Of a DNA stretch of 64,000 bases, positions 1 through 64,000 are shown piece after piece; position 1 is the stretch's first letter, and each line of letters opens with the position of its first letter. The notes under the pieces were generated by a model. That model saw nothing but the letters and a program-made list of their open reading frames with translations. It was not told the DNA's origin and searched no databases. This stretch comes from Cytophagales bacterium (GTDB taxonomy: Bacteria; Bacteroidota; Bacteroidia; Cytophagales; 172606-1), in assembly GCA_030446715.1 (NCBI GenBank), contig JAUJMU010000003.1:124001-188000 (forward strand), written 5' to 3'. A program made the position numbers and the translations under genes.

Positions 1-1
1 C

Positions 2-946
2 GGCCGGGGTTCGGTAGCACTGGGCCGCGACAGCCGGGCCCGTGGACAAGGGACTACTGCCCTCGGTAACAGTGCATTCGCCAGGGAAGAAGGGGCCACG
101 GCCCTGGGATGGGCCGCCATTGCCAACGGGAAGGGATCCCTTGCCCTGGGTACGCACGTGTACGCACTGGGGAATTACTCTACCGTGATCGGCACTTTCG
201 CCACCACGTCCCGGACCCGGCAGCTCAACCGGGAATCCATTGACCAGCAGGGAAGCGACAACGGCTACGCGGGTAATTTTATGATCACCGACGGCCACGG
301 GGGTGACCGCGGGGACTTGCAGGGAAATGGTTCCACGGAGGCGCCGGGCCGGTTCCTGTTTGCCGAACGTGACCACCAGTTTACGGCCCGCTTTTCGGGC
401 GGCTACCGGCTCTTTACCAACAGTGCCACCAGCGTGGGGGTCCGCCTGGAGTCCGGCGCCAATAGCTGGAGTACCCTTTCCGACGGGCGCCGCAAAGAGA
501 ACTTCAAGCCCGTAAACGGCGAAGCAATGCTGGAAAAGATTGGTCGTTTCCGCCTGACGACCTGGAACTACCGGGGCCAGGACGCCCGGCAGTACCGTCA
601 CTACGGACCAATGGCGCAGGATTTCTTTGCGGCTTTCGGCAACGACGGCATTGGCGTGATTGGCAATGACACCACAATCAATACGGCTGACTTTAATGGT
701 ATCAATTTTGCTGCGATAAAAGCCTTGGTGGACCGTACCGAGCAGCTCAGGCAGAAAGACCGGGAACTGGAAGCGCTGCTCAGGCAGTTGAAGGCCGAGC
801 ACGACCGCAATGAACAGTTGCAGGCGGAACTGTCGGCGCAGCAAAAGCGAACCCAAAAGTTGGAGAGTGATCTTGAAATGATCAAAGCGCACGTGGGCCT
901 TTCTCCCCAGGCCAGCACTCAGCCGGGGCGAAGGAAGGACAAGTAG
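2..946 (+). CDS. Head-repeat protein with C-terminal peptidase S74 chaperone domain (5' end outside window)
   Basis: The frame is open from base 2, so the start lies upstream. The visible N-terminal part is a run of about 14-residue repeats with a recurring ALG core, as in YadA/Hep_Hag trimeric head domains. It ends near base 200. A peptidase_S74 intramolecular chaperone domain follows; its hallmark Ser-Asp (LSDGRRKENF, Ser codon at 479-481) is intact, as is the downstream GPMAQDF segment. The last 75 or so residues are a charged coiled coil (LRQKDRELEALLRQLKAEH). In known S74 proteins this domain trimerises a beta-helical fibre and may cleave itself off at that Ser. Inference: a trimeric surface or tail-fibre-like protein. 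No phage genes are visible nearby. A GTG at 158 is in frame, but homology continues upstream of it, so it is not the start. Confidence 0.85.
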   Translation, partial: GRGSVALGRDSRARGQGTTALGNSAFAREEGATALGWAAIANGKGSLALGTHVYALGNYSTVIGTFATTSRTRQLNRESIDQQGSDNGYAGNFMITDGHGGDRGDLQGNGSTEAPGRFLFAERDHQFTARFSGGYRLFTNSATSVGVRLESGANSWSTLSDGRRKENFKPVNGEAMLEKIGRFRLTTWNYRGQDARQYRHYGPMAQDFFAAFGNDGIGVIGNDTTINTADFNGINFAAIKALVDRTEQLRQKDRELEALLRQLKAEHDRNEQLQAELSAQQKRTQKLESDLEMIKAHVGLSPQASTQPGRRKDK

Positions 947-1039
947 ACAAGTAGACCAAAAAGGGCATTGCCGTTTCGAGGCGTCGTATTCCTGATGGGT
1001 CGGTGCAGCCGGATTGCGCAACTATATATTTTCTAGTGA

Positions 1040-1819
1040 ATGAAAAAAGCAGTTTACCTGTTGCTCCTGTTAATCAACTGGACTCCGTCCGTGCTGGCCC
1101 AGTCGGAATTGCTCAGTGTCACGCACTATTACATAGATGACGGCACCGCCGGTAACGCCGAAGATTTCGGACGCACCGCCGCGGATCCCCGGCTGGCCAA
1201 TGCCACTTTCTGGCAGGTGCAGTTATACAAGGAGGGCAGCCTGGAACGCGATAGCGCCTGGGGAGCTATTTCGGGTCCCGATTGGAAGTCGGTTTTGGAT
1301 CAGTACTACCGCGAACTCACGTTCGAGCAGGATTACCGGAAACTCTTCCGGCAGCCGCCTCCCCAGTACCAGGAGCGGAATTACACCAATCACGTGGCAC
1401 CGGTTGCCATCCGCGTGAAGAAAAAAGCGCGGCAGTACAAAGAGATCGTAGCCCAACTACCGGCGGTAAACACCAGGCTGAACAACCACATCGATTTTTT
1501 TGTATCGGCTAACAAAGTAGTAGAAGACAACCCCGGCATACTCATGTCCGGCGAGTTGCGTAACCAGCTCAAGAATTACGCCTCCGAACTCATGCGCATT
1601 ACCAAAAACTTCCGGAATGCCGAACTCGGGTTGCTCTACAATCCAAACCGCCTGATGATGGAGAACCTGATCAAGGGCGATTACCGGGGCAAGGGCGGCC
1701 TTGATGAAGCGTTGGAACCCCTGAAACGGATGCAGCCTGCCCTGCAGCAAATGCTCACGCGGGAGTTTGACCCCAATCGTCCCATTCCCGTCCGGCGGGA
1801 TACTTCCAACAATGAGTAA
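1040..1819 (+). CDS. Exported protein of unknown function
   Basis: 259 residues beginning with a clear type I signal peptide (MKKAVYLLLLLINWTPSVLAQ, cleavage after the AQ region), so a periplasmic or outer-membrane-associated product is expected. The mature part is mixed alpha helix with many Lys, Arg and Tyr, and has a helical middle (residues 130-200) without Cys. I do not recognise a family. It follows the S74-domain gene by 93 bp on the same strand and could be cotranscribed with it. Some Bacteroidota S74 genes have a conserved exported partner, but that link is an inference here. Confidence 0.75.
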   Translation: MKKAVYLLLLLINWTPSVLAQSELLSVTHYYIDDGTAGNAEDFGRTAADPRLANATFWQVQLYKEGSLERDSAWGAISGPDWKSVLDQYYRELTFEQDYRKLFRQPPPQYQERNYTNHVAPVAIRVKKKARQYKEIVAQLPAVNTRLNNHIDFFVSANKVVEDNPGILMSGELRNQLKNYASELMRITKNFRNAELGLLYNPNRLMMENLIKGDYRGKGGLDEALEPLKRMQPALQQMLTREFDPNRPIPVRRDTSNNE

Positions 1820-1887
1820 GTAGTTGTTGGTTATTAGTTGCTCGTTGTTCGGAAGATAAGTAGCTGACAGTAAGCAAGGGATGGCGT

Positions 1888-1941
1888 TTAAAATACCGGA
1901 TAACTTTTGCACATGTACTTAAAATACCGGATTATTTCTGC
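1888..1941. repeat. Two-copy direct repeat, about 22 bp at 31-bp spacing
   Basis: Two near-identical segments with the shared core TTTAAAATACCGGAT-type sequence lie at 1888-1910 and 1919-1941, between the convergent ends of the exported-protein gene and the PP2C gene. The second copy differs at a few bases. No function is evident. They may be binding sites or a short dispersed repeat. Confidence 0.5.
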
Positions 1942-1949
1942 TCCCTTAC

Positions 1950-3527
1950 TTAATTTTTCAATTTCGCTTCCAGGTCTTCCAATTCATCTTTCAGGATTCG
2001 CAGGTTGTTTTCTACCGCGTTTAACTCTGCCGGTGTTTTGATCTGCGTCCGTAAAACGCGTTCTACCGCTTCCCGCGATACCGGTTTGCGGCTGCCGGCG
2101 TATCCCGGAATACGGATTACTGCCTGCTCCAGGCCGGCTTTATTGGGCACGGGCCCGCCGGAAGAAGCCGCGCTCAGGGTGTCTACCTGCTGCACCACCA
2201 GGGTGTACCTTTTCAGCAAAGCCTCCGTTTCACGGGAAAGGCGTTTTACGGACGCTGCGGGTAAAGCAAAAGTGGACGTTGGGGGGACATTCCCTTCGGG
2301 CAAAGGGGAAAGGGGGGCTGGTTCCTCCCTTACCTGAGCGGAAGCATCCGGGCGGTGTGACGAATCGGCGTCCGGAGCCGGCAATTCATAATCGCCAAAG
2401 TCAGTGGGGGCGTCCGGATTCGTCTGCACGCCGGTGGAGGCAACGGTTCGGGAAGGCACGCTTCGTCGGTACAGGAAGTAGATTACTACCAGCAACGCAA
2501 CTACCCCAAGGGCGTACAACAGGTATTTTTTTACGTGCAACGTGGTGGGCAAGGCCCCGCCCGGCAGCGCTGTTTCCGGTCCGGTCCCCCCGGAACGCCC
2601 CGCCTGCCAGGCCCTTTCCCGCGGCGGCAGCGGAGCGGCTTCCAAACCCGATACACCGTCTGCGGGTGGAATCCCTTCCGTCGGGTCACGGAGCACTTCC
2701 AGTAGCACGACCGTAGTGTTATCCTCGCCCCCGTTAAGGTTGGCCGCCCTGACTAGTTCCTCACAAATCGCTGCGGGTGACAGCTTTTTACCAACGGTGC
2801 TTCCAATGTCACCAAAAGGTACCATCCCGTTTAAACCATCGCTGCACAAGAGGAGCTTATCACCCGGCTGGAGCGGCTGCACGCGCACATCGGGCCGGGG
2901 CGGGTAGTCGGGATCACCCAGGCTTTGGGTAATGAGGTGACTACTGGGGTGATGCTCGGCTTCATCGGTCGTCAGGTGCCCGTTCATCACCAATTCCCAG
3001 ACTACGGAGTGGTCATCGGAAACAATGCGCAGGCCTTCGCCTTCCCGGTACAAATAGAGGCGGCTATCCCCGCTCCAGCCATAATAAGCCTTCCGCCCCA
3101 GCACCCAGACCAGCAGGATGGTAGTGCCCATGCCCCGGCATTCAGGATGGAGACCCGCGTGGCTCACAATTTTCTCGTGGGCTACCCGAATGGCGTCCAC
3201 CAGGGCTTTTCCCAATTCTTCCTCGGGGTAAGGCGTTTGCGAAGCGGGACCGGAGAAAAACGACCGGATGGCGTCTACCGCAAGGGCAGAGGCCACCTCC
3301 CCGGCGTTTTCCCCGCCCATCCCATCCGCTACGGCCAGCAAAGCCCCCGACCGCCCCAGCTCCAAAGGCGCCTGGTGCAGTTCCCACCTCCCCATTGTCA
3401 GATCGGGACACACCAGAAAACTGTCTTCGTTCTGTTCGCGCACCTCTCCCACATCCGTAAGGGCGCCTACCTGAATCAGCAGCTTACCCGCACCGGCTCC
3501 TCCTACAGTTTCATCGTCAACGTGCAT
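1950..3527 (-). CDS. Membrane-anchored PP2C-family serine/threonine phosphatase
   Basis: 525 residues. Residues 15-280 are a PP2C/Stp1-type catalytic domain with its metal-binding motifs: REQNED (30-35), ADGMGG (67-72), GDSR (153-156), SDG (229-231) and GGEDN (266-270). A proline- and glycine-rich linker follows. One transmembrane helix (about 335-353) comes next, then a roughly 170-residue extracytoplasmic tail that is disordered at first and later helical. Expected topology places the phosphatase in the cytoplasm. PP2C enzymes reverse Ser/Thr phosphorylation by Hanks-type kinases, and a kinase of that type lies about 1.8 kb away at 5333. It is separated by 109 bp from the FHA gene on the same strand, probably in one operon. 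Confidence 0.95.
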   Translation of the reverse strand: MHVDDETVGGAGAGKLLIQVGALTDVGEVREQNEDSFLVCPDLTMGRWELHQAPLELGRSGALLAVADGMGGENAGEVASALAVDAIRSFFSGPASQTPYPEEELGKALVDAIRVAHEKIVSHAGLHPECRGMGTTILLVWVLGRKAYYGWSGDSRLYLYREGEGLRIVSDDHSVVWELVMNGHLTTDEAEHHPSSHLITQSLGDPDYPPRPDVRVQPLQPGDKLLLCSDGLNGMVPFGDIGSTVGKKLSPAAICEELVRAANLNGGEDNTTVVLLEVLRDPTEGIPPADGVSGLEAAPLPPRERAWQAGRSGGTGPETALPGGALPTTLHVKKYLLYALGVVALLVVIYFLYRRSVPSRTVASTGVQTNPDAPTDFGDYELPAPDADSSHRPDASAQVREEPAPLSPLPEGNVPPTSTFALPAASVKRLSRETEALLKRYTLVVQQVDTLSAASSGGPVPNKAGLEQAVIRIPGYAGSRKPVSREAVERVLRTQIKTPAELNAVENNLRILKDELEDLEAKLKN

Positions 3528-3636
3528 ACGGGTATCTTAAATAAAGATTGAAAGTTGAGTACCGGAAGTCAGCCAATTGGCTGCGGGTATTGCCGGCGCT
3601 ACTGGTCGGGACGCTTCTTAAACCGCGTCCTTTGCA

Positions 3637-5157
3637 TTATTTTGGCACGTGGCTGATGGGAATAATGATTCCCTTTCCGTCCTTCCCTTCGTTTAGCAAG
3701 CCTACCACCAGCGGCTCGCCTTCTTTTACCAGGTAGGCCGGACCGCCGTACGTACTTGGTTCAAACGGCACACCGGTAACTGGTAAGGTTCCTTTGGCAG
3801 ACTCGCCGGCCGCAACGGTGCGTTTGGTGTACGTAGGCGCCCCGGCAGGGCCGCCCTGAGTCCCCAGCGGAATCTCGTACCCTAAAAAGTGCACTTCCGT
3901 ACCAGCCGCCGGCAACGTCCCACTTTGGTAAGGCAACCCCGTGACCGGCACTTTGGACACGGCCCAATCCCTGCCCACCTCCCGGTTGGCCACCATGATC
4001 TTGCCTTCCCCAAACCCGAAGTTGCCGATTACCGGTTGGTCGTAGGTGCTGTCAGTGGAGAACTGCCGGTCGAAAAGTGTCAGTTCGGGTCCATCCGGAG
4101 CCGTGGCTACCACCTTTACGCTGGCGTTGCCTCCATTGTGGTGCACAAAATTGGCGAAGAGGGCAAGCGCATCTTTCTCCCCTTCCGGATACGCCCACGG
4201 TTTTACCCAGCGCCGGGAAGTAATAAACCGCCCGTCTTCCAGCACAAAGCCTGTGCCCGACCCGATGAAGTAATCCTTCACGTGCACCTTTTCCCGGTGC
4301 TCATTCGTTATGGAAAGCGGCTCGCCGGAATTATCTTTTACCGTCATGAAAATCTGGAGGGCGTATACCTTGCCCTGCGTGCTGCCAATGAGGATCTGTT
4401 CCGGATTGGGTTTGGCCGGAACCGGTGGGTGGGCGACCGTTTTTCTGACGGGCTTTGCCGTGGCTGACCCTACCAATGCTTTAATGATCCTGCTTTGCCG
4501 TACCAGTGCCTCCTGAAAATCCTGATTTTGCTTGTTAAGCCCCGCCAATTCTTCGGCCTGCTCCTTTCGTCCGGCAATTAGTTCCGAGTTGCCTTCGGCA
4601 AGCGCCTTTTCCTGCTCCTCCATTTGTTGCATAACTGACCGCGCTACCGATTCCAATTGCTTGTGGCTGCTCCTCATCCTGGTAAACTGAATGCCCACCG
4701 CTGCCGCACCTGCCAGGAATATCAGCAGCAACCCGAACAGAACGAACCGGTACGGCTTAGCCGTTTGTTCCACAAAAAGTTTGATCTGGCCGGTAAAACG
4801 CGGCGCCGGGTTGTCGGCCGGGAGAACCACCCGCATCCGCGGGCCATCGGCGGAGAGCTGAATCTCATCGCCGTGGTGCAGCAGCCACTCCCTGAGGACC
4901 GGCCGCCCGTTCACCAGGGTCTGGTTCGTACCCGACAGGTTGTAAATGAATATTTTCTGTCCTTTTCTTTCCAGAGCGGCGTGCTTGTGGCTTACGGTGG
5001 GGACATCATCGCCGAAGCAGATGCCGCAATTCTGGTCCCGCCCCAATTCCACGTAAGGCGCCGTCACGGTCTGGGTTGAGTTCGCCGCGTGCTCAGCCGT
5101 ATCCGTCAGAAACTGGAGGATAAATGAAGAACCTATACTTCGGTTGTGCGTTTTCAT
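3637..5157 (-). CDS. Membrane FHA protein with a degenerate trypsin-like (pseudoprotease) domain
   Basis: 506 residues. An FHA domain fills residues 30-112, with conserved LGR (38-40), SHKH (56-59) and NG (83-84) that bind phosphothreonine. One membrane helix spans about 135-158. A coiled coil (165-225) leads to a trypsin/HtrA-like fold from about 262. There the GTGFVLEDGRFITSRRWV segment (301-318) aligns with the family's GSGFVI...TNxHVV, but the catalytic His is lacking. The Asp is kept (RDW, 396-398). The segment that should read GxSGGP reads STYGGP, so Tyr470 sits at the nucleophile position. The protease is therefore predicted inactive. Topology places FHA in the cytoplasm and the pseudoprotease in the periplasm. 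It is divergent from the kinase at 5333. Confidence 0.9.
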   Translation of the reverse strand: MKTHNRSIGSSFILQFLTDTAEHAANSTQTVTAPYVELGRDQNCGICFGDDVPTVSHKHAALERKGQKIFIYNLSGTNQTLVNGRPVLREWLLHHGDEIQLSADGPRMRVVLPADNPAPRFTGQIKLFVEQTAKPYRFVLFGLLLIFLAGAAAVGIQFTRMRSSHKQLESVARSVMQQMEEQEKALAEGNSELIAGRKEQAEELAGLNKQNQDFQEALVRQSRIIKALVGSATAKPVRKTVAHPPVPAKPNPEQILIGSTQGKVYALQIFMTVKDNSGEPLSITNEHREKVHVKDYFIGSGTGFVLEDGRFITSRRWVKPWAYPEGEKDALALFANFVHHNGGNASVKVVATAPDGPELTLFDRQFSTDSTYDQPVIGNFGFGEGKIMVANREVGRDWAVSKVPVTGLPYQSGTLPAAGTEVHFLGYEIPLGTQGGPAGAPTYTKRTVAAGESAKGTLPVTGVPFEPSTYGGPAYLVKEGEPLVVGLLNEGKDGKGIIIPISHVPK

Positions 5158-5332
5158 ACCATTGTGTTTCCCTTAACAGCTTAAACTGGTTTGTACGGAT
5201 CGGATCGGTTCGGGATGTACCAGAAAGGGCGGGTTGGTAAGATTGATACTCTTTTTATTCGGTTCTGCCCGGGGTACAACTTTTTCTGCCCGGCGTGAAC
5301 TTCTTTCTCAGGCTGCTCATTAAGTTGGTATT

Positions 5333-7957
5333 ATGCGACTATTGGAGAAGGATACGCTGTTTGCCGGACGGTATTTACTGGTGCGACAAGTCGGAGTAGG
5401 TGGTTTTTCCGAAGTCTGGCAGGTTCGCGACGAGGATGCGGAGGGCGTTACGGTAGCCCTGAAGGTATACGCGCCGAACCGGGGGCTGGACGACGACGGG
5501 ATTGCGCTTTTCCGCAAGGAGTACGCCATTGCCCTGCCTATCAACCATCCGCATCTGCTCAAGGTCCACTACTTCGGGGTGTACGAAGGTTCTCCCTACC
5601 TGATTATGCCCTACTGCGCCAGCGGTTCGGTAGGCGCCCATCTCATGCAGGGGAAAATTTTTTCGGAGGAGGAAGCCGCCTCTTTGCTCAGGCAGATCGC
5701 GGGGGCCCTGGCCTATCTGCACTCCCGCACGCCTTCCATCATTCACCAGGACATCAAGCCCGACAATATACTGATTGACGAGGACGGCCATTACCGCCTG
5801 AGCGACTTTGGCATCAGCAGCCGGATCCGCCACACCATTGCCAAAAGTACCGGCCGGAATACGGCCACCCTTACTGTAGCCTACGCCCCGCCGGAACGCT
5901 TCGACGGCTCTCCGCGCTGCGTCACGACGAGTGACGTGTTTTCACTGGGCGTAATGTTGTACGAACTCTGCACGGGTGACGTGCCATGGATGGGTAGCGG
6001 CGGTGCTGCTTTGTTAAAGGGCGCCGAAATTCCGAACCTGCCGCCTCCTTACTCCAGGCGATTCAATGAGCTCGTCAAAAGCTGCCTGCATCCCAATCCG
6101 GAAAAACGGCCATCCGCTACCCAACTGGTCCGGCTCGCCACCCTGTTTGAGGAAGAAGGGTACTGGAACCAGGTCAATGCTGAAGCAAAGGCCCGGGTCA
6201 GGCCCGGCAGTGCTCCCCGCCGGCGGATGCGCCCTGCCGTAATAACAGGCCTCTTCCTGATAACCGCCCTGACGGGAGGGCTATTTTATTACTACCGCCC
6301 TGCAAGTGAACCCGTCAACCCCGGTACTGCCAAAACAGCCGAAGCCGCACCCGAGCCGCCGGACCTGATTGCCCGTGAGGAGAGGCTGGCCAGGTACCGT
6401 GCCTACCTGGAGCAGGGCAACGATTTCTTTGCCAAAAAGGACTACAAGCGGGCCTTGATGCAATATTTTCTCGCCCAGGCTTTCTCTTCGTCTGACCATG
6501 CCTCTGACATCGGGTCCAGAATCGAGAGCTGCGAAATCCTGGCCCGGCAGCAAGGGACGGCTCCCGCCGAAATCAGCTCTATCCGCACGCTGGCCATCCG
6601 GGAAGCCGAGCAGGAAACCAGGAAATTAGCTGCGGCTCCTCCACGTCCTGAACAGCGGCAAGCCCCGGCCAAATCGCCGGTAACGGAAAACGCTTCGCCC
6701 GCCATTGCTTTACCCAGCGGCAACGCCGCCGAAGCCGAACGTACCAAAACCGCCGGGCAAGCTGCAGACTGGATTAAAAAGGGGGAAAGGCTATTCCGGG
6801 AAAACCAGTTTGAGGCGGCATTCGGTCTGTTCAGCCGCGCCGCCGGGGTCGATGATGCGGCCGGACATTATTTTACCGGTCTTCTTTACAGCTCCGGTCA
6901 GGGTGTACGGCGGGACGCGGGCAAGGCCCGGGAGCATTTCGAAGAGGCCGTGGCAGGGGGGTACGAACTGGCCAACTACCCCCTCAGCAAGTTGTACCGG
7001 GGGGGGCGGGGTGTCGCCGCCGACGAGAAACTGGCGCAAGGCCACCTGATGAAAGCCATTCCGGTGGTAGTCACCCTTGCTGAAAAAGGGGACGTGCTTG
7101 CCCAGGCTTACTACGGTGAAATTCTGGAGACCGGGCTTCGGGGCGCCAAAGACGAGAAAGAGGCCGCCGTATGGTACGAAAAAGCCGGGGAGCAGGGCTA
7201 CGCCCCGGCCCAGTACGCCGCCGGCAAGCTGTACAATGACGGCCGCGGAGTAGGCAAAAACTACTTGGCCGCCAACAGTTGGTTTGCGAAAGCGGCAACC
7301 CAGGGGCACCGCGATGCCCAGTACGGATTGGGTTATAATCAGGTGCTGAACCGCGGGCAGAAGGATTTAACTGCCGGCGCCGCGTGGTTAGGCAAAGCGG
7401 CTGAGCAGGGCCATCCGGAAGCACAGTACTACCTGGGCATCCTGTACGCCTATGGGCAAGGTCTGCCCCGGAGTGTCCGGCAAGCCAGGCACTGGCTGCT
7501 TCAGGCCAAAGCCAGCGGATTCGCAAAGGCCGGTAACGTGATCACCTTCCTGGAAGGAGGATACACGCAGCCCGTAAAGGTTGAAAACCCCCAAACGGGC
7601 GACCAGATGGAGATCACCGTACTGTACAACGATCCTTTCTCCGCCCTCGGGTTGCTCTCCCAGAACCGGGACCTGACTACGGGAGTACTTAAATTCCAGA
7701 TCCGCTACCATTTAAAGTCACCTTATCCTTTTTGTCACGTTAAACCTGAGGGATACGGGTTTGAATACAGCGGCGGCTTCCCGGCGTTGAAGGAAAAGGA
7801 GGGGATAACGTACCCCTACATTGCCCGCGATACGGAAGGCATTCTGAATGACAACGTAAAATTCGTGATGTATTACGAGCAGACCAACCAGGACAACGTA
7901 AAGCAAAGGGTAAAACTAACCGAAGCCGAAGTGCCGGTGGTGGCCGTTTGGCTATAA
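5333..7957 (+). CDS. Membrane serine/threonine protein kinase with Sel1 repeats
   Basis: 874 residues. A Hanks-type kinase domain covers about 10-275: Gly loop GVGGFSEV, VALKVY lysine, HQDIKPDN catalytic loop, SDFG, and APPER. The Arg of the usual HRD is Gln, so this is a non-RD kinase that may not need activation-loop phosphorylation. One membrane helix follows (about 301-322). The extracytoplasmic part starts with a TPR-like helical pair (about 350-400) and a disordered stretch. About six Sel1/TPR-like repeats (about 505-735, GRGV and AQYxLG signatures) come next, then an unrecognised C-terminal domain (740-874). Sel1 repeats usually bind other proteins. Start at ATG 5333. The gene is divergent from the FHA gene and 18 bp ahead of the zinc-ribbon/FHA gene. 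Confidence 0.95.
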   Translation: MRLLEKDTLFAGRYLLVRQVGVGGFSEVWQVRDEDAEGVTVALKVYAPNRGLDDDGIALFRKEYAIALPINHPHLLKVHYFGVYEGSPYLIMPYCASGSVGAHLMQGKIFSEEEAASLLRQIAGALAYLHSRTPSIIHQDIKPDNILIDEDGHYRLSDFGISSRIRHTIAKSTGRNTATLTVAYAPPERFDGSPRCVTTSDVFSLGVMLYELCTGDVPWMGSGGAALLKGAEIPNLPPPYSRRFNELVKSCLHPNPEKRPSATQLVRLATLFEEEGYWNQVNAEAKARVRPGSAPRRRMRPAVITGLFLITALTGGLFYYYRPASEPVNPGTAKTAEAAPEPPDLIAREERLARYRAYLEQGNDFFAKKDYKRALMQYFLAQAFSSSDHASDIGSRIESCEILARQQGTAPAEISSIRTLAIREAEQETRKLAAAPPRPEQRQAPAKSPVTENASPAIALPSGNAAEAERTKTAGQAADWIKKGERLFRENQFEAAFGLFSRAAGVDDAAGHYFTGLLYSSGQGVRRDAGKAREHFEEAVAGGYELANYPLSKLYRGGRGVAADEKLAQGHLMKAIPVVVTLAEKGDVLAQAYYGEILETGLRGAKDEKEAAVWYEKAGEQGYAPAQYAAGKLYNDGRGVGKNYLAANSWFAKAATQGHRDAQYGLGYNQVLNRGQKDLTAGAAWLGKAAEQGHPEAQYYLGILYAYGQGLPRSVRQARHWLLQAKASGFAKAGNVITFLEGGYTQPVKVENPQTGDQMEITVLYNDPFSALGLLSQNRDLTTGVLKFQIRYHLKSPYPFCHVKPEGYGFEYSGGFPALKEKEGITYPYIARDTEGILNDNVKFVMYYEQTNQDNVKQRVKLTEAEVPVVAVWL

Positions 7958-7975
7958 GGATCCAAATACCTCTTT

Positions 7976-8515
7976 ATGAAAAGGTGTACCAACTGTAGTT
8001 ACGCGAATCCCGACTACCGGGACCGTTGCGCCAAATGCAACGAACTACTGGCTGCCGGACCGGCAGCAACTCCGGAAAATGTACCCCCGGCAGGTAGTGG
8101 GGGTCAGAAAACGAGGCGGGGGCTGCGGGTAAACTTGCCGGCCTGGGATGCACCGGCGGCCGGGGACGACTCCGAGAAGAGCCCGGTCAGTCCATCAAAA
8201 ACCGTCCGGAGAGTGGTACCTGCTGCGACCCCGGACTACCGGCTGGTGCCCATTTCCCTGGCGGACGAAAGCGAAGGAAAACCCATTCCGGTTCCTGACC
8301 AGGGCACTGTTCTGGACCGGGAATTGCTGGACTCTGCCAACAACTCTATTTCCCGGAACGGCCACGCCCGGCTCACCCTGGTCAACGGGGAATGGTGGCT
8401 CGAGAACCTGAGCCCCGCCAAGACCACCTACGTACAGGTAGAAGACCGGGTAAAAATCAAAAAAGGGGACGTGATCCTACTGGGCGACCGGCTATTCCGG
8501 TTCGAAGCAGATTAA
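7976..8515 (+). CDS. Zinc-ribbon and FHA-domain protein
   Basis: 179 residues. The N-terminus has a four-Cys zinc ribbon (C4xxC7, C18xxC21). A Pro/Ser/Thr-rich linker (30-85) follows, with threonines and serines that could be kinase targets. The last 80 residues resemble an FHA fold: ISRNGHARLTLVNGEWWLEN gives the Ser-x-x-x-His pattern, then KKGDVILLGDRLFRF. No membrane segment is seen. It starts 18 bp after the kinase stop and is almost certainly cotranscribed with it. The likely role is a cytoplasmic phosphothreonine reader or the kinase's substrate, like GarA/OdhI-type FHA proteins; the role is inferred from neighbours only. Confidence 0.8.
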   Translation: MKRCTNCSYANPDYRDRCAKCNELLAAGPAATPENVPPAGSGGQKTRRGLRVNLPAWDAPAAGDDSEKSPVSPSKTVRRVVPAATPDYRLVPISLADESEGKPIPVPDQGTVLDRELLDSANNSISRNGHARLTLVNGEWWLENLSPAKTTYVQVEDRVKIKKGDVILLGDRLFRFEAD

Positions 8516-8673
8516 ATCAGTCTTCAACTGACAATTAAATCACTCAAACTGCCAACTCATTCTCTGCCTCTCCCGCAGGTTCCGTGCCGAGGGGGTGGAT
8601 TTTGTGGATTTAGAAATAACTAAAGAAAATTGAGGGTTAAACAATTTAACAGACCCTCTCTTCCCTTACCGGT

Positions 8674-9432
8674 TCAGTTGTCAACTTTTATTTGACGACG
8701 TATACTGTATGTCGTCAAATAAAAGTGGACAACTGGGGTGGTCCGAATGCTGGTATGGCCAAGCATTTTGCTTACGGTTTCTATAGGAATGTTATTAGAG
8801 AGCGTAACTGTAGTGGCAAACGTGTGACGCGCCGTATGAAAGGTAAGATTTTTAGAAATGCCGCAGATATCCGCAATTTCCTTCAGATAAGAGTTTAGCT
8901 TTTGATTAGAGTAAACGGGCAGTAATCCTTTGCCATCCCCGGTAAGGGGGTGATTCTTGTACCGTTCGAGGATATTTAGGGCGGGTGACAAGAGGGGGAT
9001 ATTGGAAGGAACATTGGTTTTGCTCCGCTCTGTAAAGATCCACCAGTCTCCATCAATGCCTCTCCGTATGTGGTCATTGGTGAGCTTTCTAACATCCTTA
9101 TAGCTTAAAGCCTGTGTAGCAGGCAAACAAGAATACATCCCTGACCACCTGGATGCACTCAAGTTTAATTTCTTTTGCTCAATGGCTTGCAACTCATCCT
9201 CCGATAAATAATCCCGGTTTACTTTCTCCTTGTGGGTTCTGAATCGGGTAAACGGGTCCTTTCCGAGTAAATCCGTTTTTACAGCGAGGGTAATTACTTT
9301 CCGTAGTCGCTGAATGTGTTTGAGTGTGCCATTGTGTTGATTCTGACAGACCGTTTTCAAATAGCCTTCAAAGCCAGTGATGAATTCATAGTTGAGTTGG
9401 TTCAAAAAAGAGGTGTTCTGTCCCGAATTCAT
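8674..9432 (-). pseudogene. Tyrosine recombinase (integrase) fragment
   Basis: 252 codons from an XerD/phage-type integrase. The SAM-like core-binding domain is present (residues 1-75). Box II survives as HTARHTFATT and MLGHTSIRTT. The N-terminal arm-binding domain is absent. The Box I region reads ALSYKDV, without the usual catalytic Arg. After residue 233 the frame runs into the inverted repeat at 8677-8733, so the motif holding the nucleophilic Tyr (normally right after SIRTT) is replaced. The enzyme is therefore expected to be inactive. The DNA is visibly AT-richer than its neighbours. It lies 261 bp from the 3' end of tRNA-Pro, a typical integration position, and is probably the relic of an integrated element. 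Confidence 0.8.
8677..8733. repeat. 23-bp inverted repeat with 11-bp spacer, fused to integrase end
   Basis: Left arm 8677-8699 and right arm 8711-8733 are reverse complements apart from one mismatch. The 11-bp spacer is itself nearly palindromic. The right arm begins exactly where the neighbouring integrase stops resembling its family, so it marks an insertion or deletion scar. It could be the paired ends of a deleted insertion element or a REP-like hairpin. There is no U tract, so a terminator is less likely. Confidence 0.75.
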
Positions 9433-9470
9433 GTTTCAAATAAGCTTGCAAATGCTTGTTCATATCACTT

Positions 9471-9581
9471 CGTGAGTAAAATATGAACTAAGTTTACTGA
9501 AATTTTTTGTGATTTAAAATACTCATTTTCAATATGTTGCTTCTAAACCGTGAGTAAATTTTCGCGTTAAATTTACTCACG
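9471..9581. repeat. Three CGTGAGTAAA sites, candidate integrase arm sites
   Basis: CGTGAGTAAA occurs at 9471-9480 and 9549-9558, and inverted at 9572-9581. The last two form a 12-bp hairpin stem with a 9-nt loop. They lie between the integrase fragment and tRNA-Pro in AT-rich DNA. Short repeats in this position are typical of arm-type integrase binding sites of an att region. The assignment is an inference. Confidence 0.55.
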
Positions 9582-9634
9582 AATAGCTCACATTTTATTT
9601 GATTTTTATTGCATCGGATAAGGAACTTAAAAGC

Positions 9635-9670
9635 AAAAAACCGCCAAAATCATACGATTCAGGCGGTTTT
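9635..9670 (-). terminator. Rho-independent terminator after tRNA-Pro
   Basis: An AAACCGCC/GGCGGTTT stem encloses a loop of about 14 nt. On the minus strand it is followed by a T run. It sits 24 bp beyond the 3' end of the tRNA. Confidence 0.75.
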
Positions 9671-9693
9671 GATGAGAGTTTGTGCTCGGTTTG

Positions 9694-9767
9694 TCGGGAT
9701 GACAGGATTCGAACCTGCGGCCTCGTCGTCCCGAACGACGCGCGCTACCGGGCTGCGCTACATCCCG
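9694..9767 (-). tRNA. tRNA-Pro (anticodon CGG)
   Basis: The minus strand folds into a full cloverleaf of 74 nt. The acceptor stem is CGGGATG/CATCCCG with discriminator A. The anticodon stem CGTCG/CGACG carries the loop TTCGGGA, giving anticodon CGG with G37, and the T arm contains GGTTCGAATCC. CCA is not encoded. Its 3' end faces the integrase fragment. Confidence 0.95.
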
Positions 9768-9926
9768 CTGATTTTCTTTTTGGAGTAAAGAACCGGCAGA
9801 CAGTGATGCAAATTAATGTAAAAAATCCTGTATCGTCAAATCCAGAACCAGCTTCCAAAAGATGCATTGGCTGATCCGGTGACGTACCCTTCTGATTTTG
9901 AGAGTTCAGGGACTGGCTCCGGTGCA

Positions 9927-10151
9927 TTAGCCGAGGGCGCGGTGCATGACTGCCTGGATTCTTTCCTGCACCTCGCGCCTTTCCTCCTGTTTGGTTTCTA
10001 TCCGGGCTTTGACTGCCCCCACGCGCCAGACCGGTTCATGGCGCGTGCCCTCCCGTACACTCTCCAGAAACAGTTCGTCTTCGGTCAGTTGGCGGTCAAT
10101 CCGGATCAGCATTTTCCGGAGTTGGTCAAGCGATGTTTTTTCCAGATTCAT
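9927..10151 (-). CDS. Small helical protein of unknown function
   Basis: 74 residues from ATG 10151 (MNLEKTSLDQL). A TTG start 24 bp upstream is possible but less likely. The product is charged and helical, probably a coiled coil, with Glu/Arg-rich heptads and no Cys, signal peptide or membrane helix. It lies 15 bp or more downstream of the anti-sigma gene on the same strand and may be the last gene of that operon. No family is recognised. Confidence 0.6.
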   Translation of the reverse strand: MNLEKTSLDQLRKMLIRIDRQLTEDELFLESVREGTRHEPVWRVGAVKARIETKQEERREVQERIQAVMHRALG

Positions 10152-10190
10152 ATTCGTGTTATACCAGAATAGCAAACACTGAGGCCGGCA

Positions 10191-11477
10191 TTATGGTTTA
10201 AAGGGAATACGCAAAGTTACTTTTTTCGGTACAGGCTTGCCCTGCTGGCTGGCTGGCTGCCAGCGTGGACCTTCCTTCACGACCCGGATCGCTTCCCGGT
10301 CATAACGCTCACCGGCGCTTTTGCGGATCACAAAATCCGATAAAGTTCCGTCGGGCTGCACAACGCATTCGAGTTTTACGACCACGACCCGCTGGGTGCT
10401 GTCGGGGGCACGCAGGTTTTCTTTCAGGTACCGGTTAAATTCATCCAGGCCGCCTTCAGGAGTGGCAGGATTGTTTTTATCCTTTTCTTTGCCGGCTTCA
10501 CCGTAGCCAATCACAACAACTTCATTCAGCGCCCGGTAATCGGGTTTCATTTTTACTTCCACAAAATCGGCCGGTCCTGTCTCTTTTTCTTCCCGCTCCA
10601 TCCCGATGAAAGAAAACACCAGCGTTTGGTTCTGGGCCGGCACCTCCAGCAAAAAATTGCCGTGCGTGTCTGTGGTGGTGCTGGTCTGGGTACCTTTTAC
10701 CATAATGTTTACTCCCGGTATGGGTTCGCCGTCTGAACCATCCCGGACCGTCCCCCGGATGGTTCTGGCTGCCTTACTGGCTGGTCCTCCCGGAGCAGGC
10801 ACACTGGCTGTCACTTCGGCAGAATCCCGCGCAATAATCACTTTCCGGGTGGCAAGCCCCGGTGCGGGTGATAAATCCGGAGCCGGCGCATTTGTTTTCC
10901 CGGCAGGTTTTCGAGCTCCCTTTGGCAGCCCCGAAACCGGGGCCTCATGGCCGTCACCGGCCTGCCGTTTTTTGCCGGCGCCGGGGCTGCTGATTTGGCT
11001 TTCCCGGTCTTTAAGAACCGGTTCTTCAGTTGAAGTCGGTTCAGCCTGAGGGGATCTGGCGGCCGCCGACGGTTGCGCGGTTACCGGTGCCTGGGCAACC
11101 GGAGTATTTGATTGGGTAGGGGATTTATCGGGTGAGAAGAAGTAGATGGCAAACCACACGGAAAATGTGCAGGTAAGCAGAATGACCACTGAAGCCGCCA
11201 CGGCGTAAGGCTGAAAGCCAAAAGGCAATACAAAGCTGTGCCGGCTGATGCGATGGTCAAGCCGGGTGCGCAGCTCATCCATTGAGCGGGTGGTGGCCGC
11301 GAGGTTGGGTTGAAGGCTATAACCATCCACGGCGTCCGAACAGAAGTCGCATTCAATCAGGTGCCGTTCTACGCGGTTACGGGTGCGGTCGGGCAGCTTT
11401 CCAAACAGATACTGCCCGATCAGGTCGTGAGACAGGTGGTCCCGTCCGGTGCGTGAAGGCAAATTCCGCTTAGCCAT
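10191..11477 (-). CDS. Anti-sigma factor fused to carboxypeptidase-like and TonB C-terminal domains
   Basis: 428 residues. Residues 10-50 resemble a zinc-binding anti-sigma domain (GQYLFGKLPDRTRNRVERHL then ECDFC). A transmembrane helix lies near 87-112, and a Pro/Ala-rich periplasmic linker follows. A carboxypeptidase-regulatory-like beta sandwich (IRGTVRDGSDGEPIPGVNIM, then GNFLLEVP) comes next, followed by NEVVVIGYG, a sequence typical of SusC-type TonB receptors. The final 90 residues form a TonB C-terminal domain (VVQPDGTLSDFVIRKSAG). The start overlaps the sigma gene by 8 bp, indicating coupled translation. Inference: it holds the sigma factor at the membrane and senses envelope state through TonB-like contacts. 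Confidence 0.9.
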   Translation of the reverse strand: MAKRNLPSRTGRDHLSHDLIGQYLFGKLPDRTRNRVERHLIECDFCSDAVDGYSLQPNLAATTRSMDELRTRLDHRISRHSFVLPFGFQPYAVAASVVILLTCTFSVWFAIYFFSPDKSPTQSNTPVAQAPVTAQPSAAARSPQAEPTSTEEPVLKDRESQISSPGAGKKRQAGDGHEAPVSGLPKGARKPAGKTNAPAPDLSPAPGLATRKVIIARDSAEVTASVPAPGGPASKAARTIRGTVRDGSDGEPIPGVNIMVKGTQTSTTTDTHGNFLLEVPAQNQTLVFSFIGMEREEKETGPADFVEVKMKPDYRALNEVVVIGYGEAGKEKDKNNPATPEGGLDEFNRYLKENLRAPDSTQRVVVVKLECVVQPDGTLSDFVIRKSAGERYDREAIRVVKEGPRWQPASQQGKPVPKKVTLRIPFKP

Positions 11478-12051
11478 TTTGTTTTTCCAGGTAAATTTTC
11501 AGGTTACGCTTTCCATTCTGGAGGTAACTCTTCACCTGCTTGAAATCAAAGCCGGTAAGATCAGTTATCTCCTTATAACTTTTCTCCTCAATGTAGAAAA
11601 GCTGCAGGCAGCGGCGCTGCTCGGGCGGCAATTCCTCCATTCCTTTTTCCATCCGCACCAGGTTCTCCTCCAGATCTTCGTTCTGTGGGTGATCCACATG
11701 ATCAAAGTCCAGATCTTCCAGCACACTCAGCCGGGTGACATCATGGCCATTCCTCAGCTTTCTGGCTCTCAGCTGCATCAGGCAATGATTGCGCGAGAGG
11801 GTGTAGAGCCAGCTTTTGAAATTGCTCACTTCATGTTCCTTCAACTCAACGATCAGCTTCTCAAAAACCTGCATGGAGGCATCCTTGCTTTCCTCCTCGT
11901 CACGCAGGTATTTGAGGCAAACGCCGTAAACCAGATGAAGATAGCGGTGATAAAGGTCGCCCAGTACCTGAAGATCCGCCGTCTGCCGGTAACGGAGGAT
12001 CAGTTCCTGATCGGTGGAAGTCTGACGGAAGGTAAATCGGCGAAAAAACAT
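11470..12051 (-). CDS. ECF-type RNA polymerase sigma factor
   Basis: 193 residues. Region 2 lies at about 20-90 (LGDLYHRYLHLVYGVCLKYL, then SWLYTLSRNHCL). Region 4 lies at about 125-185 (LPPEQRRCLQLFYIEEKSYKEI, then QVKSYLQNGKRNLK), the DNA-binding helix-turn-helix for -35 recognition. A linker replaces sigma region 3, as in ECF factors. Its 3' end overlaps the anti-sigma gene by 8 bp. The pair should act as a membrane-signal-controlled transcription switch. No matching promoter could be identified. Confidence 0.93.
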   Translation of the reverse strand: MFFRRFTFRQTSTDQELILRYRQTADLQVLGDLYHRYLHLVYGVCLKYLRDEEESKDASMQVFEKLIVELKEHEVSNFKSWLYTLSRNHCLMQLRARKLRNGHDVTRLSVLEDLDFDHVDHPQNEDLEENLVRMEKGMEELPPEQRRCLQLFYIEEKSYKEITDLTGFDFKQVKSYLQNGKRNLKIYLEKQNG

Positions 12052-12245
12052 AGACCGCTGTTTGCCTGATTGGTTAATGTAAAATATTCAGTCTGCGGGT
12101 TGAGTATAATGGATGTCTTTGGGGACAGTTTTCCATACATGATAAGAAATTTTTTTATGACGGAGAGAGGGTTCTGTTTTTTATTCTTCAGGTATTATTG
12201 CAGGGAAAACTAAACCAAACCGTACAAATCCCGAACCCTGCCAAT

Positions 12246-12536
12246 GTGGAGCAGTTTGTAATCATCGCTTTTGACGGCAACGACGCGGATGCCCTTGCCC
12301 GCCGGTTGGCAGCCCGGCCGGATCATCTGCAGAATGTCGGCTTGCTTAAGGCTAAGGGACAGTTTACGGAAGGCGGAGCCATGCTGGATAACGCCGGCAA
12401 CATGATTGGCTCGGTTATGATCGTTTCCTTTCCTTCCCGCGGTGCCCTTGATGATTGGCTGCAATCAGATCCGTACGTAACCGGCAAGGTGTGGGAGCGG
12501 ACGGAGATCCGGCCCTACCGGAGCGCCACAGTATAA
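12246..12536 (+). CDS. YCII-related protein
   Basis: 96 residues from the GTG at 12246 (MEQFVIIAFDGNDADAL). An in-frame TTG at 12198 would add 16 residues, but the family normally starts just before the first beta strand. The ferredoxin-like fold shows the family pattern: an N-terminal strand with Asp, a His (RPDHL), GGAMLDNAG, and the closing DDWLQSDPYV. YciI-type proteins are small putative enzymes of uncertain reaction. It is convergent with the small gene at 12544. Confidence 0.8.
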   Translation: MEQFVIIAFDGNDADALARRLAARPDHLQNVGLLKAKGQFTEGGAMLDNAGNMIGSVMIVSFPSRGALDDWLQSDPYVTGKVWERTEIRPYRSATV

Positions 12537-12543
12537 ATTCAGA

Positions 12544-12792
12544 TTAGACTGGTCTGGTCCGCGAGATCACGCAATCAATAATGGTAAGCGTGTTGAACTG
12601 AAGCGTGTAGCGGATGTAACCCGACGACTGCCCGTCGTCGAAGGAGTGAGTCCGGACGTTATCGCCGGGAATCATGGCAAAAGGATCTCCGATAGCTCTG
12701 TCTACCAGTAACCGATCCAGGCCGGAGAATTTTCCGGGCTCATGAGTTCTTTCTTCCATTTTAAAATCCTCCGGGGAGTAACATTTGATCAT
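12544..12792 (-). CDS. Small hypothetical protein
   Basis: 82 residues if the first ATG is used; a second ATG (MEERTHEPG) at 12759 is also plausible. The product is soluble, mixed alpha/beta, with no signal or membrane segment and a single Cys near each end. I recognise no family. It ends 7 bp from the YCII gene in the convergent direction. Confidence 0.5.
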   Translation of the reverse strand: MIKCYSPEDFKMEERTHEPGKFSGLDRLLVDRAIGDPFAMIPGDNVRTHSFDDGQSSGYIRYTLQFNTLTIIDCVISRTRPV

Positions 12793-13009
12793 TTAATGGT
12801 CCATAGCCGCTTTTTGTCCGGTCGGAAAAAAGCTGCCAGCCGCAATGGGAAGGATATTGGGGATAATAAAGTTCCGGGTGCGTAAAGCCAAATGCTCATT
12901 TTCTGAAGCAACCGCATTACGCCGGCGGCCGTTGACCGCGGGGATGGGTGAAGCTGCCGGACTGGTGGTAAGTATTGGCCGCGCCGCAAACAATCAGGCT
13001 GGCGACTAC

Positions 13010-13240
13010 TCAGAAAGGCAAGGCAGGCCTTACGAGTTTGATCCGGTTGACTGAGGCTTGACCAGAATCATTTTTGGCACAATCCGTCTGCTGGAGCTGA
13101 GCAACCAGCCTCCTGAACGCCTCGTGGGCTGACGGGCCTTCTGCATTGATTTCGGGTGCGTGGTCAAGGTAGGCAATCCATGTGTTGGTTTCAATCATCA
13201 GCAATACGGCTGTTACTTCCGGATCAGCCTTGGTTCTCAT
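13010..13240 (-). CDS. Small hypothetical protein, faintly HicB-like
   Basis: 76 residues. The segment IETNTWIAYLDHAPEINAEG followed by a helix (AHEAFRRLVAQLQQ) recalls the strand-strand-helix of HicB antitoxins and related RNase-H-like partial folds. It lacks a DNA-binding tail, and no HicA toxin lies next to it. An isolated relic or an unrelated small protein is equally possible. Confidence 0.45.
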   Translation of the reverse strand: MRTKADPEVTAVLLMIETNTWIAYLDHAPEINAEGPSAHEAFRRLVAQLQQTDCAKNDSGQASVNRIKLVRPALPF

Positions 13241-13732
13241 AATCTGACTTGTTGTCTGACAAAAATTTTAAATTAAATGGCAGGTAAACAAGTAGCAGAA
13301 ACCCTGCTTCCGATAGATGACCCGTTAATCTTGCAGACCTCCAACGGACCCGCTTCTGGTGATCAAACTTTTATTCCCCGAAACGTGAGGTCAATTGATC
13401 AGAAAGGATAACGTGCAGGCTAGCCATGCATGGTAATTCTCTATAGTGGCAGATCGTTCCGTTTTGGCTTAAGATCCGGTATGAATTTCTCTTTACTGAA
13501 CTGATCAATGAGACACTTATGAACAGGGCAGGAAATGCTTTGACTGTAAGGGTCCCTTTCAAATTTACCCATACGGATTGACCACCAGACACGGTACCAA
13601 TACCCGTTTTCAGCCCAGGTACAAATTCGTGGACCTTGCGGAGGATACTTAATCCACGATAATTTCTGCGATTTTTCAGACTTTTTCAACTGGACTGACC
13701 AGCGCTCCGTTCTACTACTAAAAGTTAAGGAT
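13241..13732. other. Mostly unexplained spacer with one weak ORF
   Basis: About 490 bp separate the small gene at 13010 from the HAD gene at 13733. The only candidate is a minus-strand ORF at 13441-13689 (82 residues, starts MKKSEKSQKL, rich in Trp, Tyr and Lys), of no recognisable family. An overlapping ORF at 13371-13592 is on the same strand in another frame. I give either one about a 30% chance of being real. Nothing else was seen. Confidence 0.4.
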
Positions 13733-14353
13733 ATGGCTGCCGGACAAGACGTTAAAGTTGTGGTTTTTGATATGAACGGGACTTTCTACAACGAAAGTTC
13801 AAAGGATGAATTTTATAAATTTATTCTGACCATGCAGCCCCGGAAAGTGGGTGCTTTCTTTGGGATGGCTTATTATCAACTGCTCATGAAGTTTCATCAG
13901 ATCGGGCAGACGGAGTTTAAAGAAAACTTTTTCAATTATCTGGACAAAATTCCGCCCCGGCAGGTGGAGGCATATGCAGAAGAGTTCTGGAAAAAAGAGT
14001 TTCCTGACCAGTTCAATCAGGAATTGCTGACACACTTTAAAAACCTGAAGAAAGCCGGTGTCGAGCTTTTTTGTGCCACGGGTGCGCTTGAATTGTACGT
14101 TAAGCCCTTGTTTAATTTATTTCCGGTGGAGGGCGTTGCCGGAACAAGGGTAAAATACCAGAACGAAACTTATCTGGTGGATGGCGAGGCCTGTAAGGGC
14201 GAAGAGAAACTACGTCGCCTGGATGGGCATTACCGGGGGAGGCCCTACCGCATCATTGAGGCTTATTCCGACAGCAAAGAGGCGATTCTGGATAAGGCCG
14301 ACAAAGCTTTTCTGGTGGTAAAGGGGGAACTGAAGCCGTACGAGGGAAAATGA
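13733..14353 (+). CDS. HAD-superfamily hydrolase, HAD-IB-like, with DMNGT motif
   Basis: 206 residues. Motif I is FDMNGT (residues 12-17), so the second Asp of the usual DxDGT, the general acid/base, is Asn. A helical cap follows (about 25-95), then motif II (CATGA), the motif III Lys (KGEEKLRRL) and motif IV (AYSDSKEAI). The layout matches SerB-like HAD-IB phosphatases. With Asn in motif I, catalysis may be slow or altered. Start at ATG 13733. No operon partner is evident. Confidence 0.85.
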   Translation: MAAGQDVKVVVFDMNGTFYNESSKDEFYKFILTMQPRKVGAFFGMAYYQLLMKFHQIGQTEFKENFFNYLDKIPPRQVEAYAEEFWKKEFPDQFNQELLTHFKNLKKAGVELFCATGALELYVKPLFNLFPVEGVAGTRVKYQNETYLVDGEACKGEEKLRRLDGHYRGRPYRIIEAYSDSKEAILDKADKAFLVVKGELKPYEGK

Positions 14354-14576
14354 ATGCTAAAAAAGACCCTCAGCATAATTAAAATGGAGTACTGGAGTGA
14401 TATTGCGGACGATTGCTCACACATTGCAGACATTTTTGTACACGGTTAGCCCGTAGACCAACCTGCTATCAGGAATGCTGTATACAAATTGATAATCAAT
14501 ACAATTCTAAAAGCTAACCCCGAAGGGCTCAACGAAGTTAATTGCTAATGGCTACTTAATCGCGTATATTAATTCT

Positions 14577-14837
14577 ATGAACGACGACGAGAACCGCGAC
14601 GAATTGAACGCCATTGTAAGCCTGCCGGGGGAAATGATGGTGCAAATGCAGCACCAAAACGAACAGGTATTAAACCGGCTCGACCGGATAGACAACCGAA
14701 TGGCTTCGGTAGAGAACGCAATTATCAGCCTTGCCAACAATATAAACGCCTTCGTTGATGTACACCGGGCGCAGACACAGGCCCATGAGGAACGACTGCG
14801 AAAGTTAGAAGATGCCGTATTCAGGAAAGGAGCCTGA
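14577..14837 (+). CDS. Small coiled-coil protein
   Basis: 86 residues, acidic start then a long amphipathic helix with heptads (QVLNRLDRIDNRMASVENAI) through the whole length. No signal or membrane segment. Similar short coiled-coil proteins accompany mobile elements in Bacteroidota, and an IS3 fragment follows 50 bp later. The function is unknown. Confidence 0.6.
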   Translation: MNDDENRDELNAIVSLPGEMMVQMQHQNEQVLNRLDRIDNRMASVENAIISLANNINAFVDVHRAQTQAHEERLRKLEDAVFRKGA

Positions 14838-14886
14838 GTAATCCGGCTGGTTGACAGCCCTTTTCGCCAACAGGTGCAGAGCATTG

Positions 14887-15117
14887 AATAACGTATTTAT
14901 CGAAAGACTCTGGCGGAGTGTCAAATATGAATACGTATATTTACACACCCCCTGTAACGGAGAGTTATGGCAGAGAATTCACAACTACTTCACCCGCTAC
15001 AACTACCACCGGTCTTACCAGTCCCCATTTACCTTATCCCTGCACAAGTATATTTTCAGGATAAGGGAAAAGTCCAAAACCAATGAGAATGTAACCCATC
15101 TTATTTCTCACCGGTAG
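14887..15117 (+). pseudogene. IS3-family transposase C-terminal fragment
   Basis: The frame carries ALNNVFIERLWRSVKYEYVY, the segment of the IS3/IS150 OrfB integrase core that holds the last catalytic Glu (the DDE third residue), followed by a degraded C-terminus with NYFTRYNYHRSYQSP. The upstream catalytic domain and OrfA are absent, so it cannot transpose. It marks the left edge of the accessory islet that runs to tRNA-Arg. Confidence 0.85.
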
Positions 15118-15249
15118 CTGTCCAACTTCGGCAAATAGGGTACACCTCAAACTTCCCGCTTTTGCATAAATCAAATAAGTCTACTTCTATCTTAATGTTG
15201 AACTCTATTCATTCTTTTTCCTTGGACGGAATATGTGCGAGTGAAATTT

Positions 15250-16233
15250 TTACCAATTCCTGTATGGGATCTCTGAAGAGGTAACGGTTGTATCGTAATC
15301 CCTTTTAAATAATTCGCATGCGTTTTTGGCAAGCCTCGGTTCCGGAGTGGGACCGATCAGAATTTCCTCAATTTGAACCGGTTCTTGTTTTTCTGTCGTG
15401 GTACTATCAGGCCTTAATGGAACCTCCAGATAAGGTACCATAAAACTTCTTCCGTCCCTGAACTTAAGGAATTTTTCATAACCATGGTTGTCATCATAAG
15501 CAACTATTCTCCATTCCTTTTCAGCCGAAAATTTTTCATGTTTAATAAATGAGGCAAAGGGTATCAGCCTTTTAATAATCTTTTCAACCTTAAGTTTTAG
15601 TTCAATACCATAGGGAGGATAGCCCTTCCCGGAATATTTAGTTGCTTCAGCGCCGTTTCTCATAAAATCAGTAAAGTCACGAATCTCATGCCCTGGGAAA
15701 ACGCTTTTAATCAGGGTTTCAGATTCTGGCTCACCGTACTTGCATTTACCTATATATAGGTTATGCCGGGAAATCATTTGGGACAACTGGGAATCTTTGA
15801 AACTGCCTTCTTTATAAAAGGATAAAGCATATCCACCGTTGGGACAATACCCTCTCCATTGGCTTAATGAGTCCCTGTCTTCAGATAGGGAAGTGGAAAA
15901 AACCGGAATTACACTTTTATAAGAGCCAAATTCAACAATGGCTAGGATACTATTACACTCCGCTACAATTGCTGACTTTATTCCATAAGTTTTTATCTCC
16001 ATTTTGATTCCAAGAATTTCCTCTACTTTCTTTTTCAGCACATTCCAAAAGAAATGGAATTCAGCTGAATCATTCATATATTCAACATTCGTCAGCCATA
16101 TTTTTCCTCCATCAGCCATTCCCCTCATGCCTATCGGAGATGTATAATGATAAAGTTCAGGTAATTCCTTATTTACTGTTCCTCTATATATATCCAGTGA
16201 TTCCAGCATTTCGGTTGATTCTAAAATCTCCAT
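15250..16233 (-). CDS. DUF2971-family protein
   Basis: 327 residues. The family pattern is visible: LYHYTSPIG near residue 28, WLTNVEYMND, FSTSLSEDRDSLSQWRGYC (DUF2971 core), a GYALSFYKEG segment, and the late EKEWRIVAYD before ILIGPTPEPR. The biochemical role of DUF2971 is unknown; members are common in mobile and defence islands. The gene is AT-richer than the core genes, lies between an IS3 fragment and a toxin-antitoxin pair, and is divergent from the toxin. Horizontal acquisition is likely. Confidence 0.85.
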   Translation of the reverse strand: MEILESTEMLESLDIYRGTVNKELPELYHYTSPIGMRGMADGGKIWLTNVEYMNDSAEFHFFWNVLKKKVEEILGIKMEIKTYGIKSAIVAECNSILAIVEFGSYKSVIPVFSTSLSEDRDSLSQWRGYCPNGGYALSFYKEGSFKDSQLSQMISRHNLYIGKCKYGEPESETLIKSVFPGHEIRDFTDFMRNGAEATKYSGKGYPPYGIELKLKVEKIIKRLIPFASFIKHEKFSAEKEWRIVAYDDNHGYEKFLKFRDGRSFMVPYLEVPLRPDSTTTEKQEPVQIEEILIGPTPEPRLAKNACELFKRDYDTTVTSSEIPYRNW

Positions 16234-16420
16234 TGGTTTTGAATTGAAGGCTCTATGATTCTGAATAAATTGTTATTTGGGATGTCCTGCCGGTTTTAGT
16301 ACGTGTATGATTTCAAGGCTTTCAAGCCATACCACGCCGTCAGCCAGAGGCCGGGCCCTCAGAAAAAACACCTGCCGGCAGGTTGCTGTATTTCTCATAT
16401 ATATCAGTGTAAGCAATGTA

Positions 16421-16462
16421 ATATAACAAAAAGTTTCCATATGTGGAAACTTTTTGTTATAT
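16421..16462. promoter_or_regulatory. Perfect 19-bp inverted repeat overlapping a promoter: likely toxin-antitoxin operator
   Basis: Arms 16421-16439 and 16444-16462 match perfectly around a 4-nt TATG centre. A Bacteroidota-type -7 element (TATATTTG, 16458-16465) overlaps the right arm. TTTC at 16434-16437 sits about 20 nt upstream as a near-consensus -33 element. The toxin ATG is at 16500. This is the expected place for autorepression by the HTH antitoxin. Confidence 0.7.
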
Positions 16463-16499
16463 TTGTAACGTTAATGATTGAATTGATACGAACAACCGC

Positions 16500-16817
16500 A
16501 TGAAAAAAAACTTGCAAGTACTATTCATGGACAAAGCCAGCTCGTTCCTGAATGATCTGGAAGAAAAGGCCAGAAGTAAATTTGGTTTTAGCATCAGTAA
16601 AACCATTAATGGGTTTAAAGGTGAATGGTTTGAAAAGATGTCCGGAACTGATGACCTCTGGGAATTCCGGATAAAGCAGGCCGGAAACATTTATCGGTTG
16701 TTCGCCTTCTGGGATGGTGAAGGAGAGGAAGCCACCCTGATTGTATGTACACACGGCAATACACAACAAGAAACAAAAAACTCCTCCCAGTTAAATTCAA
16801 AAAGCGACACATCTTAA
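16500..16817 (+). CDS. HigB/RelE-superfamily toxin (Gp49-like)
   Basis: 105 residues. The fold signature of the phage Gp49/HigB family is clear: FLNDLEEKARSKFGFSISKT, then GTDDLWEFRIKQAGNIYRLFAF and LIVCTHG near the end. Known members are ribosome-dependent mRNA interferases or related growth inhibitors. Arg residues in the EFRIKQAGNIYR strand fit the active region. The toxin precedes its antitoxin gene, as is usual for higBA, but 159 bp separate them. Start at ATG 16500, 37 bp after the palindromic operator. Confidence 0.85.
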   Translation: MKKNLQVLFMDKASSFLNDLEEKARSKFGFSISKTINGFKGEWFEKMSGTDDLWEFRIKQAGNIYRLFAFWDGEGEEATLIVCTHGNTQQETKNSSQLNSKSDTS

Positions 16818-16868
16818 GAAACTATATTTTGAAATGAAAAGAAGCAAGTAAAATCTTAATGAAAAAGA

Positions 16869-16898
16869 CTGCGGAACAGGCTTAAATCTGTTCCGCAG
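16869..16898. promoter_or_regulatory. 11-bp hairpin between toxin and antitoxin genes
   Basis: CTGCGGAACAG and its exact complement CTGTTCCGCAG flank an 8-nt loop. There is no U tract after it, so it is not a standard terminator. It may be an RNA processing or attenuation element that sets the toxin to antitoxin ratio. The role is inferred. Confidence 0.5.
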
Positions 16899-16976
16899 CA
16901 CCATCAAAGGGGGTTAGCCTCTGACTCTTCAGGTGAGTGATACCTGAAACTGAGTATTTCAAAACGAAACAGAAAA

Positions 16977-17330
16977 ATGGACACCCGTAAAAAACTCCTC
17001 AACAAACACCAGGAAATGAAATTAACCTCTTTTGAGGAACTGCAGGATCAGTATTATGGTCCCGCAGGTACTGCCAAAAGAGACGTATTTGAAGTCGAAC
17101 TTCAATTGGAATTACTTGCCGAAACGCTGAAGCAGATACGCAAACAGCGGAACCTGACGCAGGACGAACTCGGCAAGCTGATCGGGGTGCAGAAGGCTCA
17201 GATCTCCAGGCTGGAGAGCGGAGCAATAAACATAACCTTTGATACTTTGCTTAAGGTGCTCAACGCACTAAAGGTCAAAGTAACGCTAAAGGTAGAGCTG
17301 GAAAATACCTCCGCTCTGTCAATGGCTTAA
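16977..17330 (+). CDS. HigA-like XRE-family antitoxin
   Basis: 117 residues. An N-terminal helical arm (1-45) precedes an XRE helix-turn-helix (about 52-105): IRKQRNLTQDELGKLIGVQK then ISRLESGAINITFDTLLKVL. In HigBA modules this protein neutralises the toxin and represses the promoter by binding a palindrome such as that at 16421-16462. The gene lies 159 bp after the toxin on the same strand. Confidence 0.88.
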   Translation: MDTRKKLLNKHQEMKLTSFEELQDQYYGPAGTAKRDVFEVELQLELLAETLKQIRKQRNLTQDELGKLIGVQKAQISRLESGAINITFDTLLKVLNALKVKVTLKVELENTSALSMA

Positions 17331-17350
17331 TTGAAATATATGCTGTTGTG

Positions 17351-17377
17351 AAGGCCGCCTTTATGGCGGCCTTTTAT
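17351..17377. terminator. Terminator, higA side, usable in both directions
   Basis: The stem AAGGCCGCC/GGCGGCCTT has a 5-nt loop and is followed by a T-rich run on the plus strand, 20 bp after the antitoxin stop. It overlaps the last codons of the minus-strand integrase relic. Confidence 0.75.
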
Positions 17378-17990
17378 TATTCACCTGTTTTTTCTTCCTC
17401 ATCCTTTCGGCAAACTTCGCCATGTCCCTTGCGGTTTTCTCCTCAATGACCCGGGCGTAGTGAGTCTTCACCACGGCCTCCGCATCTCCCAGAATATTGG
17501 ATACTGTTTCAACCGGCACATCATTAGGTGCCGCCATCCATGCCCCGGTACATCTTGTCAGGGGAAATAGCCAGCGCCTCGGCATAACCCACGCCGGTAT
17601 GCGCCTGCACAATGCAGGTATCCATCTTGAGTGAACCAATATGCTTTGAGGTATGACCGACAGAAAAACTGCAGTCCTTCAGCAGGAAAGCTATGAAACC
17701 ATCCAGTCCTCGTCAATGTCCTGCAGGAGGGGAGGATTTTCTGGCGTGGCAACATAGCGGTTAAGATCTCCCAGCCGGGTATGATAGGTTTCAATGGTGG
17801 ATTTTTCCAGCCGGATTTTTTCCGGTTCATCCCGAAGGCTCTGAACGTACTGATGGAATACATCAAAAAGATGTCTCTGGGTTACTTTCCTGCCTTCATA
17901 AATGTCTTTGATCAGTCGGGCGGTATAGGGCTGACCCTTGATTTCCAGCCTTAGGGCAATAAAAAAAGGCTTTTGCTGAACAAAAGCCTT
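17361..17990 (-). pseudogene. Tyrosine recombinase (integrase) relic
   Basis: Two stretches in different frames belong to one integrase. At 17691-17970 is the N-terminal SAM-like region (FHQYVQSLRDEPEKIRLEKS then YHTRLGDLNRYV). At 17361-17540 is the C-terminus (VPVETVSNILGDAEAVVKTH then YARVIEEKTA), which keeps the nucleophilic Tyr, although the LGH motif reads LGD. Most of the catalytic domain between them is deleted or frameshifted. The 5' end abuts tRNA-Arg, showing how the islet entered. Confidence 0.8.
17961..17990 (-). terminator. Terminator after tRNA-Arg
   Basis: A perfect 10-bp stem (AAGGCTTTTG/CAAAAGCCTT) with a 5-nt loop is followed by seven T on the minus strand, 15 bp beyond the tRNA 3' end. 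Confidence 0.8.
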
Positions 17991-18004
17991 GATTGTCGAA
18001 TGTG

Positions 18005-18079
18005 TGGTGGTCGCATAGGGATTCGAACCCCAATCGTCAGAACCGGAATCTGAAATGTTATCCATTACACCATGCGACC
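18005..18079 (-). tRNA. tRNA-Arg (anticodon CCG)
   Basis: Cloverleaf on the minus strand: acceptor GGTCGCA/TGCGACC, discriminator A and an encoded CCA. The anticodon stem TCAGA/TCTGA holds the loop TTCCGGT, giving CCG. The T arm includes GGTTCGAATCC. Its 3' end faces the integrase relic. Confidence 0.95.
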
Positions 18080-18212
18080 GGATTGTTCTCCCTGGATTCA
18101 GAGGTTTTAAAAGTCTCTGCCATCATGAACGGCTGCAAAAATAGCGTTTTTCCGCAGTATTGAAAATAGCGGCAATAATTTTAGCCGATCTTTCCCCTCA
18201 AAACTTTCAGGT

Positions 18213-19061
18213 CTATTCTACTCCTGCCCCGCGCAGGGCCAGCCGGAGAGTCTGACATCGTTTGAGAAACTGTTTATGGTAGTCTACTGCCGTTTTTCCG
18301 CCAAAATACTGAGGATACTGAGTGAAATCCCCGGAAATCAGCCCCGGTATGGCTTTGCCCGCCCAGAAAGGATCGGTGATAAAATTGCGGAAAGCGCCGC
18401 AGTAAACCAACGGCGTCTGAAAAGCTTTGTCGAGTCCGGAGTTCGTCATATGACCGGTGGTCACCTTTGAAAGCAACGGGTCCACGTATTGCGTGTAACC
18501 GGTCCGGAAAGAAATGAGGTGCAGGCCCCGGCCGCGGAATTTGTAAAAATCACAATCTCTGGCCCGGCGGCGGACAATTTCCGGCTGGCTGAAAGGGTAA
18601 TCGGTAGTACTGTTCCAGACATCCACGTCCTTGTCTGATGAGATCACGCCCCAATCGCGGAGCAGGTCACCGGCCGGCATATTCTGGGGCAAATGGTTGT
18701 AGCTGCGTTTCTTGCCGGGCACCTGGGTAAAAAACCACGCGTCGTTGCGGAAGTCATCGGCGTCTTCCGGCACCGGGCCACATTCGGTTACCGGGGCAAA
18801 TGTGCCCTTTGTTTCATGGTACACAAGGACAAAATGCCCGATAAACTCGTTGACACTGATTGCTTGTTTGCCGGTAAGCAACTCAATCCTCCTGATGACT
18901 TTCGCGAAATTGCGGGCATTTAATTCGTGCGGGAAAACTTCCGGATAACGCGCCTTTACCTTTCTGAACCAGCCCGAAAAAGGGCGGCTCCCTACTTTGA
19001 AATTTCCCTCAATCCACATGTACATCCGGTTTGCGGCGAATTTAAGGAGCAGACTTAACAA
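18213..19061 (-). CDS. GH19-like (lysozyme-superfamily) protein
   Basis: 282 residues, no signal peptide seen. Two segments match the GH19 chitinase/endolysin pattern: FVLVYHETKGTFAPVTE (HETxG-like, with a candidate catalytic Glu near residue 99) and YKFRGRGLHLISFRTGYTQY, the counterpart of the GRGxxQLTGRxNY loop, with Gln-Leu-Thr-Gly altered. A substrate of peptidoglycan or another beta-1,4 glycan is therefore likely, but the changed loop lowers certainty. ATG codons at residues 13 and 15 are alternative starts. The gene sits just outside tRNA-Arg. Confidence 0.55.
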   Translation of the reverse strand: MLSLLLKFAANRMYMWIEGNFKVGSRPFSGWFRKVKARYPEVFPHELNARNFAKVIRRIELLTGKQAISVNEFIGHFVLVYHETKGTFAPVTECGPVPEDADDFRNDAWFFTQVPGKKRSYNHLPQNMPAGDLLRDWGVISSDKDVDVWNSTTDYPFSQPEIVRRRARDCDFYKFRGRGLHLISFRTGYTQYVDPLLSKVTTGHMTNSGLDKAFQTPLVYCGAFRNFITDPFWAGKAIPGLISGDFTQYPQYFGGKTAVDYHKQFLKRCQTLRLALRGAGVE

Positions 19062-19188
19062 TCAAAAACCGCTCTCCGCAGATGGCTATAAACCATAAAA
19101 CTTACCCCTGAAGCAGCCGGAGGCAAGTTACTTTATTCCCGATGCCTCACATTCAAAGGCAAATCATTGTCATTCAATCGTTGAAGCT

Positions 19189-19899
19189 ATGAAAAAAATC
19201 TGCTCAGTTACCAGTTTTCTTTTTGTATTCCTGTTTATTCACCAGGTGCTGCTCGCCCAGCAGGAGGCTGTCGTACCCGGCGAAAGAGCCATTGAAAAAA
19301 TGAACCGGAGTGGTTTGCAGACCGCCGTCAAAATGGAAGAACGGTTCGTAACGGAGGTCTGGGAAAATTATATGCGTAAACACGGCCGTGTCTCGTCGGC
19401 CCGCCGGGTATTTACTGTTGAAAACGCTAAAATTCCGGCTATATCGGACAAGCCAGTTCGCATCATCAGCACGGTTGAGGAAAACAAGGGAACGGTGACA
19501 GTTTTCTGCGCATTTGACCTTGGCAATGCCTACGTAACCAAAGGATCTCCCCAATACGCAGCAGCGGAATATTTCATGAAGCAGTTTGTGGGACAGTTGT
19601 ACGAGGAAGAGCGCAACGAGCGGCTGAAAGCGGCTGAAAAGGCACTTGCCGACGCCACCCGGCAGCAGGAAAAGCGGCTGTCGGAAGGAGAGGGCCTGAC
19701 CCGCGCGCAGACCCGAAACCGGGACGAGAAAGCCAACCTTGAAAAGAAACTGGAAGAAAACCGTCAGGAAGCCGCCCGGCTGGTTCAGGAAACAGAAACC
19801 AACAAGCGGGATCAGCAGGCCGCTGCCCAGGAAGTGGAAAAGAAGCGGAAGGCCGTGAAGGAAGTAAAAATCAGGTACGCATCCCTGGGAAAAATTTAG
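19189..19899 (+). CDS. Exported coiled-coil protein
   Basis: 236 residues. A signal peptide (MKKICSVTSFLFVFLFIHQVLLAQ) is followed by a small alpha/beta domain (about 30-140) and a highly charged coiled coil (145-225, rich in Lys, Arg, Glu). It is probably periplasmic. No family is recognised. A strong palindromic terminator follows the stop. Confidence 0.75.
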   Translation: MKKICSVTSFLFVFLFIHQVLLAQQEAVVPGERAIEKMNRSGLQTAVKMEERFVTEVWENYMRKHGRVSSARRVFTVENAKIPAISDKPVRIISTVEENKGTVTVFCAFDLGNAYVTKGSPQYAAAEYFMKQFVGQLYEEERNERLKAAEKALADATRQQEKRLSEGEGLTRAQTRNRDEKANLEKKLEENRQEAARLVQETETNKRDQQAAAQEVEKKRKAVKEVKIRYASLGKI

Positions 19900-19929
19900 C
19901 AATCGGGTTTAGAGAAACCTAATACCCGT

Positions 19930-19971
19930 CCGATGCAAAAAGCCTGCTGATCAGCAGGCTTTTTGCATCGG
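19930..19971. terminator. 42-bp perfect palindrome, bidirectional terminator
   Basis: The sequence is an uninterrupted perfect palindrome centred at 19950/19951, with a GC-rich core and A/T runs on both sides (AAAAAGCCTGCTGA and complement). It lies between convergent genes and would terminate both. Confidence 0.85.
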
Positions 19972-20000
19972 GGATTGACCCATATTTCCTTTCCGGCTGT

Positions 20001-20300
20001 TTATATCCACTCTTTTACCATACTTTCCCATTCCTTGGCAAGGGAAACCTGCGGCATTCTTTTTCCGGCCCGGCTGTACCAGTAGCTGGCATTGCCATTG
20101 TCTCCCTCTTTTCGGTGAAGGTAAGCGTGCAGCCGGCAATAATCCGGAAGGGTATGCGCCTGCGCGATTTCGTGGGCTTTTTCCCAGTTTCCCTTGCCAT
20201 CATACCACAACGCCTCTGCCAACTCAGGCAGGTTTGCCGGGGGACCGGGGTTTTGCAGGGAGGCAATAAAACCGGAGAAATCCATAAGAAGCAAGATCAT
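20001..20300 (-). CDS. Conserved small protein with helical-repeat pattern
   Basis: 99 residues, or 94 from the internal ATG (MDFSGFIASL), which I favour. The pattern EALWYDGKGNWEKAHEIAQA then RLHAYLHRKEGDNGNASYWY recalls a small two-repeat TPR-like protein that I have seen in many Bacteroidota and Proteobacteria, but its function is not established. No signal or membrane segment. Confidence 0.75.
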   Translation of the reverse strand: MILLLMDFSGFIASLQNPGPPANLPELAEALWYDGKGNWEKAHEIAQAHTLPDYCRLHAYLHRKEGDNGNASYWYSRAGKRMPQVSLAKEWESMVKEWI

Positions 20301-20347
20301 TGAATGGCAGGGAACAACTCTGTAAAATTACCAAACCTCCAGAAACA

Positions 20348-20383
20348 CCCAAAGGCCCGCAGGGGAATCTGCGGGCCTTTGGG
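20348..20383 (-). terminator. Terminator after the outer-membrane protein gene
   Basis: A perfect 15-bp stem (CCCAAAGGCCCGCAG and complement) with a 6-nt loop, 19 bp past the stop of the gene at 20402. Confidence 0.8.
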
Positions 20384-20401
20384 GTAAAATAAAATAGTGT
20401 A

Positions 20402-20950
20402 TCAGCGGAGATACACCTGAAAGCCCAGATTGAAGTTGAAGGCTGAGTGGGTACCACCCCGGTTGTAGGCATCGTAACTGAGCTTTGGCTCAAGGGCTAC
20501 GTGATCATTGAGGAACAGGGCAATACCAGCTCCAAAGCCCACGAACACGGCCTCGTCGCGGCGGTTAGCCTTGCCGGTTTCTTCCGTTCTGAAACGTTCG
20601 ATCCCGAACCGACCTTCCAGAAACGGCTTGATGTTGGATGCACCAAAATAATACCGGCCAAAGGGAGCAAAGCCGAATGAAGAAGACCGGCTGGTATAAC
20701 CCGTGCGGTTATCAAGATAGCGGTTCGAAGAAACCGGCAATCCAAACCCCAGCGCTACATTGTCGGCCAGAAAAAAGCCTACATTGGGCGTCAGGGATAA
20801 ATACGACTGTTGAACGGATTCTCCGTCGTTGGTAGGAATTCTCAGGTTCATATTGCCGCCGACCATGATTTTTCCCTTGTCGGTCTGGGCACTTGCCGGG
20901 AAGCTGGCGGCGAAAAGAAGCATAAAAAACGGCAGAAGGATTTTCTTCAT
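20402..20950 (-). CDS. Outer-membrane beta-barrel protein
   Basis: 182 residues from the ATG at 20950, chosen because a typical signal peptide starts there (MKKILLPFFMLLFAASFPAS then AQ); the longer frame upstream is not protein-like. The mature chain alternates hydrophobic and polar residues in strands such as NVGFFLADNVALGFGLPVSS and FGPFGRYYF-type segments, ending with FNLGFQVYLR. The aromatic C-terminus fits assembly by BAM. It is like the small OmpW/OMP_b-brl barrels; the substrate is unknown. Confidence 0.85.
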   Translation of the reverse strand: MKKILLPFFMLLFAASFPASAQTDKGKIMVGGNMNLRIPTNDGESVQQSYLSLTPNVGFFLADNVALGFGLPVSSNRYLDNRTGYTSRSSSFGFAPFGRYYFGASNIKPFLEGRFGIERFRTEETGKANRRDEAVFVGFGAGIALFLNDHVALEPKLSYDAYNRGGTHSAFNFNLGFQVYLR

Positions 20951-21157
20951 AGCTTTTGGGAAATGAAATAGTTTAGATTCAGCCGCAATTTTGGGATAAA
21001 GCCCGGGTAAGGAGCGGGCAACTTCCGGCAAATCCTTACGGAGGTATAGCGAAAGGGTAAAAAACAATACACAGAAAGTCCGCCCCGCCTCCATTTTTTT
21101 GGTCAGCAAGTGGTTACCCGTTCACCGGATTTGCCTCCCTGCTTTTTCTAAAATGCT

Positions 21158-21165
21158 TAAATTTG
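21158..21165 (+). promoter_or_regulatory. Candidate -7 element (TAAATTTG) for the WG-repeat gene
   Basis: TAAATTTG matches the Bacteroidota TAnnTTTG element 41 bp before the ATG at 21207. A TTTG at 21130-21133 could be the -33 element, but the 24-bp spacing is longer than usual. Confidence 0.35.
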
Positions 21166-21206
21166 ACGAAAGGGCACTTTTAATTTCGTTTCCCGGTCTA
21201 AAGAAC

Positions 21207-23441
21207 ATGTACGCGCTGACAGGTTACCTATTTCTTATTTTCCTTTCGCTTGGCCCCTCCAGCCAATAGCCGATTCCTGGCCTGCCCTGTCGCAGGGAAA
21301 AACCGGATTGTACGGCTATGTGGATGAGAAGGGCAATTTTGTGATTCAGCCCCAGTATCAAAAAGCCTACCCATTTACGGATGGGGTGGCAAGGGTAATG
21401 GCGGACAACCAGTGGGTCCTGATCAATGAACGGGGCAAACGGATTTCCAAAAACGGCTATCAGGAAATAGGTGAATTCCGCAACGGCGTGGCCGTGGTAG
21501 CCAGACGTGAAACCGGCTGGCAAAGCGGTACCCTGTACGGTCTGATCAGCGGGAAAGGGCAGGAGGTAATTCCGCCGTTGTATCCGCTGCTGACCCCGGA
21601 CCCCAATCACAATGTTTTTATTGTTGGCCGGGAAGCTGCCACCGGGAAAGGAAGCCGCAGCCAGATTCAGCTGGGGGTAATGAACCGCAAAGGAGACGTG
21701 GTGGTGCCGCTGCAGTTTGTTGCCATCCGCGAGCAGCAGTTCCGGGTATTTGCGGTAAAAGCGGAGGATGAGCACTGGCAGGCCTACAACGCAACCGGCC
21801 AGCGGATATTTACCGGCACTTATTCCGATATCAAAGACTTTGACGATGAACTGGCAACCGTGAAAAAGGAGGGACGCTGGGGTATTCTGCACGCCAGCGG
21901 CCGCGAAGTGATAAAGCCGAACTATCGTGGTATCGTCAAGCGCAGCCGCCACAGCTATGAACTTACCGGCTTCACGCAATGGAAGGTGGTAAATGAAAAG
22001 AATGAAATAGTTCTTTCCCTGGAATATGAAGATGTTCAGCCGGTTTCTCCGCAGTTGTACAGTTACCGGATGGAGGGAAAAAAGGGCTGCTCAGTGAAAA
22101 GGGTACCCCGGTTACCGGACCGCTCTACGACCAGATTTTTCCCTTCGTAAAGGCCATGGCGGTGGTAGAAAAGGGAGATGAATACGGTGCCATCGACCCA
22201 AAAGGCCATTTATTTCTGCCGGTCAGGTATCAGGAAATCCGCATTGACAGCGTATCTTCTCTGCTCAGCGTCCGGGAGAAGGGAAAATGGGGGATCGTTA
22301 ACCGGGCGGGAAAAAGTGTGGTTCCCGTGCAGTACGACGAAATCCGCATCCAGACCTACGGCATGTTTACCGCCAGAACCGGCGATAAATGGTACCTGCT
22401 CGACGCAAAGGGGCAGCCGGTAAACAACAACACCTGGCAGCAGATTAATGATTTCAAATTTCTGCACGCCGCGGCCCGGTCCGGCAATAAGGCAGGACTG
22501 ATTACGGTCAGGGGCAACTGGGCAATTGAGCCCCGCTACGATAGCCTTTCCATTATCAGTGATTTTCTGGTGCTTCACGAAGGGGAGGGGCAGAAAGGCC
22601 TGACGGCTTTGCATACCCAGAAGTTTATTCTCGCCGTGGACACCATCGAGAACATCAATAATTATTTCCGTGTGCGTCTGAACGGCAAACAAGGTATTCT
22701 CAACTCAAGGGGCAGGAGGTGATTCCCATCCAGTACAATTATATCTCCAGCTTCAGCCGGGACAGCATCCTTACGGTGGTGCAGGGCAAAAAGAAGGGCC
22801 TTATGAACCTCGGTGGGCGTACGATCCTGCAACCTGACGCACTTTACCAGGACCTTTTCGTAATGAACGACCAGCGGGTCGGCGTCCGGATCAGGAATAA
22901 ATATGGCTTTGTGGATGACCGCGGCCGCCTCCGGATCGCCAACCGGTACGAAGGCATTGGTCCCTTCTCGGGTGGCATGGCCGCCGTCATGATACGCGGC
23001 AGCTGGGGCTACATTGACAAGGATGAAGTGCTGCGGGTTCAGCCTCACTATACCGAAGCCTTGCCTTTCATCGCAAACACTGCAAGAGTCAGGCGGCCGG
23101 GCGGATGGGGCTTTGTCAACAGAAACGGCAAAGAGACCGTCCGGCCGCAGTATGACTCTGTAACTGTATTGCCAACCGGCCGCTACCTTGTCTGGAAAGA
23201 CGGAAGAAAGGGGCTGGTGAATGAGAATGGGCGTGAATTGTTCGGTGCTAAGTTTGACTTCCTTTCCGACCACGCCAACGGCTTTGTTTTATTGGGCAGA
23301 AACGGTAAATTAGGTTTGTCTGATACGGGAGGCATAGAAGTACTGCCGGTCATTTATGACCGGTTATATTTCAATGCGGCTCGAAATTTCTACATCACCG
23401 GAATCGAGCCCCGCAGCGAAAAATTTACCTATAAGCCCTGA
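21207..23441 (+). pseudogene. WG-repeat (KWG) exported protein interrupted by three frameshifts
   Basis: Three open frames form one protein of about 745 residues: a signal peptide (MYALTGYLFLIFLSL, ATG 21207), then some 15 WG repeats of the type GLINxxGKxVIPxxYDxI to the stop at 23441. The frame breaks near 21255 (run of C), near 22085 (A AAA AAG run) and near 22712 (AAGGGG). At each site one extra base would restore a continuous repeat protein. WG-repeat proteins are surface or periplasmic and of unknown role. The breaks are real mutations, assembly errors at homopolymers or, at the A run, possibly programmed -1 slippage. The OmpA gene follows by 103 bp. Confidence 0.85.
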
Positions 23442-23544
23442 TACATTCCTCTGCCGGACTCAGGGTTGGTACCGCAGCCTTTTGGCGGAGCACCGCCAGA
23501 CAGCCGTACCTGAGAGAAGATTAAAGACCTCTTTAAAACTGAAT

Positions 23545-25566
23545 ATGAAGAAATGGATTGCCTGTCTGCTGTTTTCCTTCACTGCGGGTATCCCTGCCAT
23601 TGCCCAACCTGTGCAATGGGCTTCCCGCGTGATTGGTTTTTCCTCCGAACTTTCCAACCTCAAAACCCCGAGGCAATTCGGTGCGCAGCAGATACTGGGC
23701 AAGCCAAACAAACTGCCCGTTTCCGGAAACAGTCCCTGCGCCTGGGCACCTGCCTCTGATGCCTCGGCAACCGAGGAATGGATCAAGGTTGGTTACCGCA
23801 ATCCAATCAAGATCAAACAGATTGCGGTGGCCGAGAACTACAATGCGGGGTCCATTAACAGAATTTTTGCCTACGATCCGCAGGACAAGGAATATTTGAT
23901 TTATACCAATCAGAAAGATACTACCCATGTAAATGGCCGGATGCTCAACATTTACCTCAAGGAAACGCCGTACAAGGTAGCCGCCCTGAAAATCGTGATC
24001 AATACCCGGCGTATTCCGGGTTCCAACCAGATTGATGCCGTTGGTATTTCGTCCACTATGGAGCCCATCAGGCCGGTAATCAACCTGATCAGGGATGCCC
24101 CGATTCAGGCAAAAAAAGAAAACCTGGGCCGCACCGTAAACGGACCGTTTGATGAAATCTGCCCGGTTATCGCTCCGGACGGCAAGACGCTGTATTTTAC
24201 CCGGGCCGAACGGATTGACAACCAGGACGTATGGTACGCGGAGATCGGCGCAGACGGAGTGTTTGGCCCCGCCAGGAATCTTGGCGCTCCCATTAACACG
24301 CCAATGCACAACTCCTCCTTTTCGATCACGCCGGATGGCAATACCATGTTGCTGAACAATGTGTACAAGCGGGATGGCGGCATGACCAAAGGCCTTTCCA
24401 TGACGCACCGGGCACAGGGCGGCTGGAGTTTTCCTGACAAGGTGGTCATCAGCAACTACTACAATGACAACGATTACGCCGAGTTTTCCCTTGCCCAGAA
24501 TGGTAAGGTGCTGATCATGACGGCGCAGCGAAGTGATTCTTACGGCTCCAAAGATCTTTACGTGTCGTTCCTGCAGGCCGACGGTTCGTGGAGCGAGCCC
24601 AAAAACATGGGTCCGGTGGTGAACACGGCCGATGCTGAAACTTCCCCCTTTATTGCCTCTGATGGAGTAAGCCTGTACTACTCCACTGCCGGGCTGAGCG
24701 GCTTTGGCAGCAATGATATTTATGTATGCCGTCGCCTCGATGATTCCTGGCTCAACTGGAGCGAGCCGCAAAATCTTGGTCCCGGCCTCAATACGGATGG
24801 GTGGGATGCTTATTTTACCATTCCGGCTTCGGGAGAGCATGCTTACTTTGTGTCCACGAAAAACTCCTTCGGCGAAAATGATATTTTCCGGGCAAGACTC
24901 TCCAGGGAAGCGCAGCCTGAGCCGGTAGCCCTTGTGTACGGCAACGTGTACGACGCCCAGACCAAAGAGCCCATGGAAGCCGAAATTGAATACGCCACCA
25001 GGGAAACCGTTGCCAGAACCCAGGGGCAAGCAAGGGAAAGCGGTAAGGCGTCCGCAATTCCCTCCAACGGGGGCTACAAGGTGGTGCTGCCGCTGCGTAA
25101 AATTTACCAGTTGTCAGCCCACGTATCGGGCTTCTCGGATGCGGAAGAACTCATAGATCTGAGCAAGGACACGGCTTACCGGGAAATCCGCCGGGACCTC
25201 TACCTGGTGAAAATGGAAGTAGGGCAGAAAGTATTGCTCAACAATATCTTTTTTGAACAGAGTAAGTACGACCTGCTGGATGAATCCTTTCCCGAACTGG
25301 ACCGCGTCGCGATGCTTCTCAAATCCAATCCGACTATAGAAATCCAGCTGGAAGGCCACACCGACAATCAGGGTGATTTTATGCTGAATGTGGAGCTGTC
25401 CAGGAACCGCGTAATGGCTGTCCGGGATTACCTCGTCAGGCAGGGCATTGACCAGAACCGCATTCATTACAAAGGCTATGGCAGCACCAGACCGCTGGCC
25501 AATAACCACACGGAAGACAACCGGAGAAAGAACCGCAGGGTAGAATTCGTCATTGTAAAAAAATAG
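23545..25566 (+). CDS. OmpA-family protein with PD40 propeller
   Basis: 673 residues from ATG 23545, where a signal peptide starts (MKKWIACLLFSFTAGIPAIA). Order of parts: a discoidin-like sandwich (about 25-165), PD40/WD40-like propeller blades (about 180-450, with ITPDGNTMLL and IASDGVSLYYST repeats), a carboxypeptidase-regulatory-like domain (about 460-550), and an OmpA C-terminal domain (about 560-673) with GHTDNQGD and the peptidoglycan-binding LSxNRVMAV...NRRVEF. It should anchor the outer membrane to peptidoglycan. Its architecture resembles Bacteroidota proteins linked to type IX secretion or gliding (PorE-like), but assignment to that machine is not shown. Confidence 0.92.
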   Translation: MKKWIACLLFSFTAGIPAIAQPVQWASRVIGFSSELSNLKTPRQFGAQQILGKPNKLPVSGNSPCAWAPASDASATEEWIKVGYRNPIKIKQIAVAENYNAGSINRIFAYDPQDKEYLIYTNQKDTTHVNGRMLNIYLKETPYKVAALKIVINTRRIPGSNQIDAVGISSTMEPIRPVINLIRDAPIQAKKENLGRTVNGPFDEICPVIAPDGKTLYFTRAERIDNQDVWYAEIGADGVFGPARNLGAPINTPMHNSSFSITPDGNTMLLNNVYKRDGGMTKGLSMTHRAQGGWSFPDKVVISNYYNDNDYAEFSLAQNGKVLIMTAQRSDSYGSKDLYVSFLQADGSWSEPKNMGPVVNTADAETSPFIASDGVSLYYSTAGLSGFGSNDIYVCRRLDDSWLNWSEPQNLGPGLNTDGWDAYFTIPASGEHAYFVSTKNSFGENDIFRARLSREAQPEPVALVYGNVYDAQTKEPMEAEIEYATRETVARTQGQARESGKASAIPSNGGYKVVLPLRKIYQLSAHVSGFSDAEELIDLSKDTAYREIRRDLYLVKMEVGQKVLLNNIFFEQSKYDLLDESFPELDRVAMLLKSNPTIEIQLEGHTDNQGDFMLNVELSRNRVMAVRDYLVRQGIDQNRIHYKGYGSTRPLANNHTEDNRRKNRRVEFVIVKK

Positions 25567-25631
25567 CTGGCTGGAGGTGTTTTTTTAAAAGGACAACTCC
25601 GGCTTGCCGCCGGTCTTCCAGAAAGCACAGG

Positions 25632-26558
25632 TTATTTTTTCACCTTAGGCGCTTTGCGCTGCAGGGCGGCCGGGCACTTTGGCTTTGAAATATTATCGAA
25701 GGGGAAAAGCAGGTATTCCACTTTAATGCCAACACTCATGTAGCTATCCTTGGAGGAGGGATTTCCCCGCTGGGCACCCACTTCGGCCCGGGGCGTGCCT
25801 ACGGCGGGACCACGGTCGATCAGGCTAGCCCGCAGCGGCTCCACGGCGGAGGTATTGATATAGGTAGTGCTGACGTCGTCAATGTAATCAGAGAAGGTGA
25901 ACCGGTAGGCAGCTTCCAGACCCAGACCCAGACGGCGCGTCAGTTCAAAACGAACCCCGGCACCAAGCGGAGCCATCAGCGTGGCAGCGGAATAGGTTAC
26001 GTCTTCAGTTCTGAAACGACGCAGAAAATATTCGGTTCCGTTCAGCTCGGTGGTGGGGTTTACCGTCACAAAACCGAGGCCTGCAAAGGCATACGGGTTC
26101 ACAATGATTCCCTGCCCTCTGCTGGACATGTCCACGTCGATGAGCTCATACATCACGCTGCCATAGGCTTCCAGGTTGCGGGAGCGGAAGGAGAGATTCC
26201 GGAATTCATTCTTGCCGTTTGCGTCAGAACCGCCCAGCTGGAAGAAATTCATCTCACCTTTAAAACTGATGTGAGGCGCTATTTTGTAAATGATTCCCCC
26301 GCCAAAAATAGGTTTAATGACCTGCCCAAGACCGGCAAGTTCGCCGGTGTAGGAAGCAGCCCCGATACCGGCCGTAATTTTCAGCGAGTGTTCGGTCAGC
26401 CCACCCTTGTTTCCCATGCTCCGGTAAATGGCATTCCGGTTGTTTTTACCAGATGTCTGACCCAGTACCAGCAGGGGAGAGCACAGCACAGAGAAAAGGG
26501 CAAGCATCTTTGCCGGGGAAAATAACCGGAAAGGTGCGGCAGGTTGGGTAAGTTTCAT
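25632..26558 (-). CDS. DUF6089-type outer-membrane beta-barrel protein
   Basis: 308 residues. The signal peptide most likely starts at the internal ATG 17 residues in (MLALFSVLCSPLLVLGQ). The mature part shows the family course: IGAASYTGELAG, then IYKIAPHISFKGEMNFFQLG with a conserved RNLSFRSRNLEAYGSVMYEL. Strands alternate to the end (MSVGIKVEYLLF), and a short charged tail follows. Predicted to be an outer-membrane barrel of unknown substrate. Convergent with the OmpA-family gene, 65 bp apart. Confidence 0.85.
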   Translation of the reverse strand: MKLTQPAAPFRLFSPAKMLALFSVLCSPLLVLGQTSGKNNRNAIYRSMGNKGGLTEHSLKITAGIGAASYTGELAGLGQVIKPIFGGGIIYKIAPHISFKGEMNFFQLGGSDANGKNEFRNLSFRSRNLEAYGSVMYELIDVDMSSRGQGIIVNPYAFAGLGFVTVNPTTELNGTEYFLRRFRTEDVTYSAATLMAPLGAGVRFELTRRLGLGLEAAYRFTFSDYIDDVSTTYINTSAVEPLRASLIDRGPAVGTPRAEVGAQRGNPSSKDSYMSVGIKVEYLLFPFDNISKPKCPAALQRKAPKVKK

Positions 26559-26800
26559 GCAGGATGGATAGAAATGAGCAGGGAAAAACTACAGTATGGC
26601 AATATATACTTTTAGATTCTTTGTGGTAAACGCAGCAGGGTAAGTTTTCTTATAAAATTTTTCCGAAACAGCCACCCTGGAAGGTTACTGATAAATGGAA
26701 AACGGCAAACGGAGAGAAAATTGACTGCAAAAGAGGTAACCACCCGTACTGACCCGGAGGCCGGATTCTTATGTAAGTAAATAAGGAGGAAGCCAGTTGG

Positions 26801-27766
26801 TCAGCGGTTCTCAAAACTGAGCACGTACCGCTTCGCGTACTGCCCGATCCACTGATACAATTTCTCGACGTCTTCCTTCCGGAACAATTCAGTGCCGGGA
26901 TTCATGGTAGCCGCCGTGCCGCAGGCCACCCCGTGCCGCACCATTTCGCCCATAGATTTTCCTTGAGCCAGGTAATAAGTCATGCCGGCCACCATGCTGT
27001 CTCCTGCCCCTACGGTGCTCTTTTTGGGTACAGCGGGAGCCGGTACGTGGTCATAACCGTCCCTGGTAACCAGCAAGGCACCGGAAGGCCCCATTGAAAC
27101 CACCACAACCTGACAATGGTGCTGCGCAATCACCTGAGCGGCAGCGTCATCCACGAGGTACATCTCCAGGGATTCCTCACCCACCAGTTTGCTCAGTTCC
27201 CCAAGGTTGGGCTTGAGCAGAAACACGCCTTCCTTTACGGCAAGCCGGAGTGGCTCACCGGAAGTATCAAGTATGAACCGCGAGCCCAGTTCTTTGGCCA
27301 GCCGGGCTACCCGCGCAAAATAATCAACGGGCAGGCCGGGAGGCAGGCTGCCGCTGGCAACGATGTAATCAGGTGCGGGAGATACCTTCCGGATCAGGTC
27401 CAGACACTGCTCTGCTTCTTTTTCAGTCAATTCTGGCCCGGGCATGCCAAAGCGGTACTGGCCGTTGGAGGAAGTTTCCACTACAATGAAATTCTGCCTC
27501 GTCCAGTTTTTGATTTCCACTGCCTGCCAGGTAAGCCCTTCCCCTTCCACCAGACTCTTCAGCAATACACCCGTTGGACCGCCTGCCGGAAAGATCGCAA
27601 TTGATTCGCCGCCCAGCCGCCTCAGGGCCTTGGAAACATTAATGCCGCCGCCACCTGCCTCGTATTTGGGCGAGGCGCACCGCATCTTGTGTTCGGGATG
27701 GATGTTTTCAACGGTGGTGCTTTCGTCAATGGCCGGGTTGAGGGTAAGGGTGACTATCGATTTCAT
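26801..27766 (-). CDS. 1-phosphofructokinase-family (PfkB) sugar kinase
   Basis: 321 residues. A ribokinase-fold PfkB enzyme, with LNPAIDE at the N-terminus, GGGINVSKALRRLGG (substrate loop), KPNLGEL, and the catalytic STVGAGDSMVAG (anion hole and base Asp). Length and motifs match FruK/PfkB, which phosphorylate fructose-1-phosphate, fructose-6-phosphate or tagatose-6-phosphate with ATP. The substrate cannot be decided from sequence; there is no PTS gene nearby, which makes Pfk-2-like use likely. A lone gene, not in an obvious operon. Confidence 0.92.
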   Translation of the reverse strand: MKSIVTLTLNPAIDESTTVENIHPEHKMRCASPKYEAGGGGINVSKALRRLGGESIAIFPAGGPTGVLLKSLVEGEGLTWQAVEIKNWTRQNFIVVETSSNGQYRFGMPGPELTEKEAEQCLDLIRKVSPAPDYIVASGSLPPGLPVDYFARVARLAKELGSRFILDTSGEPLRLAVKEGVFLLKPNLGELSKLVGEESLEMYLVDDAAAQVIAQHHCQVVVVSMGPSGALLVTRDGYDHVPAPAVPKKSTVGAGDSMVAGMTYYLAQGKSMGEMVRHGVACGTAATMNPGTELFRKEDVEKLYQWIGQYAKRYVLSFENR

Positions 27767-27863
27767 GGAACATCAAGGGATTTAAAGCCAGAATAAGCTT
27801 TTTACGCTAGTTATAGGAAAAAGCCGAAAATCCGGGCGGTTAACCGGTTAGAAAGGGGTTAGA

Positions 27864-29885
27864 TTACCGCTCCCTTACCATGCGTTTAAGGTCCGCGAGT
27901 TCGTCGCGGAGCCGGGCCGCCTGCATAAAATCGAGGTCTTTGGCGGCTTTTTCCATTGATTTCTGCGTCTGACCAATCAGTTTCTCCAGGTCTTCGCGCG
28001 TCATGTAGGATACAACCGGGTCGGCCGCGAGGGTTTGGGTATCTGACTCCACGTAGTAAGGCTTAGCCTCCCGCCGCGAATCAGCGACTGTGGTCTGCTG
28101 CATGATCGCTTCCCGTGATTTGAGTACTGTTTTGGGCGTGATGCCGTGTTCGGTATTGTACTCCAGCTGGATAGCCCGGCGGCGGTCCGTTTCATCAATC
28201 GCCATGCGCATGGAACCGGTGATCCGGTCGGCGTACATGATCACCCGGCCCCGTTCGTTACGGGCAGCCCGGCCGATGGTCTGGATCAGCGAACGGACAT
28301 CACGCAGGAAACCCTCCTTGTCCGCATCCATAATTGCCACCAGTGATACCTCGGGCAGATCGAGTCCCTCCCGCAGCAGGTTCACGCCCACCAGCACGTC
28401 GATAATGCCAAGGCGGAGTTCGCGGAGAATTTCCACGCGATCCAATGTTTTTATTTCCGAATGGATGTACCGGCATTTGATGTTGAGCTTTTCCATGTAC
28501 TTGGTCAGCTCTTCGGCCATCCGTTTGGTCAGGGTAGTTACCAGAACCCGTTCCTGTAATTTGGTCCGCTCCTCAATTTCGTCGAGCAGATCATCCACCT
28601 GGTTGAGGGTCGGCCGCACTTCAATCCGGGGATCAATCAGGCCGGTCGGCCGGATAATCTGCTCCACCACCACGCCTTCCGATTTGCGCAGTTCGTAATC
28701 GCCGGGTGTAGCGCTGACGAAGATGACCTGGCTGACGACCTCTTCAAACTCATTGAAAGTCAGCGGCCGGTTGTCCAGCGCCGAAGGCAGCCGGAAACCA
28801 AAATCCACAAGGGCAGTTTTCCGCGACCGGTCACCGCCCCACATGGCCCGGATCTGAGGCAGCGTTACGTGGCTTTCGTCCACTACCAGCAGAAAATCGT
28901 CGGGAAAGTAGTCGAGCAGGCAGAAGGGCCGCTGTCCGGGCCGCCGCCGGTCGAAGTAACGGGAGTAGTTTTCGATGCCCGAGCAGTAGCCCAGTTCACG
29001 GATCATCTCAAGGTCAAACTCGGTGCGTTCCTTGATGCGCTGGGCTTCCAGAACCCGGTTTTCGTCTTCAAACAACTGAATCTGCGCCACAAGGTCTTTT
29101 TGTATCTCGTAGATAGCCTGGTTCTGCGTGTCGCGGTCCGTTACAAAAAGGTTTGCCGGGTAAATGGTAATGGCTTTTTCATCGGAGAATTTTTTGCCGC
29201 TGACCGGATCAATGCGCTGAATGGCTTCAATCTCGTCGCCGTAGAATATGATCCGGTAGGCAAAGTCGGCGTAGGCAACGAAAATATCCACCGTATCGCC
29301 CTTCACCCGGAAGTTGCCGCGTTTGAATTCTGCTTCGGTGCGGCTGTAGAGAATATCCACCAGAGAAAACAGGAACCGGTTGCGGCTGATGATGTCGCCC
29401 ACCTTCAGGGAAATCACGTTTTTCCCGAATTCTTCGGGATTGCCGATGCCGTAAATACACGATACCGAAGCCACTACGACTACATCCCGCCTTCCGCTGA
29501 GCAGGGAAGAGGTCGCACTCAGGCGTAGCTTCTCAATCTCTTCGTTGATGGCAAGGTCTTTTTCGATGTAAGTGTTGGTGGTGGCAATGTAGGCTTCCGG
29601 CTGGTAATAGTCGTAGTAGGAAATAAAATACTCGACTGCATTATCCGGGAAAAACTGCTTGAATTCCCCGTAAAGCTGGGCCGCCAGCGTTTTGTTGTGG
29701 CTCAGCACCAGCGTCGGTTTTTGTACCTGCTGGATCACGTTGGCGATGGTGAAGGTCTTGCCAGAACCGGTTACGCCCAGCAGGGTCTGGGCTGGCTCAT
29801 TGGTTTTTATTCCCTCTACCAGTTGTTCGATGGCCTTCGGCTGGTCACCGGTTGGCTGGTATTCGGAGGTTAAAGAGAAAGACAT
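27864..29885 (-). CDS. uvrB: Excinuclease ABC subunit B
   Basis: 673 residues from the ATG at 29885 ([20 protein letters not shown]), the standard UvrB start; upstream codons are not conserved. Walker A is GVTGSGKT, the beta-hairpin that grips damaged DNA is [11 protein letters not shown], and the DESH box and helicase motifs IV-VI follow ([29 protein letters not shown]). The C-terminal UVR motif that binds UvrC and UvrA reads [20 protein letters not shown]. It works with UvrA and UvrC in nucleotide excision repair. No other uvr gene is in the window. Confidence 0.98.
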
Positions 29886-30140
29886 AAGGTCTGGACTCCG
29901 CGGTTTGTAAAACGGTAGCTTACTATAACATAAACAGGCGGGAAAAGATTTGCTGCCAGCCTGATAAAAATGGAGGATCCGGCAATCTGATCCCCGGCAA
30001 CACAACCAGACAAAGAGCAGTACTTTTACTGATCTGCCTTCGTGCTCAACTCATTTTTACCGGCAAAGTTTGGGCAGTAACAACTTAAAGAAAGAAAAAT
30101 TATAAATATAATGGTTATCTGGCCAAAAAACGAATCTATG

Positions 30141-30148
30141 TCTTTAGT
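30141..30148 (+). promoter_or_regulatory. Candidate -7 element (TAGTTTTG)
   Basis: TAGTTTTG fits TAnnTTTG and lies 59 bp before the ATG of the next gene. A second copy of AGTTTTGCG follows at about 30187, nearer than a promoter should be to the start codon. No -33 element at normal spacing was found. Confidence 0.3.
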
Positions 30149-30206
30149 TTTGCGTAACAGCACAAGAATTACTTTTTTTGACTACGTAGTTTTGCGGAGG
30201 GATATT

Positions 30207-30509
30207 ATGATTTATTCAGTAACTACCACCCAAACCACCGGAAAGCACCTTGAAGAGTGCTTTTTCAATAACCTGGAATCAGCAAAGGTGTATCACAGAC
30301 ACACTGTGGCGCATACACCGCACCAACGGGTACTGGTGCTGCTTCTGGAAAAACCGGACACTGAGGAAGAAAAAATCGTAGCAGTGGAGTTTGTGGACGG
30401 AATCTCCTATAATATTCCCAAAGCCGGCAGCACTGCTGATCAGGAATCGGCCGGCCAACCCTCTATGCTGGCAGTGATTAACCGCAACAATCATCCGAAA
30501 ACTATCTGA
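30207..30509 (+). CDS. Hypothetical protein
   Basis: 100 residues from ATG 30207; a purine-rich GGAGGG lies about 10 bp upstream, unusual in this genome, and supports this start over the upstream ATG. The chain has strands (RVLVLLLEKP, IVAVEFVDGISYNI) and no signal or membrane segment. No family recognised. It is divergent from uvrB and followed by the YtxH-like gene. Confidence 0.6.
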   Translation: MIYSVTTTQTTGKHLEECFFNNLESAKVYHRHTVAHTPHQRVLVLLLEKPDTEEEKIVAVEFVDGISYNIPKAGSTADQESAGQPSMLAVINRNNHPKTI

Positions 30510-30589
30510 ACTTATGTCCCCTCTTCGCCGTAAAAGAACAAAACAAAGGTTCTGTTAACATTCCATTAACAATAAATTAATGTACAGTT

Positions 30590-30850
30590 ATGGCAAAGAA
30601 AAAGAAGAATAATAAAAACGCATGGAATAAATCCATCAACCGTTGGGTGAATTCCAACCAGACGCTCCTTGCACTCATTGGCGGAGCAGCCGGTGGTGCG
30701 CTGGTCACTGCGGCAGCCAGGTCAGAAAAAGGTCAGAAGATGTTCTCTGACCTGTCGGATTCCGTTAAGGATCTGGTGCCGGCCAAAATGTCCCTGCCGG
30801 GACCCAATAAAGTCGCCAAGGGAGAATCTGCCCCGGCGGGAATGTCCTAG
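30590..30850 (+). CDS. Small YtxH-like membrane protein
   Basis: 86 residues: a Lys-rich start (MAKKKKNNKNAWNKS), a weakly hydrophobic glycine/alanine helix (LLALIGGAAGGALVTAAA, about 28-45) and a helical tail with SEKGQKMFSDLSDSVKDLV. The pattern matches YtxH/general-stress small membrane proteins. A role at the membrane under stress is inferred from family only. Confidence 0.65.
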   Translation: MAKKKKNNKNAWNKSINRWVNSNQTLLALIGGAAGGALVTAAARSEKGQKMFSDLSDSVKDLVPAKMSLPGPNKVAKGESAPAGMS

Positions 30851-30913
30851 CCGGTTGACATCCAACCATTTAAAATATCTTCCGGATACACCCGGCAAAA
30901 AATTGCAGAGATT

Positions 30914-30956
30914 ACAGAAAAACCCGCTTCCCGGTTGTAGAAGCGGGTTTTTCTGT
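30914..30956 (+). terminator. Strong terminator hairpin
   Basis: A perfect 17-bp stem containing AAACCCGCTTC and its complement, 9-nt loop, then a T-rich run. It lies 63 bp after the YtxH-like stop. Confidence 0.85.
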
Positions 30957-31188
30957 GTGTAGCCCACTGAATTTGATTATCTTCAAGTACAAAAGGGGCT
31001 AGTTTTTTCAGCCTTAACGACCAAAGAGACGCTGACAACTTACCACCAGCATAGGTGCAGGAAAATCTTTGAAGCAGACAATTTTTCACCCGGAACCGAT
31101 CTGCTTTTGCTCAGAAACGATGGTTTAAAGAATGGCATTTCTGATTGCATGGCGTGAACATCCGGGCGAAACCTGTAATTAAGGGGCG
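30957..31188. other. Spacer without recognised genes
   Basis: Part of the 338-bp stretch between the YtxH-like gene and the gene at 31189. I see no ORF with protein character, no RNA motif and no repeat in it besides the terminator at its left edge. Confidence 0.6.
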
Positions 31189-31536
31189 TCAGTTCAGCAC
31201 CAGATTATCCGTAATGGCCCGGCTCCAGATCAGACTGGCCGTTTTGTTCCAGAATAACTCCACGCCTACAGTACGGCAGTTTTCTATAAACTCGCCCAGG
31301 GTCTCCGGAAAGGGCAGGTGGGTGCCGTTGATGCAGTAGGTATGTTCCTCAAACCAGATGACATTCCGCTCCTCAGAGCTGTCAATGTAGCGGCTGTACG
31401 GCTCGTAAAATTCCCATTCTTTGAAGTATAAAAAGATGAGTTGGGGATGGAAGGGACGCTGGTACAATCTTTCCAGCGATTCGGAACTCAAATGGGGAAA
31501 GAGTTGGGTCAGTTCTTCAAAAAGTAAAGTTTTCAT
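31189..31536 (-). CDS. Hypothetical protein
   Basis: 115 residues from the ATG at 31536 (MKTLLFEELTQLFPHLSSES). The upstream extension of the frame has no protein character and was dropped. The chain has LERLYQRPFHPQLIFLYF, then a Tyr-rich middle and a predicted alpha/beta end (ALIWSRAITDNLVLN). No signal peptide, no family recognised. Confidence 0.65.
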   Translation of the reverse strand: MKTLLFEELTQLFPHLSSESLERLYQRPFHPQLIFLYFKEWEFYEPYSRYIDSSEERNVIWFEEHTYCINGTHLPFPETLGEFIENCRTVGVELFWNKTASLIWSRAITDNLVLN

Positions 31537-31797
31537 ACAATATAGAAGTTGGTACGAACTGTATTGCCTGTAAAGCTTTATACGGATTTGGGCACGGACG
31601 TTCAGGTATGATTCTGCAAAAACCCTTCTGCCATCGGTGGAGCGACCGGAATATCCGATCAACCCCCATCCGGGATTCAGTGGACGGTAATTGCCTGTAT
31701 TCCAGAAGGGGACGCGGCCGGTCCGGCCGGCGGGTAAAAACCTAAGACCAGCTTTCCCGTACAAAGAAACCAAATCACTTCACTAAAATTAAAAAAT

Positions 31798-32268
31798 ATG
31801 AAAAAGTTAGTTTATTCAATATTGTTTGGCGCTGCATTGGTGTGGTCAAGCGCCTGCGGCAGAACCAATACTACTGCCGGAAGCGGAAACACTACCGGGC
31901 AGGAAGTGCGGGAGGAGACCCGTGAGGCAAGTAAAGAGGTAAAAGAAGCGGCTGATGAAGCCGGCGATGAACTGAGAGAGGAAAGAAAGGAGTTTTCATC
32001 TGGTTTTCGCGAAAAGACCCGTGCACTCGACCGCAAGATTGACGAGTTGAGCAACCGGATTGACAAAGCCGGAACCGAAGCACGCAAGGATATGGAGAAG
32101 GACCTGGCTGAGTTGAAAACCAGGCGCAGCAATCTGGACCAGGAAATGGATAAAACGGAAAATGCTTCTTCCAATACCTGGGAAGACATCAAGTCGGGAG
32201 TAAACAAAGCATGGGACGATGTTGAGAGTACCTACAACCGCATAGAAAAAAAACTGAGCGACAATTAA
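31798..32268 (+). CDS. Coiled-coil lipoprotein
   Basis: 156 residues. The signal ends in a lipobox (VWSSAC), so the Cys at about residue 20 should be lipidated. The mature protein is almost entirely Lys/Glu/Asp-rich amphipathic helix (EVREETREASKEVKEAADEA), with heptads to the end (TYNRIEKKLSDN). It resembles stress-associated or Lpp-like envelope spacer proteins; the exact role is unknown. A strong terminator follows 93 bp later. Confidence 0.8.
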   Translation: MKKLVYSILFGAALVWSSACGRTNTTAGSGNTTGQEVREETREASKEVKEAADEAGDELREERKEFSSGFREKTRALDRKIDELSNRIDKAGTEARKDMEKDLAELKTRRSNLDQEMDKTENASSNTWEDIKSGVNKAWDDVESTYNRIEKKLSDN

Positions 32269-32312
32269 GCAGCTGCGCAATTTTAGATTGTGAATTTTAA
32301 ATTTTGAATGTC
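32266..32312. repeat. Dispersed 47-bp repeat starting at a stop codon (copy 1)
   Basis: Starts on the TAA of the lipoprotein gene with TAAGCAGCTGCGC and continues into an AT-rich tail. A close copy (about seven mismatches) starts on the stop codon of the menC gene at 59781. Its function is unknown. Confidence 0.7.
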
Positions 32313-32360
32313 AGCGTAATTGACCGTCAGTGTCAGTGATCATGTTAGCGGGTATTTGAA

Positions 32361-32398
32361 AAAAAGCCCGGCTTCCCTGAAAGGAAGCCGGGCTTTTT
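32361..32398 (+). terminator. Terminator hairpin
   Basis: A perfect 16-bp stem (AAAAAGCCCGGCTTCC and complement), 6-nt loop, ending in T. Likely for the lipoprotein gene. The rest of 32399-32604 holds only a weak promoter-like TAGTTTA near 32560. Confidence 0.85.
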
Positions 32399-32604
32399 GT
32401 TCATTACAGAATCTTGAAGCATTTCATCTTTGACCTGAAGCATAACCGCTTAACCGCCCTCACCGGAGAAGACCGCAATCAGGGAAAAAGGCTCTTATCT
32501 TAACATTAAATAAATATGCCATAATTGAATCATACCCAGGTATACTTTCATAGTTTACCGCAGCAAAGTAACAATTTTCAACCCTTACCAACCACTTTCT
32601 TTTT

Positions 32605-35082
32605 ATGACGCACAATTATTGTTTTCAGTCCAATTCACGAACCAACTGCCTGGGCGTGCTCCTGTGGCTTTTGTTCGTTTGTCCGCAGTTGCTGGCCCAG
32701 CCCGTACTGGTCAAATCAGTCACGCCTTTCGTCAGTGGAGGCGATCCTACTACCTTGGCAGATGTTAATGGTACCCTGTTTTTCGTGGAGCGGATCCCTT
32801 CCGGCTACGCCCTCTGGAAGAGCCAGGGAACCGAAGCGACAACTGTTAAAGTGAAAGATTTTGGTACCGACCTTTCCCAACTGACGAACGTGAACGGAAC
32901 CCTTTATTTCCGGGCCAACGATCCGCAGACCGGCACGGAACTGTGGAAAAGTAACGGCACCACCGAGGGTACCGTGCTGGTCAAGGACATTGACCCGGGT
33001 TTTAGCACTATTGACGGGGTTACGCGTCCCAATGGTTCCGTCCCGAACCTTTTAACCAACGTGAACGGCACGCTGTATTTTGTTGACTTTGCCTCCACTC
33101 TCTGGAAGAGTGACGGAACGGCGGCCGGAACGGTACCGGTCAAAGAAGGGGTTAAGGCTACCGATTTAACCGCACTGAAGGGAATGTTGTATTTCCTCTC
33201 CCGGAATGCAAGCAGGGTGCTGGAACTCAACAAGAGCGACGGAACGGCGGGGGGTACTGAGCTGGTCAAGCAACTAAACTCATTCCCGGACGTGCACGTT
33301 TTCACCAGCCACCGTGATTCCCTTTACATAGTCCTGTCAACTATTACCCGGGATGGACCAATGACCAATTTTTACCGGCCCTATTATTTGTTTAAAAGTG
33401 ACGGTACGGCACAAGGCACTTCCTCAACGGGGCTTTTGCTGGCAAGGGACCAACAAGGTTCGAATTTAACCGGGCATGCTTTTCTGAGCAATGCCCTCTA
33501 TTTTTCCATCCTGTCGTCCATCGGCCCCCACCGGCTTTACAGAAGTAGTCCTATTGGAGCGCCGGGCGTACAGGTAGCGGATCTGATCGGGAGCGATTGG
33601 AAAACAAGGTCTACTGCCCGACCTTTCCTGACGCCGCTCAACGGATCAGTTTATTTTACCGGTTACAGTCCTGATAGCGGGTACGAATTGTGGAAGATTG
33701 ACAACACCCAAACCACCGGTACGCGGGTAACGGATCTGAATCCGGGACCTGGTGACGCTACTCCTTCGGGTACGACAGCCGTGCAGGGCAAATTGTATTT
33801 CGCCGCGGATGACGGCAGCGGCATGCGTAAGCTGTGGATGTACGATCCGGCTCCGGTTAGTGCCACTACGCTCCGGCTCAACGCCGGGGGCAACACCTAC
33901 ACCGCTACTAACGGCAATGTTTTCAACGCCGATGGTAGCTTTACCGGTGGCAGCACCTTCAGCGTAAGCAGCGAGATTGCCAACACGACCAGCGACCCCC
34001 TCTACCAGAGTGAACGTTACGGCAATTTTTCGTACGCCATTCCCGTGTCCAACGGCAACTACCAGGTCACCCTGCACTTTGCCGAGATCTGGTGGGGAAC
34101 GCCCCAGGCGGGTACGGGAGGAGCAGGTTCACGCAAGTTCAACGTGGACGTGGAAGGGCAACGAAAGCTCACTGAGTACGACATCTTCGCCAGAGCCGGC
34201 GGAGCTTTACGGGCCGTGCAGGAGAGCTTTGTAGTGTCAGTGACCGACGGAGTACTCAACTTGTCATTTGCCGGCGGCTCGGCGGATCAGGCCAAAGTAT
34301 CGGCCATTGAAGTGGTGCCGGCCACCAGCAGCCCGGCGGCTTTCAACGGCTACTATACCATCAGGGCCCGGCACAGCGGCAAGGTGCTCGACGTGCCCGG
34401 CGCTTCTCTTGAGGATGGCGTATCTCCCATCCAGTATTCAGCCTACCAGCCGGCCGCCGGCAACCAGACCTGGCTGGTTGAACCTACCGCAGATGGTTAC
34501 TACACCCTTACGGCCCGGCACAGCGGCAAGCTGCTCGACTTGCCCGGCGCTTCGCTACAGGACGGCGTCTCGCCGATTCAGTACACGGCAAACACTCCGG
34601 TGAGTACCAACCAGCAGTGGAAGATCGAACCGGTGGGGGATGGCTACTACAAGATCGTAGCCCGCCACAGCGGCAAGGTGCTCGACGTAGCCGGGGCCTC
34701 ACTCGAAGAGGGCGCCCAGGTGATCCAGTACGCTGATTTTGCCGCTACTGCCCACAACCAGCAGTGGCAACTCGAACCGGTCACCGCTTCGGGCCGGCTG
34801 GCCGTCAGCGGCAGCAAAGCGGCTGGTCCGGAAAGCTGGCAGGTGAAGCTCTATCCCAACCCGGTTCAGGACCGCCTTACCGTTGCCCTTCCGTTTGCCG
34901 CCAGTCAGGTCAGAGCTACTACCATCACCGATCTTACCGGCAAGCAGTACCAGCACAACGCCCATAAGGTAGGCGACGGGCAGCAACTCGACTTTGAGGT
35001 AGGCTCGCTGCGGCCCGGCTTGTACCTGCTCAGAGTGCAGGCAGGCAACCAGCACAAAGTGCTCAAGTTCAGCAAACGCTAA
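32605..35082 (+). CDS. Secreted ELK-repeat/malectin/ricin-lectin protein with T9SS sorting domain
   Basis: 825 residues. A signal peptide (about 1-33, ending LLAQ) is followed by several ELWKSDGT-type propeller repeats (about 50-410). A malectin-like carbohydrate-binding domain comes next (about 425-570: LRLNAGGNTYTATNGN then YQVTLHFAEIWW). Three ricin-type repeats follow (about 580-725: ARHSGKVLDVPGASLEDG and two copies). The type IX secretion A-type sorting domain closes the protein (about 745-825: VKLYPNPVQDRLTV then GLYLLRVQ). It should be exported by T9SS and bound to or released from the surface, probably to bind glycans. No catalytic domain is visible. Confidence 0.95.
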   Translation: MTHNYCFQSNSRTNCLGVLLWLLFVCPQLLAQPVLVKSVTPFVSGGDPTTLADVNGTLFFVERIPSGYALWKSQGTEATTVKVKDFGTDLSQLTNVNGTLYFRANDPQTGTELWKSNGTTEGTVLVKDIDPGFSTIDGVTRPNGSVPNLLTNVNGTLYFVDFASTLWKSDGTAAGTVPVKEGVKATDLTALKGMLYFLSRNASRVLELNKSDGTAGGTELVKQLNSFPDVHVFTSHRDSLYIVLSTITRDGPMTNFYRPYYLFKSDGTAQGTSSTGLLLARDQQGSNLTGHAFLSNALYFSILSSIGPHRLYRSSPIGAPGVQVADLIGSDWKTRSTARPFLTPLNGSVYFTGYSPDSGYELWKIDNTQTTGTRVTDLNPGPGDATPSGTTAVQGKLYFAADDGSGMRKLWMYDPAPVSATTLRLNAGGNTYTATNGNVFNADGSFTGGSTFSVSSEIANTTSDPLYQSERYGNFSYAIPVSNGNYQVTLHFAEIWWGTPQAGTGGAGSRKFNVDVEGQRKLTEYDIFARAGGALRAVQESFVVSVTDGVLNLSFAGGSADQAKVSAIEVVPATSSPAAFNGYYTIRARHSGKVLDVPGASLEDGVSPIQYSAYQPAAGNQTWLVEPTADGYYTLTARHSGKLLDLPGASLQDGVSPIQYTANTPVSTNQQWKIEPVGDGYYKIVARHSGKVLDVAGASLEEGAQVIQYADFAATAHNQQWQLEPVTASGRLAVSGSKAAGPESWQVKLYPNPVQDRLTVALPFAASQVRATTITDLTGKQYQHNAHKVGDGQQLDFEVGSLRPGLYLLRVQAGNQHKVLKFSKR

Positions 35083-35252
35083 AGACTGGAGAGGCCCGGC
35101 AGGAAACAGCCCGTTTGCCGGGGCCGGGTCTGATAGTGCAAGAGCGGCTAACAAACAAAGCGGGGCGTTTAACCGGAGCAGAAGATCAACCTTCCAACTC
35201 CGGCTAAACGACCCGCTTAGCCAATCACATAACATCAGTAACCAATAACCAC

Positions 35253-37412
35253 TTAAGAAACACCTTTCAGTTCTTCCTGCTCCGCGAAAGGCTGGTTCCG
35301 CAGGCGTTTGCCCGTGGCCTTGAACAGGGCATTGGCAACCGCTGCGCCAGTGGGTGGCAAGGCGGGTTCGCCCAGCCCGGTAGGCTCGATTCCGTTGTCC
35401 ACAAAATGTACTTCCACCTGGGGAATCTCATTGATCCGGATCATGCGGTAGGAGTTGAAATTGGTTTGTTCGGGGGCGCCGTCCCGGAAAGTCAGATTGC
35501 CGTACATGGCATGGCCCATTCCGTCCACGATGCCACCCATTACCTGCTGGCGGGCACCGCTCTGGTTGACCACCACGCCGCAGTCGGCCGCAGCGTAAAT
35601 TTTTCGGACAACCGGTTTGCCTTTCTGCATCGCTACCTCGGCCACCTGAGCTACGTAGGAGGCGTGAGAGAAATACACGCTGAATCCCTGGGCTACTTCT
35701 TTCTTCCGGCCCCAGCCTGACTTTTCCGCTGCGAGCCGGATCACACCTTTCATCCGGTCAATGTCGTATTTGATTTCTCCCACCGGGGCTTTCTTTGCCT
35801 TGTCGAGCAGTTCCAGCCGGAACTGCACCGGATCTTTTCCGGCGGCAAATGCCACTTCATCCAGAAAGGACTGTTCGGCACAGGCGAGGAAGTTGGTGAC
35901 CGGGGCCCGCCAGGGACCCGTCGTAATCGGCGACTTATGGTCAGCCGAGTCAATCAGCAGGTGATCCACGGCACCCGATGGAAAGTTATTCTCGCGGGTG
36001 GAGTTGCCAGCGTTGATACCGGCTCCCCGGAGTTTGTAGCCAATCATATTTCCCTGAACATCAAGGGCGGCCTCAAAACGGTAACGCACCGCCGGCCGGT
36101 AGCTGCCGCCGGTCATGTCGTCTTCGCGGGTCCAGATCAGTTTTACCGGAGCCTTCACCAAACGGGAAACCTCCACGGCTTCCAGCACAAAATCAGCTTT
36201 CAGGCGGCGGCCGAATCCACCTCCCATGCGGGTCATTTCTACGGTCACTTTTTCCGGTGGGATTCCAAGGAGTTTGGCTGTTTCGTTGCGGGCCAGTTCG
36301 GGCGTCTGGGTTGGCCCGACCAGTTCAGCACCGTCGGCCCGGACGTGGGCAAAAAAGTTCATCGGCTCCAGCGGACTGTGCGGCAGAAACGGACACTGGT
36401 ATTCGCTCTTCACGACTTTGGCGGCATTGCGGAAAGCCTCCTCTACATTGCCGTCTTTCCGGCGGACGGTGGCATCGGGCTGGCCGAGCAGTTGGGCGAA
36501 CAGTTTGTTGTGGTCGGCAGTGCTTTCCGTTCCGGCCTCTTTTTCCCACTCGATTTTCAGCGCCTCACGGGCTTTCTTTACCTGCCAGGTAGATTTTCCC
36601 ACCACCGCCACGCTGTTTTTGAAGGTCACTACATCAACGATACCGGGCATGGCTTTGGCGGTGGCGGCATCCACCGATTTAAGCTTCAGCCCGAAAGCAA
36701 CCGGCCTCTGGACCATTGCAAAGAGCATCCCTTCCCGGTAGAAATCCAGTCCGAAGAGTGGTTTGCCGGTAATAATGGGCAGGTTGTCCACATTTTTGAT
36801 GGACTGTCCGATCAGTTTAAAATCTTTCTGGTCTTTCAGTTTGACATCGGCCGGTATGGGTAATTTAGCGGCATCGGCAGCCAGTTCGCCGTAGGTCAGT
36901 TTGCGGCCGGTAGGCGTATGGACAACCACCCCTTTTTGGGTCGTCAGTTCGGCTACCGGCACATTGAGGCGGCTGGCAGCTGCCTGCATCAGCATTTGCC
37001 GGGCAGTGGCGCCAGCCTCCCGAAGCCTTTTCCAGGAATGGGGAATCGAGCCGCTGCCGCCGGCCACCTGGCGCTGGAATTTGATGGTATCCAGCGGCGC
37101 CTGCAATACTTTTACCGCTTTCCAGTCGGCATCCAGGTCCTCGGCGACAATGATCGGAAAGGCCGTTTTAATTCCCTGACCCACTTCGGGGTTTGGTGAG
37201 AATATGGTGATGATGCCTTTGGGGCTGATCGAAAGGTAGCTGTTAAAGTCAAATGCATCGGCAGCGGTACCGGCTACAGAGGCGGTGCCGTTTACAATGG
37301 ATGGGACACTGCCCGAAGTTTCCAGCCAGTTGAATCCCAGCACCAGTCCGCCGCCGGCAGTGGCAGCCTGCCGGAAGAAATTACGTCTGCTCTGGTTTGT
37401 TCCGTTTTTCAT
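35253..37412 (-). CDS. Molybdopterin-binding subunit of an IorB-type dehydrogenase
   Basis: 719 residues. A twin-arginine signal (QSRRNFFRQ, residues 8-16) targets the folded enzyme to the periplasm. The body is the large xanthine-dehydrogenase-family subunit in its IorB form: GQGIKTAFPIIVAEDLDADW, the ARNETAKLLG and MGGGFGRR cofactor segments, and a late GLGEPALPPTGAAVANA loop with the catalytic Glu (GEPAL). It should hold the molybdenum-pterin cofactor and oxidise an aldehyde or heterocycle. It lies 2 bp after the iron-sulphur subunit gene, so one operon. Substrate not decided. Confidence 0.95.
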   Translation of the reverse strand: MKNGTNQSRRNFFRQAATAGGGLVLGFNWLETSGSVPSIVNGTASVAGTAADAFDFNSYLSISPKGIITIFSPNPEVGQGIKTAFPIIVAEDLDADWKAVKVLQAPLDTIKFQRQVAGGSGSIPHSWKRLREAGATARQMLMQAAASRLNVPVAELTTQKGVVVHTPTGRKLTYGELAADAAKLPIPADVKLKDQKDFKLIGQSIKNVDNLPIITGKPLFGLDFYREGMLFAMVQRPVAFGLKLKSVDAATAKAMPGIVDVVTFKNSVAVVGKSTWQVKKAREALKIEWEKEAGTESTADHNKLFAQLLGQPDATVRRKDGNVEEAFRNAAKVVKSEYQCPFLPHSPLEPMNFFAHVRADGAELVGPTQTPELARNETAKLLGIPPEKVTVEMTRMGGGFGRRLKADFVLEAVEVSRLVKAPVKLIWTREDDMTGGSYRPAVRYRFEAALDVQGNMIGYKLRGAGINAGNSTRENNFPSGAVDHLLIDSADHKSPITTGPWRAPVTNFLACAEQSFLDEVAFAAGKDPVQFRLELLDKAKKAPVGEIKYDIDRMKGVIRLAAEKSGWGRKKEVAQGFSVYFSHASYVAQVAEVAMQKGKPVVRKIYAAADCGVVVNQSGARQQVMGGIVDGMGHAMYGNLTFRDGAPEQTNFNSYRMIRINEIPQVEVHFVDNGIEPTGLGEPALPPTGAAVANALFKATGKRLRNQPFAEQEELKGVS

Positions 37413-37414
37413 GT

Positions 37415-37876
37415 CTATCTGATTTTATTGGCGGCTGACTGAATGGCTTCGCGGATGCGGTGGTAGGTGCCGCAGCGGCACAGATTACCCGCCATGGCGG
37501 TATCAATTTCCTCCCCGGATGGCTTGGGATTGCGTTTAAGCAGGGCAGCTGCCATCATGATCTGACCAGCCTGGCAGTAGCCGCACTGGGGGACGTCGGT
37601 TTCGTCCCACGCCTGCTGCACCGGGTGATCACCCGTAGCGGAGAGACCTTCAATGGTGGTGATTTTTGCGTTGGCCAACGAGGAGACAGGCAATACGCAA
37701 GACCTGGCTGCCTCGCCGTTTACGTGTACGGTACACGCTCCGCACATGGCAATGCCGCAGCCGTATTTGGTGCCTGCCAGTCCGAGACTGTCACGCAGCA
37801 CCCAGAGCAGCGGGGTATCGGGGTCCACATCTGCCCGGTAGTCGCGGCCATTGATTTTCAGTTTGTAAAGGGCCAT
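37415..37876 (-). CDS. (2Fe-2S) subunit of an IorA-type dehydrogenase
   Basis: 153 residues. The plant-type ferredoxin cluster motif is [15 protein letters not shown] and the second cluster motif is [10 protein letters not shown] with a late CRC. Length and layout match IorA/CoxS small subunits, which pass electrons from the molybdenum site. It has no signal and is probably carried out with the Tat-targeted partner. First gene of the pair. Third-subunit flavoprotein is absent, as usual for IorAB. Confidence 0.95.
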
Positions 37877-38029
37877 GATTCAGCTATTTAGATGGAGGAA
37901 GGAATCTGGCAACAATTTATCATTTTTTCTCCAATTCGTCCGGTTTTGTCTTCTTGTTGTTTTACCCTGCTGCCGGAATACTCAGGCACCCTCCGGAGGG
38001 CGGAACTTAACTTGAATTATAAATTTTAA

Positions 38030-38103
38030 AGAACTTACAAAAGACATCAGGGGAAGACTTACCGGCGCCGGTAAGTCTTCCCCTGATGTCTTTTGTAAGT
38101 TCT
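38030..38103. repeat. 74-bp perfect palindrome without spacer
   Basis: Bases 38030-38066 are the exact reverse complement of 38067-38103; the centre is GGCGCC. It lies 153 bp upstream of the IorA start codon and 44 bp past the end of the minus-strand gene at 38148. No U tract or loop typical of terminators is present, so its role is open. Confidence 0.95.
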
Positions 38104-38147
38104 CTGCTTGACAGTTCGTTTTGGCAAATCCGGCTCCCGATGCCGGC

Positions 38148-38501
38148 CTAGGCAGCCTGAGGAGGAGAAAATCTGGAACGACGGGTAAGCCGCGTATTCA
38201 TGATGGTATGAATTGCACCTTTCACCCAAAGCAGGGCATTGTTGCGGGCCTGCTCAAAGGCAACCTGACGGCTTCTCTTATTGGGCGCTTTTTTGAAATC
38301 TTCTTCAAGGTAGTGATTCAACTCATATTCAAGATCCCGGGCGTATTTTTCCCTGGCTTCCTGAGCCAGTACTTCTGAGCTGCGGATCAACTCTATTGAC
38401 TGAGTGATGTATGCCTTCAAACGGAAAAAATTCTCATCTACTGCCTCGATGCAATCCATCTCCCGGCGGATCGTCAGTAGCCTCTCCAATCCTATATTCA
38501 T
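38148..38501 (-). CDS. Hypothetical helical protein
   Basis: 117 residues, helical and charged, with Arg/Lys-rich ends (RRSRFSPPQAA). Segments such as RLLTIRREMDCIEAVDENFF and ARDLEYELNHYLEEDFKK suggest a small four-helix or coiled-coil protein. No family recognised. Start ATG at 38501. Confidence 0.65.
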   Translation of the reverse strand: MNIGLERLLTIRREMDCIEAVDENFFRLKAYITQSIELIRSSEVLAQEAREKYARDLEYELNHYLEEDFKKAPNKRSRQVAFEQARNNALLWVKGAIHTIMNTRLTRRSRFSPPQAA

Positions 38502-38801
38502 TAGTGAAACTGAAATTATGTTAAAAATAAATTAGCTGGTTTGTTAAACACCATTATGGTGTTTTATGGGGATTCTACGGCAAATGTTATTTGCCGGATG
38601 GAATTTTGAAAAATTTTTTTCAGTAATCCGCCCGAGTCCGCAAAAAGCCGGCAGCGGCTGCGGCAAAGCTTCGGTTCATGGGTTTTTTGTCCGGAGGCTG
38701 GCTAATTCTTTGGGCCCCGGACAGCCAAACGGACGAGATATCCGTATGAATACAGCAGTAAACTATTTATTACTCACCGTACAATCACTCTGATCCCGTT
38801 T
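38502..38801. other. Spacer with two short hairpins
   Basis: AACACCA/TGGTGTT-type stem at 38546-38562 and GGCAAAT/ATTTGCC at 38578-38594 lie 15 bp apart. No gene or promoter match was seen in the rest. Confidence 0.5.
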
Positions 38802-39332
38802 ATGGCAACTACCGCACAATCCTCTGATCCAATCTCCCAGGCACTGCAAAAAATCACTTATGGCTACTACATCCTGACTACCCGCAAGGATGCTTCCCAG
38901 CTTACCACCCGCAGCGAAGATTACATTGCGGCCGGTACCGTCTGCTGGGTGAGTCAGGTTTCCTTTGAACCCCACATGGTGATGGTGGCGGTTGAAAAAA
39001 CCAGTGACCTGAACGAAACCATCCAGAAAAGCCGGATTTTCGCCCTGAATGTGCTGGGCCGGAAAAACAAAGACCTGATCCAGACATTCAGCCAGAAAAC
39101 CAAAGTAGAAGAAGCCGAACACGAACTGAATGACTATGCCTACGAAGACGGCAAGGCTGGTTCGCCGCTGCTCACCGACACCGTGGCCAGCCTTGAGTGC
39201 CGCCTGGTAGAGGTCATTCATTCTCAGGCAGATCATGTTTTGTTGCTGGGCGAAGTGATCGAGGCAGTGGTCCGCGACGCTTCCGAACCCCTGCTTTCAG
39301 ATATTGACGCCGGCTATAAATACGGCGGATAA
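38802..39332 (+). CDS. Flavin reductase-like FMN-binding protein
   Basis: 176 residues with the split-barrel flavin-reductase pattern: ALQKITYGYYILTTRKDAS, GTVCWVSQVSFEPHMVMVAV and TIQKSRIFALNVLG, then an LECRLVEV strand. Such proteins bind FMN and act as NAD(P)H-flavin reductases or stand-alone oxidoreductases. Monocistronic, with its own terminator. Confidence 0.92.
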   Translation: MATTAQSSDPISQALQKITYGYYILTTRKDASQLTTRSEDYIAAGTVCWVSQVSFEPHMVMVAVEKTSDLNETIQKSRIFALNVLGRKNKDLIQTFSQKTKVEEAEHELNDYAYEDGKAGSPLLTDTVASLECRLVEVIHSQADHVLLLGEVIEAVVRDASEPLLSDIDAGYKYGG

Positions 39333-39356
39333 ATCCTGTAAGAAATCCAAAGCCTC

Positions 39357-39382
39357 AAAGCCGTTCCGGAAGGAATGGCTTT
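39357..39382 (+). terminator. Terminator of the flavin reductase gene
   Basis: An 11-bp stem (AAAGCCGTTCC / GGAATGGCTTT, one G-T pair) with a 4-nt loop, followed by T-rich sequence. Confidence 0.6.
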
Positions 39383-39446
39383 CTGATTCTGTTTCATCAG
39401 GTAAGTGATGGCGCAAAATAAAGTATAGAAATAATCAGCCAAACAC

Positions 39447-39941
39447 ATGGAACCTTCCGGTTACGTTATACCGGCCGCCACCCGCATCGGGCATATCCAC
39501 CTGAAAGTTGCGGACCTGAACCGGGCTATGGACTTTTACTGCGGGCTGCTGGGTTTTCAGCTGATTACCACTTACGGCACGGAAGCGGCTTTTATTTCGG
39601 CCGGCGGCTACCACCACCACATCGGGCTCAATACGTGGTACAGCCGCAATGCCCCGGCCGCTCCGGTGCAAAGTGCCGGATTGTTTCACACGGCCATACT
39701 TTACCCGACCCGCCGTGACCTTGCGGTGGCCTGTAAGCGCCTGCTGGATGCCGGCTATCCGCTCACCGGGGTAGCCGACCACGGGGTTTCCGAGGCGCTG
39801 TACCTCGACGATCCGGACCGCAACGGCGTTGAACTGTACTGGGACCGGCCCCGCGAAAGATGGCCCCGGAAACCCGACGGCTCAGTTGAAATGTACACCC
39901 GGCCGCTGGACCTGGATGACCTGCTGAAGGAATTGATCTGA
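39447..39941 (+). CDS. VOC-family metalloprotein (CatE-like)
   Basis: 164 residues. The vicinal-oxygen-chelate fold begins IGHIHLKVADLNRAMDFYCG (His ligand near residue 16), then a second His-bearing strand (GLFHTAIL) and DPDRNGVELYWDRP, with Glu as third ligand. It most resembles the N-terminal half of catechol-2,3-dioxygenase CatE and related glyoxalase-type enzymes. The substrate is unknown; the half-length suggests that it dimerises. Confidence 0.85.
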   Translation: MEPSGYVIPAATRIGHIHLKVADLNRAMDFYCGLLGFQLITTYGTEAAFISAGGYHHHIGLNTWYSRNAPAAPVQSAGLFHTAILYPTRRDLAVACKRLLDAGYPLTGVADHGVSEALYLDDPDRNGVELYWDRPRERWPRKPDGSVEMYTRPLDLDDLLKELI

Positions 39942-40171
39942 TCATTGTCCGGCTTCGCCTTCTTTTTATGGGTGCAGGACAAGTTTGGTTTCCCGCAGAT
40001 TTACGCAGATGGAACAGGGTATCTGCGTAAACTATCTCAGCGAAGCTAAATAATCAATGTCTTTGAAAACTTGTCTTACACTCCTTTTTATCGGCCTTTA
40101 CAGCTTCCCAAAGGCCAGTAGATTGGGAATGATCGGATAATATTTTAATTTTCTTCAAAAAGAGATTTTTC

Positions 40172-41494
40172 ATGCCCAAAAGAACCCTCAGCCTTTTCAC
40201 CTTACTGATCTGCGGAGCCGCCGCCGGGCAAACCGAAAAGATAAAAGCGGGCATTGACCGGGAAGCCGAAAAACTGGAGCCCAAAGTCATTGAATGGCGG
40301 CGTCACTTTCACCAGAACCCGGAACTATCCAACCGTGAATTTAAAACCGCCGGGAAAATTGCCGGTCATCTCCGCAGCCTCGGAATGGAAGTGCAGACCG
40401 GCGTAGCAAAAACCGGCGTGGTCGGCATCCTGCGCGGTGGCAAACCCGGCCCCGTAGTTGCGCTTCGCGCCGATATGGATGCCCTGCCCGTGACGGAACG
40501 GGCCAACCTGCCATTCGCCAGTAAGGTAAAGGCAGAATACAACGGCCAGACGGTTGGCGTCATGCATGCCTGCGGCCACGATACCCACGTTGCTATGCTG
40601 ATGGGAGCCGCCCAGATACTGTCCGGCATGAAAAAAGACCTGAAAGGTACGGTTAAGTTCATTTTTCAGCCGGCTGAAGAAGGTGCTCCGGAAGGGGAGG
40701 AGGGCGGTGCCAGGCTGATGGTGAAGGAAGGCGTACTGGAAAATCCGAAGGTTGATGTCATATTCGGCCTGCACGTTAACTCCCAGATTGAAGCAGGCAA
40801 GCTAAGTTACCGGCCGGGGGGAACCATGGCCAGTGTCAATTCCTTCACGATGAAGGTAAAAGGCAGGCAGACGCACGGCGCTTACCCCTGGTCGGGAGTA
40901 GACCCGATTGTGGTTTCTTCCCAGATCATCAATGCCTTACAGACAATTGTCAGCCGGCAGATAGATATTACCGAGGATGCGGCCGTGGTTACAGTGGGAA
41001 GCATTCATGGCGGAGTCCGCAGCAACATCATTCCGGAAGAAGTAGACATGGAGGGCACCGTCCGGGCCCTGAACCCTGAGGCCCGCCAGCAGATCCTCGA
41101 CAAGATTAAACTGATTGCCACCAACATTGCCGAAAGTGCCGGCGCCACGGCCGAGGTTAAGTTTAACGAGGGTTACCCGGTCACCTACAACGACCTTGCC
41201 CTGACCGCCCGGATGCTGCCCACATTGGAAGCTACCGCCGGCAAGGAAAAGGTGATCCTGCGGAAAGCCGTCACCGGTGCCGAGGATTTTTCTTTCTTCC
41301 AGGAGAAGGTTCCCGGGGTTTTTATTTTCGTTGGCGGCATGCCCAAAGGCAAGAACCCCGACGACGCGGCTCCCCACCATACGCCTGATTTTTACCTGGA
41401 CGAAAGTGGCATGAAGCTGGGCATGAGATTGTATTGTACCCTTGCGCTGGACTACCTCGAAGGCGGCAAGCCGGCCAATACTACGGGGAGATAA
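40172..41494 (+). CDS. M20-family amidohydrolase (exported)
   Basis: 440 residues with a signal peptide (MPKRTLSLFTLLICGAAAG). A di-zinc M20 fold with RADMDALPV, MHACGHDTHVAMLMG, PAEEGAPEGEEGG and GAEDFSFFQEKVPG. This matches IAA-amino-acid/N-acyl-amino-acid amidohydrolases (AbgB/HipO type), which split N-acyl amino acids or small peptides. It is the paralogue of the gene at 42268. Expected in the periplasm. Confidence 0.93.
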   Translation: MPKRTLSLFTLLICGAAAGQTEKIKAGIDREAEKLEPKVIEWRRHFHQNPELSNREFKTAGKIAGHLRSLGMEVQTGVAKTGVVGILRGGKPGPVVALRADMDALPVTERANLPFASKVKAEYNGQTVGVMHACGHDTHVAMLMGAAQILSGMKKDLKGTVKFIFQPAEEGAPEGEEGGARLMVKEGVLENPKVDVIFGLHVNSQIEAGKLSYRPGGTMASVNSFTMKVKGRQTHGAYPWSGVDPIVVSSQIINALQTIVSRQIDITEDAAVVTVGSIHGGVRSNIIPEEVDMEGTVRALNPEARQQILDKIKLIATNIAESAGATAEVKFNEGYPVTYNDLALTARMLPTLEATAGKEKVILRKAVTGAEDFSFFQEKVPGVFIFVGGMPKGKNPDDAAPHHTPDFYLDESGMKLGMRLYCTLALDYLEGGKPANTTGR

Positions 41495-41578
41495 GAAGAA
41501 GGAAAACGGGAGGAAAGGAAACCGGACGAAATGATGCAGCCGTTACAACTGAATACGATTCGTTTGTGACTGTCTGAA

Positions 41579-42178
41579 CTAAACAGGCCGTGACATTTCA
41601 TCTTCCGGTCTCCTTTCCTCCGGCTTACGGCCTTCCGCCTGCTCCAACTCCTTCTGCATCAGCCAGTCCTGGGCTACCACATCGCCGTGGTAGAACGGGT
41701 AATATCCCGTTACGCTAAACCCCCAACGCTGGTAAAACCGGACGGCCCGGGTGTTTTCCGGCCAGACGGCCAGCCAGACGGTCGTATAGCCCGCTTCCCG
41801 GACCGTTTGCAGGCAATGCTCCATCAGCCGGTCTCCCAGCCCCTGGCCGTAGTAATCATTCCGCAGGTAGAACCGCCCAATCTGAATGGCCCTTTTCTTT
41901 TCCATATCCGGGGGATTATGCCCATGCCGCAGTTTGGCGTAACCAGCCACTGCCTGCTGGTGGCCCATCAGAATAAAAGTGCAGTCCGGGTGCCGGAGTT
42001 CGGCTCCCAGCTGCTCCGGAGTGAACGACCGGCTGATGTAATCCTCCAGCCCCGCTGATTCCCAAACCTCGTGGTACGCCTGCCGGAACGAATCCGCTGC
42101 TAGATCCACCAGCAACGGAAGATCCTCAAGGGTGGCAGTCCGGAAGAAAATCTGATCTCTTTTATCTGAACTTGTCAT
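41579..42178 (-). CDS. GNAT-family N-acetyltransferase
   Basis: 199 residues. The acetyl-CoA-binding motif is RNDYYGQGLGDRLMEHCLQT (Q/RxxGxG/A), followed by WLAVWPENTRAVRFYQRWGF, the GNAT closing strands. The substrate is unknown. It lies convergent to the first amidohydrolase and next to the second. Confidence 0.92.
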   Translation of the reverse strand: MTSSDKRDQIFFRTATLEDLPLLVDLAADSFRQAYHEVWESAGLEDYISRSFTPEQLGAELRHPDCTFILMGHQQAVAGYAKLRHGHNPPDMEKKRAIQIGRFYLRNDYYGQGLGDRLMEHCLQTVREAGYTTVWLAVWPENTRAVRFYQRWGFSVTGYYPFYHGDVVAQDWLMQKELEQAEGRKPEERRPEDEMSRPV

Positions 42179-42267
42179 GGGGTAAAATCGGCAGAATTAC
42201 AAATTACTTTTTCCCTGAATGCCTTTTGTTAACGAACATTGAATATCAAACATCGAATAACAGACAC

Positions 42268-43593
42268 TTACTTTCTGAGCAAATCCATCACCGCAGCACT
42301 CATCGTCTGAATGCCGGCCTTGATGGCGGGTTCAGGAAGCGGGGCAAAGATGGATGAATGCAGGGAGGGGAGAGGTGTACCGGCCTTCTGGCTTTCCCCT
42401 ATCTTTTTGGGGTCAACGGCACCCAACCAGTACATGCAGATGGGTACCGCCGGTTCTTCGCGGCCGAACCTCGAAAAATCTTCTCCAACGGTAGAGGGCG
42501 GGGTGACCACGACATTTTCCTTGCCCAGCACCCGGCTGAATACGCCGGTAAGCCGCCTGGTCAGCGGAATGTCATTGATGGTGGAGGGCGTGTACGGTTC
42601 CCGGATTTTTACAGTGGGCAAACGGTCCTGCGGAATACCCGCGGCTTCGGCGGTACCTTTGATTATTCTTCTGATGGACTCTATTGTCTGGTTCCGGACT
42701 TCTTCGGAGTAGGAGCGGAGGGTAAGTTTAAGTTCAACCTGGTCGGGAATAATGTTAAACTGCGTGCCGCCGTGAATCGAACCAACTGTCACCACGCAGG
42801 GGTCGAAGGGCGAAGTCTGCCGGCTGACAATCGTTTGCAGCGCCAGCACAATCTGGGACGCCAGCACGATGGGATCTTTGGTGGTATGGGGCAAGGCGCC
42901 GTGGCCGCCCACACCTTTCACAGTGATATCCACGGCATCCACGTTGGCCATGACCGGGCCTTCGGTATAGCCAACCTTGCCGGCCGCAATATTGGCATTG
43001 GTATGCAGCGCCAGGGCATAATCAGGGCGGGGGAATTTCTTGTACAGGCCCTCCTGCAACATGGCAATGGCGCCACCGCTGCGTTCTTCGGCCGGCTGCC
43101 CGATCAATACCACGGTTCCTTTCCAGTTGTCCTTAAACTGAGTCAGCGTACGGGCCACCCCCGTGAAAACGGTCATGTGCAGGTCGTGGCCGCAGGCATG
43201 CATCACGGGCACTTCGTTGCCGGCGTCGTCCAGCATTTTTACTTTACTGGCGTAGGGCAGACCCGTCTGTTCGGGAACCGGCAGGGCATCGAGGTCCGTG
43301 CGGACGAGAACCGTAGGTCCGTTGCCGTTGCGCAGTACGCCCACCACCCCGTAGCCTCCAAGGTTTTCGGTAACGGCAAAGCCGGACTGCCGCAGTTGCG
43401 CCGCAATTTTAGCGGAAGTGTTTTTTTCCATAAAGGATACTTCCGGACTGGCGTGCAGATCTTTGTAGAAAGTTACCAACTCGGGCAGGGTTTTATCCAC
43501 AAATGCCGCGATCTGGCGGTCGGCGTTGGTTGGTTGGGCAAGGGAAGAAATGCCAAGGAGAAGTGTAGTTGCAAAAAGGCCGTAACGATACAT
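42268..43593 (-). CDS. M20-family amidohydrolase (exported paralogue)
   Basis: 441 residues from ATG 43593, where a signal peptide begins (MYRYGLFATTLLLGISSLAQ). Zinc-site motifs: VRTDLDALPV, MHACGHDLHMTVFTG, PAEERSGGA and GEDFSRFGRE. In the last motif the usual AEDF is GEDF. Same family as the gene at 40172, with a different substrate pocket likely. It reads the opposite way, with the GNAT gene between them. Confidence 0.92.
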   Translation of the reverse strand: MYRYGLFATTLLLGISSLAQPTNADRQIAAFVDKTLPELVTFYKDLHASPEVSFMEKNTSAKIAAQLRQSGFAVTENLGGYGVVGVLRNGNGPTVLVRTDLDALPVPEQTGLPYASKVKMLDDAGNEVPVMHACGHDLHMTVFTGVARTLTQFKDNWKGTVVLIGQPAEERSGGAIAMLQEGLYKKFPRPDYALALHTNANIAAGKVGYTEGPVMANVDAVDITVKGVGGHGALPHTTKDPIVLASQIVLALQTIVSRQTSPFDPCVVTVGSIHGGTQFNIIPDQVELKLTLRSYSEEVRNQTIESIRRIIKGTAEAAGIPQDRLPTVKIREPYTPSTINDIPLTRRLTGVFSRVLGKENVVVTPPSTVGEDFSRFGREEPAVPICMYWLGAVDPKKIGESQKAGTPLPSLHSSIFAPLPEPAIKAGIQTMSAAVMDLLRK

Positions 43594-43656
43594 AAAGCGG
43601 TCGGGGTAGAGAAAAGAATTACGTTGCAAAACGAACAACCAACAACCACTTATCTG

Positions 43657-43899
43657 CTATTTCTTCATGTTGTCCAGCAGCTGGTCGCGCGTTGGTTTGG
43701 TGGGTGAAAGCTCGTAGGCAATACCCTCCAGATCCAGTAAATCCATGAACTCTTTGTACTGATCGGTCTGGACGTCGAACAGGCAGTAGTTTTCGTAAGG
43801 CTCATTGAATAATTCTACTTCCGTAAGGGCGGCCAGTTTCTGTAGCCGTGCGTATTGCTGGTTCCGGATGGCTTGCTGTCTGATGATAAAATACCACAT
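43657..43899 (-). CDS. Hypothetical protein
   Basis: 80 residues from the ATG at 43899 (MWYFIIRQQAIRNQQYARLQ); upstream codons of the frame are AT-rich repeat-like DNA. The chain is amphipathic with a cluster of acidic residues (YKEFMDLLDLEGIAYELSPT). No family recognised. It ends 64 bp before the second amidohydrolase on the same strand. Confidence 0.55.
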   Translation of the reverse strand: MWYFIIRQQAIRNQQYARLQKLAALTEVELFNEPYENYCLFDVQTDQYKEFMDLLDLEGIAYELSPTKPTRDQLLDNMKK

Positions 43900-44033
43900 A
43901 GAATTTAGAAGGAATTTTAAATTCTGAATGTTGAATGGTAAATGACCTGTTTGCGGGATTCTCTGTATCACGGTTGTATTTTCAGGATCATTCAACATTC
44001 AGAATTGAGCATTCAGAATTCTTTTTAAGGGAG

Positions 44034-45584
44034 TTATCTGTTCAATGACCGCATATACGATATTACCGCCAGCCGGATGTCCGTCCTTGGGTCCGATTTA
44101 TCGGCGGCGGCCGGTTCGTATACTTTTACCACGCCGGGGTTTTCAGGTTTCAGAAATTCCAGGTTCTTCTCTCCGCCGGTAAGCAGAAAGGCCGTAAGGG
44201 CCACACGGTAAGTCTTATTTTTCTGAAGCAACTTTCCGCCAACCAGCCAACCCTTCCTGGCCTCGTCATAGGCAACGCGGCCCAGTTGCAGGTAACCACC
44301 TTCCCCTTTATTGGCCCGGCCGGCAACCAGAATTTTTTCCAGCAAATCCCCTCTGATATCGGCTTCCAGCAGCTTTCCGCCAAACGGCAGGGTCCGCAGC
44401 ACATCATATTGCGTGATGTTGCCGGTCAACTGGTCGTCCAGCCGGATGGACCCGCTGTTGAGCAGCGTAAGTTCGGATCTGGGAGCGGCTCTGGTAAAGG
44501 CTTCCACCACAAGTTGCGTCAGGTTGGTTGGCTGGTGCCGGATGGAGGCTTCGCGGCCGTCGAGCGGCTCGGTGGCAGTCATTACCACTTCGTCGGGATC
44601 AAAGCCCAGATCGCGGAAACTCTGTGCCGCAATTCCGGTCCACTTCCGGACCACGGCCTGCGTTTCCGGCTGGAAGGGAACCGTAGCATCCACCGGGACC
44701 AGCTCCGACCGGATATTCAGTTGCCGGGTCCTGTGGTCGTAGGTGAGGCGGTGGACGTACACTGTTTTGGCGTTGGCATCGGCTTTGGCAATAACCGCGT
44801 CGCCTACCTTGTGGTGCATATGGTCGTGTTCGTGGCCACCCATGATCAGCTTCAGGCCCGGCACCTGACGGCTGATCTCCCTGTCTTCCTCAATGGTCAC
44901 GTGGGTGAGGCCGACCACAAAGTCAGTCTGCTCCTTCAGGGAGGCGTATCCTTGCGCAGCGGCTTTGATAATGCTGCTGTACCGGACGTAATTCTTCTGG
45001 TTGGAAGGCAGGGTTACGGCCACTACCCCGATTTTTACCCGCGTGCCATCTTCGTCAACGAGGTCGAACAGATACGTGGGAGAAACCGAGTCACCATCCG
45101 GACCGCTGGGGAAAAGTCTCAGCCCGGCTTCTGTTACGTGACCGGCGTTGGAAGACACCCAGCCAAACCGCGACTCCCGGAGCCGCTTCAGCAGATCGGC
45201 TTCCGACAGGTCAAATTCGTGGTTGCCGAAGGTAGCAAGGTCGAGGCCCATCGTGTTGAGCACGTCAATCATCTGCCGGCCGGCAATCCGTTCCCCTTCG
45301 TACTTCAGCGTCCCGATCACCGACGGATTGAGAAAATCACCGGCCATGACGGTGAGGGTGTTGAAGTTTACTTTCCGCAGACTGTCCCGGATGGTGGCCA
45401 CGCGGGCCAGTCCGCCTACTTTGCCGCCCTCCAGCGGGGCGATTTCGTACACGTCGTTCATCTGGAGGAACACCACCTCAATTTTTCCGTCGTCCTGGCG
45501 GGGGACGGCAGGGGAGGAGACCGGGGCGGTGGTCCGGCAGCCAAAAGCTGAGCCGAGGAGAAAGAGCAGAAAGGCTTTTTTCAT
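44034..45584 (-). CDS. 5'-nucleotidase/metallophosphatase lipoprotein
   Basis: 516 residues. A lipobox (LLGSAFGC) points to a lipoprotein. The N-terminal calcineurin-like domain has ARVATIRDSLRK, LDLATFGNHEFDLSEADLL and GGHEHDHMHHK; the opening NDVYE replaces the usual D-x-H. The C-terminal 5'-nucleotidase domain (LLNSGSIRLDDQLTGNITQY then LPFGGKLLE) follows. It should hydrolyse nucleotides or related phosphate esters at the periplasm or surface. Monocistronic. Confidence 0.93.
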   Translation of the reverse strand: MKKAFLLFLLGSAFGCRTTAPVSSPAVPRQDDGKIEVVFLQMNDVYEIAPLEGGKVGGLARVATIRDSLRKVNFNTLTVMAGDFLNPSVIGTLKYEGERIAGRQMIDVLNTMGLDLATFGNHEFDLSEADLLKRLRESRFGWVSSNAGHVTEAGLRLFPSGPDGDSVSPTYLFDLVDEDGTRVKIGVVAVTLPSNQKNYVRYSSIIKAAAQGYASLKEQTDFVVGLTHVTIEEDREISRQVPGLKLIMGGHEHDHMHHKVGDAVIAKADANAKTVYVHRLTYDHRTRQLNIRSELVPVDATVPFQPETQAVVRKWTGIAAQSFRDLGFDPDEVVMTATEPLDGREASIRHQPTNLTQLVVEAFTRAAPRSELTLLNSGSIRLDDQLTGNITQYDVLRTLPFGGKLLEADIRGDLLEKILVAGRANKGEGGYLQLGRVAYDEARKGWLVGGKLLQKNKTYRVALTAFLLTGGEKNLEFLKPENPGVVKVYEPAAADKSDPRTDIRLAVISYMRSLNR

Positions 45585-45732
45585 CAGTGGTTTGGTGGTA
45601 TTGGAAAGATCAGAAGTGGCGGGGCTTTGCCTCCAGTTCCTCTCCCATGCAAAATAAAAGAGTCATAGATTTCGGATCAAGGCCACCCGCAACTATGGCT
45701 TCCAGCTCTGGACCTGCGTTGGAGTGGCCTGG

Positions 45733-45966
45733 TTAACGGCGGGTGTGGTGAGGGTATTTACTGTCGGTACTACCATTCCACACCAAATGAGCTACTGCCA
45801 ATGCAAATTCTCCTTCTTCTAGTCTGAACAAAACATCGTCACTACCTGCATTTTTACCAACTGCTTGACAATTCATACCAGCTAGTGGATGACCGGCAGT
45901 TATTTCTTTCCGTAATTCTTTTTCAAAGACTCGTTTTTCTTGCTCAGCTAAACCATACCAAGTATG
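45733..45966 (-). pseudogene. Relic of a small protein gene (HTWYGLAEQEKRVFEKEL)
   Basis: Minus-strand codons from 45966 to a TAA at 45733-45735 give about 77 protein-like residues: HTWYGLAEQEKRVFEKELRK at the start and GSDDVLFRLEEGEFALAVAH in the middle. No ATG, GTG or TTG opens it, because the frame runs from the 3' end of the Rpn gene. Its C-terminus breaks off in a run of His/Arg codons. It looks like an AT-rich gene that lost both ends. Confidence 0.6.
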
Positions 45967-45977
45967 CCCTTGTGCTT

Positions 45978-46811
45978 TTATAGTTTTTCTATCTGTTCTT
46001 TTGTCAAGCCGGTATATTTTATTATTTTTTCTATCGGCTCCTTGTCATTCTTCATTTCACGGGCTACTTTTATCATGCCTTCCTCTTTACCTTCGTTTCT
46101 TGCTGTTTCCAGGACACTGTAGTTGTCCCAATAGGTTTTCAGGCTTTCTTCATAGGTTTTCATATCTTCTGGTGTTAGTTGAGCTATTTCCGCTTGTCTG
46201 AATAGTTTTTCAAATATCTTTTCTTGCAACTTCTTCGGCCTGTCCTGCAATTGGTGCAGATTCTTTAGTACAAACATCCATTTATCAAAGTGGGTTATCA
46301 ATTCCGCCTCCTCTTTTCTGAATCTGGGCACCTCCAAATAAATAAACGTGAGTTTGTCGTAAAAGACTTCTCCCGTTGCTTTATCAATCAATTGTATCTC
46401 CCGCACATATCGTTCCTGGGTATCAGCAAAACTGAAATTGAGAATACCGATGGTATAGACAGCCTTCAGGTTATAATCCCATTGATTGCCCTTTTGGGCT
46501 TGCTCTTGTATGGGAAAGGTGGCATAAAAAATACTGCGGTCTTTGAAGTAGAGTTGAGGTACATTCTGTAGTTCTATAATAAATCTATAGCCTTTCTCAT
46601 TCTCACAGTACAAATCAAATATAGCTTTTCTATCACTCCCGGTTTTGCCTGACTTTTCTGTGTTCAGGTAGGTCAAATCCCGGATTTGTTCTCTGTCCCC
46701 AAGTACCTGATTAAGAAAATCAATCAGCAAATCTTTATTGAATTCACTGCCGAACAGCTTTTTGAATCCAAAGTCGGTAAAAGGATTGATATATTTTGTC
46801 TTGCTACTCAT
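45978..46811 (-). CDS. Rpn-family PD-(D/E)XK nuclease
   Basis: 277 residues. The family opens with INPFTDFGFKKLFGSEFNKD. The nuclease site follows as IFDLYCENEKGYRFIIELQN (Asp, then ExQ) and ELRDRSIFYATF-like helices. Coiled-coil and repeat-like helices close the chain. Rpn proteins are DNA nucleases that promote recombination and are often annotated as transposases. AT-rich and isolated, so probably acquired. Confidence 0.9.
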   Translation of the reverse strand: MSSKTKYINPFTDFGFKKLFGSEFNKDLLIDFLNQVLGDREQIRDLTYLNTEKSGKTGSDRKAIFDLYCENEKGYRFIIELQNVPQLYFKDRSIFYATFPIQEQAQKGNQWDYNLKAVYTIGILNFSFADTQERYVREIQLIDKATGEVFYDKLTFIYLEVPRFRKEEAELITHFDKWMFVLKNLHQLQDRPKKLQEKIFEKLFRQAEIAQLTPEDMKTYEESLKTYWDNYSVLETARNEGKEEGMIKVAREMKNDKEPIEKIIKYTGLTKEQIEKL

Positions 46812-46917
46812 ATATCAAAAGTATCAACTCCTGTTCTCTTTTTTATCCTTTTTGCCTGGAGCACAACAACCAAATACAAACAAACAGCACCTGCCTGACT
46901 CACCAGTTCAAAACCAG

Positions 46918-47958
46918 TCAGTGATTTTCGGCCCGGTCCAGCTTGAAGCGGAACTGGGTGCCCTTGCCGGGCTTGCTGCTCACGCTTACCTTTGACTTAT
47001 GGGCTTCCATGATGTGCTTCACGATGGCAAGGCCCAGACCCGTGCCACCCTTGTCGCGGGAACGGCTTTTTTCGATCCGGTAAAAACGCTCAAAGATTCG
47101 CTTCAGGTGTTCGGGCTCAATCCCCGGCCCGTCGTCTTTAACGGTTACGGCGACGTGCTCCTTGTCGCTCTCAAACTCGACGATGACCTTGCCACCGTCA
47201 TTGCCGTACTTGATGGCGTTGTCAATCAGGTTGGTCAGTACCTGCCCGATCCGCTGCCGGTCGGCGTATACCATGATGGCTTTGTCGTAATTCTTCTCAA
47301 ACTTCAGCCGCGCCCGGCGGGAATTGGCTCTTTCCTCCAATTGGTCAAACACTTCCTGCGTGAGGTCGTTGAGGTCAAATTTACCGTACTGCATCTTGAT
47401 GTCGCCGGCCTCCATCTGCGACAGGGTGAGCAGGTCCTGCACCAGGGCGTCGAGGCCGTCAAGGCTGCGGGCGGCTTTTTCCAGAAACTTATCCCGAACC
47501 GATTTGTCGTCCACGGCCCCGTCAATGAGGGTGTGGATGAATCCCTGGGCGGCAAAAATCGGCGTTTTCAGTTCGTGCGAGACATTGGCCAGAAACTCCC
47601 GGCGGTAGTGTTCCAGCTTTTTGAGTTCATCAATTTCCTGCTGCTTTTTGGTCGCGTAAGCCGAAATTTCGGCGTTCAGCCGCTGGAGCGGATTGGCTGA
47701 TTTAAATACTTTTTTGCGGGGCAGTTTGAAATCTTTAGCCCTCAGTTTATCGAGCAGGACGTAAATGCGGCTGATTTCCCGGAAGATCAGAAACTCAAGG
47801 GTGACATAAACGGAAATAAAGGCGGTTACGAAGGTAAGGACGAAACTTACGCCCAGGGTTTGCCGGGTGCTTCCGGCAATGAGGTATAAAAAGAGGGCTG
47901 AAAAGGAAGCAATCAGCAGGGCCAGTAAAAACGAGACGCCTTTAGGGCTGGAAAGCAT
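46918..47958 (-). CDS. Sensor histidine kinase (PhoR-like)
   Basis: 346 residues. Two adjacent membrane helices (about 8-29 and 36-58) leave almost no periplasmic loop, so it probably senses the membrane or a partner. A HAMP-like helix follows. The H-box FLANVSHELKTPI carries the phospho-accepting His, and the N (NLIDNAIKYG), G1 (DDGPGI), F (IFERFYR) and G2 (GGTGLGLAI) boxes are complete. Gene order with the regulator at 48127 indicates the cognate pair. Confidence 0.95.
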   Translation of the reverse strand: MLSSPKGVSFLLALLIASFSALFLYLIAGSTRQTLGVSFVLTFVTAFISVYVTLEFLIFREISRIYVLLDKLRAKDFKLPRKKVFKSANPLQRLNAEISAYATKKQQEIDELKKLEHYRREFLANVSHELKTPIFAAQGFIHTLIDGAVDDKSVRDKFLEKAARSLDGLDALVQDLLTLSQMEAGDIKMQYGKFDLNDLTQEVFDQLEERANSRRARLKFEKNYDKAIMVYADRQRIGQVLTNLIDNAIKYGNDGGKVIVEFESDKEHVAVTVKDDGPGIEPEHLKRIFERFYRIEKSRSRDKGGTGLGLAIVKHIMEAHKSKVSVSSKPGKGTQFRFKLDRAENH

Positions 47959-47965
47959 AACCGGA

Positions 47966-48090
47966 ATGGAAGGGCTATCTATATGGTTGAATGGTTATAT
48001 GGCTGTATGGCTATACGGTTGGATGCCTGTCTGACCGGGATGATGCTTCAGCACCTGACAATTTATCAATGCAACAATCAAGCAATGCAA
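47966..48090. repeat. Degenerate short-unit repeats between kinase and regulator genes
   Basis: Units like ATGGTTGAATGG, GGTTATATGG, TGGCTGTATGG and TGGCTATACGG follow each other. A related run lies at 59910-59950. It looks like a decaying tandem repeat family found in intergenic DNA of this genome. Confidence 0.55.
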
Positions 48091-48126
48091 CCATCCAACC
48101 CTCTAACAAATAAACAATGCACCCCT

Positions 48127-48819
48127 TCACCCTTCAGTCAGGTCAAATTTATAGCCAACCCCTTTCACCGTCTTGATGTACCCCTCACCGATTTTTTCGC
48201 GGACTTTCCGGATATGGACATCCACTGTGCGGGCGAGTACATAGACATCGCTGCCCCAGATGTTCTGGAGGAGGTCGTCGCGGCTGAAGACTTTGTTGGG
48301 ATTCTGGGCAAGGAAAAAAAGGAGTTCGAATTCCTTCTTTGGCAGCGTAACCAGTTCGCCCTTGTTGGAAACTGTGTAGCTTTTGCGGTCAATGGTGAGG
48401 TCGCCGACGGAAATTTTATCTTCCTGTTTGGCTTTTTTCACCTCCCGCCGGAACAGCGCACTGATCCGGCTCATCAGGGCGCGGGGTTTGATGGGCTTGG
48501 TAATGTAATCATCGGCGCCCACATCGAAAGCCGCTACCTCCGAATATTCCTCCGTACGGGCCGTCAGGAAGATGAGGTAGGTATTGTTGAGTTCCGGCAG
48601 TTCCCGCAGCCGCCGGCCTGCTTCCACTCCGTCCATTGCCGGCATCATGATATCCATCAGAATCAGGTTGGGCTGAAAATCGCGGGCAATTTCAAGGGCT
48701 TTTTTCCCGTCATGCGCGGATTTTACTTCATAACATTCTTTGGTCAGGTTATACTGGAGCATCTCAACGATGTCGGTTTCATCGTCAACGACCAGCACCT
48801 TATAGGGGGAATGCTTCAT
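48127..48819 (-). CDS. OmpR/PhoB-type response regulator
   Basis: 230 residues from ATG 48819. Receiver domain with VVDDET (acidic pair), phospho-acceptor LILMDIMMPAMDG (Asp), FLTART and YITKPIKP (Lys). The winged-helix output domain (about 135-228) includes KEFELLFFLAQNPNKVFSRD and RTVDVHIRKVREKIG. It should bind promoters on phosphorylation by the kinase at 46918. The two genes are 168 bp apart; the gap carries degenerate short repeats. Confidence 0.95.
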   Translation of the reverse strand: MKHSPYKVLVVDDETDIVEMLQYNLTKECYEVKSAHDGKKALEIARDFQPNLILMDIMMPAMDGVEAGRRLRELPELNNTYLIFLTARTEEYSEVAAFDVGADDYITKPIKPRALMSRISALFRREVKKAKQEDKISVGDLTIDRKSYTVSNKGELVTLPKKEFELLFFLAQNPNKVFSRDDLLQNIWGSDVYVLARTVDVHIRKVREKIGEGYIKTVKGVGYKFDLTEG

Positions 48820-48875
48820 AGAAAGGTTGTAGGATGGATAGGTGGTCTCCGGCAATTTACATGCTTGCGCCCTAA

Positions 48876-48920
48876 TAAAAAACAGCCGAAGAACCCATTT
48901 CCGGATTTTGCGGCTGTTTG
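48876..48920 (-). terminator. Terminator of the tlpA-like gene
   Basis: AACAGCCG/CGGCTGTT stem with a loop of about 20 nt, T-rich on the minus strand, 86 bp past the TlpA-family stop. Confidence 0.55.
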
Positions 48921-49005
48921 TATCCACAGCGTAACATATATCAAATAGCAGATACCAAATATCAGATACGGGATAAACCGTAATCCGTCACCGGTAACGA
49001 ACTCC

Positions 49006-49512
49006 CTACTTCTTCAGCGCCTTCCGTACGGCTTTGTCCAGTTCGCCTCCGTGTACGTCTTTTGCGACAATGGTGCCGCTGCGGTCCACCAGAAAGGTGG
49101 CCGGAATGGCCTCAACGCCGTAATCAGCCGCCGCTTTGTTCCGCCAGCCCTTCAGGTCCGAAACGTGGTAGTCCCACACCAGCCCGTCCTTCTGAATGGC
49201 TTTCAGCCAGGCAGCTTTGTTCTGGTCAAGGGAAACGCTGTAAACTGTAAAACCTTTTTCTTTGTATTCCTCATAAATTTCTACCGTATAGGGATTTTCC
49301 TTCCGGCACGGTCCGCACCACGACGCCCAGAAATCAATCAGTACCACCTGGCCGCGCAGGGAGGAAAGCTTGATTACCCTGCCGTCGGGTGAGGTGAGCG
49401 AAATGTCGGGTGCCATCTGACCCACTCCGGGGGCCGGCACCGGCCGGCCCGGTGCGAAGGAAGCCAGTACCAGCAGGGCAAGTATCAGCGAAAAGGAGAT
49501 CAGCTTATGCAT
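49006..49512 (-). CDS. TlpA/ResA-family thiol-disulphide protein
   Basis: 168 residues. A signal peptide (MHKLISFSLILALLVLASFA) exports it. The thioredoxin fold carries the redox motif WCGPC (residues 65-69) and the cis-Pro segment EAIPATFLVDRSG. It should reduce or oxidise disulphides in periplasmic proteins, as in cytochrome c maturation or oxidative folding. Monocistronic, with a terminator after it. Confidence 0.93.
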   Translation of the reverse strand: MHKLISFSLILALLVLASFAPGRPVPAPGVGQMAPDISLTSPDGRVIKLSSLRGQVVLIDFWASWCGPCRKENPYTVEIYEEYKEKGFTVYSVSLDQNKAAWLKAIQKDGLVWDYHVSDLKGWRNKAAADYGVEAIPATFLVDRSGTIVAKDVHGGELDKAVRKALKK

Positions 49513-49550
49513 AGATATAAATTGACAATTGATAATGGAAAATTATTTAT

Positions 49551-49577
49551 AACCCAATAACCCAATAACCCAATAAC
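49551..49577. repeat. Tandem CCCAATAA array at a stop codon
   Basis: Three tandem 8-bp units (CCCAATAA) plus a partial one, beginning next to the stop codon of the DUF3108 gene. Related arrays flank the four-helix gene at 57159. Confidence 0.7.
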
Positions 49578-50372
49578 CTACTTATAAAACTGCGGTTCAT
49601 GCCGGACGTTCCTGTACTTTTTCAGGTCAAGCTCTACGGCACCAACGAACAATTCTGCTTCTACCTTCACCGGCATTTTGTTCTGGTCATCGGAAAGCCA
49701 CACCCGGATGGAGTTTTCACCCTTGAACAACTGATTGGCCGGCATGACCGGGTTCAGCAGGATGCACCGAAGCTTGCCCCATTTGGTATTTACTTCGCCC
49801 TTGCCCCGGTATCGGACCTTGAAATCATAATATTCATCGTCAAAGAATGCATCCACCGCCACGATGTCATTGGGCCGGAGCTGATTGAAGTCAACGGTGC
49901 GCAGGTAATAGTAGCCGCTGATGAGATCCTGCACGTTGCGGCGCAGTTCAAATTCCTTGGTTTCGCTGTTGACTTCCTCGGAACGGATCGTATTCGCCTC
50001 GTGGTTAAAGAAAACCGTTTCGTCCTTCCGGTATTTGCCTTCCTGAATATTCACCTGAAACCGGTGGGGAATGATGGCCGCCGTATCAATGTAGGATCGC
50101 CAGGTATCCCGGATGCGGAGTACAAGGTCAAAGCCACCGATGGTTTTCCCCGCAACATTTACCCGGTAACAGGGCCGGTTGTTTATTTTAAACAGATCTT
50201 TGTGTACCTCAATAACCGCTTCAGCAGCATTGATAAATCCGTAGTGGACGCGGTATTCCAGTACTTCGCCCCGTCCGAAGCTTTCATTGCGGACGTGACG
50301 GTAGGTATCCTTGCTCACAAAACCGCAGCAGATCAATACCAGAAGGGCACCCGTGATTCTTTTTTTCATCAA
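49578..50372 (-). CDS. DUF3108-domain exported protein
   Basis: 264 residues with a signal peptide (MMKKRITGALLVLICCGFVS). The DUF3108 signature is RGEVLEYRVHYGFINAAEAV, then RDTWRSYIDTAAIIPHRFQ and a late NSIRVWLSDDQNKMPVKVEA. DUF3108 proteins are predicted beta-barrel or lipid-related envelope proteins of unknown role. No partner is seen in the immediate vicinity. Confidence 0.85.
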   Translation of the reverse strand: MMKKRITGALLVLICCGFVSKDTYRHVRNESFGRGEVLEYRVHYGFINAAEAVIEVHKDLFKINNRPCYRVNVAGKTIGGFDLVLRIRDTWRSYIDTAAIIPHRFQVNIQEGKYRKDETVFFNHEANTIRSEEVNSETKEFELRRNVQDLISGYYYLRTVDFNQLRPNDIVAVDAFFDDEYYDFKVRYRGKGEVNTKWGKLRCILLNPVMPANQLFKGENSIRVWLSDDQNKMPVKVEAELFVGAVELDLKKYRNVRHEPQFYK

Positions 50373-50615
50373 AGAGGCAATGCTTTTATATGGTCCTGTT
50401 TAAAACAAATCTTGTACCGGAAGTCTGGATAGCAACGTAAAATTGTCCGGTAAAATTACGCAACAGTCCAGATATCAGGAAGAAAAGCCTGTGATTGTCG
50501 TGTAATCAATCGCGGGCAGTCAGCCTGAATGAGGCGGATAAAAACAAAAACGCAATCTGATTCACGGCCTTTATTTTCGCCCTGAGCTATCCTGGTCAGG
50601 CCGCTAAACTTTGGT

Positions 50616-51095
50616 ATGAAGCCACCTGAGGTTACATCTGTGCCCGAAGCACGAAATGCAGTTCAGCCGGACCCTTGGATATTCCTCGCGGCTGGTCACC
50701 TGGTTTCCCGGCAATTTGCTTTAAAGATGCGTCATGCCGAACTGCTGGTACTCAACGGCCACTACCGGGAAGCCGGGCCATTGATCCGGGAAATACAGAC
50801 CTGCTCCGATAAGGTGTACCAGGCTACTGCGGAAATTCTGCTGGGTCTGAGCGCCGAAAAGAGTGAAAAAAACGTGGAAAAAGCCCGGGGGCACTACATC
50901 AGGGCCCTGCGCCGGAAGGCGTACGAACGGCGTTATACCCAGGATTTGTATGCCATGGCTTATGCCGGACTGGCCCGCATGGCTGCCGCGGAAGGCAACC
51001 GCGAAGGAGCCCGGACCCATTATAAGAAAGCATTGGAACTGGCCGGGTACGAAAGCACCATCCGCGAAGCCCGGCACTACCTGAAAAATGACTGA
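50616..51095 (+). CDS. Helical-repeat protein of unknown function
   Basis: 159 residues, mostly helical with a TPR-like pattern (EARGHYIRALRRKAYERRY region, then AYAGLARMAAAEGNREGART and HYKKALELAGYESTI). No signal or membrane segment. Its 3' end is 1 bp from the convergent stop of the McrC-like gene. The family is not recognised. Confidence 0.65.
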   Translation: MKPPEVTSVPEARNAVQPDPWIFLAAGHLVSRQFALKMRHAELLVLNGHYREAGPLIREIQTCSDKVYQATAEILLGLSAEKSEKNVEKARGHYIRALRRKAYERRYTQDLYAMAYAGLARMAAAEGNREGARTHYKKALELAGYESTIREARHYLKND

Positions 51096-51096
51096 G

Positions 51097-52467
51097 TCAC
51101 TGATTGATGGCCTGGTGAAGTTTTTCTTGCAGACGTTGGGTAAGAAGCGCAAATGAACCGGCAGTTACGTCTTCGCCTTCCGCCAAAGGCGGCAGCAGCA
51201 CGGGCACAAAATGTACGTGTATGGTAACGGGCATCCGGTTGGTTTGCAGGGGGATTTCGATCCTGAACCCCTGAACCTCCTCAGTCCGGGTGGCAGGATA
51301 AACAAGATGCACATTTGAAGTCTGCCGGGCCACGGCGTAAGCAAGCAACTGGTAAATATCCGCCGCCGGTACCCCGGCCGGGTCGGGGATTATCTTTTTG
51401 TATTTGATCTCCACTACCAGCTTTTTTTCCGGTAGCCAAAGGTCATTCCGTACCGGAGCCGCCACTTTACCCCTGCTCTGGCCGAGGTAAGCCACGCTTT
51501 GGGATTCGGCTTCCCAGCCGGGAAAATGGTACCGGATAAAGCCGGTCAGAAAATTCTCAAACAGCCGCCCGGCCGGAACCAGATAGAAAAAATTGTCATC
51601 ATTCATCGCCTCGTCGTTACCGGCAGTACCCGCCAGAAACCAGCGGCAAAGCGCCAGCAAACGGCGCTGGGGTCCCCGATGAAGGCTGCCCATGAGCTGG
51701 TCACATTCCTGCACCGTACAGGGAATATCGGCCACCCCCGGCAGACTTTCCAGTACTTCCCCAAGCAGGCCGCGGCTCTCCGGACCGGCTATCGGCAAAA
51801 GCAGGCTTGCCACCCGGCGCACCATCCGGTTGTAGGTATTATCCAGCTGGTATCGGCTGAAATGGTTGTTTAGCCGCTGCCAGTTGCCGGTGCTGATCTG
51901 CTGGCGCAGATAATCTCCCACCGCCAGCTGTCCCCTTGAAAAGGAATCGGCATCGGTGAGGTCAACGTAGGTCTGGTAGGGTGCAGAAGTGAGCACTGTG
52001 CGGGCAAAACGGGCAAACACGCCGATCTGCCACTGGAGGTAATCGCCGGACCGGGGCAGGGGTGAATCGGCCCAGCCGGCCGGGTGGACCGCGGGCCGTC
52101 CCCAGGAAAGATAATAATGCAGGTGGTGCATCGCCTCAGCCCACGTATAGTTTTCCGGCGCAAAAAGCTTCGGGACGATCCGGATCGTCAGTTTTCCGAA
52201 ACGGATAAAACCCGCGTAGTTCCGGGCCCTGACCAGGCGGCCGTCGAACCCGAGCAGTGACCGGAAGGTTCCTTTTTCTCCGTATTCCGCTCCTTCCGTA
52301 TATTCACCAGAGGCCGGATCCTCGTAAAAAGTATGACGTGCCTCCCATACGCGCTTCAGATAAAGCCGGAACTCATCGATATCCAGCCAGCCGGGCAAGG
52401 GTTGAAATTCACCATGTTCGGTGAGGGTCAGGGTGGTGCCGGTTTCGGGGAATGGTGCTAAGGGCAT
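51097..52467 (-). CDS. McrC-like restriction endonuclease subunit, no McrB neighbour
   Basis: 456 residues. The chain follows McrC/LlaJI-type nucleases: an N-terminal LVRARNYAGFIRFGKLTIRI, a long helical middle, a PD-(D/E)XK core (RNDLWLPEKKLVVEIKYKK, with Asp and ExK), and a DIYQLLAYAVARQT closing helix. In McrBC systems this subunit cuts modified DNA on signal from the GTPase McrB. Here no McrB gene lies on either side, so it may be an orphan nuclease or pair with a distant partner. Confidence 0.85.
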   Translation of the reverse strand: MPLAPFPETGTTLTLTEHGEFQPLPGWLDIDEFRLYLKRVWEARHTFYEDPASGEYTEGAEYGEKGTFRSLLGFDGRLVRARNYAGFIRFGKLTIRIVPKLFAPENYTWAEAMHHLHYYLSWGRPAVHPAGWADSPLPRSGDYLQWQIGVFARFARTVLTSAPYQTYVDLTDADSFSRGQLAVGDYLRQQISTGNWQRLNNHFSRYQLDNTYNRMVRRVASLLLPIAGPESRGLLGEVLESLPGVADIPCTVQECDQLMGSLHRGPQRRLLALCRWFLAGTAGNDEAMNDDNFFYLVPAGRLFENFLTGFIRYHFPGWEAESQSVAYLGQSRGKVAAPVRNDLWLPEKKLVVEIKYKKIIPDPAGVPAADIYQLLAYAVARQTSNVHLVYPATRTEEVQGFRIEIPLQTNRMPVTIHVHFVPVLLPPLAEGEDVTAGSFALLTQRLQEKLHQAINQ

Positions 52468-52550
52468 AACCGGTAAAGTTAAGAAACTTATGTTTTCTCC
52501 TTTTCCGGAGGTTTCCCGTATAAGCGTAGTAAACTCAGGAATAGTATATT

Positions 52551-52898
52551 ATGGAAAATATAGAAAATCACGGATTGGAACACGCCGCGGAGGTAAACCG
52601 CGAAGGGGAAGCCGGGCTGCAGGCCAACCTGCCCGAAAGGTCAGCAGGTGCCGGGAACGGATCAGTTTTTGGTAATTCGCCGCGGGTGGTCAGCCATAGC
52701 TCCGGCGGTGAAATGGATTTAACTGAAGATACCGGAAATGAGTCTGAACAACCCCAGGCTGCTGCCGCACCGCAAACCCCGGTTGCCGGTCAACCGGGCA
52801 AGACGGACGAAGAGGCCAACACGGGATCGGAAATTGTAAATAATACGGGCGACGACCTGAAATCTGCTCAGGGTGATGCAGACGCTGCCTCCGGTTAG
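52551..52898 (+). CDS. Low-complexity, disordered protein
   Basis: 115 residues of Glu, Asp, Ala, Gly, Ser and Asn, with no predicted core, Cys or membrane part. Such chains may be flexible tails, stress proteins or artefacts of a GC-rich frame. The ATG at 52551 is the first of its frame. It lies 30 bp before the response-regulator gene. Confidence 0.5.
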   Translation: MENIENHGLEHAAEVNREGEAGLQANLPERSAGAGNGSVFGNSPRVVSHSSGGEMDLTEDTGNESEQPQAAAAPQTPVAGQPGKTDEEANTGSEIVNNTGDDLKSAQGDADAASG

Positions 52899-52927
52899 AC
52901 AACCGGCAACAAACAACTGAAATTTTC

Positions 52928-53320
52928 ATGAACAACCATCTGCAGAAAACAGAGTGCGTGCTTCTTATCGACGATGACCCGGCCAGTAATTTTCTGGCCC
53001 GGCAGCTGATCGAAGAAATTGACGGCAGCATTCAGGTCTGTACTTCACGCAACGGGGCGGAGGCGCTTGCGTTTCTGGACGGCTGCATGGTATCGGGAAA
53101 TTGCCCGGACCTGGTTTTGCTGGACCTGAATATGCCTGGCATGGATGGCTTTGCCTTTCTGGAGGCTTTGCAATCAAGCTTCAACCCGCCGCGCCGTATT
53201 TATGTACTCACATCTTCTTACTGCCACGGCGATGTGGAGAGGGCTTCCGGCTTCCGGATTGCCGGCTACCTCAGCAAGCCAGTCTCGGCGGAGCAACTAC
53301 AGCAAATCCTGGTCATATAA
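52928..53320 (+). CDS. Single-domain CheY-like response regulator
   Basis: 130 residues, a complete receiver domain: LLIDDDPASN (acidic pair), LVLLDLNMPGMDG (phospho-Asp), LTSSY (Thr/Ser) and LSKPVS (Lys). There is no output domain, so it should work by protein-protein contact or as a relay to another kinase. Stop codon at 53320. No kinase gene adjoins it. Confidence 0.93.
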   Translation: MNNHLQKTECVLLIDDDPASNFLARQLIEEIDGSIQVCTSRNGAEALAFLDGCMVSGNCPDLVLLDLNMPGMDGFAFLEALQSSFNPPRRIYVLTSSYCHGDVERASGFRIAGYLSKPVSAEQLQQILVI

Positions 53321-53547
53321 AGCTGATCAGAACCGTGGAGTACGGTACCGGAAAAACACCGGTGTTACTTAAAAAAATCCTGATTTATTTCAGTTGGACC
53401 ATAACCAAAAAATAGCCGTTTTCGTTAATATTCCTATAGAAGGTCAGTGGTGACGGGTACGAATATAGATCAGGATAAAGACATTGACAGGGTGCAGTCC
53501 GTAAGGGTGCACCCTTTCCCTTTTGCCCCCAAACAGAGCCCGAACGT

Positions 53548-54009
53548 ATGGAAATGATCCTTTTTACCGGCATTCCGGGCAGCGGAAAAAGTACTTTTTA
53601 CCAGCAGCATTTTTTTCATACCCACCTCCGGGTCAGCCTCGATCAACTGCGGACCCGCAATCGGGAAAGCCGCCTGCTGCAATATTGTTTCGATACAAAA
53701 ATGAGGCTGGTGGTAGACAACACCAATGTAACCCGGGAAGACCGGCGCAACTACATCCGGATGGCGCGGCAGTATGGCTACCGGATCAACGGGTATTATC
53801 TTTATTCGGACCTGAATGAATGTCTGCAACGCAACGCCACCCGGACGGGCCGGCAAAGGATTGAGGAAAAAGGCGTAATTGCCAAATACCGGCAGCTGCA
53901 GAGCCCGGCGCTGCAGGAAGGGTATGATCAACTCTTCCTCGTGCGCCTGCAGGCGGGTGATTTTCTTATAACGGAATGGCAGGAGGACGTGTCAGCGAAA
54001 AAGGAATAA
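53548..54009 (+). CDS. P-loop kinase-like ATPase
   Basis: 153 residues. Walker A is TGIPGSGKST (residues 7-16). The second motif reads VVDNTNVTREDRRNYIR, typical of polynucleotide-kinase-like and zeta-toxin-like P-loop kinases. A final lid helix with Arg pair (ATRTGRQRI) follows. The substrate is unknown; RNA/DNA 5' ends or a small metabolite are possible. Confidence 0.88.
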   Translation: MEMILFTGIPGSGKSTFYQQHFFHTHLRVSLDQLRTRNRESRLLQYCFDTKMRLVVDNTNVTREDRRNYIRMARQYGYRINGYYLYSDLNECLQRNATRTGRQRIEEKGVIAKYRQLQSPALQEGYDQLFLVRLQAGDFLITEWQEDVSAKKE

Positions 54010-54058
54010 GACAAATTTTCGGGTTCCAATACACAGGCCAAGCCGTAACGGCACAAAA

Positions 54059-54083
54059 AAAGCGCAGGTGGTTTTCCTGCGCT
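54059..54083. terminator. Terminator between convergent genes
   Basis: Stem AGCGCAGG/CCTGCGCT with a short loop and A/T runs on both sides, so it can serve the P-loop kinase gene and the small minus-strand gene at 54133. Confidence 0.75.
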
Positions 54084-54132
54084 TCGGTGTACTTACAATT
54101 TGGTTTATAATTCTAAGATCAAATCCAAATGA

Positions 54133-54258
54133 TTACTGCACTCTCGGGCATTCCCGGGTTTCCTTTTTCTCAGGTTTTTTACAAGTTTCAACTGCGCCTG
54201 CGCCACACATAGGACAACGCATGGGCGTCTGGTTCTTCTCTTCAGTTTTGCTTTTCAT
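54133..54258 (-). CDS. 41-residue CxxC mini-protein
   Basis: An ATG at 54258 opens 41 codons ending at TAA 54133-54135. Residues MRCPMCGAGAVETC carry a CxxC and a further Cys, with more Cys near the end (ETRECPRVQ), suggesting a tiny zinc-knuckle. The opposite strand has a longer frame, but it shows no protein-like character. Too short for common gene callers. Confidence 0.6.
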   Translation of the reverse strand: MKSKTEEKNQTPMRCPMCGAGAVETCKKPEKKETRECPRVQ

Positions 54259-54369
54259 CACCTTTAAAATTTGGTTTACATAGGCTAATACCCGGTTTCT
54301 GGAGCTAAGGTTTCGGCTTCCCCTTAATTTAGAAAGGCGCTAAATTAGGGTAAATGATCCGCCGCTCCC

Positions 54370-55845
54370 TTACCCGAAGAACAGAACCGGCTGTCCGTAT
54401 TTTGCTTCGTACTCCCGGTGAATCTGCCGGACTGCCTCCAGACCCTGATCCCCGGCGCACAGGAAGCAAACTGTGCCGCCACTGCCGCCCCCCGTAATGC
54501 GGGCTCCGTAAACACCCTTGCCGGTATTTTTCCGGGCCATCCAGATCAGCTCGTCGGTACGGGGACTGCCAAGGCCGCAGGCGGAGTAACTGCCATGCGA
54601 CTGAAACATCCATTCGCCCAGTTGACGCAGGGACCGTTCCCGGGTAGCTGCCTCCCCGGGTGGCGGCAGGTGCTGAAGCAAAAGGGAGAAATACTGGATC
54701 CGGGTGTTCTCATAGACCGGGTGTCTGGTACAGGCCAGCACATCATATTTCCGGTCGGGCAGCGGCCGGGTCACCGGATCAATGGTCACTTCGTATCTGC
54801 TGAGAAAATCGGCACCAATCATTTTTTCCGGCAACAGCCCGGCGTACCTCGACTCGAATTCTGAAGGTTCAATGTTGGCGAGATAGCCGTTGTAAAGCAA
54901 ATGTTCCCGTTCCCCGGTTTCGCGGGCCTTCCGGAGTTCACCGGGTGTAGTGCCGTCAAACTGCGCCAGGATCGAATACCCCATAAATGCGGCGGTGCGG
55001 ACGTCTCCGTAGGAAGCTCCGCCTACTGAATGCCTGACGCCGCTGTCGATCCCCACAAAGTGAACACCCGCCGGAACCGGAACGGGAGGAGAGAGGTGAT
55101 CGGGCTGGCAAAGAATCGGCAGCAGTTTATGACGCTGGCCAAAAAAGGAGGCAAGCTGATCCATGAGGCCACACGGAGCCCCGACTACCAGATTTTCCAC
55201 CCGCTGCGCCAGCAACGGCAGCTGGTTTCCGGCAAAATGGAGGTTAAAGGCTTCCGCCAATGCTTTCATGGTGGCAACCTCAAGCGCTGCCGAAGAAGAA
55301 ACGCCTTTGCCGGCCGGCACCTGCGAATCCACCAGAATATCGGCACCGGTGATGGCAATGCCCATTTCCCGGTGCAGCGCCAGCAGACAACCCGCCACGT
55401 AGCCGGCCCAGTCGCCGCCGGCGATTTGCCGGAGTTGCTGACGGGCAAATTGGAAATCCACTTTTCCGTCCGCCAGCAGCTGAGCAAAGGGAATCTGCAC
55501 TTCCGGGTGCGGCTCGCCGGCGGCAGTCGTGCGGATGCGGAGCAGCCCGTCTTCACGCCGGGAGAGCGTAACGGTGGTCTGCTCCCGGATGGGCATTTGC
55601 AGCACCAGCGAGCCGGAGTAATCGGCAATGCCGCCCATCACGTCCATGCGACCGGGCGCGGATGCCGTGAAGCGTGGATTGGGGTTTGCGGAGAAAAAAG
55701 TTGAGGCGTTTATGGGAGTAAGGGTTAAAGGGTTTGAGCGTTTCGGCGTAGCAGGGTTTGGGAATAAAGCACGAACCACCACTTTGCGCCATCGGTACGC
55801 GGCAGGTGCGGTGCGGGGCTGCAGCATGGTGATCAGTTGAGCCAC
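54370..55845 (-). CDS. GHMP kinase, L-arabinokinase/galactokinase type
   Basis: 491 residues. The GHMP motifs are APGRMDVMGGIADYSGSLV near residue 64, PAGKGVSSSAALEVA near 190 (ATP loop) and ITGGGSGGTVC near 463. The first motif differs from galactokinase's NLIGEHTDY and, from memory, matches plant L-arabinokinase ARA1. The product phosphorylates a free sugar at C1 with ATP. It lies in a group with an IMPase-superfamily gene and galT. There is no ATG between residue 7 and 65, so the start is among the first codons; the ATG at 55845 is used. Confidence 0.9.
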   Translation of the reverse strand: MAQLITMLQPRTAPAAYRWRKVVVRALFPNPATPKRSNPLTLTPINASTFFSANPNPRFTASAPGRMDVMGGIADYSGSLVLQMPIREQTTVTLSRREDGLLRIRTTAAGEPHPEVQIPFAQLLADGKVDFQFARQQLRQIAGGDWAGYVAGCLLALHREMGIAITGADILVDSQVPAGKGVSSSAALEVATMKALAEAFNLHFAGNQLPLLAQRVENLVVGAPCGLMDQLASFFGQRHKLLPILCQPDHLSPPVPVPAGVHFVGIDSGVRHSVGGASYGDVRTAAFMGYSILAQFDGTTPGELRKARETGEREHLLYNGYLANIEPSEFESRYAGLLPEKMIGADFLSRYEVTIDPVTRPLPDRKYDVLACTRHPVYENTRIQYFSLLLQHLPPPGEAATRERSLRQLGEWMFQSHGSYSACGLGSPRTDELIWMARKNTGKGVYGARITGGGSGGTVCFLCAGDQGLEAVRQIHREYEAKYGQPVLFFG

Positions 55846-55856
55846 GCCTCCTTACG

Positions 55857-55930
55857 ATAGCGCGAAGTTTTACTTCGTGTTTTTGATTTTCAAACCTCCG
55901 GTTTGCTTTAACACGCAGTTGCGCGAAGTT
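55857..55930. repeat. Copy of a dispersed hairpin-rich repeat
   Basis: GCGCGAAGTTT occurs at both ends, with TTTTGATTTTCAAACCTCCG inside. The inner part repeats the right side of the inverted-repeat element at 59957-60122 in inverse orientation, so both belong to one family. Confidence 0.6.
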
Positions 55931-56100
55931 TAGTACACTGCTAAGCAAGTAGGTTAATGATTTCTTATCGTCATCCTGAAAGAATATTCGTAGTGTAAGA
56001 CACTGATTACCAGTACTACGAAGGTCCTTTCAGATGACTGGAAAAAATATAGATATATTTACTTAACAGTGTATTCAGTATGGTTTGTTTAAATCAATTA

Positions 56101-57113
56101 TCAGTTGATTAACCCGTATTTCCGGAGCAGGTGCTGAAGAACTGGTTCCACTTCGGCGGATCTGCGGATTGGCATACGCAATCCAGTCAACGGGCGGGAG
56201 CAAATCCAACGGGGTATCCAGCGTGTTGCCGTGAATATCAGTGATGATCAGTCCGGCTTCGAGGCCAATCAGGACTGCGCAGATGTCATACGGATGGCAA
56301 ACGTGACCGGGGGCCTTTCCTTCAAGAGCCAGTTTGCGGTACAGGGCCGTCCGGATATCGGCCACAAAACGGTCGTGGCCCATCAGCATTTCGTAAAGCT
56401 GCCCGCCGGAAGAAATAAACTGGTCCTCAAAAATGACGGCTTTGCCGGCCGGCCGGTCAGGGGCAAGGGTTTCGATGAGCTCATCCTCAATGCGGGCCAG
56501 CAGATCGCGGCCGGGCGGAAAAAAGCGGGCAATCTGGGCAAAGCCGCCGATAATGGTTTTGGACCGGGACGGACGGATCTCGCGGCGGGCAATTTCACCG
56601 GACCGCAGGTTGCGGGTATAGGCGTGGGCCCCGCGTCCCTGATCACCCACAGGGTATCGCTGAGGTTGCTGCGCGAAGTGGGCAGTTCCACCATGACGGC
56701 GACTTCAACGTCGCGCAGGGTAGTGGCCGCTCCTTTGTTTGGCGCGGCCGCGGCCAGAAAAAGGCTGACCTTTTATCGTACATAATGCCCCGGGTGCCGT
56801 CAATCGGGTCCATGATGATCCGCAGGGACGCGGATTCAGCCCGTTTGCCATGGGGCAAAACCACGCCATTGGTATTTTCGCCGATTCCCTCGGCCACCAG
56901 CACGATGCCGTTCAACTGGCGGGCATTTTTTTCCAGAATGGGTACCAGCACTTCCTCCACGTCGCGGTCAATCCGGTAAATGGTATCGTCTTCACCCTCC
57001 TTGAAAACGGCGCTTCGTTCCTCCACCGTCTGCTCCTTCAGCGACTGGTGTACTTTCTTGCAGACAGACTCGCCGATCTGGATGAGGATGTCTTTTATCA
57101 GGTTGTGGTTCAT
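56101..57113 (-). pseudogene. IMPase/FBPase-superfamily phosphatase gene with three frameshifts
   Basis: The pieces form one sugar-phosphatase of the inositol-monophosphatase fold. Residues IIMDPIDGTRG (metal site) lie in the first frame. Breaks occur after SAFF (near 56770, T run), near 56640 (GGG run), and near 56155, before EPVLQHLLRKYGLIN at the C-terminus. Each of the first two is fixed by one added base; the third by one deleted base. It lies between the GHMP kinase and galT, so a role in sugar-1-phosphate or nucleotide-sugar turnover would fit. Whether it is dead or the assembly is wrong cannot be told here. Confidence 0.85.
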
Positions 57114-57121
57114 GGATGCGG

Positions 57122-57167
57122 GTTGAGTTATCGGTTATTGAATTATTGGGTTATTAAGTTATTGAGG
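57122..57167. repeat. GTTATTGR array, left of the four-helix gene
   Basis: Degenerate 8-9 bp units (GGTTATTGA, ATTATTGGG, TTATTAAG, TTATTGAGG) run from 57122 across the stop of the four-helix gene. They are the reverse complement type of the array at 57541-57588. Confidence 0.7.
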
Positions 57168-57536
57168 ACCACCGGAGTTTTTAGCCCGAACAAGATATGC
57201 AATATATCCATTCAGGATTTTCATGCAATGATGAACCTGATTCCGTAGTGCTGAACAGACTTCTTCACCGATGTATTTCTCATCATGCGCACAGTTCAGG
57301 TGTTCAGGAATTTCATGGAGAGAGCCTCTGGCCATGCGGCAAAACTGAATATTTTCCTGATAATGGTATCTGCCAAAACCCTCAGCAATATTGGCAGTTA
57401 CGCTGCGGGAGGCCCTGATTAATTGGTCTGTAAGGCGGAATTTTTCTTCAGCCGGCAACTTTTTCGTCAATCCGGATACTGTCATCCTCAATTCCCTTGC
57501 CGATTTATAAACTTCCAGTTCTTCAAAAGAATGCAT
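57159..57536 (-). CDS. Four-helix-bundle protein (23S-intervening type)
   Basis: 125 residues with the family pattern FEELEVYKSARELRM, LTDQLIRASRSVTANIAEGF and QFCRMARGSLHEI. The four-helix family includes proteins encoded in 23S rRNA intervening sequences and many free-standing copies. Role unknown; short coiled oligomers are likely. The gene sits between inverted tandem arrays and between the IMPase and galT genes, interrupting an otherwise sugar-related group, which suggests an insertion. Confidence 0.9.
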   Translation of the reverse strand: MHSFEELEVYKSARELRMTVSGLTKKLPAEEKFRLTDQLIRASRSVTANIAEGFGRYHYQENIQFCRMARGSLHEIPEHLNCAHDEKYIGEEVCSALRNQVHHCMKILNGYIAYLVRAKNSGGPQ

Positions 57537-57540
57537 ATAA

Positions 57541-57588
57541 ACTCAATAACTCAATAACTCAATAACTCAATAACTCAATAACTCAATA
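57541..57588. repeat. Six perfect ACTCAATA units upstream of the four-helix gene
   Basis: Six tandem copies of ACTCAATA fill 57541-57588, directly before the four-helix ATG on the minus strand, and overlap the last codons of galT (stop at 57575-57577). Arrays of the same family, reversed, lie at the other end of the gene. Confidence 0.9.
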
Positions 57589-58612
57589 ACTTTACTCCCC
57601 TCAACTCCTCCGCCTTTTCCTCCGGCAGGGTATCGGCCATAAAGTTGCCGCCGCCGGTTTCGGGGCCGGCGAGGTACTTGATCAGGCCGGGCTGGCGCAG
57701 CGGGGGCAGGATGGACAGGTGCAGGTGATAATCGGGGTAACTGCCGCCGTCCACGGGTGCCTGCTGCACCGTCATCACGTAGGGGAAACTGCCCTCTATC
57801 AGTTTGTCGTACCGCCGGATCACCTCCCGGAATACACCCGCAAGATCAAGTAGTTCGGCGTCCGGCATCGTGATCAGGGTGGCGTGGCGGCGCTTCGGAA
57901 AGATCATCATTTCGTAGGCGTACCGCGCAAAAAAAGGAATGAAGGCAATGGCCCCGTCATTTTCGGCCACGATCCGCCGCCCGTCAGCTTTCTCATTCTG
58001 AATGATCTGTTCGAAAATGTTCCCGTTCTTTTCCTTCCGGTAGGCTTCCGCCGCGGAGAGATGTTGCCGGGCGTGGGTAAACACGAAATCGGTGGCGTAA
58101 ATCTGACAATGCGGATGCGGATTGGAAACGCCGCACAGTTCTCCCTTGTTCTCAAAAATGAGGGCGTACCGGATGGCCGGATTGGCCAGAAACTCCTGCA
58201 TCTGTTCCCGCCAGGCAGCAAACACCCGTGCTATCTGTTCCGCCGGCACATCTGACAGGGTTACGTTGTGGCGCGGGTCGTAGCAGACCACCCGGGCAAC
58301 GCCTCCGGCCTTTTCCCGGCGGTAAAGCCCGTTACCGGTCACTTGCTGGTCGTCCGGGATGGCAGGGGCATGCGGCCCGACAACCGGGTGGTCGTTGTCA
58401 AAAATGTAAACATCCTTGTAGTCCGGGTTTTGGGTGCCGTGTACCCGCGGATTACCGGGGCAGAGGTAGCAGGTGGGATCGTAGGCCGGCACCGGGGCAG
58501 CGGGTACCTGGTTCTTGCCGGTCGTCCAGGGCCGTGAATTGCGGTGGGCGGCGTAAACTACCCATTCCCCCCTCAGCGGGTGCCACCGCTTTTCCCATTT
58601 TCCTTCGTGCAT
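57575..58612 (-). CDS. galT: Galactose-1-phosphate uridylyltransferase
   Basis: 345 residues. The HIT-type active site reads HPHCQIY (nucleophilic His pair), and CYLCPGN with a later CRTQxP-like Cys/His pattern would hold zinc. It exchanges UMP between UDP-glucose and galactose-1-phosphate in the Leloir pathway. No galE or galM is in the window, but the GHMP kinase lies close by. The last codons (KLLSY) come from the repeat array. Confidence 0.95.
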   Translation of the reverse strand: MHEGKWEKRWHPLRGEWVVYAAHRNSRPWTTGKNQVPAAPVPAYDPTCYLCPGNPRVHGTQNPDYKDVYIFDNDHPVVGPHAPAIPDDQQVTGNGLYRREKAGGVARVVCYDPRHNVTLSDVPAEQIARVFAAWREQMQEFLANPAIRYALIFENKGELCGVSNPHPHCQIYATDFVFTHARQHLSAAEAYRKEKNGNIFEQIIQNEKADGRRIVAENDGAIAFIPFFARYAYEMMIFPKRRHATLITMPDAELLDLAGVFREVIRRYDKLIEGSFPYVMTVQQAPVDGGSYPDYHLHLSILPPLRQPGLIKYLAGPETGGGNFMADTLPEEKAEELRGVKLLSY

Positions 58613-58730
58613 GGCAGAGTCAGTGAGTTAAGAGGTCATCTACGGGACAATTACGGAAAATATCAGGTACCTTTTCCGGGATTGAGATAATTTTAGGGAT
58701 AACCGGGACCAGCAAACCCTACAAGAGCTT

Positions 58731-59783
58731 ATGGCATTACAGGCAACTTACCGGAAACATACCCTGCAGTTTAAATTTGAGGCGGGTACCTCCCGCGGCG
58801 TTCTGACGGAAAAGGATACGTGGTTTGTGAGCATTTCCGATCCGGAAAGGCCGCACGTAAAGGGAACCGGGGAGGCCGGGCCGCTGAAAGGCCTCAGCGT
58901 GGATGACCTGCCGGATTTTGAGGACCGGCTGCGGGAGATTTGCCAGACTTTCTCAGAACAACAGTTGGCCCTTATTCCGGATGATCCCCGTTTCCTCCGG
59001 CAACTGATTCCGGAACGTTTTCCGTCCATCCTGTTTGCCTTTGAAACGGCCCTTGCCGACTGGCGGAACGGCGGAAACAGAATCATTTTCCCAGGCCCGT
59101 TCCCGCAAGGCAAGATGGATATTCCCATCAATGGCCTGATCTGGATGGGGAAGGAAGATTTCATGCTCCGGCAGACCGAAGAAAAGTTAGATCAGGGATA
59201 TACCTGCCTCAAAATGAAAATCGGGGCCATTGATTTTGCGCATGAATGCCGCATTCTGGCTTCCATCCGGGAGCGATTTTCTCCCGCACAAATCACCCTT
59301 CGCGTGGATGCCAACGGCGCTTTTCCGCCGGGGGAGGCACTGGAAAAACTTACGGCCCTGAGCACCTTCGGGCTTCATTCCATCGAACAGCCCATCCGCG
59401 CCGGGCAGCCGGAAGAAATGGCCCGGATCTGCCGTGAGTCACCGGTGCCGGTCGCCCTGGACGAGGAGTTGACCGGCATCACCGGAAAAGACCATAAAGA
59501 GGCGCTGCTCCGGCAGATTCAGCCGCCCTACATCATACTCAAACCCACCCTGCTTGGTGGCTTCGGCCATTGCCGGGAATGGATTGCCCTGGCCGAAAAG
59601 CTGGGGATCGGCTGGTGGATCACTTCGGCCCTTGAATCCAATACCGGACTCAACGCCATCAGCCAGTTTACGGCCACCTTTCAGCCGGTCATGCCCCAGG
59701 GACTAGGCACCGGCCAGCTTTACCACAACAACATTCCTTCGCCGCTCACCATCCGGAAAGGGTTTCTCCGGTACGAAGTTTAA
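58731..59783 (+). CDS. menC: o-Succinylbenzoate synthase-like enolase-superfamily enzyme
   Basis: 350 residues. Enolase-superfamily barrel with KMKIG (catalytic Lys), RVDANGAF (Asp), SIEQPI (Glu), ALDEEL (Asp) and LKPTLLGG (second Lys). These are the metal and catalytic residues of o-succinylbenzoate synthase in menaquinone synthesis; some relatives are dipeptide epimerases. No other men genes are near, so the name rests on motifs. Confidence 0.88.
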   Translation: MALQATYRKHTLQFKFEAGTSRGVLTEKDTWFVSISDPERPHVKGTGEAGPLKGLSVDDLPDFEDRLREICQTFSEQQLALIPDDPRFLRQLIPERFPSILFAFETALADWRNGGNRIIFPGPFPQGKMDIPINGLIWMGKEDFMLRQTEEKLDQGYTCLKMKIGAIDFAHECRILASIRERFSPAQITLRVDANGAFPPGEALEKLTALSTFGLHSIEQPIRAGQPEEMARICRESPVPVALDEELTGITGKDHKEALLRQIQPPYIILKPTLLGGFGHCREWIALAEKLGIGWWITSALESNTGLNAISQFTATFQPVMPQGLGTGQLYHNNIPSPLTIRKGFLRYEV

Positions 59784-59827
59784 GTAGCTGCGCGATTTTA
59801 AATTGTGAATTTCAGATTTTGAATGTC
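59781..59827. repeat. Dispersed 47-bp repeat starting at a stop codon (copy 2)
   Basis: Starts on the menC stop codon with TAAGTAGCTGCGC and continues into the same AT-rich tail as copy 1 at 32266-32312, with about seven mismatches. Confidence 0.7.
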
Positions 59828-60389
59828 TGTAACAACTCCCCCGCAGTCGCCCGGCTCCAGCCGGTATTGGGTATCAGGTATTGGGTGTACTGACAACTAA
59901 GGTTGTATCCCAATGGCTGTATGGTTGAATGGTTGTATTGTTGAATTGTCCGAGGCCCCCGATAGCGGGAAGCGCTGCTTCGTGCTTTTGATGCTTTCCG
60001 CCCGGCCGTGATCAGTGGGACACTGAACACTTCTGACTGCTTCTGAGAAAGTCCTTGCTGGCTTTTCACAAACCGGAGGTTTGAAAACAAGAAGCACGAA
60101 GCAGCGCTTCCCGCTATCGGGGAAGCGGGACGCTTGAAGCGTAAAAGGCACAGGCGGACGCCTGCGCCAGCCCGGGCTGTAAGGCAGCTTGCTGCGGCTC
60201 CCCATTCTTTAGGAACTACGATCAGGACACATCTTTCAGGACACATCTTTCAACCGGCTGTAAATCAGCTCGCTGTAGCGCCCCTCTCCTAAGGAGAGGG
60301 GCGGGGGTGAGGTTTTCACAGGATGTTATCACACACCCATTCAAAATTCAGAATTTAAAATTCAAAATTGTTTTCCTACCTGTCAGTTA
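59784..60389. other. Repeat-dense intergenic region
   Basis: 606 bp without a gene. In order: the 47-bp repeat tail, TGGTTGAATGG-type units (59910-59950), the element with 31-bp inverted ends (59957-60122), hairpins such as GACGCTTGAAGCG (60130), two direct copies of AGGACACATCTTTC (60223-60251), and CCCCTCTCCTAAGGAGAGGG (near 60281-60300), a motif I recall from dispersed repeats in many bacterial genomes. Confidence 0.65.
59957..60122. mobile_element. MITE-like element with 31-bp perfect terminal inverted repeats
   Basis: Left end 59957-59987 and right end 60092-60122 are exact reverse complements (31 bp); 104 bp lie between them, with no ORF. The inner edge holds AAACCGGAGGTTTG, itself palindromic and shared with the copy at 55857-55930. 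No flanking target duplication could be identified. Confidence 0.7.
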
Positions 60390-61658
60390 TCAATTCCCAA
60401 TTACAAATGGTTGGGGGGTGAAGGAGAGGATGAAGACGATGAGGGAAATCCAGCCAAGGACCCGGCGGGTCAGCGAAAGGGGCTCTTCGAATGCGGCCGG
60501 CGGATGATAAACCCCCAGAAAGCGGCCCAGCACGAAGCCAAACACCAGCCAGCCCGGGTAACCCTGCAAGCCCCAGAACGAAGTCACCAGAAACTGGCCA
60601 GCAAACACAGCCGTGCTCAGCAGCAGCCGGTTGAGCGGATTTTCGACCGTACGGGAAAACAGAATGTAAAGAAAACCAACGTAAAGCGGAATGGCCGCGT
60701 AATGCGGAACCGGTTCCCCCATCAGGTCCAGTTCACCCTTCCAGTCCACCAGACCCAGCCCGGCGTAGGAGACAAACAGCACGAAAAGGACCGGCGATAC
60801 AACCGAATGCCAGCGTGAGCCTACCAATCCATACAGAATATGTCCGCCGTCCAGCTGACCGATCGGAATCAGGTTCAGGGCTGTGAAGAAGAGGGCCAGA
60901 AACCCGGCAAACAGCCACGGATAGTGCATCATTTCGTGCGGGTTGGGCACCAGTTGGGGGTCGCTGGCAACGTAGCGCGAAAAGAACTGAAACAGTAGAT
61001 TGGTGCCAAGCGACAGACTCCCGGCCTGATAGTCTTCTTCCGAAAGTGGAGTGAAACGGAAAACCCGGTCCTCCGGAACCAACCTTTCTTCCCGGGCTTG
61101 CTTCAGCGAGTTGAAAAACCTCAGCGAGTCCTGTTGTCTGGCGTACTGGTAGGAGTATACGTGTGCCTCGTACCGGGTGCCGAACTGAGCGTACTCCGGA
61201 TGAATATTGAAAATATATTCCCTTGGTGGCAGGTGCGAAAAGCCGTACCAGAGCACGCCCAGCGCCACCACGAATCCGGCCAGCGGACCGGCAATGCCTA
61301 CATCGAAGATTTGCCGGTTGGTGCGCAGCGGACTCTTGATCCGGATAAATGCCCCGATGGTACCGATGCTGGGTCCACCGAGCCAGCCCAGCCAGAGAGG
61401 GAGGTAATATGGAAGCGATACCCTGATCCGGTAGTACCTGGCGGCGAAATAATGTCCGAATTCGTGGACGGTCAGGATGGTCAGAAATGGCACTGAAAAG
61501 AACATACCGCGCCAGAAATCCGGCCAGCCGAGTGGGGTAGATGAAAATACGAATGAGTTACCGGTCATCCATTCGGCTCCGGCAAGGGTAGTGGTGGTAA
61601 AACAAATCAGGAACAGCAGCAGGTGAATGAAATACTGCTTAATCTTCCGTTGGGGCAT
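60390..61658 (-). CDS. Site-2-protease-family (M50) membrane metalloprotease
   Basis: 422 residues, with about six or seven membrane helices. The zinc site is HEFGH (residues 65-69) and the partner motif NLIPIGQLDGGH (around 265-277), both intact. S2P enzymes cut transmembrane segments, for example anti-sigma factors. Its start overlaps the HAD gene by 20 bp, so the two are translationally coupled. Substrate unknown. Confidence 0.93.
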   Translation of the reverse strand: MPQRKIKQYFIHLLLFLICFTTTTLAGAEWMTGNSFVFSSTPLGWPDFWRGMFFSVPFLTILTVHEFGHYFAARYYRIRVSLPYYLPLWLGWLGGPSIGTIGAFIRIKSPLRTNRQIFDVGIAGPLAGFVVALGVLWYGFSHLPPREYIFNIHPEYAQFGTRYEAHVYSYQYARQQDSLRFFNSLKQAREERLVPEDRVFRFTPLSEEDYQAGSLSLGTNLLFQFFSRYVASDPQLVPNPHEMMHYPWLFAGFLALFFTALNLIPIGQLDGGHILYGLVGSRWHSVVSPVLFVLFVSYAGLGLVDWKGELDLMGEPVPHYAAIPLYVGFLYILFSRTVENPLNRLLLSTAVFAGQFLVTSFWGLQGYPGWLVFGFVLGRFLGVYHPPAAFEEPLSLTRRVLGWISLIVFILSFTPQPFVIGN

Positions 61659-62277
61659 CCGCGAATAAATCTAAAATGGTATGGGTTGGCTCTATCAGAA
61701 CGGAAGGAATGCCCGATTGTTGGGCTCCCGCGATATTTGCGGGGCTGTCGTCCATAAACAGCGTCTCTTCCGCCCGTATCCCGGCGTGGTCCAGCACGTA
61801 ACGGAAAACTTCCGGGGCAGGTTTGCTTATGCCGGTCTGGTGGGAATAGAAGGTCCGGTCGAACAAATCCTCCAGCGAGGGGATGCCACTGGTTTGCCGG
61901 AGAATCTGGTTGACCTGCCGGAGGTGAATGCCGTTGGTGTTGCTCAGCAGGAAAAGGGTGTACTTTCCGCGCAGCCGCTTCAAGAGTTCAATGCGGGCCG
62001 GCGGAATGTCGGGCAGCATGGCGTTCCAGGCTTCGCCGGGTTGTGCATCGGGAACATCGGTGCCCAGAAAATTCCGCAGCTGGTCGCGAAAACGTTCGTC
62101 GGAAATTTCGCCTTTTTCATATCGCCTGAAGAGATCAGTCTCCCGGAATTCCCGGGTGATGGTTTGGGGATCGCGGCCGGCAAGGGCGGAGAATGCGCGG
62201 TGGGTGCGGGATATGTCGGGGTTGATAATTACGCCTCCCAGATCGGACAGGAGGTGCCTGAATGGGGAAAGATTCAA
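61639..62277 (-). CDS. HAD-superfamily phosphatase (HAD-IA, YihX-like)
   Basis: 212 residues. Motif I is SDLGGVI, with the nucleophilic Asp (residue 12) kept; the second position is Gly-Gly, as often in this subgroup. Motif II is LLSNTN, motif III KPAPEVF, motif IV MDDSPANIAGA. Sugar- or nucleotide-phosphate phosphatase activity is likely. It overlaps the M50 gene by 20 bp and should be its operon partner. Confidence 0.9.
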   Translation of the reverse strand: MNLSPFRHLLSDLGGVIINPDISRTHRAFSALAGRDPQTITREFRETDLFRRYEKGEISDERFRDQLRNFLGTDVPDAQPGEAWNAMLPDIPPARIELLKRLRGKYTLFLLSNTNGIHLRQVNQILRQTSGIPSLEDLFDRTFYSHQTGISKPAPEVFRYVLDHAGIRAEETLFMDDSPANIAGAQQSGIPSVLIEPTHTILDLFADAPTED

Positions 62278-62360
62278 GGGCCGGGGGTTGTGGGTTCGTG
62301 CGCAAAGATGTACATTTGCCCACCAAAACCAAAGCCGGTTACTTTAGCCGGCGAGGTTGC

Positions 62361-62434
62361 GGGCCCTTAGCTCAGACGGTTAGAGCATCTGACTCATAAT
62401 CAGAGGGTCGATGGTTCGATCCCATCAGGGCCCA
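62361..62434 (+). tRNA. tRNA with CAT anticodon (Met, or Ile2)
   Basis: Cloverleaf of 74 nt: acceptor GGGCCCT/AGGGCCC, discriminator A, no encoded CCA. The anticodon stem CTGA/TCAG carries loop CTCATAA, giving CAT. The T arm has GGTTCGATCCC. Elongator Met and lysidine-modified Ile2 cannot be separated by eye. It is not an initiator, because the first acceptor pair is normal. Confidence 0.9.
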
Positions 62435-62445
62435 CCTCATAATCA

Positions 62446-62483
62446 GGCAGTTACGACGTAAAAAGTTGTAGCTGCCTTTTTTT
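62446..62483 (+). terminator. Terminator after tRNA(CAT)
   Basis: GGCAGTTACGAC/GTTGTAGCTGCC stem (two G-T pairs) with a short loop and a run of seven T. Confidence 0.75.
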
Positions 62484-62506
62484 GTGCATTACATTGTGCA
62501 TTACAT
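62483..62506. repeat. 12-bp tandem duplication
   Basis: TGTGCATTACAT occurs twice in tandem. It lies between the tRNA terminator and the next gene in AT-rich DNA. Confidence 0.75.
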
Positions 62507-62608
62507 ATAGTAAGCAATAAATGAGCTTGGGACTATAAAATCACCTTTTCCCAGCTTTAAGTATTAAATCCAAGGCTTGCTTTCCTTACAAAATTTATCC
62601 GGATGTAA

Positions 62609-63802
62609 ATGCCTCAATTTATTTTTGTACTACTAGGTCTGCTGATACTTTTTGTGATTACTTGGCCGGTAACCGTTTTACTGCACGAACTTGGACATGG
62701 AATTCCGGCACTGATATTTACCCGTAAAAAGGTTACCCTTTATATAGGCTCCTATGGAAAGGAAAAGGGCAGTCTGCCAATCAACCTGAGGTGGCTGAAG
62801 ATCTATCTCAGCTATAATCCTTTTGCGTGGCGGAAGGGACTCTGCTCATTTCAGAATGATTCCCTTTCAATTTCGCAGCAAATAGCAATTTTATTGGCGG
62901 GCCCTTCGGCTTCTCTGCTGATAAGTTTTGTTTTCTGCTACGCCGCTTTCACTTATGATGTGCATGGAAGCCTGAAAGTGAGTCTGATTGCATTGATAGT
63001 GTCTTCCCTAATTGATCTTTATATTAACATTGTTCCCGACAGCACACCAGTTCCGCTGGAAGATGGCCGCTTGACTTATAATGACGGTTACCTGTTGAAG
63101 AGGTTATTCCGTTACAGAACCTTTGGAGGGAAATACGAAAAGTCTGTCGATCTATACAATCAACAACAGTATAAACTAGCCGCAGATGCGGTTGAGCAGC
63201 TTATCAGGAGTGGCTTTGTTGAAGATTATGTTTACCAACTGGCAATATATATTTATATTCGGTTGGGTGATTTTGAACAAGCTAAAAGCCTGGATGAGCA
63301 TTTTTCCCTTCTTTACGAAAAAGGTTCAGATCATTATGTTACGTCCGGTTTGGTAAATATGTATTGTGAACAGTATCAGGAAGCGATTACAGATTTTAGC
63401 AGGGCACTTGAGATAGACCCAGCCAACCAGACCGCCTGGAATAATCGGGGATACACCTACACTTTATCTGAAGAATACGAAAAAGCAATCCCTGATCTGG
63501 ATCAGGCCATTAAGCTTGATCCTGCCTTTGCTTATCCTTATAATAACCGGGGATTGGCAAAAATCAAGCTGGAACAGCCAGATGAGGGATTAGCCGACAT
63601 CAGAACCTCCTTGCAATTGGACAACAACAATTCTTATGCTTTCCGGAACTTAGGAATCTATTTCTTTGACGAAAGTGATTACAGGCAAGCTTTGATCAAT
63701 TTTGAAAAAGCAGTTGAATTGGACCCCTCTACTCTTTATATACAGACATACCTGGACAAGACCCGGCAAAGCTTAGCTGCAACTGGTCAGCAAGCATTTT
63801 AA
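62609..63802 (+). CDS. M50-like membrane metalloprotease domain fused to TPR repeats
   Basis: 397 residues. Membrane helices lie near 5-35 and 90-145. Within the first is HELGH (26-30), the M50 zinc motif. The second M50 motif is weakly present (NIVPDSTPVPLEDG, LTYNDG). From about 175 the chain is TPR repeats (WNNRGYTYTLSEEYEKAIPD, YNNRGLAKIKLEQPDEGLAD and others). The gene is AT-rich next to GC-rich core genes and follows a tRNA, so it was probably acquired. The role is inferred: membrane proteolysis with a protein-binding tail. Confidence 0.88.
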   Translation: MPQFIFVLLGLLILFVITWPVTVLLHELGHGIPALIFTRKKVTLYIGSYGKEKGSLPINLRWLKIYLSYNPFAWRKGLCSFQNDSLSISQQIAILLAGPSASLLISFVFCYAAFTYDVHGSLKVSLIALIVSSLIDLYINIVPDSTPVPLEDGRLTYNDGYLLKRLFRYRTFGGKYEKSVDLYNQQQYKLAADAVEQLIRSGFVEDYVYQLAIYIYIRLGDFEQAKSLDEHFSLLYEKGSDHYVTSGLVNMYCEQYQEAITDFSRALEIDPANQTAWNNRGYTYTLSEEYEKAIPDLDQAIKLDPAFAYPYNNRGLAKIKLEQPDEGLADIRTSLQLDNNNSYAFRNLGIYFFDESDYRQALINFEKAVELDPSTLYIQTYLDKTRQSLAATGQQAF

Positions 63803-63867
63803 TTCAAATAAAGAGCCTTTAAGTGAATTAACAGATACCCTAAGTTTCACAACTGAACTTGGTTCAT

Positions 63868-64000
63868 TTACCGGATGATTACGCCGAAGCCCAGAGCGAT
63901 ATGAACAGCAATACCACCAATACAAACTATATCTTTGTGCTTATATCGTCCAAAAAAGAAAGGAACCCATGTTATATTGGCTGTAACCCCAACTCCTTCA
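63868..64000 (-). CDS. Partial membrane protein (5' end outside window)
   Basis: The minus-strand frame is open from base 64000 to a TAA at 63868-63870, giving 43 residues. They include two hydrophobic stretches (TANITWVPFFFG and VCIGGIAVHIALGFGVII), so this is the C-terminal end of an integral membrane protein. Family not recognised. Confidence 0.6.
   Translation of the reverse strand, partial: EGVGVTANITWVPFFFGRYKHKDIVCIGGIAVHIALGFGVIIR

Follow-up and report, generated by a model that had tools for sequence, protein, structure and literature searches.

Does the gene at positions 3637..5157 of the minus strand encode a working protease, or a protease fold that has lost catalysis and been kept for another use? 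The window (the whole 64,000-nucleotide stretch of Cytophagales DNA analysed) raised this question through an original prediction, which described an FHA protein with a trypsin-like domain lacking His and Ser. That prediction suggested a pseudoprotease that could bind peptides or misfolded proteins in the periplasm and report to cytoplasmic phosphothreonine signalling through FHA.

Domain order and predicted fold

The open reading frame starts with ATG and encodes a protein of 506 residues, matched by homologues over its whole length, in the order FHA domain, transmembrane (TM) helix, coiled coil and pseudo-S1 domain (coordinates within this gene are all on the minus strand). The FHA assignment held up: Pfam matched residues 37-101 with 52.7 bits against a cut-off of 20.7, and from this match, FHA folds and invariant residues we place the domain, predicted to be cytoplasmic, at residues 12-112 (4822..5124). 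In an AlphaFold2 model built with 21 homologues (mean pLDDT 79), residues 8-113 aligned with OdhI and with a mycobacterial KGD-bound FHA protein at Z about 16. R40, S56, H59, N78 and N83-G84 are invariant in 21 homologues; R40, S56 and N78 are presumably the residues that contact phosphothreonine, as is established for FHA domains, and the cytoplasmic end is therefore expected to dock on phosphothreonine. By profile, fold and contact residues, this is an FHA domain.

Assignments to better-known families were tried and rejected. The type VI secretion FHA family (TagH/Fha1, TIGR03354) scored 23.4 bits against a threshold of 120.25, with a match that begins at the FHA part. The MarP family model (NF033740) did not match the window protein and gave the triad-intact homologue L010 19.2 of 250 bits. 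PADLOC returned no anti-phage system match for the window protein, and for its neighbours generic kinase matches and one weak PP2C match.

Only one hydrophobic stretch is present in the protein (peak KD 2.67, residue 138), and the single TM helix is placed at residues about 136-157 (4687..4752), within a model helix spanning residues 125-186. A coiled coil is predicted at residues about 158-232 (4462..4686) from model helices 125-186 and 192-232, whose pLDDT is low to middling. This arrangement would put the FHA domain inside the cell and the C-terminal domain in the periplasm.

The C-terminal domain (residues 255-506, 3640..4395, predicted periplasmic) was delimited from the AlphaFold2 model, structure alignment and the Pfam matches of homologues, and is modelled mostly at pLDDT above 85. 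When the model was aligned against the PDB (Foldseek was also run), residues 245-506 matched HtrA1 (Z 17.3), DegS (Z 16.9) and the S1C domain of RsgI9 (Z 16.8, rmsd 2.5 A), over 172-184 aligned residues. On these matches the domain is therefore assigned to the S1C/HtrA-type chymotrypsin fold, with the predicted double barrel; the proposed alignment to HtrA/S1 structures by a fold predictor thus gave HtrA, DegS and RsgI9-S1C at Z 16-17. Pfam found no match in the C-terminal half of the window protein or of its three genus relatives; the triad-intact homologues scanned have Pfam Trypsin or Trypsin_2 above cut-off at the corresponding place. A PDB sequence search with the window S1 domain alone gave no match, and a family profile was required. 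Pfam likewise found no C-terminal PDZ domain of the kind that marks the HtrA family, and the protein stops 36 residues past Tyr470.

Loss of catalytic residues and selection on the S1 domain

The active-site segments read as originally described (TSRRWV, RDW and STYGGP). The His segment is T313-S-R-R316-W-V, with Arg316 (CGC, 4210..4212) at the catalytic His position by alignment; the Asp segment, R396-D397-W, keeps the catalytic residue in Asp397 (GAT, 3967..3969); and in the Ser segment, S468-T-Y470-G-G-P, Tyr470 (TAC, 3748..3750) stands in place of the nucleophile. The family motif quoted for comparison, TNxHVV, was wrong for this group, in which the close family reads TARH(C/V). The oxyanion-hole residue Gly193 is replaced by Ser468, and by Ser in the copy at locus L015 too; in MamO, a non-glycine at position 193 has been argued to block oxyanion-hole formation (PMC4794232). 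With Arg316, Asp397, Tyr470 and Ser468 where an active S1C peptidase has His, Asp, Ser and Gly193, the domain would not be expected to cut.

Three further genus copies, from genomes of the same family, share 64, 51 and 49% identity with the window protein (the genus sample comprises three genomes, two of them incomplete or contaminated). All four proteins read T[SA]RRWV, and in all four an aromatic residue precedes GGP (STY, STF, GNY and GNF). The retained Asp region holds for three of the four copies, the window protein among them (DW), and fails in L017 (GW, in GAGWATCKV). Chance, sequencing error or a pseudogene was rejected as the source of these changes, given four independent loci, open frames and purifying selection.

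Could the domain still cut with an unusual active site, such as a rearranged triad or a nucleophilic Thr? In favour, three of the four copies retain Asp397, and T302, T313, H339, H340 and H423 are invariant in the clade. Against this, triad-intact homologues share the invariant T302 and T313, which are thus not new, position 195 holds a bulky aromatic residue, two copies have Ser for the oxyanion Gly, and one has Gly for Asp. No Ser or Cys of the S1 domain is invariant among the four copies, which makes a relocated Ser or Cys nucleophile unlikely; a relocated triad was rejected as unlikely on the same ground, and the original claim finds no conserved substitute against it. We consider persisting proteolysis extremely improbable.

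Further full-length relatives came from scanning 84,980 species genomes and from whole-genome searches. The FHA-S1 family is rare, occurring in 7/390 genomes of the order, 7/395 of the class and 3/395 of the phylum, each count including the window's own genome. Among 22 aligned proteins from outside the genus, 21 have TARH, Asp before Trp/Tyr-Ala, and SGGP, with His at position 316 and Ser at 470 in 21/21 triad-intact homologues. Tandem paralogues in L022, L023, L027 and L031 are triad-intact, and the same holds for five loci added later; one more, L086, spans the Asp and Ser segments only, both intact. The triad-intact FHA-TM-trypsin homologues of Bacteroidota (L010-L013 and L018-L035 except L024) share domain order and kinase/phosphatase cluster with the window and, unlike the window protein, have His, Asp and Ser. 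The exception among the 22, from Adhaeribacter aerolatus (L024:7980-9452), reads TARQ and GNTGGP, with Gln at the His and Thr at the Ser position.

The alignment is unambiguous across both motifs (e.g., DGRFVTARHVVEPW vs DGRFITSRRWVKPW). Conservation of Tyr at the Ser position, which the original prediction had left to orthologues, is therefore a matter of lineage: Tyr or Phe in 4/4 genus copies, Ser outside the genus. Ser-Gly-Gly-Pro in orthologues had been named as a sign of an active or misaligned domain. The outcome is mixed: GNSGGP does occur outside the genus, which proves the alignment and shows that the loss is lineage-specific; activity of the window protein is not implied, and the claim of a dead domain stands.

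In a maximum-likelihood tree of 28 proteins, whose exact root is uncertain owing to the longest branches, the four dead genus proteins form one clade (100/100) on a stem of 1.87 changes/site, and L024 is placed elsewhere, inside a well-supported triad-intact group. The dead state therefore arose at least twice, and the Gln/Thr of Adhaeribacter is a separate triad loss. The His-Asp-Ser triad is the ancestral state for the S1 fold, and the change in the genus is for this reason a loss.

Between the window protein and L015, the S1 domain has dN 0.26 and dS 1.3, giving a dN/dS of about 0.2, a rough value because dS is high, that indicates purifying selection; over the fifty residues that surround the dead His, identity reaches 86% and dN is 0.11. 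Identity to the window protein across the genus is 51-64% in the S1 domain, 64-74% in the FHA domain and 30-57% in the linker. New clade-specific invariants appear at 337-343 (FVHHNGG), 379-386 (NFGFGEGK) and 426-430 (GYEIP). These values bear on whether the periplasmic domain is a remnant or passive spacer, only the FHA domain and membrane anchor being functional. In favour of a remnant are the loss of catalysis, the long, fast-evolving stem of the clade and a conservation of the S1 domain that falls slightly short of that of the FHA domain. Against it, the S1 domain exceeds the linker in conservation and has a dN/dS of about 0.2, the segment of the dead active site ranks with its best conserved parts, and new invariants arose; we judge a mere spacer unlikely.

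His339-His340 and His423, clade-specific and invariant, also recall the surface di-histidine that MamO carries on its S1 fold (PMC4794232), and the domain might, like MamO, bind a transition metal, and so report metal status. Two adjacent His in one conserved loop make a thin basis, however, and we hold this to be very unlikely.

Taken together, the unambiguous alignment to triad-intact homologues, the predicted fold, the conservation of the loss in the genus, the lack of a conserved replacement Ser or Cys and the purifying selection strongly support the reading of the C-terminal domain as a pseudoprotease, which probably binds something instead of cutting it.

The kinase/phosphatase cluster and a second, secreted family of predicted S1 fold

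Around the FHA-S1 gene lie a PP2C phosphatase (1950..3527, minus strand; Pfam PP2C_2, 62.9 bits) with a TM helix, a C-terminal region beyond it and the metal-site motifs NED, DGMGG, SDG and GGEDN; a divergently transcribed Ser/Thr kinase-TM-Sel1 repeat protein (5333..7957, plus strand; Pkinase 164.7 bits, Sel1 90 bits) with the catalytic motifs VALK, HQDIKPDN and DFG; and a zinc-ribbon-FHA protein (7976..8515, plus strand; Pfam FHA 22.7 bits), homologues of which occur in nearly all related clusters. FHA-S1, PP2C, zinc-ribbon-FHA and an FHA-bearing kinase are found together in nearly all homologous loci, and those whose contig extends far enough also have a kinase with an extended repeat region. 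The proposed link from FHA to phosphothreonine signalling draws on this neighbourhood and on domain identity; the invariant contact residues and the conserved kinase and phosphatase genes support it.

Some clusters add MotA/ExbB-type and TM-coiled-coil-vWA proteins just upstream of the FHA-protease (L079:10568-11646, L018:6860-7921); the vWA neighbour was not found in the window's own genome in a search that had no positive control. Directly behind the zinc-ribbon FHA gene, the window has a tyrosine-recombinase ORF (8674-9432), in the place of which the sister loci L016, L017 and L080 have a second, FHA-type kinase; no copy of this kinase was recognised in the rest of the window's own genome. 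That genome also holds a separate kinase-PP2C-FHA set (L092; C9, about 66.9-70.9 kb).

L015 (17.5 kb, sister genome), the closest orthologue, has no kinase or PP2C adjoining; it retains two flanking genes, homologues of window 158-946 and 1040-1819. A second copy in that genome, L017, has the cluster. The ORF at 1040-1819, syntenic with the FHA-pseudoprotease gene, encodes a secreted protein without a Pfam or NCBIfam family that is 79% identical in the sister genome.

In most relatives, a secreted protein of ~260 residues is encoded between FHA-S1 and PP2C (e.g., L018:9464-10258, L022:11071-11853, L026:9564-10415 and homologous ORFs). These proteins form one homologous family, present in 14 clusters from the related-locus search and in three from genome searches. 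The family has no Pfam match and no invariant His or Ser in its alignment; a model (pLDDT 77.5) gave best structural matches almost exclusively to chymotrypsin folds (DegP, Z 12.4), suggesting a second pseudoprotease with a predicted S1/HtrA fold. Clusters with dead FHA-S1 proteins lack this secreted family (window, L016, L017 and L024), as do four with a live FHA-protease (L020, L029, L077 and L079). The ORF at 1040-1819 was considered as the missing secreted protein and rejected, since the two share no similarity.

The association between a dead FHA-S1 protein and a missing secreted one is suggestive only. It could mean that the system requires a single S1 subunit that does not cut and that in this genus the membrane copy replaced the secreted one, which itself folds as S1/HtrA (Z 12) without invariant His or Ser and is absent beside both dead lineages. 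Two coinciding dead lineages are weak evidence, however, because four live clusters also do without the secreted family, and the two S1 families are only marginally linked by sequence (hhalign E 0.005); we regard replacement as unlikely. It is a tentative possibility that Bacteroidota possess a system of a live FHA-anchored protease and a secreted pseudoprotease, and that whole lineages collapsed this pair into one dead receptor. If so, the same gene would serve in some species as a protease for signalling and in others as a receptor without catalysis. A protein that is triad-intact across Bacteroidota and dead in one genus and in Adhaeribacter offers a natural experiment on the role of the protease domain; should signalling persist in the dead form, the periplasmic domain would have binding, not cutting, as its core function.

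Proposed role and comparison with known systems

As the more probable reading, we favour a periplasmic domain that has lost catalysis, serves for binding and is connected through the membrane to phosphothreonine signalling in the cytoplasm; L015, alone among the four copies in having neither kinase nor PP2C beside it, stands against this. The 506-residue protein would be a type II inner-membrane adaptor whose N-terminal FHA domain would bind phosphothreonine that one or more adjacent Ser/Thr kinases produce and the adjacent PP2C removes. The TM helix and coiled coil would carry it across the membrane, and the S1C-fold domain, derived from a working protease ancestor, would have been kept for binding without catalysis. 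The former active site is probably filled by Arg316 and Tyr/Phe470, and a ligand or partner is likely to bind at the FVHHNGG, NFGFGEGK and GYEIP patches. Coupling between the two ends of the protein across the membrane is part of the proposal, and the signal may run outside-in or inside-out. A reporter of peptides or misfolded proteins, as in the original prediction, is a guess and one option among several.

Our literature search, incomplete in coverage, found no description of an FHA-anchored S1 pseudoprotease. Bacterial pseudo-trypsins are already known (MamO, UmbA). Trypsin folds used for binding have been described in MamO (PMC4794232), UmbA (PMC11062931) and the S1C domain of RsgI9 (PMC12203970). 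DegS and MarP-type proteases resemble the window protein in fold (DegS, Z about 17; MarP/Rv3671c structures), membrane anchor and periplasmic domain, but they are active and have no FHA domain. MamO of Magnetospirillum shares a membrane-linked S1/HtrA fold with lost catalysis and a position 193 that is not Gly, and has functionally important His at another site of that fold (PMC4794232); unlike the window protein, it keeps His and Asp, has Thr at Ser, is fused to a TauE transporter rather than FHA, and binds metal in magnetosomes. UmbA, from the umbrella particles of Streptomyces, likewise has a trypsin fold without a complete triad, in whose cleft an extended segment is bound uncut (PMC11062931), but it is a secreted particle subunit associated with lectins, with no TM helix, FHA domain or kinase link. 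RsgI9 of Clostridium thermocellum (S1C-NTF2, PDB 7sjy) differs in being an anti-sigma factor with an NTF2 domain and no FHA; like the window protein, it bears an S1C domain at the outer end of a transmembrane signalling protein, and there the protease-like domain is linked to cellulose binding (PMC12203970).
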